This document shows positions 1 through 29,599 of a stretch of 29,599 nucleotides of DNA, piece by piece. Below the pieces are notes generated by a model. It was not told where the DNA came from, did not search any database, and saw nothing but the letters and a program-made list of their open reading frames with translations. Made by a program: the position numbers and the translations under genes. This DNA comes from a virus, in IMG/VR virus record IMGVR_UViG_3300029893_000051, positions 1-29,599 of that record. One strand, written 5' to 3'. Position 1 is the first letter of the stretch. Every line of letters starts with the position of its first letter.

Positions 1-1
1 G

Positions 2-544
2 GGGGCGTTGTGGACACGGGCGTTGATCGAGCGCCAGCGAGTCCGCAAGGCCCCCTCGCTCGTTCGGGTGGTCGTCGCCGTCGACCCGGCCGCAACGAGC
101 GGCGAACAGGCGGCCGAGACGGGCATCATCACCGCCGGCGTTGGAGTGGACGGCAAAGGGTACGTCCTGAGCGACGATTCGCTTCGGGCGAGCCCGCACG
201 GTTGGGCGTCACAGGCCGTGGTCGCCTACCACCGGCACAAGGCCGATCGGCTCGTGGCCGAGACGAACAACGGCGGCGACATGGTCATCTACACGATCGG
301 CACGGTCGACGCCACGGTGGCAACGAAGAAGCTGACGGCGAGCCGGGGGAAGCAGGCCCGAGCCGAACCCGTCGCGGCACTGTACGAGCAGGGCAACGTG
401 TATCACGTCGGGTCTTTCCCCGACCTGGAGGACCAGCTCTGCGGTTGGGTCCCTGGTGAGGGCGAGTCCCCCGACCGGCTGGACGCGCTCGTTTGGGCGA
501 TCACCGAGTTGATGCTGCAGGTCACGTCATGGAGGCCGCTCTAG
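2..544 (+). CDS. Terminase large subunit, C-terminal nuclease part (5' end outside window)
   Basis: Motor/nuclease subunit that packages phage DNA into proheads. Only the last ~180 residues are present: the frame is open to the left edge, so the TTG near position 8 is internal, not a start. The visible part matches the RNase H-like nuclease domain of the family: a strand ending in VVAVDPA supplies the first catalytic Asp, VAETNNGGDMV is the middle motif, and the final helix SPDRLDALVWAITEL carries the last conserved Asp. The ATPase domain must lie upstream. The stop overlaps the portal start (TAGTG), indicating translational coupling. Family assignment is firm; the packaging type (cos or pac) cannot be told from this fragment. 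Confidence 0.9.
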   Translation, partial: GALWTRALIERQRVRKAPSLVRVVVAVDPAATSGEQAAETGIITAGVGVDGKGYVLSDDSLRASPHGWASQAVVAYHRHKADRLVAETNNGGDMVIYTIGTVDATVATKKLTASRGKQARAEPVAALYEQGNVYHVGSFPDLEDQLCGWVPGEGESPDRLDALVWAITELMLQVTSWRPL

Positions 545-2712
545 TGTTCCGACGAGCACTCAAGGCTCTTCAAAGCATGGTCTTCGGTCGCGGAACCTGG
601 TATGCATGGCGGCTGCCGCGCACCCGCTTCGACTACCAGCGCGAGGTCGGGACGGGGCTCGGATCGAGCGTCGTCATGGCGCCGGTCCTGTGGATCGCAC
701 GGACGTTCCCGGAAGCCCCGCCTGTGGTCTACCGGCGCAAGGGCGGCGAGCTCGACCTCGTGCCGGACCATGCGATGATCCGGCTTCTGAAGCGTCCGAC
801 GCCGTTCCACTCGGGCCCGGTACTCTGGATGGCGACGATGATCTCGTGGACGCTCGACGGCAACGCCTACTGGCTGAAGGTGCGCGACTCTCGCCTTGCG
901 GTACGGGAGCTGTGGTACACGCCCCACTGGCTGATGGAGCCGAAGTGGCCGGAAGATGGGAGCCAGTACATCAGCCACTACGAGTACACGCCGGGCGGCG
1001 GGGAGCCAATCCGGATCGACCCCGAGGACGTCGTTCACTTCCGCTACGGCATCGACCCGACGAACACACGCAAGGGGCTGTCGCCGCTCAAGAGCCTTTT
1101 CCGGGAGATTTTCACCGACGACGAGGCGGCGAACTTCAGCGCGAGCCTACTGCGGAACATGGGCGTGCCGGGTGTCGTCGTGAGCCCCGAGAAGGAGACG
1201 CTCGCCGGCGGCGACGACGTCCAGGCGACCAAGAGTTGGTTCAAGGAGAAGTTCGGCGGCGACAACCGCGGCGAACCTCTCGTTATGAGCGGGCCCACGA
1301 AGGTGCAGCAGTTCGGGTTCAGCCCGAAGGAGCTCGACCTCTCCGCGCTCCGGGAAATCCCGGAGGAGCGGGTGACGGCCGTCCTCGGCATCCCCGCGGC
1401 CGTCGTGGGGTTCGGTACCGGCCTCCAGCAGACGAAGGTCGGCGCCACCATGAAGGAGCTTCGGGAGCAGGCGTACGAGTCGAACATCATCCCGACGCAG
1501 CGGCTCATGGCGGCGGAACTCGACGCGCAGCTCCTTCCGGAGTTCGAGCCGAGGCCCGACCAGTTCGAGGTCGGGTTCGACCTTTCGAAGGTGCGTGTGC
1601 TTCAGGACGACCAGGACAAGCTCGCCGAGCGAGCGGCACGCCTCTTCGAGTCGGCGCTCATCACACGCGCCGCGGGCAAGCGCATGATCGGCGAGGAGCC
1701 CGACGCGAGCGACGAGGTGTACCTCGTGCCCATGAGCCGCATCGAGGTTCCGGTCGGATCGACCACCGCCGAGGCGCTCGGTCTTGTGGGCGCCGAGAAG
1801 CGACGCGGCACGAAGGCGCTCGACACGACGATCCCGGAGGACGCCCGGCGGCTCGTCGTCGCGTTTTTGCGGGACGAGATTCGGCTTGCCGGCGTGTGGA
1901 CGAATGAACTCACGCCCCTCTTCGAGGACCTCGGAAAACGTGCGGCCGAGGCGTTCGAGCGCGTCATGGAACCGGCCCTTGCGATGGCCGGGCGGAACGG
2001 CCACACAAAGGCGCTGCCCGAAGACATGCTCGATAGCGAGCCAGTCGGCGTCCTCGAACGAGACCACCAGGACGGGCGTGAAGCTCCTGGTCCCGTTCAG
2101 GTGCTCCTCATCGCGGAACGCGTCTTCGGCGAGATGGACCTGCCGGTCTGGACCCGGGAGCGCTTCGCCCCGGCTTATGCGGTCCAGTACGAACGGGTGA
2201 TCGAGGCGACGGTCGGCACCATCAACTCGGTCGTCGGCGTGGCCGTGAACCTGCCCGACCCCGTCCAGCGCAAGATCATCGCCCGGGGCGGACGGCGCGT
2301 TGGTCTCGTCGATCTGGCGGGCCAGACGAAGGAGAGCCTCTTCCGGGCCCTCTCGGAAGGGCGCGCCGCCGGCGAGGGGCCACGGGAACTTGCCCGGCGG
2401 ATACGCGACGAGATCCCCCGCGGGCCGTGGCGGGATGCTCGGACACGGGCCAGCGTCATCGCCCGGACGGAGACCAAGTACGCGCAGAACATCTCGAGCC
2501 TCGAGGCGTACAAGGCGTCGGATTCCATCACGGCGATCCGGGTGGTCGACGCACAGCGGGGCCCGACCGACGACTTCTGCGAGGCGGTGAACGGGCTGGT
2601 GGTCTCGTTCGAGGACGCCGACTGGCTCGCTGATGAGGAGCACCCGAACGGGACCAGGAGCTTCACGCCCGTCGTGGGCGATGCACAGCCCCAACCCCTA
2701 CCGGCCGTTTAA
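544..2712 (+). CDS. Portal protein fused to a MuF-like minor head domain
   Basis: Forms the dodecameric portal at the capsid vertex. Start GTG 544 is chosen because GGAGG (531-535) sits 8 bases upstream; the upstream in-frame ATG at 529 has no good site. Length is 722 aa, well above the ~400 aa of a lone HK97-type portal. Residues ~15-420 look like the HK97 portal family (SSVVMAPVLWIARTFPE, DPEDVVHFRYGIDPTNTRKG, GVPGVVVSP). The C-terminal ~250 residues look like the MuF/SPP1 gp7 head-morphogenesis domain (RASVIARTETKYAQN, then CEAVNG and EEHPNGTRSFTPVV), normally a separate gene downstream of the portal. Residues ~498-523 are an inserted 26-residue stretch made from a reverse-complement, permuted copy of the gene's own 3' end. 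The fusion is read from one uninterrupted frame. Confidence 0.88.
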   Translation: MFRRALKALQSMVFGRGTWYAWRLPRTRFDYQREVGTGLGSSVVMAPVLWIARTFPEAPPVVYRRKGGELDLVPDHAMIRLLKRPTPFHSGPVLWMATMISWTLDGNAYWLKVRDSRLAVRELWYTPHWLMEPKWPEDGSQYISHYEYTPGGGEPIRIDPEDVVHFRYGIDPTNTRKGLSPLKSLFREIFTDDEAANFSASLLRNMGVPGVVVSPEKETLAGGDDVQATKSWFKEKFGGDNRGEPLVMSGPTKVQQFGFSPKELDLSALREIPEERVTAVLGIPAAVVGFGTGLQQTKVGATMKELREQAYESNIIPTQRLMAAELDAQLLPEFEPRPDQFEVGFDLSKVRVLQDDQDKLAERAARLFESALITRAAGKRMIGEEPDASDEVYLVPMSRIEVPVGSTTAEALGLVGAEKRRGTKALDTTIPEDARRLVVAFLRDEIRLAGVWTNELTPLFEDLGKRAAEAFERVMEPALAMAGRNGHTKALPEDMLDSEPVGVLERDHQDGREAPGPVQVLLIAERVFGEMDLPVWTRERFAPAYAVQYERVIEATVGTINSVVGVAVNLPDPVQRKIIARGGRRVGLVDLAGQTKESLFRALSEGRAAGEGPRELARRIRDEIPRGPWRDARTRASVIARTETKYAQNISSLEAYKASDSITAIRVVDAQRGPTDDFCEAVNGLVVSFEDADWLADEEHPNGTRSFTPVVGDAQPQPLPAV
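2035..2112. repeat. Inverted, permuted repeat copy 1, inside the portal-MuF gene
   Basis: Bases 2035-2070 are the exact reverse complement of 2596-2631 (36 of 36). Bases 2071-2112 are the reverse complement of 2632-2673 with one mismatch at 2099 (41 of 42). The two blocks are contiguous in both places, but their order here is not that of a simple inverted repeat: each block is inverted while block order is kept, i.e. a circular permutation. The 78-bp unit starts on a codon boundary and adds exactly 26 codons, so the frame survives. Copy 2 encodes the conserved MuF end, so copy 1 is the likely derived insertion. Confidence 0.93.
2596..2673. repeat. Inverted, permuted repeat copy 2, 3' end of the portal-MuF gene
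   Basis: Partner of the repeat at 2035-2112. This copy encodes LVVSFEDADWLADEEHPNGT and following residues, which match what is expected at the end of a MuF domain, so it is probably the source. About 480 bp separate the two copies. Confidence 0.93.
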
Positions 2713-2724
2713 GGAGTGATCAGC

Positions 2725-3474
2725 GTGGAGATCAAAGCGGCACCGAAGACGAGGGTCGAGGTGAAGAACGAGGAGCGCGGCGAGGTCGTCGCCGTCTTCA
2801 GCACTCTCGACGTGATCGACCACGACGGGGACGTGACGCTTCCCGGCGCCTTCGAAGACGGGGCTCAGACCCGCATGTCGGGCTACAACCATTCGTCCTG
2901 GGGAGCGGTCCTGCCGGTCGGGCGGGGCACGATCCGGGAAGTCGGCAAGGAGGCGGTCCTCGAGGGCCGCTTTTTCATGGAGTCCGAGAACGCCCGGGAG
3001 CACTTCACGGTCGTCAAGGGCATGGGCGAGCTGCAGGAGTGGTCCTATGGCTACGACGTCGTGAAGGCGTCGGAGGGCGAGCGGGAGGACCGGCGGGTCC
3101 GGTTCCTCGAGAAGCTCAAGGTGCACGAGGTGTCCCCGGTGATCCTGGGGGCGGGCATTGCGACCCGCACCCTTTCTGCCAAGGGCAGAGAGCGTTTTGC
3201 CGATCAGCTCGAGCGCGTGCTCGCCGAGGTGGTCGGAGTGAAGGACCGCGCCGTGTCGCTTGCGGACCTGCGCGGCAAGGAAGGGCGGGACCTGTCGGAC
3301 GAGGCGAAGGGGCGCATCGCCACGATGATCGAGGAGCTGGAGCGCGCGACCAGCGACTTGAAGGCGTTGCTCACAGACCCTGCAGCCAAGGACGATGAGG
3401 CGACGCAGGATATCGTCCTGCTTGAGCTCGCCCGGTACGAACGCACACGGGCCGCCCTCTCGGGCGTGCTCTGA
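2725..3474 (+). CDS. HK97-type prohead (maturation) protease
   Basis: Serine protease of the peptidase U35 family that trims the capsid scaffold during head maturation. Start GTG 2725 follows AAGGAG (2711-2716) by 8 bases; 249 aa. Residues ~1-165 form the protease: FSTLDVIDHDGDVTLPGAF is the typical N-terminal motif, GYNHSSW holds the catalytic His and EWSYGYDV the catalytic Ser. The remaining ~85 residues are charged and helical (ERFADQLERVLAEVV, IATMIEELERATSDLKALL) and could act as a scaffold-like tail. It sits 12 bases after the portal gene and 19 before the major capsid gene, the canonical order. Confidence 0.92.
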   Translation: MEIKAAPKTRVEVKNEERGEVVAVFSTLDVIDHDGDVTLPGAFEDGAQTRMSGYNHSSWGAVLPVGRGTIREVGKEAVLEGRFFMESENAREHFTVVKGMGELQEWSYGYDVVKASEGEREDRRVRFLEKLKVHEVSPVILGAGIATRTLSAKGRERFADQLERVLAEVVGVKDRAVSLADLRGKEGRDLSDEAKGRIATMIEELERATSDLKALLTDPAAKDDEATQDIVLLELARYERTRAALSGVL

Positions 3475-3493
3475 GAAGAGGAGGTAGCGCATC

Positions 3494-4738
3494 ATGCCAT
3501 CGGCAACGCTGGTCCAGAAGCGAAAAGAGCTTGAGGCCAAGCAGCAGAAGCTGCACGAGGTCTTCGAGCAGGCCGGTGATAATCTCGATCTCTCCAAGGT
3601 GACCGTCCTCGAGGGCGACACCAAGGCGAAGGCCGAGAAGATCCGGGCCATGAACGACGAGCTGGCCGACCTCGCGAAGGAGGTCGAAAACCTGGCCGCG
3701 GTTGAAATCGCCGCGCAGCAGGCGAAGAACCGCAAGGAGGGCGGCGCCGGAAGCGGCATCGTCCATCCCGGAGGCGGGGAGCCCGACCGCAAGGGGGGCC
3801 GGGTGAAGACATTCGGCGAGCTGTTCGTCGAATCGGACGCCTACAAGTTCAGGGCCGAGAAAAAGATGGCCGAGCTCGACATCGAGCTGAAGACGGTCAT
3901 GTCCACCGGCCAGGGATGGGCGCCCGAGTCGACCCGTATTGGGCGGATCATCGAGGAACAGGTGCGCCCGATCCAGGTCACCGATCTCATTCCCCTGGGG
4001 CAAACGGGGCAGAACGCCATCGTCTACATGGAGGAGACGACCTTCACGAACAACGCGGCGGAGGTCGCCGAATCCACGCAGGCCGCAGCGGCCACCTACG
4101 GCGAGGCGGCGCTCGCGCTGACCGAGCAGACATCGAACGTCCGCAAGATCGGCGTCTGGCTGCCGCTCAGTGACGAGCAGCTCGAAGACGTCCCACAGGT
4201 GCGTTCCTACGTCGACGCTCGGCTGCGGTTCATGCTCCGCCAGCGCCTCGACAGCCAGATCCTCGTGGGCAATGGCACCGCCCCGAACCTCGAGGGGATC
4301 AACAACGTCTCGGGCATCCAGACCCAGGCCAAGGGGAGCGATCCGACGCCGGACGCGATCTACAAGGCCATGACGCTGGTCCGCGTCACCGGGCGGGCGA
4401 TGCCGGGCGCCGTCATCATGCACCCGAATGACTGGCAGGACATCCGCCTGCTTCGGACGGCCGACGGCGTCTACATCTGGGGGAACCCCTCGGAGCCCGG
4501 TCCCGAGCGCATCTGGGGTCTGCCGGTCGCGCAGTCCGACGCCCAAACGGAGAACACGGCGGTCGTCGGTGACTTCGCCAACTTCTCGATGCTCTTCGAG
4601 CGTCGGGGGATCGAAGTCAAGATCACCGACTCCCACGATACGTTCTTCATCAACGGCAAGCAGGCGATCCGTGCGGACTTCCGTGTGGCGCTGGTCTGGT
4701 TCCGGCCGGCCGCGTTCTGCACGGTGACGGGCATCTAA
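3494..4738 (+). CDS. Major capsid protein, HK97 fold
   Basis: Main shell protein, 414 aa, ATG 3494 preceded by GAGGAGG. Residues ~1-85 are a charged coiled coil (KRKELEAKQQKLHEVFEQA, EKIRAMNDELADLAKEVENL), the delta/scaffolding domain removed by the protease encoded just upstream. A Gly-rich stretch (~90-105) links it to the shell domain. The mature part shows family features: AAEVAESTQAAAATYGEAAL, LPLSDEQLEDVPQVRSYVDA, ILVGNGTAPNLEGI, and the C-terminal FFINGKQAIRADFRVALVWF typical of the HK97 family's last strands. A strong terminator follows, which may set a high transcript dose for this gene. Confidence 0.95.
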   Translation: MPSATLVQKRKELEAKQQKLHEVFEQAGDNLDLSKVTVLEGDTKAKAEKIRAMNDELADLAKEVENLAAVEIAAQQAKNRKEGGAGSGIVHPGGGEPDRKGGRVKTFGELFVESDAYKFRAEKKMAELDIELKTVMSTGQGWAPESTRIGRIIEEQVRPIQVTDLIPLGQTGQNAIVYMEETTFTNNAAEVAESTQAAAATYGEAALALTEQTSNVRKIGVWLPLSDEQLEDVPQVRSYVDARLRFMLRQRLDSQILVGNGTAPNLEGINNVSGIQTQAKGSDPTPDAIYKAMTLVRVTGRAMPGAVIMHPNDWQDIRLLRTADGVYIWGNPSEPGPERIWGLPVAQSDAQTENTAVVGDFANFSMLFERRGIEVKITDSHDTFFINGKQAIRADFRVALVWFRPAAFCTVTGI

Positions 4739-4772
4739 GCCCGAGCGCGGTAGTCTCGAGAGCAAGTCGGAG

Positions 4773-4796
4773 GACGGGCAGCGGCCCGTCTTTTTT
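4773..4796 (+). terminator. Intrinsic terminator after the capsid gene
   Basis: Perfect 7-bp stem GACGGGC/GCCCGTC with an AGCG loop followed by six T. It separates the packaging/capsid genes from the small head genes and could be partly read through, lowering expression of the downstream genes relative to capsid. Confidence 0.85.
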
Positions 4797-4822
4797 GATG
4801 AGCGAAAGGAGGACGATGCATC

Positions 4823-5158
4823 ATGCCACTCATCGATGGGGTGTACGCCCCAGCGGCAGCGGTGGACGTCAACGAAGGCATCTCCGCCGACGTCGAGGCC
4901 GCGGTCGCGGCAGCGACCGGGCTTCGACTGGTGGGCGTGTCCGTTCGAGAGAGTGCAGGGACGGCGGCCGCGGCGACAGTGCGCATCATGGAAGGCGCCA
5001 CCGTGGCGGCCGGGACCGGCATCATGACGATCGAGCTCGCGGCCAACGAAGAGCGGACGATCTGGCTCTGGCCGGGGATCGAGTGCGAGGGCGGGCTTAC
5101 CATCGACGTCATCGCCGGCACCGTCGACGTCTACCTGTACCACATCACCGTGGTGTAA
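4823..5158 (+). CDS. Small head protein, possible decoration protein
   Basis: 111 aa, ATG 4823 with AAAGGAGG ~11 bases upstream. I do not recognise the family. The sequence is rich in Ala, Val and Gly with alternating beta patterns (LRLVGVSVRESAGTAAAATV, TIELAANEERTIWLWPGIEC, VDVYLYHITVV) and no membrane segment or catalytic motif, which suggests a compact beta domain. Position directly after the capsid gene and before the head-tail connectors is where decoration or head-fibre proteins are often found; that role is inferred from position only. Confidence 0.72.
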   Translation: MPLIDGVYAPAAAVDVNEGISADVEAAVAAATGLRLVGVSVRESAGTAAAATVRIMEGATVAAGTGIMTIELAANEERTIWLWPGIECEGGLTIDVIAGTVDVYLYHITVV

Positions 5159-5209
5159 GGGGGGCTTCCGATGGGGCTGACGATCACGACGCGAAGGGAG
5201 GAAGATCCC

Positions 5210-5623
5210 ATGGCAGCAGGCATCAAGGCGGACCGGCGGCTGTGGCTCACGGCGGACGAGAAGACCGTGGTCGAAGATGGCGACCCGAGAGCGAGGTTCC
5301 TCCTCGCCGCGCCTGGGCGCGTGATCCCGGAGAAAGAGGTGGCCCGCTTGGGTCTCACCCTGGGGAAGGGCGGCAAGGTCCAACTCAAAGGGAGCGCGCC
5401 TGCGGAAAACAAGCAGCGTAAGCCCGGCGAGAACAAAGGAGTGCAGGCCCAGTCCGGGAGCACGGGAGACGGCTCCGAGGTTGCCAACGGCGACGACGGC
5501 CAGAGCTTCAAAGAACTGCAGGCGCGGGCCAAGGAGCTCGGCATCAAAAGCGTCGGCGTGAAGAAGGACGACCTCATCGCGGCGATAGCCGAAGCCGAGG
5601 AGTCCGCGTCCAGCGGCGAGTGA
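5210..5623 (+). CDS. Hypothetical head-region protein with C-terminal SAP/HeH-like helices
   Basis: 137 aa. ATG 5210 is preferred over ATG 5171 because GGGAGG lies ~8 bases upstream. N-terminal ~65 residues are a small basic domain (KADRRLWLTADEKTVVEDGD). A Gly/Ser/Asn/Gln-rich linker follows, then a C-terminal helical unit FKELQARAKELGIKSVGVKK continuing DDLIAAIAEAE, which has the helix-extended loop-helix pattern of HeH/SAP/Rho-N type domains found in small phage head genes. Such domains can bind nucleic acid or protein; the actual role is unknown. It lies in the run of small genes between capsid and connectors. Confidence 0.75.
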   Translation: MAAGIKADRRLWLTADEKTVVEDGDPRARFLLAAPGRVIPEKEVARLGLTLGKGGKVQLKGSAPAENKQRKPGENKGVQAQSGSTGDGSEVANGDDGQSFKELQARAKELGIKSVGVKKDDLIAAIAEAEESASSGE

Positions 5624-5650
5624 GGCTTCGGCCTCGTGGGGGTGTAGCAG

Positions 5651-5998
5651 ATGGCAAACGTCCGCAAGGAACCTCAGAAGGTTGTGCCCGGTGGCCTGAG
5701 CGGAGCCACGTATCACGGGAGCCTCTCGACATCGGACACGTACCTCGTCCGAAACGACGGTCGAGTCATCCTGCACTTCAAGAAGACGGGAGCCGGGAAC
5801 TGCGTCGTCACTCTCGAGACCCCCGGCACCGTCGACGGGCTCGCCGTATCCGACCGCACGGTCACCGTCCCGGCCACGACTGGCGACGTGTTCATGGGTC
5901 CCTTCTCGCCGCGCGTGTACAACGACGTAAGCGGGGACCTGAAGATCACGCTCTCCGAAGTGACGGGACTCAGCTTCGCGGTCCTACGGGTGGGGTGA
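5651..5998 (+). CDS. Small structural protein, beta-rich, head region
   Basis: 115 aa, ATG 5651, with a G-rich site (GTGGGGGTG) upstream. Sequence is strongly beta-patterned: DGRVILHFKKTGAGNCVVTL, TPGTVDGLAVSDRTVTVPAT, FMGPFSPRVYNDVSGDLKIT. This resembles a common family of short phage proteins encoded just before the head-tail connector, probably a decoration or neck-associated beta-sandwich. No enzymatic motif is visible. Stop is 5 bases before the next start, so it is co-translated with the connector genes. Function is inferred from position and fold pattern. Confidence 0.75.
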   Translation: MANVRKEPQKVVPGGLSGATYHGSLSTSDTYLVRNDGRVILHFKKTGAGNCVVTLETPGTVDGLAVSDRTVTVPATTGDVFMGPFSPRVYNDVSGDLKITLSEVTGLSFAVLRVG

Positions 5999-6003
5999 TC
6001 TGA

Positions 6004-6543
6004 GTGGCGCTGCTCTCGGTAGCCGACCTTCGCCAGCACGTCGAGACGGATCTCGTCGACGCCGCGGTCCAGCGCCTCCTCGACGACGCTGAGGAGATGA
6101 TCGTCGCGGCGTTCGGAGCCAACTTCGCCGACGCGCCGATCGTCGTGCAGCTCGAGGGAGGGGATCGGAATCTCTTCCTCGACCGGCCGGCATCGGCGTT
6201 CACGTCGATTGTCGAGACGGAGACGGACGACACGACCACGACGACCCTCGCAGCCGACGACTACCGTACCTGGCATGGAGGCCGGCGGATTGAGCGGCTG
6301 CGGACCGGTACGAACGCCCGCCGTGTGTGGGGTCCGCTGGTGACGATCACTTACACGCCGGTCGACGATACCGATCAGCGAAAGCGAGTGCAGGTCGACC
6401 TCGTGAAGCTGGCGATCCAGTTCTCAGGGCTTGCGAGTGAGAAGGTCGGGAGCTGGTCGGGCACCGCGCTCGACTACGACCGGGAGCGGGCGAAGATCCT
6501 CTCCGCCTTGCAACCGCGGGGTGGATTGGGGGCGTTCGCCTGA
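6004..6543 (+). CDS. Head-tail connector, Ad1 (HK97 gp6-like) type
   Basis: 179 aa, GTG 6004 after GGGTGGGGTGATC. The N-terminal half is helical (LLSVADLRQHVETDLVDAAV, LLDDAEEMIVAAFGANF), as in gp6/gp15-type adaptors that ring the bottom of the portal. The middle has the usual beta segment (FTSIVETETDD, ADDYRTWHGGRRIERLRTGT, RVWGPLVTITYTP) and the C-terminus is helical again (VQVDLVKLAIQFSGLASEKV). Its TGA shares bases with the next ATG (TGATG), so the two are coupled. Assignment rests on pattern and on position as the first of four connector-type genes. Confidence 0.78.
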   Translation: MALLSVADLRQHVETDLVDAAVQRLLDDAEEMIVAAFGANFADAPIVVQLEGGDRNLFLDRPASAFTSIVETETDDTTTTTLAADDYRTWHGGRRIERLRTGTNARRVWGPLVTITYTPVDDTDQRKRVQVDLVKLAIQFSGLASEKVGSWSGTALDYDRERAKILSALQPRGGLGAFA

Positions 6544-6893
6544 TGGGCGCCAGGAGCCGTATGACGCTTCGCTGCACGATCCAGCGTGACCAGACGGCGA
6601 CGACGAACGCCTGGAACACGAAGGCGAAGCCGAACTACCAGAATCACTTGACCGACGTCGCCTGCTGGTTCTGGACGACCACCAAGCGCGAGGACACGGA
6701 CGCCCAGCGCGAGGCGGTCATTCAGGACGTGCGGATGATGATCCCTCTCGGGACGGACGTTACCGAGACGGACCGCATCAACGGCATCACCGATCGGCGT
6801 GGGAACAGCGTCGTCTCGGGCGTCTTCGACGTCGAGGCGGTCGTGAAGCACCATCTGTCGCACTTGGAACTCGTGCTGAAGAAGGTGAGCTAG
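6543..6893 (+). CDS. Head closure protein, SPP1 gp16/HK97 gp7-like
   Basis: 116 aa, ATG 6543 in a TGATG overlap. Opens with MTLRCTIQRDQTATTNAWNT and continues to VACWFWTTTKREDTDAQREA, then beta-strands with MMIPLGTDVTETDRINGITD, the layout of the phage head-tail joining (Ad2/stopper) family: a small beta-barrel that closes the connector after packaging. The phrase 'DRINGITDRRGN...FDVEAVV' is typical of the family's C-terminal half. Next gene starts 1 base after the stop. Confidence 0.82.
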   Translation: MGARSRMTLRCTIQRDQTATTNAWNTKAKPNYQNHLTDVACWFWTTTKREDTDAQREAVIQDVRMMIPLGTDVTETDRINGITDRRGNSVVSGVFDVEAVVKHHLSHLELVLKKVS

Positions 6894-6894
6894 G

Positions 6895-7221
6895 ATGGCG
6901 CTGGTCTGGCACGGAGACAGGGTCGAGCGAAAGGCTCAGCAGGCCACGGTCGCGGCCATGGAGGAAACGACCGCAGCCTGCATCGACCTCGCCAAGGCCA
7001 CGGTGAACGTCGACACGTCGACGCTCCAGGGGTCGATCCAGTCCCGGCCCGTGCAGCGCGATTCCCGAGGCTTCGTGCAACGGTGGGGCTCGTTCGACGT
7101 GAACTACGCCATCTACCAGGAAGTGCTGCCGGAGCCCCGCGGGAAGGCGTACCTGCGCCCCTCGGCGGACACTGAGTACCCGAAGCTCGCCGCCCGGATC
7201 AGGAGGAACATGCAGCGATGA
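6895..7221 (+). CDS. HK97 gp10-like neck / tail-joining protein
   Basis: 108 aa, ATG 6895, G-rich site GAAGGTGAGC upstream. Layout fits the HK97 gp10-like family: helix at the N-terminus (AQQATVAAMEETTAACIDLA), VNVDTSTLQGSIQSRPV, then WGSFDVNYAIYQEVLPEPRG and KAYLRPSADTEYPKLAARIR. The 'DTSTLQGSI ... Y.I.QE ... P.LRP' signature is characteristic. These proteins act at the head-tail interface. The stop overlaps the next start (ATGA). Confidence 0.85.
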   Translation: MALVWHGDRVERKAQQATVAAMEETTAACIDLAKATVNVDTSTLQGSIQSRPVQRDSRGFVQRWGSFDVNYAIYQEVLPEPRGKAYLRPSADTEYPKLAARIRRNMQR

Positions 7222-7640
7222 CGGACGTGATCGGCGCGCTCGTGACCTTCCTCAACACCGGCGACGTGAACACGCTCACGGGCGGCCGGGTCTACGGAGG
7301 CGACCTGGACGAGGCCGAGGTGCCGAACATGCCTCGGGCGGCCCTCGTCGTGGCGTACGCCGGCGGCGGCACGTTAGGTGTTGGTGCCAACTCGTATCTG
7401 CGGGTCGGAGAGATCCGGGTCGACCTGCGGTGCTACGGCGAGACGCCGTACGAAGCCGACCGGATCCACCGGGCGGCGCACGGCCTCATGAAGCACATGC
7501 GGCGGGACGTCGTCTCAAGCGTCCTGCTGCACCATGCAGTGAACTCCGGAGGGCCGCTCCAGCTTCGGGATCCGAAGACGGACTGGCCCTTCGTTCTGCG
7601 CACGTACATGGTCACGGCGGCCGAGACGGCCGTCAGCTAG
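7218..7640 (+). CDS. Tail completion / tail terminator-like protein
   Basis: 140 aa, ATG 7218 in an ATGA overlap with the gp10-like gene. Helical start (DVIGALVTFLNTGDVNTLTG), then RVYGGDLDEAEVPNMPRAAL, LRVGEIRVDLRCYGETPYEA, a helix (ADRIHRAAHGLMKHMRRDVV) and the final strand WPFVLRTYMVTAAETAV. This is the Ad/tail-terminator pattern (gpU/HK97 gp11-like): alpha-beta protein that caps the tail tube and joins it to the head. Located directly before the tail tube gene, as expected. Confidence 0.8.
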   Translation: MTDVIGALVTFLNTGDVNTLTGGRVYGGDLDEAEVPNMPRAALVVAYAGGGTLGVGANSYLRVGEIRVDLRCYGETPYEADRIHRAAHGLMKHMRRDVVSSVLLHHAVNSGGPLQLRDPKTDWPFVLRTYMVTAAETAVS

Positions 7641-7654
7641 GAAGGAGGATCAAC

Positions 7655-8257
7655 ATGGCAGTTACCCCGTTCGAAGTCATCGCGGCGCCGGCGACGATCT
7701 ACGTCGCAGCGACGGGGACCGCATTCCCAGCGATCGACGCGGCTCCTGGCGGGTCGTGGACGCAGCTCGGGACGAGCGGCGATGAGAACTACGGCGAGGA
7801 AGGGGTCACGGCCGCCCACGAGCAGACCATCCAGCAGTGGAGGGGTCTCGGGAACACGGGCCCCAAGAAGGTGTTCCGCACGGAAGAGAACCTGCGGATC
7901 TCCTTCGTCCTTGTCGACCTCACGCTGGAGCAGTTCGCAAAGCTCCTGAACGACGTGACGGTGACGGACACCGCTGCCGGCGCGGGTACGGCGGGGCATC
8001 GCTCCATTCCGCTTCGGCAGGGACCGGACGTGACCCGCTACGCGCTGCTTGCTCGTGGACCCTCGCCGTATGGCAACGGTTGGAACATGCAGTGGGAGAT
8101 CCGGATCTGCTACCAGGGCGGCAACCCGACCCCGGTGTTCCGCAAGGGGCAGCCGGCGGGTCTCCAGTGCGAGTTCATCGCGATCGAGGATCCGGACGCG
8201 GCGTCCGACGGCGAGCGCTTCGGCGTTCTCCGGGCCCAGGATGCGGCGCCGGCGTAA
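7655..8257 (+). CDS. Major tail tube protein
   Basis: 200 aa, ATG 7655 after a strong GGAAGGAGG. Sequence pattern fits a tail tube subunit: PFEVIAAPATIYVAATGTAF, WTQLGTSGDENYGEEGVTAA, then helix LVDLTLEQFAKLLNDVTVTD, and a beta-rich C-terminal half with GWNMQWEIRICYQGGNPTPV and LQCEFIAIEDPDAASDGERF. 'G..G.NY.EEGVT....Q' followed by a short helix and a closing beta sheet is the usual architecture. It lies immediately before the tail chaperones and tape measure, which supports the call. Confidence 0.85.
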   Translation: MAVTPFEVIAAPATIYVAATGTAFPAIDAAPGGSWTQLGTSGDENYGEEGVTAAHEQTIQQWRGLGNTGPKKVFRTEENLRISFVLVDLTLEQFAKLLNDVTVTDTAAGAGTAGHRSIPLRQGPDVTRYALLARGPSPYGNGWNMQWEIRICYQGGNPTPVFRKGQPAGLQCEFIAIEDPDAASDGERFGVLRAQDAAPA

Positions 8258-8271
8258 GGAGGAGCAATCCC

Positions 8272-8493
8272 ATGAAGGCAGAGGACGCGACGTCCAGAGC
8301 CCTCGCGGGGGCCGCCCAGGCCCTGCGAGAGAGCGCACGGCAGCATAAGCGCGCAGCCGCGGCGCACCGGCGTGCGGCGCAGGCAGACATGCAAGCACTG
8401 GAGCGGCTGCGAAACGTATGTGAGCAGCTCGGCATCAAGCTCGACATCCAAAAGGCGGAGGCGACAAGCCATGGCCGAAAAGCCAATCCTTGA
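8272..8493 (+). CDS. Small helical protein between tail tube and chaperone
   Basis: 73 aa, ATG 8272 with TAAGGAGGAG upstream, so clearly translated. Almost wholly helical, Ala/Arg/Gln-rich: ALAGAAQALRESARQHKRAA, AHRRAAQADMQALERLRNVC, EQLGIKLDIQKAEATS. No family recognised. Its 3' end overlaps the chaperone start by 23 bases in another frame. A coiled-coil partner of the chaperones or tape measure is possible, but only from position. Confidence 0.75.
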   Translation: MKAEDATSRALAGAAQALRESARQHKRAAAAHRRAAQADMQALERLRNVCEQLGIKLDIQKAEATSHGRKANP

Positions 8494-8911
8494 ACTCTCG
8501 ACCCTCGTTCCCGATCGGCCCATCATCAAGATCGACGGCCAGTCGTACGAAATGGCCGTCTACGAAGACCTCAGCTTCAAGGACGAGGCGCTCCTCAAGA
8601 AGGCGGGGAGGATGCTCGTCGAGGCATCCAAGGCCGAGGATCCGACCAACGAGCAGTTCGACGAGCTCGCGCAGCTCGTCAACCGATCACTCAGGGTGGT
8701 CGTTCCCGGTATCCCGGACGACGTCTTTCACAAGCTCCCCGACGGGCATAAAGTGCAGATTCTCATGGCTTTTACTCGGGCGGCGAGACGGACGATTCTC
8801 TCGCCGCCGTCGGAGACCGGGGCAACGAAGAACAGCAACCGGCGGACCTCGGTGAAATCGTCGCGGAGCTCCAAAGGTTCTACGGCGGGAGGCCGCAAGA
8901 CTGGATCGTAA
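8471..8911 (+). CDS. Tail assembly chaperone, short form (gpG-like)
   Basis: 146 aa if read without frameshift; ATG 8471. Holds tape measure protein in solution during tail assembly. The N-terminal ~100 residues are the meaningful part: IIKIDGQSYEMAVYEDLSFK (beta), then helices DEALLKKAGRMLVEASKAED, EQFDELAQLVNRSLRVVVPG and LPDGHKVQILMAF. After the TTTT at 8770-8773 the zero frame becomes a low-complexity Ser/Arg tail (SRSSKGSTAGGRKTGS), as usual for the unshifted product. Lambda gpG/gpGT and relatives use the same arrangement. Confidence 0.85.
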   Translation: MAEKPILELSTLVPDRPIIKIDGQSYEMAVYEDLSFKDEALLKKAGRMLVEASKAEDPTNEQFDELAQLVNRSLRVVVPGIPDDVFHKLPDGHKVQILMAFTRAARRTILSPPSETGATKNSNRRTSVKSSRSSKGSTAGGRKTGS

Positions 8912-9210
8912 CCCCTCGGTGGCTGCGTGACGCCCTGCTCGTTGCGAAGCCTCGGATTGAAGCGAGAGAATCGCTGCGGCGCGTGATGGAGCTCGCGATC
9001 GGCTTCGGCTCGTTGCCGAAGGACGACAGGCAGTCAATATTGCGGGAATGGGAGCGGCTCGCTAAGGGGCCGCTTTCTCGCGCCCGGAGAGAGCGGCCGA
9101 AGATGTCGCTCGAGGATCAGGCGTCGATGTTCGCCGGGATCGGCGTGAAGGTGGTGAGGGAGAATGGCCGAGAGCCTGGGCCAAGCGGTACTGGAACTGA
9201 GGACCGATGA
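8471..9210 (+). CDS. Tail assembly chaperone, frameshifted long form (gpGT-like)
   Basis: Inferred -1 frameshift product of ~246 aa: bases 8471-8773 in the first frame, then 8773-9210 in the -1 frame. The -1 frame has a stop at 8749-8751 and no plausible start of its own before 8983, yet encodes a sensible helical protein from 8752 on (PADLGEIVAELQRFYGGRPQ, DWIVTPRWLRDALLVAKPRI, LPKDDRQSILREWERLAKGP). This is the expected T extension, which binds tail tube subunits and brings them to the tape measure. It overlaps the tape measure start by 47 bases. Confidence 0.8.
8768..8776 (+). other. Probable -1 ribosomal frameshift site in the tail chaperone gene
   Basis: Zero-frame codons are GCT TTT ACT. 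Because base 8770 is also T, a tRNA-Phe on TTT (8771-8773) can slip back one base and still read TTT. The window for the shift is narrow: the -1 frame is closed upstream by TAA at 8749-8751, and the zero frame turns into low complexity soon after. It is not a textbook XXXYYYZ heptamer, so the exact site is inferred. Confidence 0.6.
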
Positions 9211-12200
9211 TCAGGGACTGACCCAGGGGATTCGTGACGCTCGGCGCGAGGCCACGCAACTCGAGCACGACTTCGAGCGCGTCGGCACGAACCTCGTCAA
9301 GTTCCTGACGCTTCCTCTCGCCGCCGGCTTCGCGGCCGTCACGCACTTCCAGTCTGAGCAGCGTCGTGCGGGGCTCCTCCTCGAGGCGACCCTCCGGGGG
9401 GCCGGGATCGCCGGTGCAGGCGCCGCCGAGCGGCTGAAGGCGTACGCGACCCAGCTTCAGAACGTGACGACCATCGGCGACGAGGCGACGGTCGAGGCTC
9501 AGGCGCTCCTCGCAACCTTCCAACTCACCGAGCATCAGATCCGTTCTCTCACCCCGCGGGTGCAGAACCTGGCGACGACCTACGACATGGACCTCCGCAC
9601 GGCCGCTCTTCAGGTCGGCCGGGCCCTCACGTCGGGGGCCGGGGCTCTCTCGCGCTACGGCATCACGCTCTCGGAGGCGGAGCGGGAAGCGTTCGAGATG
9701 GGGAACACGACCGAGCGCGTCGCCATGCTCCTCCAGATCCTCGACAAGAACACCGGCGACTCGGCGCGCTTGATGCGCCAGACCGGCGTTGGCGCTCTCC
9801 AGGCGATGAAGAACGCCGCCGGCGACCTCGGCGAAGCGATCGGCGAGGTCTTGGAGCAGCCGACGATTGAGTTCTTCCAAGACCTCGAGGATCGGATCAA
9901 AGCGGCGACTGATGCGTGGCGAAGCCTCGACCCCGTCACGCAGCAGAGCATCCTGCGTTTCGCAGCGTGGTCGGCGGCTCTCGGCCCGGCTCTCATTCTG
10001 ATCGGGAAGCTGCCTTCCGTGCTTCGCCTCGTAACGGGCTTCCTCAGCGGACCGACCGGCTGGATCGCTCTCATCGGGCTTGCCGCCGGCGCCGTTTGGT
10101 CGCTCGTCTCGTCGCTTGAGACGCTCGAAGAACGGCTCGAGCGCATCGGAAAAACGGCCGACATCGCCAGGCTCGAGGCGGATCTCTCTCGTCTTCGCGA
10201 GGAGAGGGAGCGCCTGCAGGAAGTGATGGCGGACCCGTTCTTCTCCGAGTCGCAGCTCGCGGGTCGTACCCGGGAAGCGATGGCCAACCTCGACCGTGAG
10301 ATCGAGGCGACCGTGCGGCGGATTGAGGAGCTTCGGCAGAAGCAGGAGGAAGCGGCCCGGACCTCCACCGGCGGCACGCAGGAGACGACCAAGGCCGTCG
10401 AGCGCTGGCGCGAGGAAGTCGACAAGCTCGAGCAGGCGAACCGCCGCAACCAGGAGCGCATACTCAGCATCCTCGGGCTCTCCGACGCCCACGCGGACCA
10501 GGCAGAGTTCATCCGGTTCGTCGAGAACGAGCGCGTCCAGATCCTCGAATCGCAGATCGCCCAGCTCTCGCGACTCCGCCAGGTGAGCCAGGAGATCCTT
10601 AACACCGAGGTCCTGACCGCGGAAGAGGCCGACAGCATCCGGGCGCAGATGCAGCTTTGGAGCGAAGAAGCGGAGCACCTCCAAAAGCTCCTCGTGCTTG
10701 CGAACGAAGAGCTGCGACTTACGCAGCGTGACCGCGTCTTCGAAAAGATCGCCCGGGACGCCTCGCTTCTGCAGGCCAAACTCGAGGCGGGCACCTCCGA
10801 TCTGGGTACGCTCCTTGACCGGACCTTCGAACTGATCAACCACGTCGAAAGCCTCGAGGATGGCACCCTGCAATGGCACTTGGCGCTCCTCCAGGTTCTC
10901 GGCGTCCTCGATCAGATCCAGGACCGGATGGCGCCGGGTGGGCCGATCTCGGCGACGCTCTTCACGACGCCGCGCTTTGGAGCTCAGCTCGCCGTGCCCG
11001 AGCAGGAGGCGAGGGAGCCCAGGCTCTCGCTGGATGACATTGAGTTCCTCTTCAACCGTCTCCGTCTGGAGCAGCGGGCAGGTATCGTTGGCGACGAGGA
11101 GTTCGTTGGACGCTTGGCGGAACTCAGCACCGCCTTCTTCGATCTCATCGGCGGGGTCGAGAACCTCTCCGGCGCGAGCCACCGGCAGCTCGAACTCTTT
11201 GCCGCGCTCGAGGCGGCTGTGCGCCCGTTCTTCCGCGAAATCAAGGAGAAAACCGAGGAGGCCGAGGGCGAGGAGGCCGAGGGCCTCGAGGATCCGTTTG
11301 CCGACGCCGTAAACCTCCTGACGCTCGTCAACAGCGGCTTCGATGCGCTGGCTTCTCGATTGGGAGAAATTGACCCGGCACTGGGGGCGCTTGCCGATTC
11401 GCTGGAGATGACGTCCGACGGCTTCCGGTTCAACCCGCAAGAGCTTCTCGGCAACGCGCTCCAGTTCGCCGTGGGTGCGATCGTGGACCTCATCGACACG
11501 CGCGAGGCGGAGTTTCTGGCGCGTATCCGCGACGTTCCCGATCCGGGCACTGACGTGCTCGGCGTCGCTCAGTCGTTTCGGAACTTCGAAAATCTCGGCG
11601 GCAACGTTGAGGAGCGACGTCGACGGCTGCGCGAGTTGCAGCGACTCCAGCAGCAGCAGGACGTCCGCACGGCGCAAGGGGCCGCCTCCGGGGCGGCCCT
11701 TGGCATTGGGGTCGGTCTTCTGGCGAGCCTTGGTCCGTCCGGTCTGCTGCTTGCCGGGGCGGCGGGACTCCTGGCCGGAGGCGCCGTTGGCCGGCAAAAG
11801 GGACGCGACGAGTTCGGGCCCCAGATCCAAAAGACCGAGGAGCAGATCCGCGAGCTCGAGGAGGCGATCGAGGGCGCCCGGACGGAGCTGATCGACGCCC
11901 TCGGGGTGGCGGCGGATACGTTCGCCACCGGCATCCACGGCGCGATCGAACGGGCGAGCGTCGAGGGCATTCTGGACGACCCCGACGCCTTCCGGGCCTT
12001 CGAGAAGAACCTCGAGGCGAGCGTCGATTCGATCGTGCGGCGCGGCATCATCACGAGCTTCGTCGCCACCGTGTTTGAGCCTCAGATCACGGCCCTTGCA
12101 GAGCACGTGCAGAAGGCATTCCTCGGCGAAGGGCAGCTCGACTCGAGCGTGATCGAGGGTGTCCTCGGTCGGATCGCGGATGACTCCCGGGACCTGTTCG

Positions 12201-12583
12201 AGGTTCTAGACAACATGGGTCTTCTCGCCGAGGCGACCGGCGAGGTGGCGACCAAGATGCAAGACCTTTCTCGCAACCTCAACGTCCCGGAAGGGTTCAG
12301 GGTCGAGGCCATTCGGTTTTCCGCCGCTCGGCCGGAGATCCCGAGCTTTGATACCGGGGGGATCATGCCCTGGGACGGCCCGGCGATGCTGCACCGGGGC
12401 GAGCTGGTCCTCACGCCCGAGCAGCAGCGGTCGATGGGCGGAGATACGTTCATCTTCAACGTCAATGGCGCGAGGGACCCGAAGGAGACGGCGCGGGAGG
12501 TCATGCGCCAACTCCGGGCCCACAATGCCCAGCGTAGCGGGAATCCGTCTCTTGCGGCGCCGCCGCTCGTGACGGGGAGGTAA
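9164..12583 (+). CDS. Tail tape measure protein
   Basis: 1139 aa, the longest gene here; sets tail length and enters the host envelope at ejection. ATG 9164 lies inside the end of the chaperone extension; the site upstream (GTGAGGGAG) is weak, consistent with coupling. Features: helical N-terminus with TMP-family 'FLTLPLAAGFAAVTHFQSEQ'; hydrophobic segment ~297-320 (WIALIGLAAGAVWSLVSSLE); long coiled coils ~325-440 and ~450-560; second hydrophobic, Gly/Ala-rich segment ~846-876 (LGIGVGLLASLGPSGLLLAG) followed by coiled coil. It ends with a common TMP C-terminal motif (FDTGGIMPWDGPAMLHRGEL, VLTPEQQRSMGG). No peptidase or lysozyme domain was recognised. Confidence 0.95.
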   Translation: MAESLGQAVLELRTDDQGLTQGIRDARREATQLEHDFERVGTNLVKFLTLPLAAGFAAVTHFQSEQRRAGLLLEATLRGAGIAGAGAAERLKAYATQLQNVTTIGDEATVEAQALLATFQLTEHQIRSLTPRVQNLATTYDMDLRTAALQVGRALTSGAGALSRYGITLSEAEREAFEMGNTTERVAMLLQILDKNTGDSARLMRQTGVGALQAMKNAAGDLGEAIGEVLEQPTIEFFQDLEDRIKAATDAWRSLDPVTQQSILRFAAWSAALGPALILIGKLPSVLRLVTGFLSGPTGWIALIGLAAGAVWSLVSSLETLEERLERIGKTADIARLEADLSRLREERERLQEVMADPFFSESQLAGRTREAMANLDREIEATVRRIEELRQKQEEAARTSTGGTQETTKAVERWREEVDKLEQANRRNQERILSILGLSDAHADQAEFIRFVENERVQILESQIAQLSRLRQVSQEILNTEVLTAEEADSIRAQMQLWSEEAEHLQKLLVLANEELRLTQRDRVFEKIARDASLLQAKLEAGTSDLGTLLDRTFELINHVESLEDGTLQWHLALLQVLGVLDQIQDRMAPGGPISATLFTTPRFGAQLAVPEQEAREPRLSLDDIEFLFNRLRLEQRAGIVGDEEFVGRLAELSTAFFDLIGGVENLSGASHRQLELFAALEAAVRPFFREIKEKTEEAEGEEAEGLEDPFADAVNLLTLVNSGFDALASRLGEIDPALGALADSLEMTSDGFRFNPQELLGNALQFAVGAIVDLIDTREAEFLARIRDVPDPGTDVLGVAQSFRNFENLGGNVEERRRRLRELQRLQQQQDVRTAQGAASGAALGIGVGLLASLGPSGLLLAGAAGLLAGGAVGRQKGRDEFGPQIQKTEEQIRELEEAIEGARTELIDALGVAADTFATGIHGAIERASVEGILDDPDAFRAFEKNLEASVDSIVRRGIITSFVATVFEPQITALAEHVQKAFLGEGQLDSSVIEGVLGRIADDSRDLFEVLDNMGLLAEATGEVATKMQDLSRNLNVPEGFRVEAIRFSAARPEIPSFDTGGIMPWDGPAMLHRGELVLTPEQQRSMGGDTFIFNVNGARDPKETAREVMRQLRAHNAQRSGNPSLAAPPLVTGR

Positions 12584-12587
12584 GACG

Positions 12588-13322
12588 ATGGCCGACCTGA
12601 CGATCAACGGATACGAACTCGATCTTGACCAGCGGCAGGGGCTCAAAGAGAACGTCATCATCGGCGGCATGTCGCGGGGTTACTCCGGCAAGCTCCGCGG
12701 GACGCAGCGGGCCAGGAAGGGCGAGTGGGCGCTGCGACTGTTCCCGTTCAAGGTCGCGGAGGCGATCGCCCACGAGGGGCTTTTGCTCGGCGAGGGTCAT
12801 TACTGGAGCTTCGACAGCGACCTGTATTCGAGCAAGGGACTGGGGCCGCGGTCCGGGTACAGCGCGACGCTCGCCACCGGAGGCAAGTACGGCGGGAAGG
12901 TGTCGATCACGAGCATTACCTACGCCGCCGGCCTCGCGGACGACTGGGCGGTGCTCGTCTATCGCTGGAACGGGTCGGCCTGGGACTATTACGCGGTGCG
13001 ATCGGACGGCGCCAAGTGGCTGAACAGCACGCGCAATGATGCCGCATCCACGACGTGGCTCGCAGTCGATGCGGACGGGGATCTGACGCTGACCGGCGCG
13101 CCCACGGATTACGACGAGCTGGTCGCCCTGCCGTACCTAGCGACGGCCGACATGATCGTGGCCTGGCAGGCGCTGACGACGCAGTTTTCGAGCCTCCCCA
13201 AGCTCAACGTCTCGGGCGACGTGGTCGGCGGCAAAACGGTTGAGTGCATGTGCGACGCGGTCCAACCGAGAGTGGTCGGATCGACGCTCTGGCAGATCGA
13301 CTTCGTCCTGCGGGAGGTGTAG
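12588..13322 (+). CDS. Distal tail protein (Dit-like) with an inserted jelly-roll-like domain
   Basis: 244 aa, ATG 12588 after GGGGAGG at the end of the tape measure gene. The first gene after the tape measure is normally Dit, the hexameric hub linking tail tube to tip. The N-terminus (LTINGYELDLDQRQGLKENV) and C-terminus (ECMCDAVQPRVVGSTLWQID, FVLREV) fit the belt-domain beta strands of Dit-type proteins. Residues ~70-160 look like an inserted beta-sandwich (GHYWSFDSDLYSSKGLGPRS, DDWAVLVYRWNGSAWDYYAV) similar to LamG/carbohydrate-binding modules. Whether it binds sugars is inference. Confidence 0.72.
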   Translation: MADLTINGYELDLDQRQGLKENVIIGGMSRGYSGKLRGTQRARKGEWALRLFPFKVAEAIAHEGLLLGEGHYWSFDSDLYSSKGLGPRSGYSATLATGGKYGGKVSITSITYAAGLADDWAVLVYRWNGSAWDYYAVRSDGAKWLNSTRNDAASTTWLAVDADGDLTLTGAPTDYDELVALPYLATADMIVAWQALTTQFSSLPKLNVSGDVVGGKTVECMCDAVQPRVVGSTLWQIDFVLREV

Positions 13323-13325
13323 CCC

Positions 13326-13874
13326 ATGAGTACGACCACGACGAAGCTCAGCCTCAAGAAGCACGAGTTGACGGATCTCTGGTCGACCATCATCGCGGAC
13401 CAGAATGCGAACATGGACAAGCTCGACACCGAGGTCGGCCTGCTCGAGGCTCCTCCCGCAGCGAGGGTGTATCACGACGCGGCCCAGAGCATCGCAGACA
13501 GTGCCGAGACGGCGCTTGCGTTCAACCAAGAACGCTTCGACACGGACACGATGCACGACACGGCGACCAATAACTCCCGGATCAAAGCAACCACGGCCGG
13601 CAAGTACGTTATCTCGGCCAACGTCCAGTTCGCTTCAAACTCGACGGGGCATCGGTCGCTCATCATCCGCCTAAACGGGGCGACGCGCATTGCGTATCTG
13701 CGCGTTCCGGCCGTGTCGGGTGCGGTGACAATTCTCTCGGTGAGCACCGTTTACAACCTGGCCGCCAACGATTACGTCGAAGCGCTGGTGGTGCAGACGT
13801 CCGGTGGTGCGCTGAACGTCGAGGTGAACGGGAACGTCTCGCCCGAGTTCATGGCGATAAGGGTGGGTGACTGA
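13326..13874 (+). CDS. Tail fibre-type protein with C1q/TNF-like domain
   Basis: 182 aa, ATG 13326 with CGGGAGGTG upstream. Residues ~1-45 are helical (LKKHELTDLWSTIIADQNAN), suited to trimer formation or docking. Residues ~47-180 have the beta-jellyroll pattern of C1q-like domains: ARVYHDAAQSIADSAETALA, FNQERFDTDTMHD, TTAGKYVISANVQFASNSTG, SLIIRLNGATRIAYLRV, LAANDYVEALVVQTSGGALN. These domains trimerise and often bind host-surface ligands. Probably part of the tail tip or a short side fibre. Confidence 0.8.
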   Translation: MSTTTTKLSLKKHELTDLWSTIIADQNANMDKLDTEVGLLEAPPAARVYHDAAQSIADSAETALAFNQERFDTDTMHDTATNNSRIKATTAGKYVISANVQFASNSTGHRSLIIRLNGATRIAYLRVPAVSGAVTILSVSTVYNLAANDYVEALVVQTSGGALNVEVNGNVSPEFMAIRVGD

Positions 13875-13876
13875 GG

Positions 13877-14236
13877 ATGCAACTGGCCTACACCAGAGAT
13901 CACCATCTCTCGAAGCTCCACGATGAACTCCTGGCCGCCGTGCCATCGCTTCAGCCCGTTATGGGTACAGACGGCGAGAGGCGCGCGGTCATGCGCATCT
14001 GGGGCGATGGGAGCCAGGTGACACTCGACGTCGACGTCAACCTCACGGACGACGATCGCCGGGCGATCGAGAGCGTGATCGCGGCGCACGATCCGACTCC
14101 GCCGGCGCCGCCGCCCGATCCGAACGAGGAACTGGCCGCGGCAATTCAGGCGGCGGGCACGTTGGAGGAGCTGAAGGCCGCCCTGCTCGGCCAGGTGCGG
14201 AAAGGGGCGGCCGCGGCGCGGCACGTCAGCACGTAA
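13877..14236 (+). CDS. Hypothetical tail-region protein with Pro-rich hinge
   Basis: 119 aa, ATG 13877, 2 bases after the preceding stop. N-terminal ~70 residues are mixed alpha/beta (HHLSKLHDELLAAVPSLQPV, MRIWGDGSQVTLDVDVNLTD). A short hinge TPPAPPPDPN follows, then a C-terminal helical piece (LAAAIQAAGTLEELKAALLG). Family not recognised. Its place between two fibre-type genes makes a fibre-linking or assembly role plausible, but no motif proves this. Confidence 0.7.
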   Translation: MQLAYTRDHHLSKLHDELLAAVPSLQPVMGTDGERRAVMRIWGDGSQVTLDVDVNLTDDDRRAIESVIAAHDPTPPAPPPDPNEELAAAIQAAGTLEELKAALLGQVRKGAAAARHVST

Positions 14237-14265
14237 CGACCGCGAACGAGTAAGGAGCGATTGCC

Positions 14266-15087
14266 ATGGGCCAGACATTCACCCAGACCGCACACGTCGA
14301 TGCCGACGGCGTCAAGATCGTCTCGCTCGCCCAGACGCGTGATGCCGTACAAGAGTGGATCACGCCGATGGCGTTCTGGGAGCTGGACACGGACACCGGG
14401 CTCTACATGCCGCCGGGGTCTAGCTCGAACCCCAAGAAGCCGCAAGTGAAAGCTGAGCTGAAGGGGAGTTTCACGGCAGCCGATGGGGTTGCGAATCCGA
14501 CGGACCTAACAAAGGTCGCGGCGTTCCTCCAAGCGTTTGACGGAACTGACTGGGAACGGTTGCGACTGGACTCTCAACGCAACCTCCTGGTCAGACTCCT
14601 GAACTCGGCAGGCTTGGACCTTCAGGCGAGTGCGGTAGGTGACGGCGTCGATGGTTCCCGAAGCTTGTCGACTGGGGACTACGCCTTCAACGGTTCCACC
14701 TGGGACCGCTGGCGTAACAACGCCGAGTTAACGCTGCTGGCCAGTGCCACCCGGACGACGACAACAGATAGCCCTACCGAGGTCAATTACAACGCAAAGG
14801 GCGTCATGGTATTCCTGAACGTCACCGGTGCAAGCGGAACGGGCGGCTTGCAGTTACGTTTCCTTGGTAATGATCCGGTTTCGGGGCTGCACTTCGTCAG
14901 CGACTCGCCTTCTGCCGTAACCACCACCGGCATCAATATCTATGTGCTGTATCCCGGAGCGGCCAACGCCGCCGGTAGCATTCGGCAAACCACTCAGACG
15001 GTACTTCCGAGGCGGTGGCGAGTTCGGGTAACGCACGGAGACGGTAGTAATTATACGTACAGCGTTGGGGCGAGCTACATTCTGTGA
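14266..15087 (+). CDS. Tail fibre / tip structural protein
   Basis: 273 aa, ATG 14266 after AAGGAGCG. Residues ~1-90 form an N-terminal module (FTQTAHVDADGVKIVSLAQT, WELDTDTGLYMPPGSSSNPK). The middle holds DYAFNGSTWDRWRNNAELTL, a phrase common in phage fibre proteins. Residues ~160-273 form a beta-rich C-terminal domain (LLASATRTTTTDSPTEVNYN, AKGVMVFLNVTGASGTGGLQ, RWRVRVTHGDGSNYTYSVGA) resembling receptor-binding heads. From about 14480 on, codon use becomes visibly more AT-rich than in the preceding tail genes, hinting that the distal part was exchanged. Confidence 0.78.
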   Translation: MGQTFTQTAHVDADGVKIVSLAQTRDAVQEWITPMAFWELDTDTGLYMPPGSSSNPKKPQVKAELKGSFTAADGVANPTDLTKVAAFLQAFDGTDWERLRLDSQRNLLVRLLNSAGLDLQASAVGDGVDGSRSLSTGDYAFNGSTWDRWRNNAELTLLASATRTTTTDSPTEVNYNAKGVMVFLNVTGASGTGGLQLRFLGNDPVSGLHFVSDSPSAVTTTGINIYVLYPGAANAAGSIRQTTQTVLPRRWRVRVTHGDGSNYTYSVGASYIL

Positions 15088-15097
15088 GGTGATTGCA

Positions 15098-15322
15098 ATG
15101 GCGATGAAGTGGCTTACCGGGGAGGAACGAGTAAATAGCTATTTGCTCCGCGTCCACTTGGACGAGTCGCGGGTCAACGAGGAGGGGAAGCCGCTTCCGG
15201 GCACCGTGTTCGAGGCCGAGTGGAGCAAGGACCAAGACCTAGAAGTCAGCAAGACCGAACACTGGCGACTCGCGGAGCATCACTTGGCACAAATGCAGTC
15301 GAAACCTTTAGTAATGGAGTAG
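15098..15322 (+). CDS. Small acidic hypothetical protein
   Basis: 74 aa; ATG 15098 preferred because GAGGTGA lies ~7 bases upstream. Sequence features: MAMKWLTGEERVNSYLLRVH, then FEAEWSKDQDLEVSKTEHWR and LAEHHLAQMQSKPLVME. Compact, charged, no membrane segment. No family recognised. It is the first gene of the AT-richer cassette following the fibre gene. Its early codons contain a near-perfect 20-bp palindrome (15129-15148) around AAATAGCTATTT. Confidence 0.65.
   Translation: MAMKWLTGEERVNSYLLRVHLDESRVNEEGKPLPGTVFEAEWSKDQDLEVSKTEHWRLAEHHLAQMQSKPLVME
15129..15148. repeat. 20-bp near-perfect palindrome
   Basis: The core AAATAGCTATTT (15133-15144) is a perfect 12-bp palindrome, extended on both sides to GAGT...GCTC with one mismatch. 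It lies within the start of the 74-aa gene. The 9-mer AGCTATTTG (15137-15145) recurs at 17787-17795, directly after the tyrosine recombinase gene. A recombinase or regulator site is possible but not shown. Confidence 0.4.
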
Positions 15323-15339
15323 CGCCCTTTAGTGGCACT
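15321..15339. repeat. Imperfect 19-bp direct repeat, left copy
   Basis: Matches 15941-15959 in 17 of 19 bases and in the same orientation (AGCGCCCTTTA then RTGSCACT). The two copies flank the segment with the 53-aa gene and the antisense DUF6941-like gene. The left copy begins at the final bases of the 74-aa gene. Bases 15324-15330 can also pair with 15345-15351 (with G-U pairs), covering the AAGGAGGG site of the 53-aa gene. Confidence 0.5.
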
Positions 15340-15356
15340 TAGAAGGAGGGCCATTT

Positions 15357-15518
15357 ATGCCCGAACCCCGAATGGATGAGACACAGCGCAACTTCAACAC
15401 ACCGACCATCGTCGTTCGTGCGAACGCCAGACAGACGGGCGCGTTCAGCCGAAGCACGAAGAAGCATCGCAACTTCAACAGGGCCAGCGTTTTATCGGTT
15501 GACGTGAAGGCTGGTTGA
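15357..15518 (+). CDS. Small basic hypothetical protein (53 aa)
   Basis: ATG 15357 with a strong AAGGAGGG (15343-15350) upstream. It starts MPEPRMDETQRNFNTPTIVV and contains the tetrapeptide RNFN twice (residues 11-14 and 38-41), with many Arg/Lys/Asn residues and no Cys. Family not recognised. Its 3' end overlaps the 3' end of the antisense DUF6941-like gene by 27 bases, so the two are convergent. The good ribosome site is the main support; amino acid sequence alone would not convince. Confidence 0.45.
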   Translation: MPEPRMDETQRNFNTPTIVVRANARQTGAFSRSTKKHRNFNRASVLSVDVKAG

Positions 15519-15860
15519 TGCCGCCTTCTTGTTGTCGATGTAGAGCGTGATACCGTGCAAACCAGGTTCGGCAACTTCAAATTCGAGATTGGCGATGAGC
15601 CATGCGAACTCGACGTCGTGTGGCAAAGAAAACGAGTCGATGCTCGCGGTCAAGACGGGGTTCCCGTGAGGGTCCCAGGCTCGGATCCGTAAATCCGAGA
15701 GTTCCCCCGGTTCTCCGAGTAGCCGACCAAACAGTACGCCGTGAAAGATGGCGGGCAAGTGGTCAATGGATGTGTGGTCGAAAATGCCGTGCGCGGTTGG
15801 TTTGTTGTGTTGCTCGTCGATTTCAACGTGCTCGCAAAGGAACATCCATTCGCAGGTCAA
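15492..15860 (-). CDS. DUF6941-like protein, copy 1 (antisense to tail genes)
   Basis: 122 aa. TTG 15860 is preferred over ATG 15845: GAGGAGG lies ~9 bases upstream, and the paralogue at 24925-25326 aligns from the same place (TCEWMFLCEH here, TVEWAHLCDY there). Shared features are the N-terminal E-W...L-C motif, a G-I-F strand (AHGIFDHTSI / LIGIFRVIWA), a middle strand with 'GEPGELSDLRIRAWDP', and the ending LHVNR / LDVNR. The pattern fits the DUF6941 family as I recall it: small beta-rich protein of unknown function. It is transcribed against the surrounding late genes and has its own leader with two competing stems, so independent expression is likely. Confidence 0.78.
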   Translation of the reverse strand: MTCEWMFLCEHVEIDEQHNKPTAHGIFDHTSIDHLPAIFHGVLFGRLLGEPGELSDLRIRAWDPHGNPVLTASIDSFSLPHDVEFAWLIANLEFEVAEPGLHGITLYIDNKKAASTSLHVNR

Positions 15861-15866
15861 GTGGAA

Positions 15867-15948
15867 CGCCCTCCTCTTGGTCTTCTCGGTGGCACGGGAG
15901 TCTTAGAGGAGGGCGCTCACATTTCCTGCTCTTGGAAGCGAGCGCCCT
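15867..15948 (-). promoter_or_regulatory. Leader with two mutually exclusive stems, one hiding the ribosome site
   Basis: On the minus-strand transcript, stem P1 pairs 15948-15940 with 15918-15910 (9 bp, AGGGCGCTC/GAGCGCCCT). Stem P2 pairs 15915-15905 with 15877-15867 (11 bp, CGCCCTCCTCT/AGAGGAGGGCG). They share 15910-15915 and so cannot coexist. The 3' arm of P2 contains the GAGGAGG site of the DUF6941-like gene starting at 15860. P1 therefore frees the site and P2 hides it. Pairings are perfect; the regulatory meaning is inferred. Confidence 0.6.
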
Positions 15949-15959
15949 TTAATGCCACT
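15941..15959. repeat. Imperfect 19-bp direct repeat, right copy
   Basis: Right partner of 15321-15339 (17 of 19 identical). Bases 15941-15948 also form most of one arm of stem P1 in the antisense leader. The repeats could be scars of insertion of the intervening segment, or duplicated regulatory elements. Confidence 0.5.
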
Positions 15960-15975
15960 CTGGACGGCAGAGAAT

Positions 15976-16006
15976 TGGAGCCCCAAGTCGAAAGACCGGG
16001 GCTCCA
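15976..16006. terminator. Strong hairpin, possible terminator or leader structure
   Basis: Perfect 9-bp stem TGGAGCCCC/GGGGCTCCA with a 13-base loop. There is no T tract on the plus side and only AATTCT on the minus side, so termination is uncertain. It lies just upstream of the ribosome site of the 64-aa gene and between it and the antisense DUF6941 leader, so it may insulate the two. Confidence 0.4.
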
Positions 16007-16023
16007 GATGTAGGAGGATCGCC

Positions 16024-16218
16024 ATGGAGGCCAACGAAACCAGGAACGTGCCGATGGGGTACAAGAGAGACCGGTACGGTGTATACGTCCCCACCGGCGG
16101 CGTCGCGCCAATTGACGACGTCGGTCATCACGTAGCGTCCCCGGTCACACGAATCACCGAACTGGAATCACGTGTTCAAACCCTGGAGGCTATCGTCGAG
16201 CGGGGAGTCGAGAAGTAG
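16024..16218 (+). CDS. Small hypothetical protein with C-terminal coiled coil
   Basis: 64 aa; ATG 16024 chosen because TAGGAGGATC is directly upstream, although the frame opens earlier. First half: MEANETRNVPMGYKRDRYGV, YVPTGGVAPIDDVGHHVASP. Second half is a short heptad-type helix (VTRITELESRVQTLEAIVER). Similar short proteins with a Gly/Pro head and coiled-coil tail occur near phage tail fibre genes. No function can be assigned. Its 3' end overlaps the 3' end of the antisense zinc-ribbon gene. Confidence 0.62.
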   Translation: MEANETRNVPMGYKRDRYGVYVPTGGVAPIDDVGHHVASPVTRITELESRVQTLEAIVERGVEK

Positions 16219-16539
16219 TAGGTGTATCTCGAAGAGGGACACCTGGCCGCAGTGATTGCAGATTAGCACGAGGCAGAGCAAGACCGGGGCGCCATCGTAG
16301 AGCGACTTGGTACGGTCGGGGCTAACGAGACCTAAAGGCTCGGGAAGTATGCTCCATCGCCGACGACCACAGTATTGGCATGTTCTGTTGTCGGTTCGTC
16401 GTTGAAGATTGCGAATCGCGGCTTTGATCTCGTCCTCGGAAAACTTGGGCAGTTTACTCGCCTCCCGTTGTGAATTGTGCGACTGGACACCGCGCGATTC
16501 GAGTGATTGGGAGGCGTTTCCTTTTGGAGGACCGGCCAC
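16168..16539 (-). CDS. Zinc-ribbon protein (antisense to tail genes)
   Basis: Up to 123 aa from GTG 16539. The core is a two-pair zinc ribbon: C-Q-Y-C-G-R at about residue 54 and C-N-H-C-G at about 93, separated by ~36 residues with a Trp (RRRWSILPEP) and hydrophobic strands (APVLLCLVLICNHCG), as in short bacterial zinc-ribbon proteins of unknown role. GTG 16539 lacks a ribosome site; a CTG at 16452 has GGGAGG 8 bases upstream and would give a ~95-aa protein starting LPKFSEDEIKAAIRNLQRRT, which looks more natural. The start is therefore open. Like the DUF6941-like gene, it points against the late genes. Confidence 0.68.
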   Translation of the reverse strand: MAGPPKGNASQSLESRGVQSHNSQREASKLPKFSEDEIKAAIRNLQRRTDNRTCQYCGRRRWSILPEPLGLVSPDRTKSLYDGAPVLLCLVLICNHCGQVSLFEIHLLLLDSPLDDSLQGLNT

Positions 16540-16547
16540 AGGCCGGT
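16531..16547. other. Perfect hairpin near the recombinase leader
   Basis: ACCGGCC/GGCCGGT with a 3-base loop, no T tract following. It lies between the antisense zinc-ribbon gene (covering its GTG 16539) and the leader of the recombinase. It could be a structural boundary; nothing more can be said. Confidence 0.35.
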
Positions 16548-16593
16548 TGAATCTATTCGGTGGAGGCTAGGGAACTCGAGCCCGAAAAGCCCT

Positions 16594-16648
16594 CTCCCAG
16601 GGGCCTGCCTCCCCACATAAACCTGGGAGGCAACTATGGGAGGTTGCC
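16594..16648 (+). promoter_or_regulatory. Recombinase leader with three competing stems
   Basis: Three pairings use overlapping bases: S1 CTCCCAGG (16594-16601) with CCTGGGAG (16622-16629); S2 TGCCTCCC (16606-16613) with GGGAGGCA (16625-16632); S3 GGCAAC (16629-16634) with GTTGCC (16643-16648). S1 and S2 cover the GGGAGG at 16625-16630 serving ATG 16636. S3 places ATG 16636 and the second GGGAGG (16638-16643, for ATG 16654) in its loop and arm. Translation may depend on which stem forms. Confidence 0.45.
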
Positions 16649-17781
16649 GACAAATGAATACGCCCGAAGTGTCCCGCGTCGTGCCGATCCATCGGCAGGG
16701 CGTGGACGAACTCGCGTCTCTTTTTGAGGCGGTCCTGTTCGCCAGCGGCCGTTCGCTCACTCTTGAGCGGCTGGCCGAGACGGCCGGAATCGAGATGCCG
16801 CAGGCGAGACGCGTGTTGGAAGTGCTCCGCGGTCATGGCGACCAGCGGGGCATTTGTGTTTCCTGGGACGGCCGCCAGGTGAGCCTGACGGTGAATCCCC
16901 GGTTCGCCGGCGCCGTGTACGAGGCGTCCCGGACGGACGTCCAGCGGAGTCTCGACCTGATCGAAGAGTACCTGAGCGTCCAGAAGCAAAGGGGGCGCCG
17001 GGCCGACACGCTCCGGTCGTACGGCCTCTTCCTCCGTCGCTTCGTCCGGGAGGTTGGGCGTCCGGTCGACGAGGTCAGCACTCAGGACGTCCGGCGCTTT
17101 CTGGCCGCCGAGGAGCGGAAGGGGAACGGGCTCTCGACGATTGCCTCGAAGATCCATCAGCTCTCGTCGCTCTACAAGTGGATGGAGCGCGAGGAGCTGA
17201 TCGACAAGAGCCCCATGCGAAAGATCGACGCGCCCCGGCTCGGTAAGCGGCCGCCGCGCTACCTCACCCACGAGGAAATCGAGCAGGTGCGAGACGTCGC
17301 CAAAGGGATGGACCGGCTGCTCTTCGAGGTGCTCTACAGCTCGGCGATCCGGGTGAGCGAAGCCGTCAAGCTCGATTGGAGCGACGTCGACCTGAACGCG
17401 AAGAGTCTCATCGTTCGGGACGGCAAGGGCGGGAAGTCCCGGCAGACGCTCTTCTCGACTCGGGCCGTGCTGCTCCTCCGGCGCTACCAGGAGAAGCGCC
17501 AGGACACGAACCCGTGGGTGTTCCAATCGCAGTTTCGACAGCGCATGTCGAAGAACAGCATCGAGCGGCGCATGCGGATCCTGGGAGAGAAGGCGGGGCT
17601 CAGAGGGCGGCTTACCCCGCACCGGCTCCGCCACAGCGCGGCGAAGCATTTACGGGACGCCGGGATGCCGGCGGACGTCCTGCAGGCGCTGCTCGGGCAC
17701 GAAGATATCCGCACGACCCAAGGCTACAGCGGCCTGCCGGTCCAGGAGATCGGGCAGTATTACCGGGCCGTGTTCCCGTAA
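16636..17781 (+). CDS. Tyrosine recombinase (XerC/D-like) with N-terminal ScpB-like winged helix
   Basis: 381 aa from ATG 16636 (GGGAGG 5 bases upstream) or 375 aa from ATG 16654. Residues ~24-100 resemble the first winged helix of segregation protein ScpB: LFEAVLFASGRSLTLERLAE, a second helix, RGICVSW, then a QVSLTVNPRFAGAVYEA wing. Residues ~105-195 are the SAM-like core-binding domain (SLDLIEEYLSVQKQRGRRAD). Residues ~215-381 are the catalytic domain with a full set of residues: Arg in SAIRVSEAVKL, Lys in DGKGGKSRQT, H-x-x-R in LTPHRLRHSAAKHL, His in LLGHEDIRTT, and Tyr in TTQGYSGL. It should be active. The gene lies between fibre and hub genes, not in the lysogeny module, which has its own serine recombinase. 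Xer recombinases and ScpB both act in chromosome segregation; the fusion is unusual. Confidence 0.88.
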   Translation: MGGCRQMNTPEVSRVVPIHRQGVDELASLFEAVLFASGRSLTLERLAETAGIEMPQARRVLEVLRGHGDQRGICVSWDGRQVSLTVNPRFAGAVYEASRTDVQRSLDLIEEYLSVQKQRGRRADTLRSYGLFLRRFVREVGRPVDEVSTQDVRRFLAAEERKGNGLSTIASKIHQLSSLYKWMEREELIDKSPMRKIDAPRLGKRPPRYLTHEEIEQVRDVAKGMDRLLFEVLYSSAIRVSEAVKLDWSDVDLNAKSLIVRDGKGGKSRQTLFSTRAVLLLRRYQEKRQDTNPWVFQSQFRQRMSKNSIERRMRILGEKAGLRGRLTPHRLRHSAAKHLRDAGMPADVLQALLGHEDIRTTQGYSGLPVQEIGQYYRAVFP

Positions 17782-17786
17782 CAAGA

Positions 17787-17805
17787 AGCTATTTGGCGCG
17801 AAATA
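17787..17805. other. Dyad directly after the tyrosine recombinase, candidate core site
   Basis: TATTT (17790-17794) and AAATA (17801-17805) form an inverted pair around the six bases GGCGCG, six bases after the recombinase stop. Arms around a 6-base centre recall tyrosine-recombinase core sites, but the dif consensus is not matched. AGCTATTTG (17787-17795) is shared with the palindrome at 15133-15145. This is a weak candidate. Confidence 0.25.
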
Positions 17806-17807
17806 CT

Positions 17808-17834
17808 GAGCCGTCCCGACCGGGGCGGCTCTTT
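17808..17834 (+). terminator. Intrinsic terminator after the tyrosine recombinase
   Basis: Ten-pair stem (GAGCCGTCCC with GGGGCGGCTC, one G-U pair) with a GACC loop, followed by CTTT. It closes the accessory cassette; the hub gene begins 23 bases downstream and so may need its own promoter or read-through. Confidence 0.78.
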
Positions 17835-17856
17835 GCATGCCGGAGGGAGACCCGTC

Positions 17857-19896
17857 GTGAGAGGTACTGCCGAGACCATCTCTACCCTGACGCGCGTGGG
17901 GATGGCGGCTCAATCACAATCGATCACCAGCCTCCCCAAGGTGCTTCAGGCGCCTCTCTACGCGGTCCACGCCCGCGTCTACGCCAAAGACGGCGAGGGG
18001 AAGTGGCGCGCGCTCCACGACCTGGAGGACTGGGACTGGGTCGATTCCGTCGAGTACGGCGAGGATCTCGACATGCCCGTGAGCCAGGCGACTGTGACGC
18101 TCTTCCGGTCGATCTACGACATGCACCTCTCGCCGCTCGTCGAGGCCTCGAAGCTGAACCGGACCGCAGCCGACGCGTATGCGCCGATCCTCGATCTCGG
18201 CCGCGAGGTCATCATCGAGACGATCACCGGCACCGAGGAGGACGCGCGCTACTCGAGCAACCCCCTGGCCGTCTCCAACGAGACCGTCGAGGCGTACCAG
18301 AACCTCTCGCCGGCGGACATGCTGGCCGACAACCCGCCCGAGTTCGTGTTCAGCGGCACCGTCGAGGACATCGATTGGGCCGACCGAGTCGTCCTCACCG
18401 TCGACGACGATGCGGCGATCGTGCGGGACACGTTCATCGAGACCGAGAGGGAGTACGGGAACGACGACCTGACCGTCCTGGCCGAGACGGTCATGCAGCA
18501 GATCCTCGACGACAACGTCGGCGGGATCACGCTTCGGACGCCCGAGTCGAGCGCATTCGCCATTCGGCAATATGTCCAGGTGAAGGAGCCCACCCTCACC
18601 GCGCTTCGTACGATCGCCCTGCAAAAGGCCTGGGACGCCCGGATGAAGTGGACCCAGTCCCGCCGCGGCTTCGACCTCACGTTCTATAAGCCCGACAGGG
18701 CGAAGTCGGCGCCCGACTACACGTTCGGGCCCGACGAGTACGGGCAGCCGACGCGCCTCAATATGAGCAGGCGCGCCATCAGGAACGCGGTGAGCGTGCC
18801 CTACACGGACTCCGCGACGGGCGACCGGCTGACCGTCGAGGAGACGGATGCGGCGTCGATCACGAAGTACGGGCGGCGCTGGATGCAGCTCGCAGAGGCT
18901 GCGACGAGCCAGATCGACACCGAGGCCGAGGCCCGGGCGATGGCCCAAGGCGCGCTCGATCTCGCCGAGCCGAAGGCGGAGATGGAGATCCCGGTGCGCT
19001 ACTTCGCCTTCGCGGAGCTCGGCGACCTGTACAGGTTCAAGGCGAACAGCGACCACTTCGACACGGACCAGGACCTCGCCGTCGTGGCCATCCGTCACAC
19101 GCTTTTCGGCTCGAACTCGGAGGGCGAGGATCAGACGATCTTCGTCGTGCGGGGCAAGCCGGCCGGCGCGTACGAGGATTGGCTCGAGCGAATGGCCGGG
19201 CCGGGGATTGCCGCGTCAGCGCCGGAGCTCGGCGTGACAGCGCCTTGGGTGAACAATCGGCGGGAGAAGGCGCACAACGCCGATCTAGTCGAGGGTGTCC
19301 AGCTTGCCCTCGTCGACCATTTCTACAGCTTCGACCCGCTATCGGTCTGGAGCGTAACCGGCAACGTAACACACGACAACTCGACGCACATCCAGCAGCT
19401 CTACACGGAGGCCAGTGGCTCGACCAACGACGGCGGGTTGAAGGCGAAAGTGAGCGTGCGAATCTCAGACCAGCCCTACACGTTGATCTGGAGGGCGAAG
19501 ACGAGTACGTGGGTTGCTCTCGGCTCGACTTCGCTCATTTGCCGTTGGGGAGCCCAGGTCGCGACGGGGTATCTGATGCCCGGAGGCTTCCCGTGGTTCT
19601 GGGTCGAGTTCGGGACCAACGCGAATACGATCTCCTTCTTGAGCGGCGACGACACAAGTTCTGAGACGACCGACAACATCGCCGTCGACCCGAGAGAGTG
19701 GCACGTCTACCGGTTCGAGTTCCTGAGCGCGAGCGAACTTAGGCTCTACGTGGACAATGTTCTCAAGGCTACGCACACGACACGCGTGCCCGATTTTCAT
19801 TTGGCTCCTCGCGCCTTCATCCAGTCGAGCGGCGGGGTGACGGCCGCTACGCTCTACCTGGACTACGTGAAACTGTTCCACAACTCGGAACTCTAA
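17857..19896 (+). CDS. Tail hub / tail-associated protein with lectin-like C-terminus
   Basis: 679 aa; GTG 17857 with GGAGGGA ~8 bases upstream. Residues ~35-460 look like a gp27/Tal-type hub: VHARVYAKDGEGKWRALHDL and VDSVEYGEDLDMPVSQATVT, a helix-rich middle (AETVMQQILDDNVGGITLRT, RTIALQKAWDARMKWTQSRR), then the returning beta region (YFAFAELGDLYRFKANSDHF) typical of hub proteins. Residues ~495-679 form a LamG/concanavalin-like sandwich (FSFDPLSVWSV-type opening at HFYSFDPLSVWSVTGNVTHD; DPREWHVYRFEFLSASELRL; YVDNVLKATHTTRVPDF). The C-terminal part probably touches a cell-surface glycan. In most siphophages this gene follows Dit directly; here fibre genes and the recombinase cassette intervene. 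Confidence 0.8.
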   Translation: MRGTAETISTLTRVGMAAQSQSITSLPKVLQAPLYAVHARVYAKDGEGKWRALHDLEDWDWVDSVEYGEDLDMPVSQATVTLFRSIYDMHLSPLVEASKLNRTAADAYAPILDLGREVIIETITGTEEDARYSSNPLAVSNETVEAYQNLSPADMLADNPPEFVFSGTVEDIDWADRVVLTVDDDAAIVRDTFIETEREYGNDDLTVLAETVMQQILDDNVGGITLRTPESSAFAIRQYVQVKEPTLTALRTIALQKAWDARMKWTQSRRGFDLTFYKPDRAKSAPDYTFGPDEYGQPTRLNMSRRAIRNAVSVPYTDSATGDRLTVEETDAASITKYGRRWMQLAEAATSQIDTEAEARAMAQGALDLAEPKAEMEIPVRYFAFAELGDLYRFKANSDHFDTDQDLAVVAIRHTLFGSNSEGEDQTIFVVRGKPAGAYEDWLERMAGPGIAASAPELGVTAPWVNNRREKAHNADLVEGVQLALVDHFYSFDPLSVWSVTGNVTHDNSTHIQQLYTEASGSTNDGGLKAKVSVRISDQPYTLIWRAKTSTWVALGSTSLICRWGAQVATGYLMPGGFPWFWVEFGTNANTISFLSGDDTSSETTDNIAVDPREWHVYRFEFLSASELRLYVDNVLKATHTTRVPDFHLAPRAFIQSSGGVTAATLYLDYVKLFHNSEL

Positions 19897-19925
19897 GATG
19901 AGGAAGTAGTGGCGAGAGTCGACGT

Positions 19926-19948
19926 AACGGCCCTTCGGGCCGTTTTTT
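19926..19948 (+). terminator. Intrinsic terminator after the tail genes
   Basis: ACGGCCC/GGGCCGT stem with a TTC loop (TTCG-type turn), followed by six T. Ends the tail operon ahead of the lysis genes. Confidence 0.9.
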
Positions 19949-19975
19949 CATGTCTGGGACGGGGAGTGAGACGAC

Positions 19976-20242
19976 GTGAGCATGAGCCATGAAGACCGAC
20001 AATGGTTGGAGGGGCGCATCCGGGACCTGCGCGACGGCGTCTGCCAGGATGTGCGCGACATGGAGAGCCGGATCGTGCACCAGATCGAGGGTCTTAAATC
20101 GGACCACACCCACCGGCTGAACGATCACGCCAACCGCATCCGCGCTTTGGAGATCAGCCGCGGGTACATCGCCGGAATCGGCGCCGGCATCGGTTTCGCA
20201 TTGAGCTGGCTCAGGGACGTCGTCATGGGAGGGAGGCAGTGA
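19976..20242 (+). CDS. XhlA/holin-type coiled-coil membrane protein
   Basis: 88 aa from GTG 19976 (or 86 from ATG 19982), GGGGAGTGAG upstream. Residues ~5-60 form an amphipathic coiled coil (DRQWLEGRIRDLRDGVCQDV, RLNDHANRIRALEISRG); residues ~62-82 form one membrane segment (YIAGIGAGIGFALSWLRDVV). This coiled-coil plus single C-terminal TM layout is that of the XhlA/haemolysin-type lysis accessory proteins. It is the first gene of the lysis block and is followed after 4 bases by the endolysin, supporting a role in endolysin release. Confidence 0.75.
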   Translation: MSMSHEDRQWLEGRIRDLRDGVCQDVRDMESRIVHQIEGLKSDHTHRLNDHANRIRALEISRGYIAGIGAGIGFALSWLRDVVMGGRQ

Positions 20243-20246
20243 GTCA

Positions 20247-20639
20247 ATGCAGCTAACAGAGCACTTCCACGCCAACGAGTTTCGCTGCAAGTGCCGAGCC
20301 AAAAAGCTCGACGTCGACGACATCTGGTGCCATGGCGAGGTCTGGGTGCATCACGAGCTCGTCATCCTCCTCGAGACGCTCCGGCAGCGGCTTCAGAAGC
20401 CCATTACTGTGTTGAGCGGCTGTCGGTGTCCCGCCTACAACCGCTTCGTCGGCGGCGCCCGAATGAGCCAGCACAAGCGAGGCACCGCGGCCGACATCAG
20501 CGTGAAAGGGGTCACGCCCGTCGAGGTGGCTCTCGAGGCACAGAAGGTCGGGTTTCGAGGGATCAAGGTGTATCCGACCTTCACCCACGTTGACATCCGA
20601 GAAGGGAACGTGTGGCATGTCATCCCGCAGCGCACGTGA
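20247..20639 (+). CDS. Endolysin, peptidase M15 family
   Basis: 130 aa, ATG 20247, GGGAGG upstream. Probable zinc carboxypeptidase/endopeptidase cutting the peptide part of peptidoglycan. Family motifs are intact: LTEHFHANEFRCKCRAKK at the N-terminus, TVLSGCRCPAYNRFVGGARM, the zinc motif SQHKRGTAADI (His and Asp ligands), and FTHVDIREG with the second His. No signal peptide or separate wall-binding domain, so it should need a holin to cross the membrane. The next gene starts inside its 3' end in another frame. Confidence 0.93.
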   Translation: MQLTEHFHANEFRCKCRAKKLDVDDIWCHGEVWVHHELVILLETLRQRLQKPITVLSGCRCPAYNRFVGGARMSQHKRGTAADISVKGVTPVEVALEAQKVGFRGIKVYPTFTHVDIREGNVWHVIPQRT

Positions 20640-20946
20640 GGGTGCGAGAACCGCCTTCATCGGCGCCGTCGTTCTGGCCGCTCTGATTGGAGCGGCCGTT
20701 TTCATTCCCGCCTCCGCTCTCGCGCCGGCGTCGACGGGCGTCATCATCCGGCGCGTCACCGAGGCGACGGTCGTCGACGTCGAGGAGATCGGTGCGGCGC
20801 AGACCCAGCAGCTCGGCATCCCGGTCGCCGCGGCCTACGTCACGTTCTCCGACGGACGGCGGTTCCTGGCCGTCGGCGTCTGGACGGGGCAGGGGTGGGA
20901 CCTGGCGCACATCCCGCTGACGTCCGCGAAGGGTGGTGATCCGTAG
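20617..20946 (+). CDS. Membrane-anchored small protein of the lysis block
   Basis: 109 aa; ATG 20617 overlaps the endolysin end by 23 bases, GAAGGGA upstream. Residues ~14-38 form one membrane segment or uncleaved signal (AFIGAVVLAALIGAAVFIPA), followed by ~70 residues of probable extracytoplasmic beta structure (VIIRRVTEATVVDVEEIGAA, AAAYVTFSDGRRFLAVGVWT). There is no lipobox. Embedding inside the endolysin recalls spanin genes, but the sequence does not look like an i-spanin (no periplasmic coiled coil). Role unknown. Confidence 0.7.
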   Translation: MSSRSAREGARTAFIGAVVLAALIGAAVFIPASALAPASTGVIIRRVTEATVVDVEEIGAAQTQQLGIPVAAAYVTFSDGRRFLAVGVWTGQGWDLAHIPLTSAKGGDP

Positions 20947-21029
20947 TGGACGTCTACGACGTGATCGCCGGCGTGATCTCTGTCGGTGTTCTGGCGGTGG
21001 CCATCTGGATCGTGGCCTCGATCATGTGA
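20946..21029 (+). CDS. 27-residue single-pass membrane peptide
   Basis: GTG 20946 overlaps the preceding stop (TAGTG), with GGTGGTGAT upstream. The product, MDVYDVIAGVISVGVLAVAI followed by WIVASIM, is almost entirely one membrane helix. Size, composition and location between endolysin and LLH holin suggest a holin-like or holin-modulating peptide. The start/stop coupling makes translation likely, but small size keeps confidence moderate. Confidence 0.55.
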   Translation: MDVYDVIAGVISVGVLAVAIWIVASIM

Positions 21030-21043
21030 GAGGAGAATGACAC

Positions 21044-21490
21044 GTGGAATGGCTCAAGGAAACGCTCACGAGCGCCGTGCTCGAGGTGTTGGCGGCGGTC
21101 TTGCTCGCCGCGCTGTCGCTCGCGTCGGCTTACGCCATCACCTACATCAAACGTGCTCAGGCCAGGCTGGAGGAGCAGACCCGATCGGACGTCCTCGACC
21201 GCACGATCGCCCGGGCGGCGGCGCTTGCCGAATCGACCGTTCTCTCGTTCGAGAGCCGGTTCGCCAAGGCGATCCGGGCGGCGATCGCCGACGGGACAGC
21301 GACCCGCGAAGAGCTCGTGGCACTTGGCGAACAGGCAGTGAAAGACGTACTCGCACACCTGGGGACCGAGGGCGAGAAGGTGCTACAGGAAGCGGTCGGC
21401 GATGCCAGGGACTTCGTACGGGACCTCGTAGAGGCGGAGGTCGAACGTCTCAAACGGCGTCTGCCGGAGGCGGCCGCAAAAAACTCCTGA
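21044..21490 (+). CDS. LLH-type phage holin
   Basis: 148 aa, GTG 21044, AGGAGA upstream. One N-terminal membrane helix (AVLEVLAAVLLAALSLASAY) followed by a charged segment (ITYIKRAQARLEEQTRSDVL) and a long amphipathic C-terminal region (ALAESTVLSFESRFAKAIRA, LVEAEVERLKRRLPEA). This is the layout of the LLH family (Phage_holin_6_1), in which the N-terminal helix makes the membrane lesion. It closes the lysis block and is followed by a terminator. Confidence 0.85.
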   Translation: MEWLKETLTSAVLEVLAAVLLAALSLASAYAITYIKRAQARLEEQTRSDVLDRTIARAAALAESTVLSFESRFAKAIRAAIADGTATREELVALGEQAVKDVLAHLGTEGEKVLQEAVGDARDFVRDLVEAEVERLKRRLPEAAAKNS

Positions 21491-21491
21491 C

Positions 21492-21525
21492 GCCCGGGTG
21501 GCTACTACAGACCCCGGGCTTTCTT
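21492..21525 (+). terminator. Intrinsic terminator after the holin
   Basis: GCCCGGG (21492-21498) pairs with CCCGGGC (21513-21519), followed by TTTCTT. Ends the late operon. Confidence 0.8.
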
Positions 21526-21551
21526 GCGCCGCTCAAGCCGCTCGTCACAGG

Positions 21552-21589
21552 GCGCGCCGACACGGCCGACCAGCCGCACGTCGGCGCGC
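21552..21589 (+). other. Stable hairpin upstream of the exported-protein gene
   Basis: GCGCGCCGAC-type 10-bp stem: 21552-21561 with 21580-21589 (GTCGGCGCGC), 18-base loop, followed by TCTTG. It may be a second terminator or a 5' leader structure ~12 bases ahead of the AAGAAGGAGG site for GTG 21623. Confidence 0.45.
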
Positions 21590-21622
21590 TCTTGCGCGCT
21601 CGAAGAAGGAGGTAATTATCGC

Positions 21623-22015
21623 GTGCGTTCAGTGTTGTTGGTCACACCGCTCCTTATTATCGCTATCACCTGTTTCGCGTTCATCACGCCGGCCGCTGCC
21701 GCCCTGCCCGACCTCGATCTGACGGCCACCCAATCGCTCCTCGTCGAGTACGACCCGAGCTCCGGCGACCTGTCGGCCCTCGGGACGATCGTTCTCGACC
21801 TCGCCCTCGGCCCGCGGGATCACGTGACGTATGTCCACGACCGGGCCTGGGACGCCGGCGGTCGGTGGCGGGGCCATGACGTGAGCGTTACGAGATACCT
21901 CGGCGGCGCCAGGGACCTGAGCGCGACCATCGGGTGGCGCGTGAAGATTCCGGAGGAGGAGCCGGAGGAGAATCTCTTTTACGTGTTGATGGGATGGCGG
22001 TGGGGAGGCGGCTAA
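21623..22015 (+). CDS. Exported hypothetical protein
   Basis: 130 aa; GTG 21623 with GAAGGAGG upstream. Signal peptide at residues 1-27: MRSVLLVTPLLIIAITCFAF then ITPAAAA, with a good signal peptidase I site after AAA. The mature ~100 residues are beta-patterned with many aromatic and Gly residues (LVEYDPSSGDLSALGTIVLD, HVTYVHDRAWDAGGRWRGHD, FYVLMGWRWGGG). Family not recognised. It lies beyond the late terminators next to the integrase region, a usual place for lysogenic conversion genes, so a role at the host surface is plausible. Confidence 0.7.
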   Translation: MRSVLLVTPLLIIAITCFAFITPAAAALPDLDLTATQSLLVEYDPSSGDLSALGTIVLDLALGPRDHVTYVHDRAWDAGGRWRGHDVSVTRYLGGARDLSATIGWRVKIPEEEPEENLFYVLMGWRWGGG

Positions 22016-22022
22016 GAGCGTG

Positions 22023-22050
22023 AAAAGGCCCCGGTCCGTGTGGCCGGGGC
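22023..22050 (-). terminator. Terminator of the minus-strand regulator
   Basis: GCCCCGG (22028-22034) pairs with CCGGGGC (22044-22050). On the minus strand it is followed by CTTTT. Lies 7 bases after the regulator's stop and also separates it from the convergent exported-protein gene. Confidence 0.8.
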
Positions 22051-22056
22051 TGCCGG

Positions 22057-22458
22057 TTACTCCTCGATCCAGCCTTTCTCCTTCGCAACCGTCTCCACGT
22101 CACTCCATCGCCAGACAGGACCCATGGCGAGTCGTGCAATCGGTTCCGGGAACGAGCCTCTGCTGATATACGTCGCCACCTTTCGACGGTCCCACCTAAG
22201 CCGATCGGCGACTTCTGCGACGCCGACGAGGTCATCTACTGTGAGTCCGGCTTCCACCGCCCCGTCGAGTGTGTCCCACCAGCCTTCGTCGGCGGTGACG
22301 ATGGCCGACCCGTCGTCCAGCCAGTGGATCGTGATGTTCCCGCCGTGCAACTCTTCACACCGTGCAGCGACCAAGTAATCCTCTAGCCGCTGGCCGTCAT
22401 CCGTCTTCCACACGTCGCCACGCTCGAAAATCTGTGCGATCCGCTCGGCCTTGGTCAT
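22057..22458 (-). CDS. DNA-binding protein with C-terminal HTH, possible excisionase or regulator
   Basis: 133 aa, ATG 22458, GAGGGAGG upstream. Residues ~1-70 are a separate acidic domain (KAERIAQIFERGDVWKTDDG, HGGNITIHWLDDGSAIVTAD). Residues ~75-133 are a MerR/excisionase-type winged HTH: DLVGVAEVADRLRWDRRKVA, TYISRGSFPEPIARLAMGPV, WRWSDVETVAKEKGW. It has its own consensus promoter with tandem operators. Standing next to the serine recombinase it could be a directionality factor; it could equally be an autoregulated repressor. The HTH call is firm, the role is not. Confidence 0.78.
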   Translation of the reverse strand: MTKAERIAQIFERGDVWKTDDGQRLEDYLVAARCEELHGGNITIHWLDDGSAIVTADEGWWDTLDGAVEAGLTVDDLVGVAEVADRLRWDRRKVATYISRGSFPEPIARLAMGPVWRWSDVETVAKEKGWIEE

Positions 22459-22486
22459 CCTGTCCGCCTCCCTCGCAGTGTCTTTC

Positions 22487-22534
22487 TGTTGTCTTTATCA
22501 TACACCCGCCGGGAGGTGTTGTCAACATCATACA
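22487..22534 (-). promoter_or_regulatory. Sigma-70 type promoter overlapped by tandem 18-bp operators
   Basis: Minus-strand promoter: TTGACA (22525-22520) and TATGAT (22502-22497) separated by exactly 17 bases, ~40 bases before ATG 22458. Two direct 18-bp repeats cover these elements: TGTTGTCTTTATCATACA (22487-22504) over the -10 and TGTTGTCAACATCATACA (22517-22534) over the -35. They differ at 3 bases and are offset by 30 bp. A protein bound there would block transcription; the encoded HTH protein is the obvious candidate. Confidence 0.75.
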
Positions 22535-22855
22535 CGCAAATTCTTGAGCGATTGAGCAGGGTGGGAAGAAAAAGTTTTCGCGCGGTCGTTATCGCGGGCG
22601 ACCCCATCCTCTACGGGCCGGGAGAGATCGCACCCCTCGTCCAAACGTCGCCGGATCGGGGGCAGTTCTTGCCGCCCCGTGGGGTCCCGGTCTAACGACG
22701 TGTCCTCCTGACTCTGAAGACGCCGCCCCCTCAGACGGTCCGAGAGAGGCCATTCGTCTGACAATTCATACCTTTGGGGATCGGTCAATTTCCAGTTTTA
22801 GTCTCCCCAATACCTTTTTTCGGTCCACGGGTCCCCGTACATTCAAGAAGAACAA
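22535..22855. other. Non-coding region between regulator promoter and serine recombinase
   Basis: No convincing gene; frames here lack ribosome sites and sensible composition. It holds the inverted repeat at 22774-22810 and several short GC hairpins (for example around 22675-22690). Its location between the lysis side and the integrase makes it the best place for attP. Confidence 0.5.
22768..22820. other. Candidate phage attachment site (attP), or a terminator
   Basis: TTGGGGA (22774-22780) and TCCCCAA (22804-22810) are perfect inverted arms around a 23-base centre, ~50 bp overall, the size and symmetry of serine-recombinase attP sites. ATACCTTT also occurs on both outer sides (22769-22776, 22810-22817). 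A run of six T after the right arm means a plus-strand terminator is an alternative reading, though a 7-bp stem with a 23-base loop would be a poor one. Confidence 0.38.
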
Positions 22856-24292
22856 CTATTTGGGAATAACTGTAACTGTGCCGTCGAGGTGAAGTGTAAC
22901 GGACTCATACAACTCGTGGACCCAGACCTTCCGCTCTTGCGGGATCATGTCGTGCCACAAGGACGGCAGCGATGAGAGTGCTTCGACCAGATCCTCCAAG
23001 TGGATCGTCGACGTCTCCGCGTCCTGAGCCTCCGAAAGCTGCTTTTGTAGGTCCGCCTCCCGTGCGACGAGCGACTCCGTCCGTTCTTTGAGGTCCTCGA
23101 GGCTGATCGCCCCTGATTCAAACGCATCATACCAGCGAGCTTTCTTCTGAGCGATCGAGCGCAGCTCTCGCCGGACTGCGTCAAGATCTTGGTTTACTGG
23201 CGGTCGCCGCGCCGCGAGCATCGTCTCGAGTGTCTTGCGATCGGACAGGGCCCGTGTAGCGTGAAGGAAGGCGCGTTCGACCTGCGCCTGCGGTGCAAGC
23301 GCTCTGTCGCACGTCTTGAGGCGGAATCGATTCTGGCAACCGTAGTAGTACCGCTTTCGTGAAGGGTGCGAGCGATCGTCGGTGTAGCACTTGCCGCTCA
23401 TTCTCCCGCCGCACTTGCCGCAGAAAAGAACACCGGACAGCGGATAAATGTTCCCCCGCGTACGGACCTTGCCCACCTTGCGGTGCTTCATCAGCGCCTG
23501 AGCCTTCTCGAATGTCTCGTCATCGACGATCGGCTCATTGACGACGTCGGAAAGCACCATCGCCTCGGGGGTGCGGGGCTTGCGTGTTCCCTGCGGCTTT
23601 ACTTTTTTGAAGGCGAGACGACCTGTATAGACGGGGTTGCGAAGAATGTATCCGACGGTGAACTGGGCCCAACGGGCTCCGTTCTGTGTCTTCAGGCCCC
23701 TCTCGTTGAGCATCGTTGCAATCGCGATCAGACCGTGACCGTTGCAGTAGGCCTGAAACATGTCACGCACGATCGCCGCTTCCGCCGGCTCGACAAGGAG
23801 CTTTCCGTTCTCGGGTCGATACCCGTAGGGCCGAGGGCCGCCCTGCCAGTTCCCTTGGCGAATGGCCTCGGTCATCCCCTCCCGCACGCGCTCGCCGAGG
23901 TTCTCGCGTTCCCACTGCGCGAGGGCGGCAACGAGCGTGACGAAGAGCCGGCCGATCGCCGTCGTCGTGTCGTATGGCTCGGTGACGGACCGGAAGAGGG
24001 CGCCCGTTGTCTCAAGGCGTTGCAGGAGCTGATGAAGGTCGAGGACGCTGCGCGTGAGCCGATCCAGGCGCCAGACGACGACGATGTCGTCCCGCGAGAC
24101 ATCCTCGAGGAGGCGCTGCAGTGCCGGCCGGTCCGTGTCCTTCGCGCTGTATCCCTCATCGAGGTACTCGTCGGCGATCGTCCAGCCTTGCGAGCGGCAG
24201 AACTGGCGGCAAGCACGCCGCTGAGCGGAGATGGAGAAGCCCTCTTGGGCCTGCTCTTGGGTTGAGACTCGGCAGTAAATACGCGCGTCCAC
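22856..24292 (-). CDS. Large serine recombinase (phage integrase)
   Basis: 478 aa. GTG 24292 is chosen: the resolvase domain begins at once (VDARIYCRVSTQEQAQEG) and GAGAGGA lies upstream; the open frame before it is non-coding in character. Residues ~1-140 are the catalytic domain with the nucleophile Ser in YCRVST and the Arg motif VVWRLDRLTRSVLDL. Residues ~165-270 form the recombinase domain (PRPYGYRPENGKLLVEPAEA, RNPVYTGRLAFKKV). Residues ~300-345 hold the zinc ribbon (LSGVLFCGKCGGRMSGKCYT, GCQNRF, TCDRAL) and ~370-450 the coiled coil (DAVRRELRSIAQKKARWYDA). It should integrate the phage at an attB site; reversal normally needs a directionality factor. Confidence 0.95.
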   Translation of the reverse strand: MDARIYCRVSTQEQAQEGFSISAQRRACRQFCRSQGWTIADEYLDEGYSAKDTDRPALQRLLEDVSRDDIVVVWRLDRLTRSVLDLHQLLQRLETTGALFRSVTEPYDTTTAIGRLFVTLVAALAQWERENLGERVREGMTEAIRQGNWQGGPRPYGYRPENGKLLVEPAEAAIVRDMFQAYCNGHGLIAIATMLNERGLKTQNGARWAQFTVGYILRNPVYTGRLAFKKVKPQGTRKPRTPEAMVLSDVVNEPIVDDETFEKAQALMKHRKVGKVRTRGNIYPLSGVLFCGKCGGRMSGKCYTDDRSHPSRKRYYYGCQNRFRLKTCDRALAPQAQVERAFLHATRALSDRKTLETMLAARRPPVNQDLDAVRRELRSIAQKKARWYDAFESGAISLEDLKERTESLVAREADLQKQLSEAQDAETSTIHLEDLVEALSSLPSLWHDMIPQERKVWVHELYESVTLHLDGTVTVIPK

Positions 24293-24341
24293 TGAATTGG
24301 ACTTCCTCTCGTCGGAGACCGCTAAGACGATCTCGGGGTTC

Positions 24342-24378
24342 TGAGACGGACACCCTGTTTCTAAAGTGTCGTGAGACA
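24342..24378. promoter_or_regulatory. Cluster of repressor-like operator motifs upstream of the integrase
   Basis: Between the divergent serine recombinase and 84-aa gene lie TGAGAC (24342-24347), GACAC (24349-24353) and TGTCGTGAGACA (24367-24378), the last with TGTC/GACA dyad symmetry. The same words (TGAGACA, GACAC) make up the symmetric operator at 26997-27048, so the phage repressor may also bind here. No clear -35/-10 pair was found. Confidence 0.45.
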
Positions 24379-24408
24379 GTTTGACGAAGAAAGAAAGGAG
24401 AACTTCAA

Positions 24409-24663
24409 ATGGGCCAAGAAAATCACAACTCCCAGGACCAGGATGGACGCAGAAAGAAAGGGGTTGATCGCGCGATGCCTGGTGCAACAACTTTCGAGGT
24501 AGTTGTGCGTGAAGACGGTCGAATTGAACGCAGAGACATGACTCAATCATCCCCTGAAAGAGAGCCGCTGCCGTCAACTTGGAGAGTCAGGATGACGCAG
24601 AGTCATCCTTCCGAGGAGGAGGTTCAGGCTCCGACTCCTCAGCCGACCGAAACGGGACCGTAG
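24409..24663 (+). CDS. Small polar hypothetical protein, divergent from the integrase
   Basis: 84 aa, ATG 24409 with AAAGGAGA ~8 bases upstream. Highly polar and probably disordered at both ends (MGQENHNSQDQDGRRKKGVD; EEEVQAPTPQPTETGP). The middle, GATTFEVVVREDGRIERRDM, looks like a short beta-hairpin. Family not recognised. Its leader lies in the operator cluster upstream of the integrase, and its 3' end overlaps that of the convergent membrane-protein gene by 77 bases. A small partner of the integrase (for example a directionality factor) is conceivable, but unsupported by motif. Confidence 0.55.
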   Translation: MGQENHNSQDQDGRRKKGVDRAMPGATTFEVVVREDGRIERRDMTQSSPEREPLPSTWRVRMTQSHPSEEEVQAPTPQPTETGP

Positions 24664-24928
24664 CTTCACCAGTGCCGACATTGATCACGATGCTGCTCTT
24701 CTGCGAAAGGCTCAGCTGCTGACGGACGTACGCTTCAACGTCAGCAGCTTTCTTTTTGGCCTCCTCCGACGCGTTTATGGCCTCGTCTGATACAATCTTG
24801 GCGTCCTTCGACACACTTTTGGCGGTTGACGCCGCATGCTTCGCCATCCACGAATTAAGTAGCGAAACGACGGACACCGCCGCAATTACGACGGTCGCCC
24901 ACTCGTCAGGCGATAAATCCCACTTCAC
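24587..24928 (-). CDS. Single-pass membrane protein with coiled coil
   Basis: 113 aa, GTG 24928 overlapping the stop of the DUF6941-like gene (GTGA), hence translationally coupled. MKWDLSPDEWATVVIAAVSV continues VSLLNSWMA as one membrane helix (~11-28), then a coiled coil (AASTAKSVSKDAKIVSDEAI, NASEEAKKKAADVEAYVRQQ), then SSIVINVGTGEATV and an acidic, Pro-rich end. Family not recognised. Expressed from the lysogeny strand, so it may act at the lysogen's membrane; exclusion of other phages is one possibility. Confidence 0.68.
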   Translation of the reverse strand: MKWDLSPDEWATVVIAAVSVVSLLNSWMAKHAASTAKSVSKDAKIVSDEAINASEEAKKKAADVEAYVRQQLSLSQKSSIVINVGTGEATVPFRSAEESEPEPPPRKDDSASS

Positions 24929-25326
24929 GGCCGTGACTCCTGACGCGCGGCCCGTCGGTTCACATCCAGCGGGACTACCTTACTAACTACGCCATCCGCG
25001 GAGATCCTAAACTCGTAAGGGCCAAAATCGGGAAACAGAACGTTGTCGAGCGTGATTGTGAAGATGTGGCGTCCTGCCTCGTTAAAGGTGACGGCGTCAC
25101 TTTCGATGTCGATGAGTGGGTCTGAGCGATCGGGCCGAACGAGTTCAAGTTGGAGACGCGTGGTTTCTCCCGGTTTACCGGCCACTTCGAAAGCCAGCGT
25201 GAAACGTGTATGCTGTGCTGGGGTGCGATGAGCCCATATCACGCGAAAGATACCGATCAGGCACGCCTTTTCCCCTTTGTCAAAAAACGCGTAATCACAG
25301 AGATGGGCCCACTCAACGGTCGTCAT
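24925..25326 (-). CDS. DUF6941-like protein, copy 2 (lysogeny module)
   Basis: 133 aa; two adjacent ATGs (25329, 25326) follow GAAGGAGG; 25326 gives 7-base spacing. Features: TTVEWAHLCDYAFFDKGEKA, LIGIFRVIWAHRTPAQHTRF, TLAFEVAGKPGETTRLQLEL, DNVLFPDFGPYEFRISADGV, and the end VPLDVNRRAARQ. It is homologous to the antisense gene at 15492-15860 (shared EW..LC start, GIF strand, GE(P/T)..L..R middle and VNR end). Beta-rich, no membrane segment, function unknown. It forms a two-gene operon with the membrane protein downstream. Having two diverged copies in one phage is notable. Confidence 0.82.
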   Translation of the reverse strand: MTTVEWAHLCDYAFFDKGEKACLIGIFRVIWAHRTPAQHTRFTLAFEVAGKPGETTRLQLELVRPDRSDPLIDIESDAVTFNEAGRHIFTITLDNVLFPDFGPYEFRISADGVVSKVVPLDVNRRAARQESRP

Positions 25327-25393
25327 CATCGTTCCTCCTTCGACGTTGATCATCTAGATTTGAACGCACTTAGCTGCAATGAACCTGAAAGCC

Positions 25394-25867
25394 CTAGAAG
25401 TCGCACTCTGCTGTCCGTGGATCTCGGTTCCACCGCGCCTGTAACGCTTCATATAACCGATTGAGCTGCAGAACGACGAACTCCCGCCGCACGAAGAAGT
25501 AGTCCGCCATCTCGTCGACCGTGTAGCGTGCGGCCCGCGTGATCACCCGGTCCTCCGGCACGAGCTTGTCCACCGCCCACCGGAGCGCACGGTACTCGTT
25601 TTTCGAGAGAAGTGCTCGCTCGTGGACGTGAGCCGCCAACAGGTAATTGCTACAGCCTGTGTCGTGATGGCCCAGCTCCTCGGCGAGCACGCAACGCAGG
25701 TCTCGCTCTCTCGCCTCCGATCGGAGCGACGTATGCAGGGTGATGAGCGGTGTGCCGAGCGCGTTATGTCGGCAGTAGTGACCGAGGAGCTGCGGATGGA
25801 TGTCATGGTACTCGATGACGATGCCTTCGCGGTCACAGATATCGAAAAGCCGGGAAGTAGGGATCAT
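25394..25867 (-). CDS. ImmA/IrrE-type metallopeptidase
   Basis: 157 aa, ATG 25867 with CAGGAGG upstream. In related elements this peptidase cleaves the phage repressor to start induction. Visible motifs: DREGIVIEYHDIHPQLLGHY, then LRCVLAEELGHHDTGCSNYL, the zinc-binding helix. The E-E-L-G-H-H form, in place of H-E-L-G-H, is widespread among phage ImmA proteins and does not indicate decay. C-terminal helices RAARYTVDEMADYFFVRREF, VVLQLNRLYEAL follow. It is the last gene of a three-gene unit with the repressor and an exported protein. Confidence 0.85.
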   Translation of the reverse strand: MIPTSRLFDICDREGIVIEYHDIHPQLLGHYCRHNALGTPLITLHTSLRSEARERDLRCVLAEELGHHDTGCSNYLLAAHVHERALLSKNEYRALRWAVDKLVPEDRVITRAARYTVDEMADYFFVRREFVVLQLNRLYEALQARWNRDPRTAECDF

Positions 25868-25887
25868 GGGGCCTCCTGTTGGCCTAT

Positions 25888-26406
25888 TTACCAGGCGTCA
25901 GCGTCATCGCTCGCTTGTTTCTTCTTCCACTCATCCCAACGAGTCGTGACCGAAACGCTCATCAGAGTGACCCTCGCTGTTTCTTCGAGGAGGTCCTCTT
26001 TGAGATGAACTGCCGTATCTCCAATGAGCCATTGGGCATCTCTCGAAAACTGGCTCGATACCGCAGGTTTACCGTACTTGGCTTCCAGAATCTCTCTCGT
26101 CTTTGTTACATCTTTGGCGACGAAGATGACGGTCTGGAGCTGGTCTTGGAAGAAAATGTACATGATGCTATTCACCTTGAGAGATCCGAGTGACAGGTTT
26201 TCGCCGATCTTCGAGTAGACGTCCAGACCAGCGTTGCTTCCGAACTTCCTTGACTCGCCGAGCGCAGATGGAGGATCACCCCAACGCAAGTCCCGGAAGG
26301 CGGGCTCGTCCGCCTCTGGCGAAGCGTCTGAAGCGACGCTGACCGGTCCAGCGAACGCGATGGCCGCACACAACACGCCAATGACGACAAACATCTGTCG
26401 ATTCAT
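25888..26406 (-). CDS. Exported protein in the repressor operon
   Basis: 172 aa; ATG 26406 after AAAGGGGGA. Signal peptide at residues 1-26 (MNRQMFVVIGVLCAAIAFAG, PVSVASDA). The mature domain begins FRDLRWGDPPSALGESRKFG and continues LDVYSKIGENLSLGSLKVNS, IMYIFFQDQLQTVIFVAKDV, TREILEAKYGKPA. The 'F..L.WG' opening and alternating beta pattern recall a widespread family of small exported proteins of unknown function. It lies between repressor and ImmA, so it is probably made in the lysogen. Candidate lysogenic conversion or superinfection-exclusion factor; inferred from position. Confidence 0.75.
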   Translation of the reverse strand: MNRQMFVVIGVLCAAIAFAGPVSVASDASPEADEPAFRDLRWGDPPSALGESRKFGSNAGLDVYSKIGENLSLGSLKVNSIMYIFFQDQLQTVIFVAKDVTKTREILEAKYGKPAVSSQFSRDAQWLIGDTAVHLKEDLLEETARVTLMSVSVTTRWDEWKKKQASDDADAW

Positions 26407-26453
26407 GTCGAATCCCCCTTTAGACGACTTGAGCCGCCCTCCCGGGCGGCCCG

Positions 26454-26849
26454 TCACTTGCCGTTGTCGCTCTCTCGCCTTCTCCGCTCCTGGACTTCGG
26501 CAATCTTCACGCGGATGTACGCCCTGATCGCCTGCTCGATCTCCTTGCGCGTCTCGTCGTCGAGGTGCTCGATTCCATCGATGTGCGTGCCATCGATGAA
26601 CGGCTCGTCGAGAGGGTCGGGTTCGCCGTTCTTGCCCGGCAGCCACTCCGGATCCCAGAACTGAGCGGGCGTGATGTTCAACTTCTCGCATATCTCGTCT
26701 AGCCGATTTTGGGTTGTGCCGTGCTTTTCGCCTTCCCAGCGCACGACTTGCTGTCGAGTGACGCCGAACAGGTCCGCGAACTCCTTCTGGGTCATTTTCA
26801 GTGCTTTCCTGATGGCTCTGATACGCCCGCCAAAGGCGACGTCTGCCAT
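26454..26849 (-). CDS. XRE-family repressor
   Basis: 131 aa; ATG 26849 (GAGGGTGAT upstream) preferred over the start 7 codons earlier. Residues ~6-62 form a Cro/CI-type HTH: FGGRIRAIRKALKMTQKEFA, DLFGVTRQQVVRWEGEKHGT, TQNRLDEICEKLNITPAQFW. The C-terminal half is acidic then helical (LDDETRKEIEQAIRAYIRVK) and has no LexA-type peptidase, which fits regulation through the ImmA peptidase encoded in the same operon. It faces the Cro-position gene across ~220 bases of operator DNA. Confidence 0.88.
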   Translation of the reverse strand: MADVAFGGRIRAIRKALKMTQKEFADLFGVTRQQVVRWEGEKHGTTQNRLDEICEKLNITPAQFWDPEWLPGKNGEPDPLDEPFIDGTHIDGIEHLDDETRKEIEQAIRAYIRVKIAEVQERRRRESDNGK

Positions 26850-27070
26850 TGGATTATCACCCTCGCACACCCCTGTAAGTCAAGAGTAATCATTTTCTGT
26901 TACACAAGCAAGACACGCTTTCTGCGTCCCTTATGACACATAAAATGATACTTTCGGGCGATTGAGGGCGCAATGTGAAGCAAAGGGGTCAAAAACTGTC
27001 TCAGATAACGTGTCATCCGGTTTGCGATATGACACGGAAAATGAGACACTTGGGCCAGAAAGGAGGTGCC
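26850..27070. promoter_or_regulatory. Divergent control region of the lysis-lysogeny switch
   Basis: No gene; AT-richer than its surroundings. Holds the symmetric operator at 26997-27048 and further words of the same kind: AGACAC (26911-26916), ATGACAC (26933-26939) and ATGATAC (26945-26951). Possible minus-strand promoter elements (a TTGCTT/TACTCT pair near 26890-26915) are weak, so the start points are not fixed. Confidence 0.6.
26997..27048. promoter_or_regulatory. Nested symmetric operator in front of the early operon
   Basis: Four half-sites share one centre of symmetry at 27022.5: TGTCTCA (26997-27003), GTGTCAT (27010-27016), ATGACAC (27029-27035), TGAGACA (27042-27048). Inner and outer pairs are each perfect inverted repeats, spaced 6 bases from each other and 12 bases across the centre. 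It ends 10 bases before the AAAGGAGG site of the gene at 27071. Likely bound by the XRE repressor and/or the Cro-position protein. Confidence 0.75.
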
Positions 27071-27628
27071 ATGTTGTCGGACATTTACGTTCTGGACCTC
27101 GCTCCCAAGGTCAAAGGCAAGACGGACGACGAGATCGCAGACGCGCTCGGGCTCACCCGCGTTCACTTCAATGCCGTAAAGAACCGTCGTCGTTCGTGTG
27201 CCTTTAAGGTGGCCCTGGAGCTCGTGAAGATGTTCGGGACCCTACGGGTCGCCTACGACGGCCAGGTCTTCATCCTCCAGGCCGACGGCTCCATGAGCCC
27301 CGACGACCCGCCTCCGACGAACGGCACAAAAATGCCCGTGCCGGAGGACGAGGAGCCCGAACTCGGCTGGACCGAGCAGGGTCTCGACGCGGCGCAGCAG
27401 TCCGGCGAGTTCGCCCGAAAGCTGAGCAATCTCGGGGCGCACGTCGCCATCGCCCGTGGCACCGAGTGCTCGCAGCCCTACCTGATCGAGACGTACCGGG
27501 AGGGGCACGAGGCGTACCGGTCGCTCGGACGGTTCCTCGTGCGCGGGCGGATCGAGCACCCGGAGGCCGAGTCTGAGGGCCGCCGGCGGGCGATGGGGGT
27601 GGGCGACGGTGTCGACGTTGCAGCCTGA
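27071..27628 (+). CDS. Cro-position HTH protein, first gene of the early operon
   Basis: 185 aa, ATG 27071 with AAAGGAGG upstream. Residues ~10-55 look like a HTH: KVKGKTDDEIADALGLTRVH, FNAVKNRRRSCAFKVALELV. A strand region (RVAYDGQVFILQADGSMSP) and a Pro/acidic linker follow, then a C-terminal helical domain (AQQSGEFARKLSNLGAHVAI, YLIETYREGHEAYRSLGRFL). Position divergent to the repressor suggests Cro function, i.e. shutting off lysogeny; the larger size suggests an added role of the C-terminal domain. Family beyond HTH not recognised. Confidence 0.75.
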   Translation: MLSDIYVLDLAPKVKGKTDDEIADALGLTRVHFNAVKNRRRSCAFKVALELVKMFGTLRVAYDGQVFILQADGSMSPDDPPPTNGTKMPVPEDEEPELGWTEQGLDAAQQSGEFARKLSNLGAHVAIARGTECSQPYLIETYREGHEAYRSLGRFLVRGRIEHPEAESEGRRRAMGVGDGVDVAA

Positions 27629-27827
27629 GCCGGTCGTCGTCGACATCACGAGGTCTCGCCTCGCATTCGAGATCGTCTGCTCGGTGATCGAGCGGCGGAA
27701 ACGAGGGGTGGTGAGAGCGGATGAAGCTGAGGATGCCGAAGGCGGCGCTGGCGCTGCCACGGGCGAAGAAGCCGGCGGCCCTGCGGAACCTGAAGCGGGC
27801 CTACGACGCCGGGCGCAAGCTGGCTGA
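27609..27827 (+). CDS. Small hypothetical protein, early operon
   Basis: 72 aa from GTG 27609, overlapping the end of the HTH gene by 20 bases. The first half looks like real protein (LQPEPVVVDITRSRLAFEIV, CSVIERRKRGVV); the second half is low-complexity Ala/Gly/Glu and overlaps another candidate gene in a different frame. Ribosome site is weak (GGGGGTGGGCGAC). No family recognised. It may be real, with its tail an accident of the GC-rich overlap. Confidence 0.4.
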   Translation: MSTLQPEPVVVDITRSRLAFEIVCSVIERRKRGVVRADEAEDAEGGAGAATGEEAGGPAEPEAGLRRRAQAG

Positions 27828-27861
27828 GACCGGCAACCGTCGCAGCAAGCGGGAGTCGTGA
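27721..27861 (+). CDS. 46-aa basic protein, early operon
   Basis: ATG 27721, GGTGGTGAG upstream; stop overlaps the next start (GTGA). Product MKLRMPKAALALPRAKKPAA, then helical and very basic (LRNLKRAYDAGRKLAETGNR), so nucleic-acid contact is possible. Coupling to the following gene is the main support. No family recognised. Confidence 0.5.
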   Translation: MKLRMPKAALALPRAKKPAALRNLKRAYDAGRKLAETGNRRSKRES

Positions 27862-28112
27862 TCACCGGCCGAGCACTGGCGGTGCTGTATCGGCTCCTGA
27901 TGGACGAGCTCGCCCGGCGCCGTTGCAGACGATGCCGGGGGCGATGGGGGCCGGTGACGTGGGTATCGCCCACAGGCCGCACCTACTGCGAGCACTGCTC
28001 CCGGATCATCCGGCGCAGCGTGGAGGAGCGGATCGACGAGGAACGGCTGCGGCGGCTCAGGCAGCGCTGGCGGCGGATCGTGGACGAGGACGACGGCGGA
28101 AAGGAGCGGTGA
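27858..28112 (+). CDS. Small protein with two CxxC pairs (probable zinc binding)
   Basis: 84 aa, GTG 27858 in a GTGA overlap. Residues ~22-50 hold C-R-R-C and C-E-H-C pairs (RRCRRCRGRWGPVTWVSPTG, RTYCEHCS), a short zinc-ribbon or treble-clef-like unit, followed by a strongly basic helix (VEERIDEERLRRLRQRWRRI). Such proteins are common in phage early regions as DNA- or RNA-binding factors. Exact role unknown. The next gene starts 3 bases after its stop. Confidence 0.68.
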   Translation: MITGRALAVLYRLLMDELARRRCRRCRGRWGPVTWVSPTGRTYCEHCSRIIRRSVEERIDEERLRRLRQRWRRIVDEDDGGKER

Positions 28113-28115
28113 CCG

Positions 28116-28361
28116 ATGGCCAAGCGGACCTACTTCTACGAAGGCGGCACACTGAAGTGCCGCGTGGGGTCCCGTGTCTACGACGTCATCGCCGACAACA
28201 CCGGGAAGCACCCGCAGGACCGCATCAAGCTCGATGAGACGGAGGAGAGCATCCGCCGGCACCAGAGCGTGACGGAACGGCTTAACGGCGGGCGAGAAGG
28301 GAGTGATCGGGATGGCAGTGACACAGGCGGAGCTCGTGACGAGGACCGGCCAGGCGAGTAA
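28116..28361 (+). CDS. Small hypothetical protein, early operon
   Basis: 81 aa, ATG 28116, AAAGGAGCGG upstream. The N-terminal half is folded in appearance (MAKRTYFYEGGTLKCRVGSR, VYDVIADNTGKHPQDRIKLD); the C-terminal ~35 residues are charged and probably disordered. Its 3' end overlaps the next gene by 50 bases in another frame. Family not recognised. Confidence 0.62.
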   Translation: MAKRTYFYEGGTLKCRVGSRVYDVIADNTGKHPQDRIKLDETEESIRRHQSVTERLNGGREGSDRDGSDTGGARDEDRPGE

Positions 28362-28776
28362 GGTTCGGCCCCCCGAGGTCGTCTGCACGATCGGCCGGGG
28401 ACCCAGCTCTCATATATACGGCGCCCCGATGGACGGAAACAGCCTCGGGCACTACACGGTCGGCTTTCGGCAGCGAAACGACGGCTCGTGGGTCGAGCAA
28501 CGCAAGCTGCCGACAGTCCAACACCTCCGGGCCCGCGTCGGTGGCTGGACCGGGGATCGCATCGCCGGTCTTATCACGACTGAGATCTGGTCCCGGTTGC
28601 GGTGCGAGCCTGACGATCTGGGACCCGGAACGTTCGAACGGCTCGTCAAGGACGCCGTCTGGGCGGTGCACAGGAACGACCGCCTGCCCAAGGAGGCCGC
28701 CCGGTTTGTGGTCGATGAGCACCTGCCGAACCCCGTGGCGAGGCTCCGGGGCGTGTCGATTGGAGTGGAGTGGTGA
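28312..28776 (+). CDS. Hypothetical protein, early operon
   Basis: 154 aa; ATG 28312 (GAAGGGAG ~8 bases upstream) preferred over GTG 28303. N-terminal part: MAVTQAELVTRTGQASKVRP, then DGNSLGHYTVGFRQRNDGSW. The C-terminal part is helical (WTGDRIAGLITTEIWSRLRC, TFERLVKDAVWAVHRNDRLP, KEAARFVVDEHL). No membrane segment or catalytic motif. Family not recognised; the neighbours suggest a role in early phage DNA metabolism or host takeover. Confidence 0.68.
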   Translation: MAVTQAELVTRTGQASKVRPPEVVCTIGRGPSSHIYGAPMDGNSLGHYTVGFRQRNDGSWVEQRKLPTVQHLRARVGGWTGDRIAGLITTEIWSRLRCEPDDLGPGTFERLVKDAVWAVHRNDRLPKEAARFVVDEHLPNPVARLRGVSIGVEW

Positions 28777-28778
28777 CC

Positions 28779-29045
28779 ATGGCCATCAACAAGCTGGACC
28801 CGCACTTTCACGCCATGCTTCCGTCGGCACTCCTCGAGAGCGACGACTGGCCGCGGGAGTCGGACTACGAGTACCAGCGTCGCATCGGAGCGGCGCACGT
28901 CGACCTGGCGGAGTACGGATCGGTCGTTATCGACGACTACCGGCTGGCCATCGACGTCCTGACGTCGGCTCCGGTTCGGTGCGGGCTGGAAGGGTCGCCT
29001 GCCGGCGGATACCGGGTGTACGAGCTCAAGAACCCGGTCAGATGA
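28779..29045 (+). CDS. Hypothetical protein, early operon
   Basis: 88 aa; ATG 28779, 2 bases after the preceding stop. Features: MAINKLDPHFHAMLPSALLE, WPRESDYEYQRRIGAAHVDL, AEYGSVVIDDYRLAIDVLTS, GGYRVYELKNPVR. Mixed alpha/beta, acidic, no recognised family. The earlier in-frame GTGs (28770, 28773) lie within the preceding gene and are less likely starts. Confidence 0.62.
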   Translation: MAINKLDPHFHAMLPSALLESDDWPRESDYEYQRRIGAAHVDLAEYGSVVIDDYRLAIDVLTSAPVRCGLEGSPAGGYRVYELKNPVR

Positions 29046-29063
29046 AGGGAGGTGAAGCGACGG

Positions 29064-29255
29064 ATGCCGCGATCTGAATTGCGGGAGATCGCAAAGGGCG
29101 CTCCAGGGTGGAGGAGGCTCGTCGAGCACCTGCACAACGAAGCTGAGTTGGACGCTTACGACGAGGACCTCATCGGCTACGCCGTGGACGAGCTCGAGCC
29201 AGTAGGGCAATGGCTGGTGACCAATACGCCCCGTCCCTCTGATTGTACCCCATGA
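29064..29255 (+). CDS. Small acidic hypothetical protein, early operon
   Basis: 63 aa; ATG 29064 preferred because GGGAGG (29047-29052) is ~11 bases upstream and GTG 29052 would sit on that site. Product MPRSELREIAKGAPGWRRLV, EHLHNEAELDAYDEDLIGYA, VDELEPVGQWLVTNTPRPSD: helical, acidic. Family not recognised. Its last codons lie in a long hairpin (29228-29268). Confidence 0.58.
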   Translation: MPRSELREIAKGAPGWRRLVEHLHNEAELDAYDEDLIGYAVDELEPVGQWLVTNTPRPSDCTP

Positions 29256-29268
29256 CGGGGGACGGGGC
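29228..29268 (+). other. Hairpin across the stop codon before the Gam-like gene
   Basis: GCCCCGTCCC (29228-29237) pairs perfectly with GGGACGGGGC (29259-29268), 21-base loop, no T tract. It ends 4 bases before the AAGGAGG site (29272-29278) of the next gene, so it may limit read-through or shape translation there. Confidence 0.5.
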
Positions 29269-29288
29269 AACAAGGAGGTCAATACGGG

Positions 29289-29599
29289 ATGTCAGTTGCC
29301 GAAGAGTACGTTGGCTTCATCGAGCGACAGGAGCAGGTCACGGAGTTCGATCAGGGCTTCGTGATCGACAACGACCGCAAGGCGGAGTGGGCGCTCAAGA
29401 AGATCGCCTTCGCCGAGCGGCGCATCAAAGAACGCCAGGAGTTCGTTCAGGCCGAGATCGAGCGCCTCCAGCAGTTCCTCGAGGCCGAGATCGCACAGCA
29501 GCAGCGCACGATCGACTTCATGACCGGCCACCTCGAGGCGTACTTCCGCCGGCTCGACGAGTCGGGCGCGACCGCAGGGAAGAAGAGCTACCGCCTACC
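29289..29599 (+). CDS. Gam/Gp157-like early protein (3' end outside window)
   Basis: First 103 residues of a protein cut by the window edge. ATG 29289 with CAAGGAGG upstream. The sequence is a long charged coiled coil: IDNDRKAEWALKKIAFAERR, IKERQEFVQAEIERLQQFLE, AEIAQQQRTIDFMTGHLEAY, then GKKSYRL at the edge. 'A..KI...E..I...........I..I..W/FLE.E.......I.F....L..Y......' is the pattern of the Mu Gam host-nuclease inhibitor and siphovirus Gp157 groups. These act early in lytic growth, often beside recombination genes, which probably follow outside the window. Confidence 0.75.
   Translation, partial: MSVAEEYVGFIERQEQVTEFDQGFVIDNDRKAEWALKKIAFAERRIKERQEFVQAEIERLQQFLEAEIAQQQRTIDFMTGHLEAYFRRLDESGATAGKKSYRL

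Follow-up and report, generated by a model that had tools for sequence, protein, structure and literature searches.

A phage tail-module gene predicted to encode a Xer-type tyrosine recombinase with an ScpB winged helix, preceded by an int-alpA-type RNA leader

The window, that is, the whole 29,599-nt stretch of DNA analysed here (virus record IMGVR_UViG_3300029893_000051), carries in its tail module a gene for a predicted Xer-type tyrosine recombinase (YR) with an N-terminal domain of the ScpB type. The fusion is referred to below as ScpB-YR. The gene, its surroundings and the domains of its product are the following:

15492-15860, reverse strand: cargo gene of family DUF6941 (Pfam, E 3e-13), between two copies of a 19-nt motif
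16524-16552, forward strand: putative weak sigma-A-like promoter, TTGGAG-17-TTGAAT, read from the sequence just 5' of the leader
16560-16630, forward strand: int-alpA-type structured RNA leader (Rfam RF02996, E 3.8e-5)
16654-17781, forward strand: recombinase gene with its probable true start, ATG 16654 (375 aa)
16702-16893, forward strand: winged helix of the ScpB type, residues 17-80 when counted from ATG 16654 (Pfam, PDB profile, AlphaFold2 with Foldseek)
16897-16989, forward strand: long helix, residues 82-112, that connects the winged helix with the core DNA-binding domain (AlphaFold2 model, mean pLDDT 87.8)
16966-17193, forward strand: core DNA-binding, SAM-like domain (Pfam Phage_int_SAM_1)
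17260-17730, forward strand: Xer-type catalytic domain (Pfam Phage_integrase; invariant columns; best Foldseek match XerA 4a8e)
17350 (R), 17425 (K), 17620 (H), 17629 (R), 17698 (H) and 17725 (Y), forward strand: first bases of the codons for the catalytic residues
17807-17838, forward strand: likely intrinsic terminator 3' of the recombinase (GAGCCGTCCC..GGGGCGGCTCTTT), read from the sequence
22856-24577, reverse strand: large serine integrase that this phage encodes separately (Pfam Resolvase, Recombinase and Zn_ribbon_recom)

A second record, IMGVR_UViG_2710264500_000009, is identical to the window over positions 1-25868, and its other end overlaps window positions 27710-29596 at 99.6%. The two virus records (G001: L009, L010 and the window) are therefore, as judged from these overlaps, one circularly permuted phage with a joint span of about 38.5 kb. 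The tail module of the window includes a tape-measure gene (9164-12583), a gene for a virion structural protein (13326-13874) and an endolysin gene (20247-20639), and the ScpB-YR gene sits between the first and the last of these. A first-pass annotation, made from the letters of this DNA, had placed the gene in the tail module, which holds, and had labelled its immediate neighbours as 'fibre' and 'hub', for which the Pfam search returned no family match. The full serine integrase that it had reported elsewhere in the phage was confirmed by the three Pfam families given above.

The stretch around the DUF6941 cargo gene is lower in G+C (0.56-0.58 vs about 0.65), and a second DUF6941 gene lies near the serine integrase (24925-25353, reverse strand). 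Directly before the recombinase promoter, an open reading frame at 16168-16539 (reverse strand) shows a CxxC..CxxC zinc-ribbon-like pattern and has no Pfam match. Far from the locus, an inverted repeat of about 82 nt (2029-2115 and 2596-2677, 96-100%) occurs inside the portal/head-morphogenesis frame 493-2712; one arm looks as if the native sequence coding for the C-terminus had been copied in inverse orientation, and the same is found in the twin record. Either this repeat is an artefact, from assembly or from amplification, or the segment is invertible.

An uninterrupted open reading frame of 381 codons spans 16636-17781 on the forward strand. The true start is probably ATG 16654 rather than ATG 16636, because the latter lies inside the leader hairpin that contains the ribosome-binding site and because the relatives L231 and L029 start at the matching place. 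In the 381-aa protein, Pfam recognises SMC_ScpB at residues 30-106 (E 6e-7, 29.6 bits vs a cut-off of 27.4), followed by Phage_int_SAM_1, a SAM-like core-binding domain, at 111-186 (E 6e-9), and by Phage_integrase, the catalytic domain, at 209-365 (E 4e-41). The complete XerC/D-type catalytic set claimed in the first-pass annotation is present: R239, K264, H329, R332, H355 and Y364 occur in the correct order (R, K, H-x-x-R, H, Y) and are invariant across the aligned recombinases. By its sequence, the product of 16654-17781 is a Xer-type tyrosine recombinase with all six catalytic residues, a set that suggests DNA cleavage and strand exchange through Y364. The AlphaFold2 model of the full-length protein (pLDDT 87.8) shows the winged helix, the long helix, the core-binding domain and the catalytic domain in turn, and its best PDB match in Foldseek is the archaeal XerA 4a8e (E 2e-14). 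XerA is also the best NCBIfam match, with 194 of 220 bits, followed by XerC (184 of 335) and XerD (176 of 330); ScpB-YR falls below every Xer equivalog cut-off among these. A few nucleotides past the stop codon, at 17790-17805, the near-palindrome TATTTGGCGCGAAATA was observed.

The identity of the N-terminal domain was assessed by sequence profiles and by predicted fold. As a single sequence, the window protein gives thin support in NCBIfam (ScpB, E 0.1) and in the PDB (ScpB, E 0.05), and relatives were therefore sought. Both independent relatives of full length are also matched by SMC_ScpB (whole protein, E 1e-10 and 3e-6; N-terminus alone, E 2e-11 and 2e-6); the second of them, the third sequence of the set, reaches 27.2 bits as a whole, just below the cut-off of 27.4, and 27.9 bits, just above it, with the N-terminus alone. 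A profile of three N-terminal domains compared with PDB sequences retrieved 3w6k (1.5e-4), 3w6j (4e-4), 4i98 (6e-4) and 6juv (0.01), all of them ScpB, before the first non-ScpB family at E 0.019. The AlphaFold2 model of this domain (pLDDT 85.7, from an alignment of three sequences only) found ScpB structures at all of ranks 1-11 in the PDB (Foldseek, best E 8e-4, TM up to 0.73), and a search of a viral structure library with it named no recombinase among the matches listed. No arm-binding or unrelated winged helix fits better, since all other winged-helix Pfam families stay below their own cut-offs on the ScpB-YR N-domains. Only the first half of ScpB is represented: the second winged helix is absent, the Pfam match stopping at profile position 81 of 160 with the recombinase domains coming next, and the TIGR00281 ScpB equivalog scores 12.2 bits, far under its cut-off of 89.2. 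Taken together, Pfam, the PDB profile and the predicted fold are three independent supports for a genuine ScpB N-terminal winged helix, in line with the ScpB-like domain proposed from the sequence at the outset. One of the top structure matches, 3w6k, is a dimer of ScpB N-domains bound to a ScpA peptide, and for this reason it is plausible, by analogy, that ScpB-YR dimerises via this part or docks to host ScpA/SMC.

Relatives of the fusion are scarce. A peptide-word search with the window protein returned only the second record of the same virus in IMG/VR and no relative in GTDB genomes, and the peptide words of the N-terminal domain gave no relative in phages or plasmids. A recombinase found via other phage YRs (L029) is 53% identical over the YR part and has no ScpB domain. 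The alignment of this sequence with the window protein led to L231, in the metagenome-assembled genome (MAG) 'Firmicutes bacterium ZCTH02-B6' (Bacillota), which matches the window protein from end to end, the ScpB part too, at 52% identity. Among 73 genomes of the class of L231, a single further ScpB-YR was present (G055/L316, 43% identical), and 398 genomes of the phylum yielded, besides more distant YRs, only a sister without ScpB (G387/L324). No additional members came from the genome classes to which the sister YRs belong, where an empty result proves little. In the tree, the three ScpB-YRs and the two sisters without ScpB, L029 and L324, form one clade (100/99), within which the three ScpB forms group together (85/89); this is compatible with a single gain of the ScpB domain. 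The relatives point to a Bacillota host. In two further genomes (G408 and G446), the YRs L325 and L326 have a different helical N-terminus and an apparent diverged int-alpA-like leader, too weak for Rfam to detect, whose loop has a partner of its own. The architecture is thus rare yet recurrent, occurring in this phage (two records), in a Bacillota MAG and in a third genome, and a literature search found no published account of a tyrosine recombinase fused to the winged helix of an SMC partner; the first-pass annotation had considered that it might prove common and already characterised.

Members of the clade are located in tail modules in the window, L231, L029 and L316. L231 has a tape-measure gene on one side and tail assembly genes on the other, the L029 gene comes after a tail collar fibre gene, and L316 is followed by a gene whose product is homologous (55%) to the tail-tip protein of L231 in the C-terminal part of the latter.

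The genomes of the window, L231 and L029 are dissimilar, yet the approximately 90 nt upstream of their recombinase genes are alike. An int-alpA-type leader stands directly upstream of the gene in four of the five clade members (the window, L231, L029 and L316), with RF02996 scores of 35.4, 35.3, 32.9 and 44.4 bits, respectively, against a gathering score of 35.8. The promoter has counterparts in relatives (TTGACT-17-TAAAAT and TTGACG-17-TAGAAT). An inverted repeat, ACCGGCC-ACA-GGCCGGT, occupies window positions 16530-16548 within the spacer of the putative promoter and is possibly an operator or an upstream terminator. The elements that bear on the working of the leader are these:

16594-16601, forward strand: P3 loop CTCCCAGG, which could pair with copy 1 or copy 2 (read from the sequence; pairing statistics)
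16622-16629, forward strand: copy 1, CCTGGGAG, the predicted 8-nt partner of the P3 loop (pairing analysis)
16637-16643, forward strand: copy 2, TGGGAGG, the Shine-Dalgarno region and predicted alternative 6-nt partner (pairing analysis)

The P3 loop of the window is complementary either to copy 1 or to TGGGAG of copy 2, and copy 2 is held within a hairpin, GGCAAC/GTTGCC (16629-16634/16643-16648). Pairing was evaluated in 36 leaders that are less than 60% alike in P3, with 1000 permutations of the partners. The mean longest complementarity was 5.17 nt between the loop and copy 1 (at most 4.00 in the permutations) and 5.08 nt between the loop and copy 2 (at most 4.33), and 14 leaders had 5 nt or more of complementarity with each partner, a count that never exceeded 6 in the permutations. 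Since the two pairings are mutually exclusive, the simplest reading is a translational switch, and the complementarity suggests that the P3 loop alternates between copy 1 and the ribosome-binding site. Minimum-free-energy folding of single leaders was uninformative (z -0.2 to -1.7) because the method does not model pseudoknots.

Leaders of this kind extend well beyond recombinases. A pattern scan of IMG/VR for the int-alpA core matched at least 120 stretches, and among the 80 matches listed the gap length is 5 in 52 and 7 in 17; such a distribution is far from uniform, and the leader family is therefore real and widespread. It precedes many kinds of phage genes, most often those of HNH endonucleases and DUF1376 proteins (48 scanned). 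On the viral contigs L111-L230, the RNA likewise appears as a 5' leader of HNH/NUMOD endonucleases, DUF1376 proteins and others. That it is a general feature of YRs in Bacillota phages was ruled out, as it was found at 1 of 79 YR loci. Of the discoveries at this locus, the leader may have the wider reach.

A 19-nt direct repeat with the consensus AGCGCCCTTTArTGsCACT, for which 0.01 match is expected by chance, brackets the cargo gene:

15321-15339, forward strand: candidate recombination site, copy 1, AGCGCCCTTTAGTGGCACT, with a near-identical counterpart at the corresponding position in L231
15941-15959, forward strand: candidate recombination site, copy 2, in direct orientation, AGCGCCCTTTAATGCCACT (window repeat)

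The motif, which like the RNA leader had gone unnoticed in the first-pass annotation, was spotted by inspection, and its support comes from two genomes. Between the window copies, 2 of the 19 letters differ. L231 has one copy, one letter off copy 1, between a tail-module gene and the leader; it is the only zero-mismatch match in the 2.8 Mb genome for a pattern that was loosened at that letter after L231 had been seen. The same MAG contains a second copy of the locus, in which 94% identity breaks off at the start of the motif, within its first three letters, and similarity picks up again inside the recombinase gene at 79%; this breakpoint is one event, with 3-nt microhomology. The motif was not found in L029, and a role as a widespread site was ruled out, other IMG/VR hits being chance-like or in unrelated sequence. 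No recombined form of the window locus was seen, both phage records being identical here, and no convincing shufflon-type inverted repeats lie beside the recombinase in the window, L231, L327, L328 or L029. The motif can be read as a 7-nt spacer with a short arm on either side, the arms being imperfect inverted repeats, a layout known from lambda-type core sites. The evidence supports the 19-nt motif as a candidate crossover site, short of proof. The first-pass annotation had pointed to sites near 15133 and 17790, which share only about 9 nt; 15321-15339 and 15941-15959 are the better-supported candidates.

These observations can be brought together by considering ScpB-YR as a site-specific recombinase of the tail locus, of the Xer/Rin kind, that gained an ScpB winged helix and acts on local sites. 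We give this explanation an even chance of being right, and local DNA rearrangement is the best-supported function of the protein. The gene would be transcribed from its own promoter within the tail module, and its translation would be gated by the leader, depending on whether the P3 loop pairs with copy 1 or with the ribosome-binding site in copy 2. The enzyme would then bind short sites beside its own gene and exchange strands via Y364. The likely sites are the 19-nt repeats, and the enzyme would therefore insert, delete or replace small cassettes next to tail genes rather than integrate the prophage, a task that the separate serine integrase could carry out. Connected with the core-binding domain through a single long helix, the ScpB winged helix would substitute for an N-domain of the arm-binding or helical type and would most likely pair protomers or hold the synaptic complex together, given that the ScpB N-domain dimerises. 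Rearrangement of the neighbouring tail genes is, of the three roles put forward in the first-pass annotation, the most plausible one, with indirect support from the location, the repeated motif, the rearranged MAG copy and the precedent of Rin.

The gene and its leader could instead be a self-contained mobile unit that hops among phage tail modules with no benefit to the phage, as a free-standing homing endonuclease does. The unit has its own promoter, leader and terminator, occurs in unrelated tail contexts (L029, L231 and L316), shares its kind of leader with HNH/NUMOD endonucleases of many phages and adjoins the 19-nt motif. However, no defined ends or target duplication surround it as a whole, and the tail position is kept in every context examined, which fits a tail function equally well; we consider such a unit unlikely. 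Also doubtful is a second or alternative prophage integrase that would act at a host site, the serine integrase being non-functional or acting elsewhere. The full catalytic set would allow it, and the Bacillota phage TPELB_ph1 has, between its tail genes and its lysis genes, a Xer-like YR that carries the annotation 'integrase'; but a complete large serine integrase is already encoded, ScpB-YR belongs to the late tail region, there is no tRNA in the window or the twin record and, apart from the 19-nt motif, no obvious attP-like repeat is found beside the gene. A segregation-linked resolvase, in which the ScpB domain docks on host ScpA/SMC and the enzyme resolves phage multimers or uses host dif, seems improbable: 3w6k ranks among the top structure matches, and xerD and scpAB are neighbouring genes in several bacteria, but a search of the window for dif-like TTATGTTAA half-sites with up to 1 mismatch found none, which leaves the earlier suggestion of host dif use unsupported, just the first of the two winged helices of ScpB is present, and ScpB-YR is rare and found in tail loci, whereas dimer resolution should not depend on tail genes.

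A recombinase that rearranges its own tail locus could be part of something larger, namely a tail-diversification module in which the ScpB winged helix controls synapsis of the YR (or tethers it to host SMC-ScpAB), the two-state int-alpA switch sets the output of the enzyme and small gene cassettes enter or leave at the 19-nt sites next to the tail genes. This fuller version is tentative, and rather unlikely to be correct in all its parts.

Among known systems, XerA, XerC and XerD share with ScpB-YR the catalytic and core-binding domains, XerA being the closest by structure and by NCBIfam; they differ in that ScpB-YR has the additional ScpB domain, a location among phage tail genes and no dif-like site that could be found. 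ScpB itself, the SMC-kleisin partner of the KITE family, corresponds to the N-terminal domain in its first winged helix, by profile and by fold, whereas its second winged helix is replaced in ScpB-YR by the recombinase. In the case of the int-alpA RNA, the three-way-junction core CUAG/CGAAAAG/CCUG is matched in the leaders and L316 passes the gathering score, although the window copy stays 0.4 bits under it. Rfam lists this RNA as an sRNA; here it appears as a 5' leader, and a second stretch with which it could pair covers the ribosome-binding site. A literature search found no functional study of the int-alpA RNA, and its function now becomes directly testable, as mutations in a reporter can disrupt and then re-establish each of the two alternative predicted pairings.

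The closest precedent is Rin, a predicted tyrosine invertase of the tail locus in Bifidobacterium prophages, which serves a shufflon, is distinct from the integrase, has an XerD-like core without an arm-binding domain and has 11-bp sites (PMC6109161). Like Rin, ScpB-YR is a YR that a phage encodes in its tail/receptor-binding region, apart from its integrase; both have an XerD-like core, lack an arm-binding domain and have short candidate crossover sites close by (PMC6109161). Rin adjoins an array of inverted receptor-binding segments with its 11-bp sites, whereas ScpB-YR has two direct 19-nt copies around a cargo gene (PMC6109161), and no inverted-repeat array of receptor-binding segments of the Rin type lies near its gene. 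An ScpB domain, present in ScpB-YR, goes unmentioned in the description of Rin, whose authors left open how synapsis and direction are controlled in armless recombinases (PMC6109161). The ScpB-YR fusion offers a natural case in which this control can be addressed.
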